DNA of 10,519 nucleotides, from positions 1 to 10,519 of the forward strand of contig JAUWCW010000043.1 in the NCBI GenBank assembly GCA_030609125.1, written 5' to 3'. Origin of the DNA: JAUWCW01 sp030609125 [NCBI: Candidatus Rokuibacteriota bacterium] (GTDB lineage: Bacteria; JAUVQV01). A program made the translations under genes and the position numbers. How positions within the stretch are numbered: position 1 is the first letter of the stretch; every line of letters begins with the position of its first letter. The notes below the pieces were generated by a model that saw only the letters and a list, made by a program, of their open reading frames with translations, did not search any database and was not told the DNA's origin. This document shows, in pieces, positions 1 through 10,519 of this stretch.

Positions 1-21
1 AAATTGCTCATAGGTCCTTAG

Positions 22-50
22 GATCATGGGACTATGAATCCCATGCGATC
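22..50. repeat. Short inverted repeat with 7-nt loop
   Basis: CATGGGA (25-31) and TCCCATG (39-45) form a 7-bp stem around the loop CTATGAA. GAT (22-24) and ATC (48-50) can extend it across a 2-nt bulge. It lies just beyond the point where the IS21-like transposase remnant breaks off. It could belong to whatever sequence joined or invaded there. No tRNA or gene could be built around it. Confidence 0.4.
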
Positions 51-74
51 TTCTTGTTACTCTTCTAAAGGTGA

Positions 75-113
75 TTATGACCAGATATCCATCCATTCCT
101 CCTGCCGCAGCAT
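75..113 (-). pseudogene. 5' remnant of IS21-family transposase (istA-like)
   Basis: Reading leftwards from the ATG at 113-111, the peptide is MLRQEEWMDIWS, then a TAA stop at 77-75. The start ML-x-x-EEWM-x-I is, from my knowledge of the family, typical of IstA transposases, which normally continue for about 400-500 residues into a helix-turn-helix and a DDE domain. Here only 12 codons remain. A GGAGGG ribosome site sits a few bases upstream, and the IS-end repeats lie further upstream in the expected order. The break near position 75-80 implies a deletion, or an insertion by another element, to the left. The call rests on a short peptide plus context. Confidence 0.5.
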
Positions 114-150
114 CTCGCCCTCCCTGGACTCCTGTCCATGAAGGGGAAAA

Positions 151-229
151 TGGTACAGCGTATGCCCGAGGAATGCCCGCAAAGGTGGTACACTTTTGGT
201 GACCATAACTGGTACAGTTTCTCATGACC
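151..229. repeat. TGGTACA direct repeats (IS terminal repeats)
   Basis: TGGTACA occurs at 151-157, 186-192 and 210-216. The last two head similar units of about 20 nt, TGGTACACTTTTGGTGACC and TGGTACAGTTTCTCATGACC, both ending in TGACC and offset by 24 nt. The 151 copy shares only the head. Arrays like this are probable transposase-binding sites at IS21-family ends. Confidence 0.6.
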
Positions 230-296
230 GGTGACACCCTCTCCGGGAAGAGAAATGAAGGTCCCGAAACAAAAGGTGCGATGAACGCGGCGCGGC

Positions 297-305
297 TGGT
301 ATACT
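297..305 (+). promoter_or_regulatory. Extended -10 promoter for the selenoprotein gene
   Basis: TGG-TATACT is an extended -10 element (TGnTATAAT with one mismatch). It is placed so that transcription would start near 312, about 27 nt before the ATG at 339. No convincing -35 hexamer is seen at 276-282, which suits an extended -10 promoter. A GAGGG ribosome site at 325-329 follows. Confidence 0.45.
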
Positions 306-338
306 GGGCGGCAAACAATCTGACGAGGGTGGCTACCT

Positions 339-1184
339 ATGAGGTACCCGCTGTTGCTCTGCACCGCCATCCTGGCCCTCTCCCTGGCCGTCCCGGCGAC
401 GGCCGAAGTGGAGTGGAACATCCTCAAGACCATCCCCCTGGAGGGCAAGCCCCTCGACACGGTTCTATCTCCCGACGGGAAGAGAATGTTCGTGCTCCTG
501 CAGGGCGGGAAGCTGCAGGTGTACTCTTCCGGCGGGGAGTTGCAGGAGTCGCTGGACCTGGGAGCGCCCGCCGACGGCATCGCCCTTTCCCCCAAGGGCG
601 ATCTTCTGTACGTACGCAGCGGCGAGAAGAAAACGGTGCAGGTGGTGCGCCTGGAGTTCGTCCAGCAGATCTCCACCGCCGGCTCGCCGGTTAGGGGTCC
701 CGAGAGCGCTCCCGTCGCCATCGCCATCTTCAACGACTTCCAGTGACCCTACTGCGCGAGGCTCATGCCTCTGCTCGAGCAGGTGCTCGAAAAGTATCCT
801 CAGCAGGTAAAACTCGTCTTCAAGAACTTCCCTCTCGGCAACCACCGCTTCGCCAGGCCGGCGGCGGCCGCCGCCCTCGCCGCCGGGGAGCAGGGCAGGT
901 TCTGGGAGTACCACGACAAGCTCTTTGAGATCCACAACCGCCTCAACGAGGGTTCCTTCCTGAAGATCGCCGGGGAGGTGGGTCTGGACATTCCCTCCTT
1001 CGAAGCGGCGAGGAAGAAGCCGGAAATTGCCGCCCTCATCAATCGCGATCTCCAGGAAGGCAAGATGGCGGGCGTGAGAGGGACGCCCACCATTTTCGTC
1101 AACGGCCGGCGGCTTCAGCAGCGCAGTCTCGACGGCTTCTCCCGGGTGATCGAAAGAGAGATCGAGCGTTCGGAGAAGAAATAG
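339..1184 (+). CDS. Exported DsbA-like thioredoxin-fold oxidoreductase, probable selenoprotein (UPYC active site)
   Basis: A single frame runs from ATG 339 to TAG 1184 (281 residues) if the TGA at 744-746 is read as selenocysteine 136. Residues 1-22 are a signal peptide (cleavage after ATA), so it acts in the periplasm. Residues 27-108 hold two short beta-propeller-like repeats (LSPDGKRMFVLL; LSPKGDLLYVRS). Residues 127-281 are a DsbA-type thioredoxin domain: strand AIAIFNDFQ, then U136-P-Y-C139, a helical insert, and the cis-proline loop GVRGTPTIFVNGR. TGA stands exactly where the family has the N-terminal, nucleophilic Cys of CPYC, and both flanking halves are well preserved, so recoding fits better than a nonsense mutation. 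Likely role: thiol-disulfide or peroxide chemistry with a Sec/Cys pair. Plain gene calling would report two truncated ORFs, 339-746 and 765-1184. The gene stands alone and converges on the sulfur operon. Confidence 0.85.
752..782 (+). promoter_or_regulatory. Candidate bacterial SECIS hairpin for UGA 744-746
   Basis: In the mRNA, 752-760 pairs with 774-782: four pairs (CUGC/GCAG), one G-A mismatch (756/778), then four more (CGAG/CUCG). This closes a 13-nt apical loop starting with G761. The hairpin begins 5 nt after the UGA and is wholly coding, as in bacterial SECIS elements, where SelB recognises the apical loop and a G near its start is usual. A competing hairpin, GAGGC-UCAU-GCCUC (758-771), and a CUGCUCGAGCAG palindrome overlap it, so the working fold is unsettled. 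The loop lies about 14 nt after the UGA, slightly close. Confidence 0.5.
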
Positions 1185-1333
1185 GCGGCCCGAACCGCAC
1201 AGTGCAGATTCTCAAAGCGGTTCAGGCGGGAGGCAACCTGGTCCAGGCTGCGCCGGTATCCGACTCGGCCGTCATGACCACCGGCACCTTCCCCGGACCA
1301 TGCAACGGTGCATATGGCTTCCCGCGGCTGGCC

Positions 1334-1380
1334 GGCAGCGAGCGGTGGTGATGATGTCCATCATCACCACCGCTCGTGCC
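1334..1380. terminator. Long near-perfect hairpin between convergent genes
   Basis: CGAGCGGTGGTGATGATG (1339-1356) and its exact complement (1359-1376) form an 18-bp arm pair separated by only TC. GGC/GCC (1334-1336/1378-1380) extends it past a bulge and a G-T pair. It lies 24 nt downstream of the rhodanese stop (minus-strand operon) and 150 nt downstream of the selenoprotein stop. A bidirectional terminator or 3'-end-stabilising structure is the natural reading. There is no T-tract on either side, so it is not a canonical intrinsic terminator. The rest of 1185-1404 shows only a small dyad (ATGCA-ACGG-TGCAT, 1300-1313) and no gene. Confidence 0.6.
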
Positions 1381-1404
1381 GACCGGAGGGAAGACTCTGA
1401 TCTT

Positions 1405-2427
1405 CTACTTTCCTGCCGCCTGTTGCTCCAGCTTCTCTGCGATGGCCTTGATTTTCTTCTCCAGCGACCTGACCCGGTTGAAGTTGAACCACTGTTCGTT
1501 CTCCACGGGGTAGTTGTCGAAGTGCGAGGCGTAGACTCTCCATGACTCGTCCCAATTGGCGGGGTCCTTGAAGCCCAGGAGCCGGAGCTCGAGGTAGGTC
1601 AGGCCCGAGCGCGAGCCGGTCTGACAGTAGGCGATGGTCCGCTTGTTCTTGTCGAGGGAATCGAAGAATCCGCCGACACGCTCGGGAGAGAGAAAACCGT
1701 TGTCCCTCATCTTGCCCGTGGCGGGGTCCTTCGACTGGTCGTGGGTCTTCTTGTGGGAAACATTGATGGTCGTGTTCGGAACGTGTCCGCCCCTCAGGGC
1801 CCGGATGTCCTGGCCCGCGTGCTCCTTTACCGACCTGGAGTCGATAAGCTGGACGCCCTTCAGGTTTCCCGTGGCGATCTTCACTATCTCGTCCGTCGCG
1901 GCAATCCTGCTGGCAACGTAGTTTACCTTGAAGGTCTTTTCCGGCTTCTTGGCGGGCTTCGGCGTCAGGCCGTAGCCGGCGTTTTTCCAGGCGTCGATGC
2001 CGCCGTTCAGAACATAGACCTTGTCGTGTCCGAGAACTTCAAGGATCCAGAACGCGATGGCCGCGTCGCGCACCGTGTCGGAACCGACGTGCTCCCCGTA
2101 GAAAACGACATTTGTGTCGTTGCCGATACCGACCTTGCCGAGGAACTTCTCGTATTTCGAGGGATTACTGAACATCCGCGAGGTCTTGTCCCGCAGCGCC
2201 TTCTTGCACCTCTTGCCGAGGCTTATGGCCCCGGGTATGTGCCCCTTGGCGTAAGCATCCAGATCCTGGCAGTCCACAATCACCCAGTCCGTCAGATCCA
2301 GCTTGCCCTTCAGGTCCTTCGCGGAAAGCATCAGGCCCGGATTGGCCCACTCTGCCGCCGCCGCCGTCCCGGAAACCGTAACGGCAAGCACCCCCGCCAG
2401 AACCAACAACAATAGTTTCTTTTTCAT
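1405..2427 (-). CDS. Exported two-domain rhodanese-like sulfurtransferase
   Basis: 340 residues. A Lys-rich start and hydrophobic core ending in TAAAAE (residues 1-26) form a signal peptide, so the enzyme is probably periplasmic. Two tandem rhodanese domains follow: about 32-153 (VIVDCQDLDAYAKGHIPGAISL) and about 172-310 (QLIDSRSVKEH, GHVPNTTINV). Only the second keeps the catalytic loop, C268-Q-T-G-S-R. At the equivalent site the first has YGEHVGS without Cys, as usual for thiosulfate/mercaptopyruvate sulfurtransferases. It would take a sulfane sulfur from thiosulfate or a persulfide onto Cys268 and pass it to an acceptor. The C-terminus (315-340) is a charged helix, possibly a coiled coil. 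The start has a strong GGAGGAGG site. Last gene of the sulfur operon, so a partner for the TusA protein and permease is likely. Substrate cannot be told from sequence. Confidence 0.9.
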   Translation of the reverse strand: MKKKLLLLVLAGVLAVTVSGTAAAAEWANPGLMLSAKDLKGKLDLTDWVIVDCQDLDAYAKGHIPGAISLGKRCKKALRDKTSRMFSNPSKYEKFLGKVGIGNDTNVVFYGEHVGSDTVRDAAIAFWILEVLGHDKVYVLNGGIDAWKNAGYGLTPKPAKKPEKTFKVNYVASRIAATDEIVKIATGNLKGVQLIDSRSVKEHAGQDIRALRGGHVPNTTINVSHKKTHDQSKDPATGKMRDNGFLSPERVGGFFDSLDKNKRTIAYCQTGSRSGLTYLELRLLGFKDPANWDESWRVYASHFDNYPVENEQWFNFNRVRSLEKKIKAIAEKLEQQAAGK

Positions 2428-2516
2428 AATGCTTCCTCCTCCGCTTTCTTGTTTGTCTTGTCCAAACCTCTCTTTCTTCTTCCGGCTGTCACCTCCCTTT
2501 CGGCTCGGTTTGACAC
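2424..2516 (-). CDS. Possible 30-residue leader ORF coupled to the rhodanese gene
   Basis: Between the UspA-like stop and the rhodanese start, a GTG at 2516-2514 follows AGGAGG with 8 nt spacing. It opens 30 codons ending in TGA at 2426-2424, which overlaps the rhodanese ATG (ATGA). The predicted peptide is strongly basic in the middle (GRRKRG) and ends KKAEEEAL. Ribosome site, spacing and stop-start overlap fit a translationally coupled small ORF, but the sequence is purine-rich and low in information, so it may be chance. No family is recognised. Confidence 0.2.
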   Translation of the reverse strand: MSNRAEREVTAGRRKRGLDKTNKKAEEEAL

Positions 2517-2535
2517 TCTCTGCACCTCCTGCCTC

Positions 2536-2997
2536 TCAACGGGCGATGAGAACGGACATTCCCGCCCTGTTCGCCACCTCACGGCTGACGCTTCCCATGA
2601 GGATGGAGCGTTTGCGGGCCGCTTTCGACCCCACGATAACGAGGTCCGCCCCTTCTTCCTCCGCTGCGCGGATGATCTCCTCGGCGGGGTGGCCTTCCCT
2701 GATCAGGGTCTTGACGTCGGTCAACCCCTTTTCCGCGAGAGACGCGCGAAAATACTCGATGACGGCTTCCGCTTTCCTGTCGAGGCGTTCCTGGTAGCGA
2801 GTGCCCTTGAGCTCATCCTTGAGGGTCTCCATCTCCGCCTCGCCCAGCATCTCGTCCATGAGGGAGCGACCTTCGATCTTCTCCACGTAGAGAAGCACGA
2901 CTGACTCCGGATGGTTGTTGCCGAACACCTCATGGTACCGATCTATAACCGTGACGGATCCCTTGCTGTCGTCAACCGCTAAGAGTACTTTTTTCAT
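2536..2997 (-). CDS. UspA-family universal stress protein
   Basis: 153 residues, one Usp domain of standard length: strand MKKVLLAVDDSKGS (1-14), a charged helix, VVLLYVEK (33-40), and the C-terminal GADLVIVGSKA...GSVSREVANRAGMSVLIAR. The usual nucleotide-binding signature is G-2x-G-9x-G-S/T. Here it reads G123-S-K-A126 with only eight residues before G135-S136, so the second Gly is missing and the loop is one residue short. ATP binding may be weakened or lost. Cytoplasmic, with no signal peptide or membrane span. GGAG precedes the ATG by about 9 nt. It sits between the microproteins and the rhodanese in the operon; Usp proteins are often dimeric accessory or signalling factors, but its task here is unknown. 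Confidence 0.9.
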   Translation of the reverse strand: MKKVLLAVDDSKGSVTVIDRYHEVFGNNHPESVVLLYVEKIEGRSLMDEMLGEAEMETLKDELKGTRYQERLDRKAEAVIEYFRASLAEKGLTDVKTLIREGHPAEEIIRAAEEEGADLVIVGSKAARKRSILMGSVSREVANRAGMSVLIAR

Positions 2998-3056
2998 TCT
3001 GGATGCTCCATCATGTCGTGCCTGCCTCGCCTTCCCTTGTGATACTTGTCTTCCCG

Positions 3057-3275
3057 TCAGTCATCCATTGACTCGTAGAGGTCCTTGAAGTGGTCCTGGA
3101 ACTCCTCATCGAGCCCGGCGCCGATCGCCTCGCCCCCTCCCACTCCATAGGCGGGGGCCTCGGCCTTCTCGAAATACCCCGGCTGGATACCGGATCTATC
3201 GGACAGGCGATAGCCGAGGATGAACGTGACGATCAGACCGGCGATGAGGGCGACCGTCGTCCAGCGTGAATTCAT
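3057..3275 (-). CDS. Single-span membrane microprotein with acidic C-terminal tail (paralogue 1)
   Basis: 72 residues. A transmembrane helix at about 6-23 (ALIAGLIVTFILGYRL) after a short basic N-terminus (NSRW) is followed by a Gly/Ala-rich linker and an acidic tail, EEFQDHFKDLYESMDD. Positive-inside logic puts the N-terminus in the cytoplasm and the tail in the periplasm, or the helix is an uncleaved signal anchor. A GGGAGGTGG ribosome site lies just upstream, 33 nt after the preceding gene. The tail aligns without gaps to that of the neighbouring 63-residue protein, so the two are paralogues. I do not recognise a named family. Its constant partners here (permease, TusA) suggest an accessory role in sulfur uptake or relay. 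Confidence 0.8.
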   Translation of the reverse strand: MNSRWTTVALIAGLIVTFILGYRLSDRSGIQPGYFEKAEAPAYGVGGGEAIGAGLDEEFQDHFKDLYESMDD

Positions 3276-3308
3276 TTCTCCACCTCCCTCCCCGGCAGGC
3301 CGGGACCG

Positions 3309-3500
3309 CTATTCATCTTCATCCTGCTGGTAGAGTTGTTCGTAGTACTTTTCCATGTCCTCGTCGATCTCCACGGCGACGCCTTTTTCCTCGCGGCTGC
3401 TGAAGACTCCCGCATGTAAGAAAGGGGGAATGCTGTAGCCGATGAGATAGCCCAGGAAGATGGCCACGATCAGGAGCACTGCTGCGAATGATTTCGGCAT
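3309..3500 (-). CDS. Single-span membrane microprotein with acidic C-terminal tail (paralogue 2)
   Basis: 63 residues starting MPKSFAAVLL. A transmembrane helix spans about 4-22 (AVLLIVAIFLGYLIGYSI), followed by PPFLHAG, a short charged linker and the acidic tail EDMEKYYEQLYQQDEDE. The ATG at 3500 is chosen because a strong GGAGG lies just upstream (complement of 3505-3510). The open frame continues further upstream only as an overlap of the TusA gene. Tail and membrane-helix patterns (FILGY / IFLGY; LYES / LYQQ) match the downstream 72-residue protein. No catalytic residues and no Cys are present, so a structural or regulatory role beside the permease is more likely than enzymology. Confidence 0.8.
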   Translation of the reverse strand: MPKSFAAVLLIVAIFLGYLIGYSIPPFLHAGVFSSREEKGVAVEIDEDMEKYYEQLYQQDEDE

Positions 3501-3525
3501 GGGGTTTACCTCCTTCTCCGGGCCT

Positions 3526-3777
3526 TCATTTCTTGCGAATACTGAAGACGTACTTACCCCCGGTGTTCGTCTTCTCAAAGATGTCGTGACCCGCTTTGAC
3601 GCACATTGCCGAAATCGATTCCGACGATGAGGGGTTGTCGAAAACAACCTCCAGGACGTTGCCGGATTTGATCTTCTCGAGCACTTTCTTGGTGTATATC
3701 TGCGGGTGAGGGCAAACGTACCCCTGGCAGTCCAGCGTATAGACACCCTCTTCTTTCTTGTCGACTTTCATTGCCAT
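3526..3777 (-). CDS. TusA/SirA-family sulfur-carrier protein
   Basis: 83 residues, the size of TusA-like carriers. Hallmark CPxP motif: C22-P-H-P at the start of the first helix after YTLDCQGYV; Cys22 would carry the persulfide. C17 and C59 are further cysteines. The DCxGxxCPxP form resembles YeeD/YedF-like relatives more than housekeeping TusA (usually D-x-x-G-x-x-CP). The fold continues KKVLEKIKSGNVLEVVFDNPSS, then a second helix and the strand KYVFSIRKK. The start at 3777 (MAMK) has GAGGAGG 9 nt upstream; the longer frame beginning at 3858 overlaps the permease gene and lacks a better site. It follows the permease by 32 nt. YeeE/TusA-like pairs are established thiosulfate-uptake partners (TsuA/TsuB); passing incoming sulfur from permease to carrier is the likely job. 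Confidence 0.92.
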   Translation of the reverse strand: MAMKVDKKEEGVYTLDCQGYVCPHPQIYTKKVLEKIKSGNVLEVVFDNPSSSESISAMCVKAGHDIFEKTNTGGKYVFSIRKK

Positions 3778-3809
3778 GACTGTGTTCCTCCTCTGCGTCC
3801 GGACCTGTC

Positions 3810-5234
3810 TCAGAGATCCAGGTGTATCAGTTCTTTTTCCATCTTTCGCTCGGTCCACCAGTTCAGGGCCTTGACACCAAGGAAGGCCCCGCCGATCATC
3901 CCCAGGCCGAAGAGCCAGCCCGCGGGGTCACCGTTCGCCACCCTGACGAAAAACCCGCCCACGTTGCAGCCCAGGCCCAGCCGCGAGCCGACACCCATGA
4001 GCGCACCGCCGATGACGGCCAGGAAGGCCAGCTCCCGCGTGGGTTTCTTGAACTTGAACTCATTGCTCATAAGAGCCATCACGGCAGCGCCGCCGATGAG
4101 CGCGAGGGACATCCAGTCCGCCGGGTTGAGAGCCGGGTTGGGAATACCGTTGATATACCCGAAGAAGATGTTGTCCATGTTCTTCCACCCCAGCTTCTGC
4201 AAGAGCCACCCTACCCACTGCGCTTCCTGGGTGGTGACGTACCAGTAGCCCGGATCGAAGACGGTGCCCCTCATCGAGAGACCGTAGTCGGAGCCGAGCC
4301 TCTGCAGGATCTCGCCCGCGTTCCTCACGCCGAACTTTATCCTGAGCCCCTCCATGACGAACATCTGAAGCCCGCAGGCGACGCCGAGGATCAGTCCGGC
4401 GAGGGCCGTCCTCTTCGAAGAAATCAGCATGCCCCAGAAGCCCTTGATATCTTCCCCGATCCCGCCTCCCGTTCCGCCGCCGGGTTCCATGGCGCGGCTC
4501 GAGCGGGCATAGAAGAGATACACCACCATCAGGAGCAGGAGGGCGGGAACGACAACCCCGACTATGAGGTTGCCGAAATAGGCGCCGAGGAAGGATTCGT
4601 TCTCAAAGCCGAGCATCTTGGCGAAGGAGGTCACCGGCTGATTCCAGACATACCCCGCCAGATACTGGTCCACCCAGCCGTTCCCAACGTCCAGGCCCTC
4701 GGGGAGCCCCTTGCTCAAGGCCGACTCTGTCCAGGACGCCGGCACCAGCTTGTTGAGCCACCCGCCGACATCGACGAACATGGCCTGCGTGATGCTGATG
4801 GAGAGGATGACCAGGAAAGCGACGCCGTTGCCTTCACCGGTCTTGTAAAGAGACCCTGAGGCGCACCCGCCGGCGAACACCATCCCCACCCCGAAAACAA
4901 GCCCCGCGATGACCGAGTGGATACTCGTCGGCGACGAGTGGAAGGTGCTGATTCCGGTGGCGGTTACGAAGGCGGAAACAAAGGCGAAGAGAACGGTGGC
5001 TATCATGATCCCCACCACCATCCGGGGCACACCCACGGCGAAGAGATCCCGGAAGGCGGAGGCGAAGCAGAACCTCCCGTACTGCAGGCACATCCCGTAG
5101 ATGAAGCCGAACCACAGATAGGCGGAAAGATAGATGTAGTACTCGTTGTAGGAGTAAGTGATAATGCTGACAAGAGAGAAGAAGAGGACAATGCCCAGGG
5201 CCCACGTCTGATTCTTTCTCGATACTGTCTCCAC
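3810..5234 (-). CDS. YeeE/YedE-family sulfur (thiosulfate- or selenium-type) permease
   Basis: 474 residues, GTG start with GGGAG 6 nt upstream. About 9-11 hydrophobic segments, so an inner-membrane protein. Family cysteine motifs are present: YGRFC56FASAFRD, GGC124ASGSLYKTGEG and GSRLGLGC423NVGGFF, with C49 and C287 also in hydrophobic stretches. In characterised TsuA, a thiosulfate transporter of this family, conserved cysteines line the path. The protein is longer than TsuA because of a central cytoplasmic or periplasmic region (about 160-215 and 243-275) with a Gly-rich stretch, PGGGTGGGIGED. First gene of the six-gene operon, downstream of a sigma-54 promoter. YedE-like members also occur in selenium-using genomes, so substrate (thiosulfate, another sulfane-sulfur species, or a selenium compound) is open. 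Confidence 0.9.
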   Translation of the reverse strand: METVSRKNQTWALGIVLFFSLVSIITYSYNEYYIYLSAYLWFGFIYGMCLQYGRFCFASAFRDLFAVGVPRMVVGIMIATVLFAFVSAFVTATGISTFHSSPTSIHSVIAGLVFGVGMVFAGGCASGSLYKTGEGNGVAFLVILSISITQAMFVDVGGWLNKLVPASWTESALSKGLPEGLDVGNGWVDQYLAGYVWNQPVTSFAKMLGFENESFLGAYFGNLIVGVVVPALLLLMVVYLFYARSSRAMEPGGGTGGGIGEDIKGFWGMLISSKRTALAGLILGVACGLQMFVMEGLRIKFGVRNAGEILQRLGSDYGLSMRGTVFDPGYWYVTTQEAQWVGWLLQKLGWKNMDNIFFGYINGIPNPALNPADWMSLALIGGAAVMALMSNEFKFKKPTRELAFLAVIGGALMGVGSRLGLGCNVGGFFVRVANGDPAGWLFGLGMIGGAFLGVKALNWWTERKMEKELIHLDL

Positions 5235-5290
5235 TGTGCTCCCTCTGTTCGATGTTTTGGCCGCTGACCTTTAACTTGACTATTCTTATC

Positions 5291-5306
5291 AGCAATTGCC
5301 GTGCCA
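5291..5306 (-). promoter_or_regulatory. Sigma-54 (-24/-12) promoter of the sulfur operon
   Basis: On the minus strand the sequence is TGGCACGGCAATTGCT, which matches the sigma-54 consensus TGGCACG-N4-TTGCW at every fixed position. The GG (5305-5304) and GC (5293-5292) dinucleotides have the required spacing. Transcription should begin near 5280, giving a leader of about 46 nt before the GTG at 5234. A gene for an NtrC-type activator lies 2 kb away, facing the other direction. Such promoters need an activator bound upstream, consistent with the dyads at 5443-5588. Confidence 0.88.
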
Positions 5307-5309
5307 GAC

Positions 5310-5567
5310 AGCCCAATCCGGGCTCCAGCCCTTTGGAGAACACTGCTTCTCGAGCCCGTTTCCGGCAGAACAGCGTCCGGGTGGCATTTCGGCAAAGCGT
5401 GAAAAGCTTTTTATTTTTAGGGTGTTTTGAACAACATGTCATCGAATGGGTTTTCCATTCGGCGCGTACCGCGCAAGGAAGAACAACCGCCACTCCCCTC
5501 CCGGAAGGGACACCGTCGCGTTCCGGGACGTCAGATACGAGTGTCCCAAAAGGCCAATCCAGGCTCC
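5310..5567. repeat. Direct repeat, 15 of 17 bases, one copy near each divergent promoter
   Basis: AGCCCAATCCGGGCTCC (5310-5326) and AGGCCAATCCAGGCTCC (5551-5567) match at 15 of 17 positions. The first copy abuts the -24 element of the sigma-54 promoter. The second lies inside the TGTCCCAAA/TTTGGGACA dyad about 30 nt upstream of the kinase promoter. A shared protein-binding site is possible. It has not been tied to any known regulator. Confidence 0.45.
5443..5474. promoter_or_regulatory. Two adjacent dyads, candidate activator binding sites
   Basis: CGAATGG-GTTTT-CCATTCG (5443-5461) is a perfect 7-bp dyad. It is followed at once by GCGCG-TAC-CGCGC (5462-5474), a perfect 5-bp dyad. The first is centred about 172 bp upstream of the predicted sigma-54 start, in the usual range for NtrC-type upstream activating sites. 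Between them and the promoter lies an AT-rich run (5402-5420), the kind of flexible or bent DNA that often helps looping (inference). Confidence 0.4.
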
Positions 5568-5588
5568 GGGGCTGGCCGGTTTGGGACA
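5542..5588. promoter_or_regulatory. TGTCCCAAA...TTTGGGACA dyad in the divergent region
   Basis: Nine-base arms (5542-5550, 5580-5588) with inner GGCCA/TGGCC arms flank the second copy of the 17-nt direct repeat. Further GGGACA-like hexamers lie at 5508-5513 and 5525-5530, so the hexamer recurs four times within about 80 bp. The arm at 5588 ends just before the kinase promoter, suggesting an operator for autoregulation, for the facing operon, or both. It is not followed by T residues in either direction, so a terminator is unlikely. Confidence 0.4.
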
Positions 5589-5595
5589 AAAAAGC

Positions 5596-5625
5596 CTGGC
5601 ATTACCTGACTGGAATGCTTATATT
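5596..5625 (+). promoter_or_regulatory. Sigma-70-like promoter for the two-component genes
   Basis: CTGGCA (5596-5601, 4 of 6 to TTGACA) and TATATT (5620-5625, 5 of 6 to TATAAT) are 18 bp apart. Transcription would start near 5632, 40 nt before the GTG at 5672. No sigma-54 element was found for this direction. Confidence 0.4.
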
Positions 5626-5671
5626 TAGGGGAGCCATGCACAAGGCCATACTCTGAGAGAGAGCGCTGCCC

Positions 5672-7326
5672 GTGAACTGGATGACATTTCACATTGCCGA
5701 GGAATCCATTATCGCCCTCGTCTGTCTTCTGCTCTCACTGCGCATTTTCTCCGTATCCGCCTCGCTCGAACTGTCCCGGGACCGCAACCGCAGGAGCCGG
5801 ACCTTTCTCCTGGCGGCAGGGTTCGCCATCCTGGGCCTGAATAGCCTCATCCACGCCGTCATCCACGCCGCCGGTTTCAACCAGAACCTGCTCTACCAGA
5901 CCCTTACCGGCTACTGCCTCGGTCTTTTGACGCTGATTGTCGCCATTTCATCAGAAGACCCGTGGAAAAAGCGGGCCTTCCCGCTCCTCTACCTCCCCCT
6001 GCTCCTTCTCCTGCTGCCGCAGGTATACGAACAGTTTCCGATATTCAACGAGTTCCGCCCTCTGGTCTGGATCGTCATCGCCTATCTTTCCGGGATAGTG
6101 AGCATCCTGTACATGGCGACCTTCTACCACACCCGGCTGAACCGTTTTCTCCTCTCCGCTCTCGGCCATCTCCTGATATGCATCTCTGCGATAGCCCTCT
6201 TCTTTCCGTCCGGCATCGGTTCCAACTCCTGGATTTTCGGGCACATTCTTCGCCCCATGGGCTTTCTTGCCCTCTTTCTCAGCATCAACAGACAGGAACT
6301 CACGAACCTGAGGGAAAGTATCCTCTACAAGTTCATCACCACCTTCAGCCTCATGGCGGCCATTCCCGTCCTCGCTTTCGGAATGGTCGTCTTCTATGAA
6401 AACCTCTATCCGATACAGCTCATCAGCAAGAAGCTGATCGTTTTCCATCTCGTCCTGGTGAGCATGGCTTCCTGTCTTCTCTTCGCCCTTGTTCTCATCC
6501 TGAAGCTGATGCGTCCTCTGCTCAAGCTCAAGGAGTCGGTTGACCGGATAGCGGACGAGGGGGCTGAGGGCACCATCCTGACGAGCAGCCAGGACGAGAT
6601 CGGCACCCTGGCCGACGCCTTCAACGACATGCTTGCAAAACTGAGAGAGTCTTTCACGGAAAAGGAGCGGCTCACCAGACTCGCCGCCACCGGGGAACTG
6701 TCGGCGACTCTGGCTCACGAAATAAAGAACCCCCTCAACGCCATCGGCAGCGCCGCCCACTACCTGAAGAAGAACTTCCGGAGCGACCTGGTGCATGAGT
6801 TCGCCACGGTTATCTCCGAGGAAGCGACAAGGATCAACAAGCTCACCTCCAATCTCCTCAACTTCGCCCGGCCGCTGCGCCCCGACTTCAAACCGGCCGA
6901 CATCAACGAGCTGGTCCTCGACACAATGAACCTCCTGAAGGAGGAGAGCGAAGAAAGAGGCCTGCGAGTCGAGTCGAGGCTGCAGGAGGGTATCCCGGGA
7001 GTGCTGATCGACTACAACCAGATGAAGCAGCTGCTCATCAACCTGCTGCTCAACTCCTTCGATGCCGTTTCGGAAAAAGGGAGCATTCGCGTCAGCACGG
7101 CTGCCGTCAACGGGGACGTGCTCATTGCAGTACGAGACGACGGCTCCGGCATCGGCACGGAGGACCTGCAGCGCATCTTCAACCCCTTCTTCACCACCAA
7201 GACCAGGGGAACCGGCCTCGGCCTCGCTTTCAGCAGGAAAGTCGCGATGGAACACGGCGGTGACATCGATGTCCGAAGCGCTCCCGGAGAGGGCAGCGAG
7301 TTTACCATCCGCCTGCCGGCGAAGAC

Positions 7327-7330
<4 letters not shown>
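5672..7330 (+). CDS. Multi-span membrane sensor histidine kinase (NtrB/AtoS type)
   Basis: 552 residues from GTG 5672, with GAGAGAGAG about 8 nt upstream; ATG at 5681 is an alternative. Residues 8-205 contain about seven hydrophobic segments forming an integral-membrane sensor of no recognised family. Two further spans at about 221-243 and 254-275 lead into a HAMP-like linker (LMRPLLKLKESVDRIADEG...DEIGTLADAFNDML). The HisKA domain has the H-box TLAHEIKNPLNAIG with phosphoacceptor His349. The ATPase domain shows an N-box (LLINLLLNSFDAV), G1 D489-D-G-S-G-I-G, F-box FNPFFTTK and G2 GTGLGLAFS. The kinase core resembles those paired with NtrC-type regulators, and the gene overlaps the regulator start by 4 nt (ATGA). 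Almost no extracytoplasmic domain is present, so the signal is probably sensed within or near the membrane. Confidence 0.93.
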
Positions 7331-8667
<1,337 letters not shown>

Positions 8668-8683
8668 CGGCGTCTTTCCCGCA

Positions 8684-8698
8684 GGCGAGTCACTCGCC
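8684..8698. terminator. Small hairpin between convergent genes
   Basis: GGCGAG-TCA-CTCGCC is a perfect 6-bp dyad over the stop codon of the minus-strand glycosyltransferase, 16 nt after the regulator stop. It could act as a shared weak terminator, but it lacks T-tracts and the loop is only 3 nt. Confidence 0.3.
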
Positions 8699-10510
8699 GG
8701 GGCGAGGCGGGATGAAGACCGTCACCAGAGTCCGATATCTGAATCGCCCGTCATCAATGTGGAAGGACCGCTTCGTGTAGCCTCGCGTTCTTTCTCTGAC
8801 AGCGGCAGGGAGGACGGAAGCCGGTGATCCGGCTATGAGGGCGACGGCCGGATCCCTCGTGCTCCCGCTCCCGGCGGCATAATACCCGGGGTTGCGGTAC
8901 CTCCAGCTGAACCTGAAAGGCGAGGTCATCGCCCGGCTCTCCGACGCCGCCGGCGGGGGGGCGTGCCGGTAGCTGATCCTCCCTTTGGTGTAGATGTCCA
9001 GCAGAGGAACCGCGATGGCCGGGCTGACAGCCGATTCGTCATTCCATGAAACCAGGACCTCCACCCGGTCCTGTCCCGCTGCGTTCAGAAAAGAGCCGGC
9101 GTGCTTGAGATTCACCAGGCTCAGGTTCTGCAGAAACGGACGATAGAGGAACAGGGCGGTCACCGTGGAGAAAATCACGACCGCGTAGACGACGCAGCGT
9201 CTCGAGCGCCCATCTCGAAGACTGCCGAGGCCGTACGCCGCCGCCAAGGCCAGGAGCGGAAAGACTACCATCAGGTACCGGACCCTCCTGATCTGGAAAA
9301 GAACCGCGAGCATCGGCAAGGAGCAGGCGACGAGGTAGGAAGGGTCCTTTCTCCGCGCCGCCATGCAGGCCCCATAGGCCGCCAGTGCGATCACAAACGG
9401 GTGCACCTGGAAAGCGAAGGTGGAAAGGTTGCTCTCCCCCCACCGGAGGATCCCCGACCACTGGTAATCGAAGAGCAGAACGATCTGCTCGAGCACGACA
9501 TCACCCTTCCATGCAAGGAGAAGCGCCGGTATCGCCGCCGCTGCCAGAAACAGCGCTCCGGCCCTTCGGACGGTCGTGCCCTTCGGGACTTGAGGGTCCC
9601 GTCCCGCCGGAATCACCGCCAGCGCCAGCAGGAGCGCCGGCCACAGCGAATACTTTGAAAGGAAGGCTCCCGTAAAGGCGGCCACGGCAAACAGGAATCT
9701 GTGCAGCCCTCCGTTTCTCGTGTGGTCCAGGGCAAGACAGATTGACAGCGTAAGGAAGAACATGGCGGCAACGTCTCCGAGCATGAGCGGCACCTGGGTG
9801 ATGAGGTAGGGGGATCCGGCGAGGAGCAGCCCGGCCAGGAAACCGGCCTCTCTCCCCCACAGCAAGCGTCCGATCCTGTACGTGGCGGCGACAGTGGCGG
9901 CATAAAAAACTGTGTTGAGAAACTGGACCGCGGCCCGGGACTCGCCGAAGTATTTGAAAATCAGTCCGTAGAGCAATGCCGGCAGCGGCAGGTCCGTCCA
10001 GGCGTCTATGCTTCGTCCCCACTCGCTGAGGAAAGAGGCGAGTCCGTAGACCGCCAGGTGCTTGGCCTGGGTGAAGTAGCGGGAGGCGTCGATGACGACT
10101 TCGGGCACACTCCATAACAGGGGCGCGACGGATAACGGCACCAGCAGCAGGAGGACCATCCTGCTGCGGTGGGAGAGACGAAACCGTGACAGCAGCAAGG
10201 CCGCGGCCACCCCGGCGCTCTGCAGCATGAAGATCGCCGCGGCATCCCTGCCCTCGACCGCCCATCGCCAGGAGGTCAGGGTGTTGTCATCAGCGGAGCT
10301 CAAAACCAGCAGGAGGGGGAACACGGCCATCGCCGCAATCCCGAGGAGCAGAAGTCGGTTCGTTCCAGGATGTCCACCGAGGGTTTCCTTCCACCCCATG
10401 CTTCCGCTCATCGCAACGCTTCCCATGGCTCGACCTCGTGCTTCAAGCGATGCTCCTCCATGATATTCCTCAGGGTCCCGTCTCCTGCTCACCATGAACC
10501 CTTCCGGCAC
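8690..10510 (-). CDS. GT-C / GT39-like integral-membrane glycosyltransferase
   Basis: 606 residues with roughly 11-12 hydrophobic helices from about residue 52 to 465, followed by a soluble C-terminal domain of about 140 residues, the layout of ArnT/PMT-like enzymes. The first large loop holds the acidic residue typical of the active site (WSVPEVVID141ASRY). Other GT39-like signs are LPLPALLYGLIFKYFGES, GDVAAMFFLTLSICLALD and AFLSKYSLWPALLL. Such enzymes move sugars from polyprenyl-phosphate donors to lipids, proteins or polymers on the outer face of the inner membrane; donor and acceptor cannot be told. The GTG at 10510 has GGAG 5 nt upstream at the window edge. ATGs at 10495, 10423 and 10408 are alternatives, and the first membrane span would still be complete. 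No link to the sulfur operon is apparent. Confidence 0.75.
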   Translation of the reverse strand: MPEGFMVSRRRDPEEYHGGASLEARGRAMGSVAMSGSMGWKETLGGHPGTNRLLLLGIAAMAVFPLLLVLSSADDNTLTSWRWAVEGRDAAAIFMLQSAGVAAALLLSRFRLSHRSRMVLLLLVPLSVAPLLWSVPEVVIDASRYFTQAKHLAVYGLASFLSEWGRSIDAWTDLPLPALLYGLIFKYFGESRAAVQFLNTVFYAATVAATYRIGRLLWGREAGFLAGLLLAGSPYLITQVPLMLGDVAAMFFLTLSICLALDHTRNGGLHRFLFAVAAFTGAFLSKYSLWPALLLALAVIPAGRDPQVPKGTTVRRAGALFLAAAAIPALLLAWKGDVVLEQIVLLFDYQWSGILRWGESNLSTFAFQVHPFVIALAAYGACMAARRKDPSYLVACSLPMLAVLFQIRRVRYLMVVFPLLALAAAYGLGSLRDGRSRRCVVYAVVIFSTVTALFLYRPFLQNLSLVNLKHAGSFLNAAGQDRVEVLVSWNDESAVSPAIAVPLLDIYTKGRISYRHAPPPAASESRAMTSPFRFSWRYRNPGYYAAGSGSTRDPAVALIAGSPASVLPAAVRERTRGYTKRSFHIDDGRFRYRTLVTVFIPPRPGE

Positions 10511-10519
10511 ACAATCTCC

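Follow-up and report, generated by a model that had tools for sequence, protein, structure and literature searches.

A predicted DsbA-like selenoprotein with N-terminal propeller blades in a Candidatus Rokuibacteriota genome

DsbA-like selenoproteins of the UxxC type ('form 1', PF01323) are described in the accessible parts of PMC1088965, PMC1794560 and PMC13188914, the last a 2026 review, in agreement with an earlier sequence-only reading of this DNA, which had taken such proteins to be known already. The protein encoded at positions 339..1184 (plus strand) of the window, i.e. the whole stretch of 10,519 nt that was analysed, resembles these selenoproteins, as far as those parts describe them, in having a DSBA domain, Sec as the first residue of UxxC and, after the TGA, a candidate bacterial SECIS element. 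It differs in its front part, which resembles blades of a propeller and is not described for 'form 1' in the same parts of the three sources. A literature search that lay mostly outside subscription journals found no paper joining a selenoprotein with YVTN, or a selenoprotein with both DsbA and YVTN or a beta-propeller. DsbA-like UxxC selenoproteins are thus known, and the window protein is an added member of this established kind, to which it contributes an unusual propeller-blade front part. A related domain is also present in NF041057 (DsbG-like / Rcas_1661 family thioredoxin-like (seleno)lipoprotein), a family listed as UxxC in the accessible part of PMC13188914, whose model matched residues 112-273 at 2e-20; membership was rejected, the match reaching 73.4 bits against a curated cut-off of 190.

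The ORFs at 339-746 and 765-1184, previously described as lying in one frame split by TGA, do form a single frame of 281 codons from ATG to TAG, open on both sides of the TGA. The product of the first ORF is 135 residues long and stops at TGA 744-746 (plus strand), which is codon 136 and the single internal stop of the frame, while position 765 is merely the first ATG past it, the frame running on from 747 without interruption until the TAG at 1182-1184. With the TGA read as U, the site reads FNDFQ-U-PYC, and U136 stands where a DsbA-type CPYC motif has its nucleophilic Cys. In an alignment of 14 full proteins, with U read as C, residues 136, 137 and 139 are invariant, and so is P250 of GTPT, the expected cis-Pro of the loop that the sequence-only reading had pointed out (codon 1086..1088, plus strand; assigned from sequence). 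The GC3 is 0.89 upstream and 0.83 downstream of the TGA, similar to that of the neighbouring genes.

The in-frame ATG at 765 would permit two separate proteins, a propeller part terminated by the TGA and a thioredoxin part newly started at 765. Such a restart would, however, miss both a strand of the structure model (126-132) and the active site. Moreover, Cys homologues read straight through this position, and in one of them, L050, the same two parts are joined in one open frame, and this explanation was rejected as exceedingly improbable. Mechanical gene calling nonetheless breaks the window gene into two ORFs, so that the active site is lost from view, and the same splitting would strike the 24 TGA relatives identified in this study.

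The N-terminal 22 residues or so (339..404, plus strand) look by eye like a signal peptide, as had been proposed. They precede about two YVTN-type propeller blades (residues 26-112; 414..674, plus strand) and a DsbA/Thioredoxin_4 domain (residues 114-272; 678..1154, plus strand). The earlier assignment of a DsbA-type domain was confirmed by Pfam, with matches within residues 114-272 to PF13462 (2e-26, 93.6 bits, curated cut-off 23.2) and PF01323 (1.7e-20, 74 bits, curated cut-off 25.6). Residues 111-270 were modelled at block pLDDT values of 92-98, and five helices between strands 157-163 and 251-254 represent a helical insertion in the thioredoxin fold. For this region Foldseek ranked 3gyk and BdbD (3eu3) on top, with the ScsC proteins (4xvw, 7rgv) just behind. 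These structures, which are among the best solved matches to the C-terminal domain, comprise the DsbA part only and were matched over about 165-185 columns. They also differ at the catalytic position, where the alignment with 3gyk displays Cys in place of Sec; BdbD and ScsC presumably carry Cys there as well.

For residues 26-112 no Pfam family was listed, and the segment resembles the YVTN propeller of PDB 1l0q with an E-value of 6.6e-17, or 1.3e-18 when that part alone was used as query. The model of this part displays eight strands at block pLDDT values of 56-81, which corresponds to about two blades in one chain, too few for ring closure. The propeller-like N-terminal segment of the sequence-only reading is accordingly real, but it is not unique to this protein, as the Cys homologue L050 (from genome G362) shares the layout. 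L050 is 35% identical to the window protein over 256 residues that include both blades and domain and has CPWC where the window protein has UPYC; a match to 1l0q was obtained with its N-terminal part too (1.5e-14). No tRNA-Sec was found in G362 in a search at E 1e-9.

Other front parts were observed among the homologues, such as a SurA-like N-terminal part in L067 (Pfam) and an N-terminal membrane segment in L025 (by eye). Four loci (L047, L054, L056 and L058) share a Cys-rich N-terminal segment, RCNCxCGMTLxECRxKDP, fused to the DsbA-like domain, which looks CcmH-like by eye; Pfam gave no match to it in L047 or L054, the two loci tested. The window's own genome additionally encodes a Cys paralogue of the domain (L023, contig C198:7871-8344) with 30% identity.

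At codon 136, the 55 homologue rows, window included, have either TGA (13 rows) or Cys (42 rows) and nothing else. The rows stem from 54 loci, the window's own among them, as one locus gave two rows, and some are interdependent, L027 and L028 being near-copies. U136 hence falls on the nucleophilic Cys of its homologues, which was the alignment check suggested earlier, and the claim that TGA stands in place of the first Cys of CPYC holds. The only other genome of the same phylum in the comparison set (G001, of the same order) has TGA at this codon as well, at 35-36% identity. Over the domain, identity to the nearest relatives found is about 52-53%, and a plasmid search returned 1591 records, all below 60% identity (10 of the 1591 rows listed).

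The family was further surveyed in 396 genomes sampled from the phylum of G002, the genome holding the Acidobacteria locus L025. A match at 1e-15 was present in 230 of them, and at least 21 of the matches listed had one TGA inside. All 21 were inspected, seven being part of the 55-row set (L025 of G002 included) and 14 being fetched later to test the idea that the TGA marks a pseudogene. The TGA lies at codon 136 in 19 of the 21, including 12 of the 14 fetched genes; the other two have Cys there, with a TGA 143 codons further on, near the gene's end, in G253, and no TGA within the aligned stretch in G068. Stops at unrelated positions, for which the sequence-only reading had advised looking among close relatives, were thus found nowhere inside the domain among these 21 flagged matches listed. 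Together with the window gene, the genes with TGA at codon 136 number 25. The named TGA relatives are all Acidobacteria (five of five, L025-L029), in a sample that is biased, since most others came from a search centred on one Acidobacteria member; on this detail the earlier statement that DsbA-like selenoproteins occur in some Deltaproteobacteria calls for adjustment.

The genome containing the window (G000; 2.3 Mb, 376 contigs, 92.4% complete, 2.15% contamination) appears equipped to decode such a codon. Its tRNA-Sec scored 67.9 bits, above the cut-off, and was also reported by ARAGORN, with anticodon tca. The selA gene (593 bits) adjoins selB (314 bits, model positions 2-399 of 581) on contig C310, and selD scored 363 bits, so that this genome has the full set of selA, selB, selC and selD, whose absence the sequence-only reading would have counted against a selenoprotein. 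The selD gene (L018 1474-2523, contig C159) has an in-frame TGA of its own, in CGUAAK, and would encode a Sec-containing SelD, which separately points to Sec insertion in this genome. A genome-wide reassignment of TGA, for example to Trp or Gly, would account for the open frame and for nothing else. It is already contradicted by the other window ORFs checked, seven of nine ending at TGA and two at TAG, which makes TGA an ordinary terminator here, and it also conflicts with the presence of tRNA-Sec, selA, selB and selD and with the relatives, which at this site have Cys or TGA and never Trp or Gly. This reading was rejected, its likelihood being practically negligible.

A tRNA-Sec was detected in 14 of 18 tested genomes with a U gene, namely G000, all six of G001-G006 (61.7-77.8 bits) and seven of 11 in the further set. 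None was found in G223, G199, G230 and G132 (E 1e-9; 149 of 484-772 candidates scored), which, given the partial scoring and possibly incomplete assemblies, is not proof of absence. Among 16 genomes reached through Cys genes, five had a tRNA-Sec above 60 bits and two more reached 47.3 bits, barely above the cut-off of 47, and may represent other long tRNAs. Three of four other genomes tested (G114, G123 and G372, the fourth being G362) had one too. In G002, two equal matches of 77.8 bits were observed on contigs C18 and C32, one of them at a contig end and perhaps an assembly duplicate.

The bacterial SECIS model given in the accessible part of PMC13188914 has a loop of 3-9 nt with G in the first two positions, a stem of 4-16 bp, a distance of 16-37 nt from the TGA and an energy of -7.5 kcal/mol or lower. 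In a scripted scan that allowed unbroken stems only and took the energy of the hairpin alone, the model fitted 24 of 25 TGA genes (12 of the 13 in the 55-row set and all 12 further ones) and none of the 28 Cys genes scanned (26 of the 42 Cys rows, 16 being left out, plus two further). Chance is not negligible at this threshold, as synonymous recoding reached -7.5 in 41-231 of 1000 trials per U gene and in 0-151 of 1000 per Cys gene. The exception among the TGA genes is L024 (G001), with a best hairpin of -5.0; visual inspection permits drawing a GGU-loop hairpin there if one mismatch is allowed. In the Cys gene L049 the same LEQVL peptide is specified by codons from which the hairpin does not arise, so the protein sequence by itself does not dictate the hairpin. 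A search of Rfam over the window gave no family at gathering score.

Two SECIS arrangements were observed within the family, with the hairpin at 19 nt in 20 of the 25 TGA genes and at 34 nt in four. In the former, the loop lies 19 nt past the TGA, the hairpin is typically GAGGGUCG-GUC-CGACCCUC, and some genes display matching changes on both sides of the stem. Shuffle controls on the 13-row set favoured the pairs in two respects (6 of 500 shuffles did as well for pairs changed on both sides and 12 of 500 for cells paired) and less so in two others, with 44 of 500 reaching the covariation score and 496 of 500 the number of further pair types. Sliding the structure by -2 columns gave more two-sided cells (four versus two) and a higher score, though with 34.3% of cells paired versus 78.7% for the structure itself. 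The pair counts of this larger set are therefore not decisive, and the difference between U and Cys genes carries more weight as an argument.

The window belongs to the second arrangement. Its best SECIS candidate (775..790, plus strand) is a 6-bp hairpin that lies 34 nt past the TGA, has AGGU as its loop and scores -8.1 kcal/mol, and a small hairpin, GAGGC-UCAU-GCCUC (758..771, plus strand), lies between the TGA and this candidate. The nearest TGA relatives, L054, L056 and L058, likewise have an AGGU-loop hairpin at 34 nt with the small hairpin before it, the latter displaying one two-sided change among the four genes. Such an extra hairpin is a property of the 34-nt arrangement, as seen when window positions 744-800 are compared with L025, L072, L083 and others. 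Taken alone, the window's own hairpin is weak evidence: it fits the model, yet its -8.1 kcal/mol was matched by 115 of 1000 synonymous recodings and does not exceed chance, and the folding z-score varied with the stretch chosen (-2.29, -1.78 or -0.62). For L054, L056 and L058, 25, 29 and 7 of 1000 recodings, respectively, did as well. The shuffle control on these four rows was weak too, at 126 of 500 for two-sided changes and 26 of 500 for cells paired.

These comparisons bear directly on the possibility that the gene is a pseudogene, its TGA being either a true nonsense mutation in a decaying gene or an artefact of assembly. In its favour, the window's family is represented by one genome only, an assembly of 376 contigs, and with the nearest relatives as distant as stated above, selection on the window gene is not measurable. 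The sharing of the TGA by 25 genes, the intact frame with neighbour-like GC3 on both sides, the Sec machinery of the genome and the split in SECIS fit between U genes and Cys genes scanned all argue against it, and the pseudogene reading was dropped as very improbable. Four features supported by comparison, namely the catalytic site, the genes for decoding, the conservation of the codon and the SECIS contrast, instead identify the gene, at the level of sequence, as that of a selenoprotein.

On a tree built from 44 of the 55 rows, the distribution of U and C needs six changes, five of which are forced by starred, well-supported branches; gain and loss of Sec are indistinguishable in direction on this tree. 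The Cys locus L047 sits beside the U loci L054, L056 and L058 and retains part of the hairpin letters, a placement that would, as a guess, fit a change from Sec to Cys. The family thereby offers a compact test case for Sec/Cys replacement at one catalytic position, with the SECIS model fitting the Sec side only among the genes scanned.

With a probability of about 95%, we regard the product as one apparently exported DsbA-like thiol-disulfide oxidoreductase that uses Sec as its catalytic nucleophile (UPYC), the TGA being decoded via SelB and SECIS. SelB would bring the Sec-tRNA to the ribosome, guided by the downstream SECIS hairpin, and the TGA would be read as Sec. A Sec nucleophile, a DsbA fold and a likely signal peptide together suggest thiol-disulfide exchange in the envelope, where the exported Sec136/Cys139 pair would react with disulfides of envelope proteins and the DsbA fold with its cis-Pro250 loop would contact the substrate. 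The two N-terminal blades probably serve as a holding site for a partner, a substrate or further copies of the same protein.

As to the direction of this exchange, the genome encodes a DsbD/CcdA-type membrane protein, and VKOR was not found in a genome search, which leans towards a reductase or isomerase. The DsbA-type fold and the TPT loop would equally suit a selenoprotein that is an oxidase like classical DsbA, partnered with DsbB. This role appears less likely, given the VKOR and DsbD/CcdA results and, as general chemistry, the tendency of a Sec nucleophile to favour reduction and isomerisation. A preferred reductase or isomerase role can be extended into a more speculative and rather doubtful scheme, in which the blades, two per chain, would gather several copies of a Sec-dependent envelope isomerase/reductase into a ring, and N-terminal parts and SECIS position would both have been exchanged repeatedly in the family. 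The N-terminal part of ScsC assembles copies by other means.

The genomic context adds little, as the gene lies near the contig start, a rhodanese gene on the opposite strand points towards it, and no operon partner was seen at the locus. Around the relatives' genes in G150, G362 and G001 no shared partner gene was recognised, a weak negative because ORF picking in these high-GC loci partly took frames lying over known genes on the opposite strand; at L081 it missed selA and selB. On the minus strand of the window, genes for a rhodanese, a universal stress protein, a TusA/YedF-like and a YedE/TsuA-like protein stand in a row (1405-5234), the YedE and YedF models matching below their curated cut-offs, and the row may be read as sulfur or selenium handling. 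Beside these sulfur genes, at 5672-8667, lies a pair encoding a sensor kinase and an NtrC-type sigma-54 response regulator.
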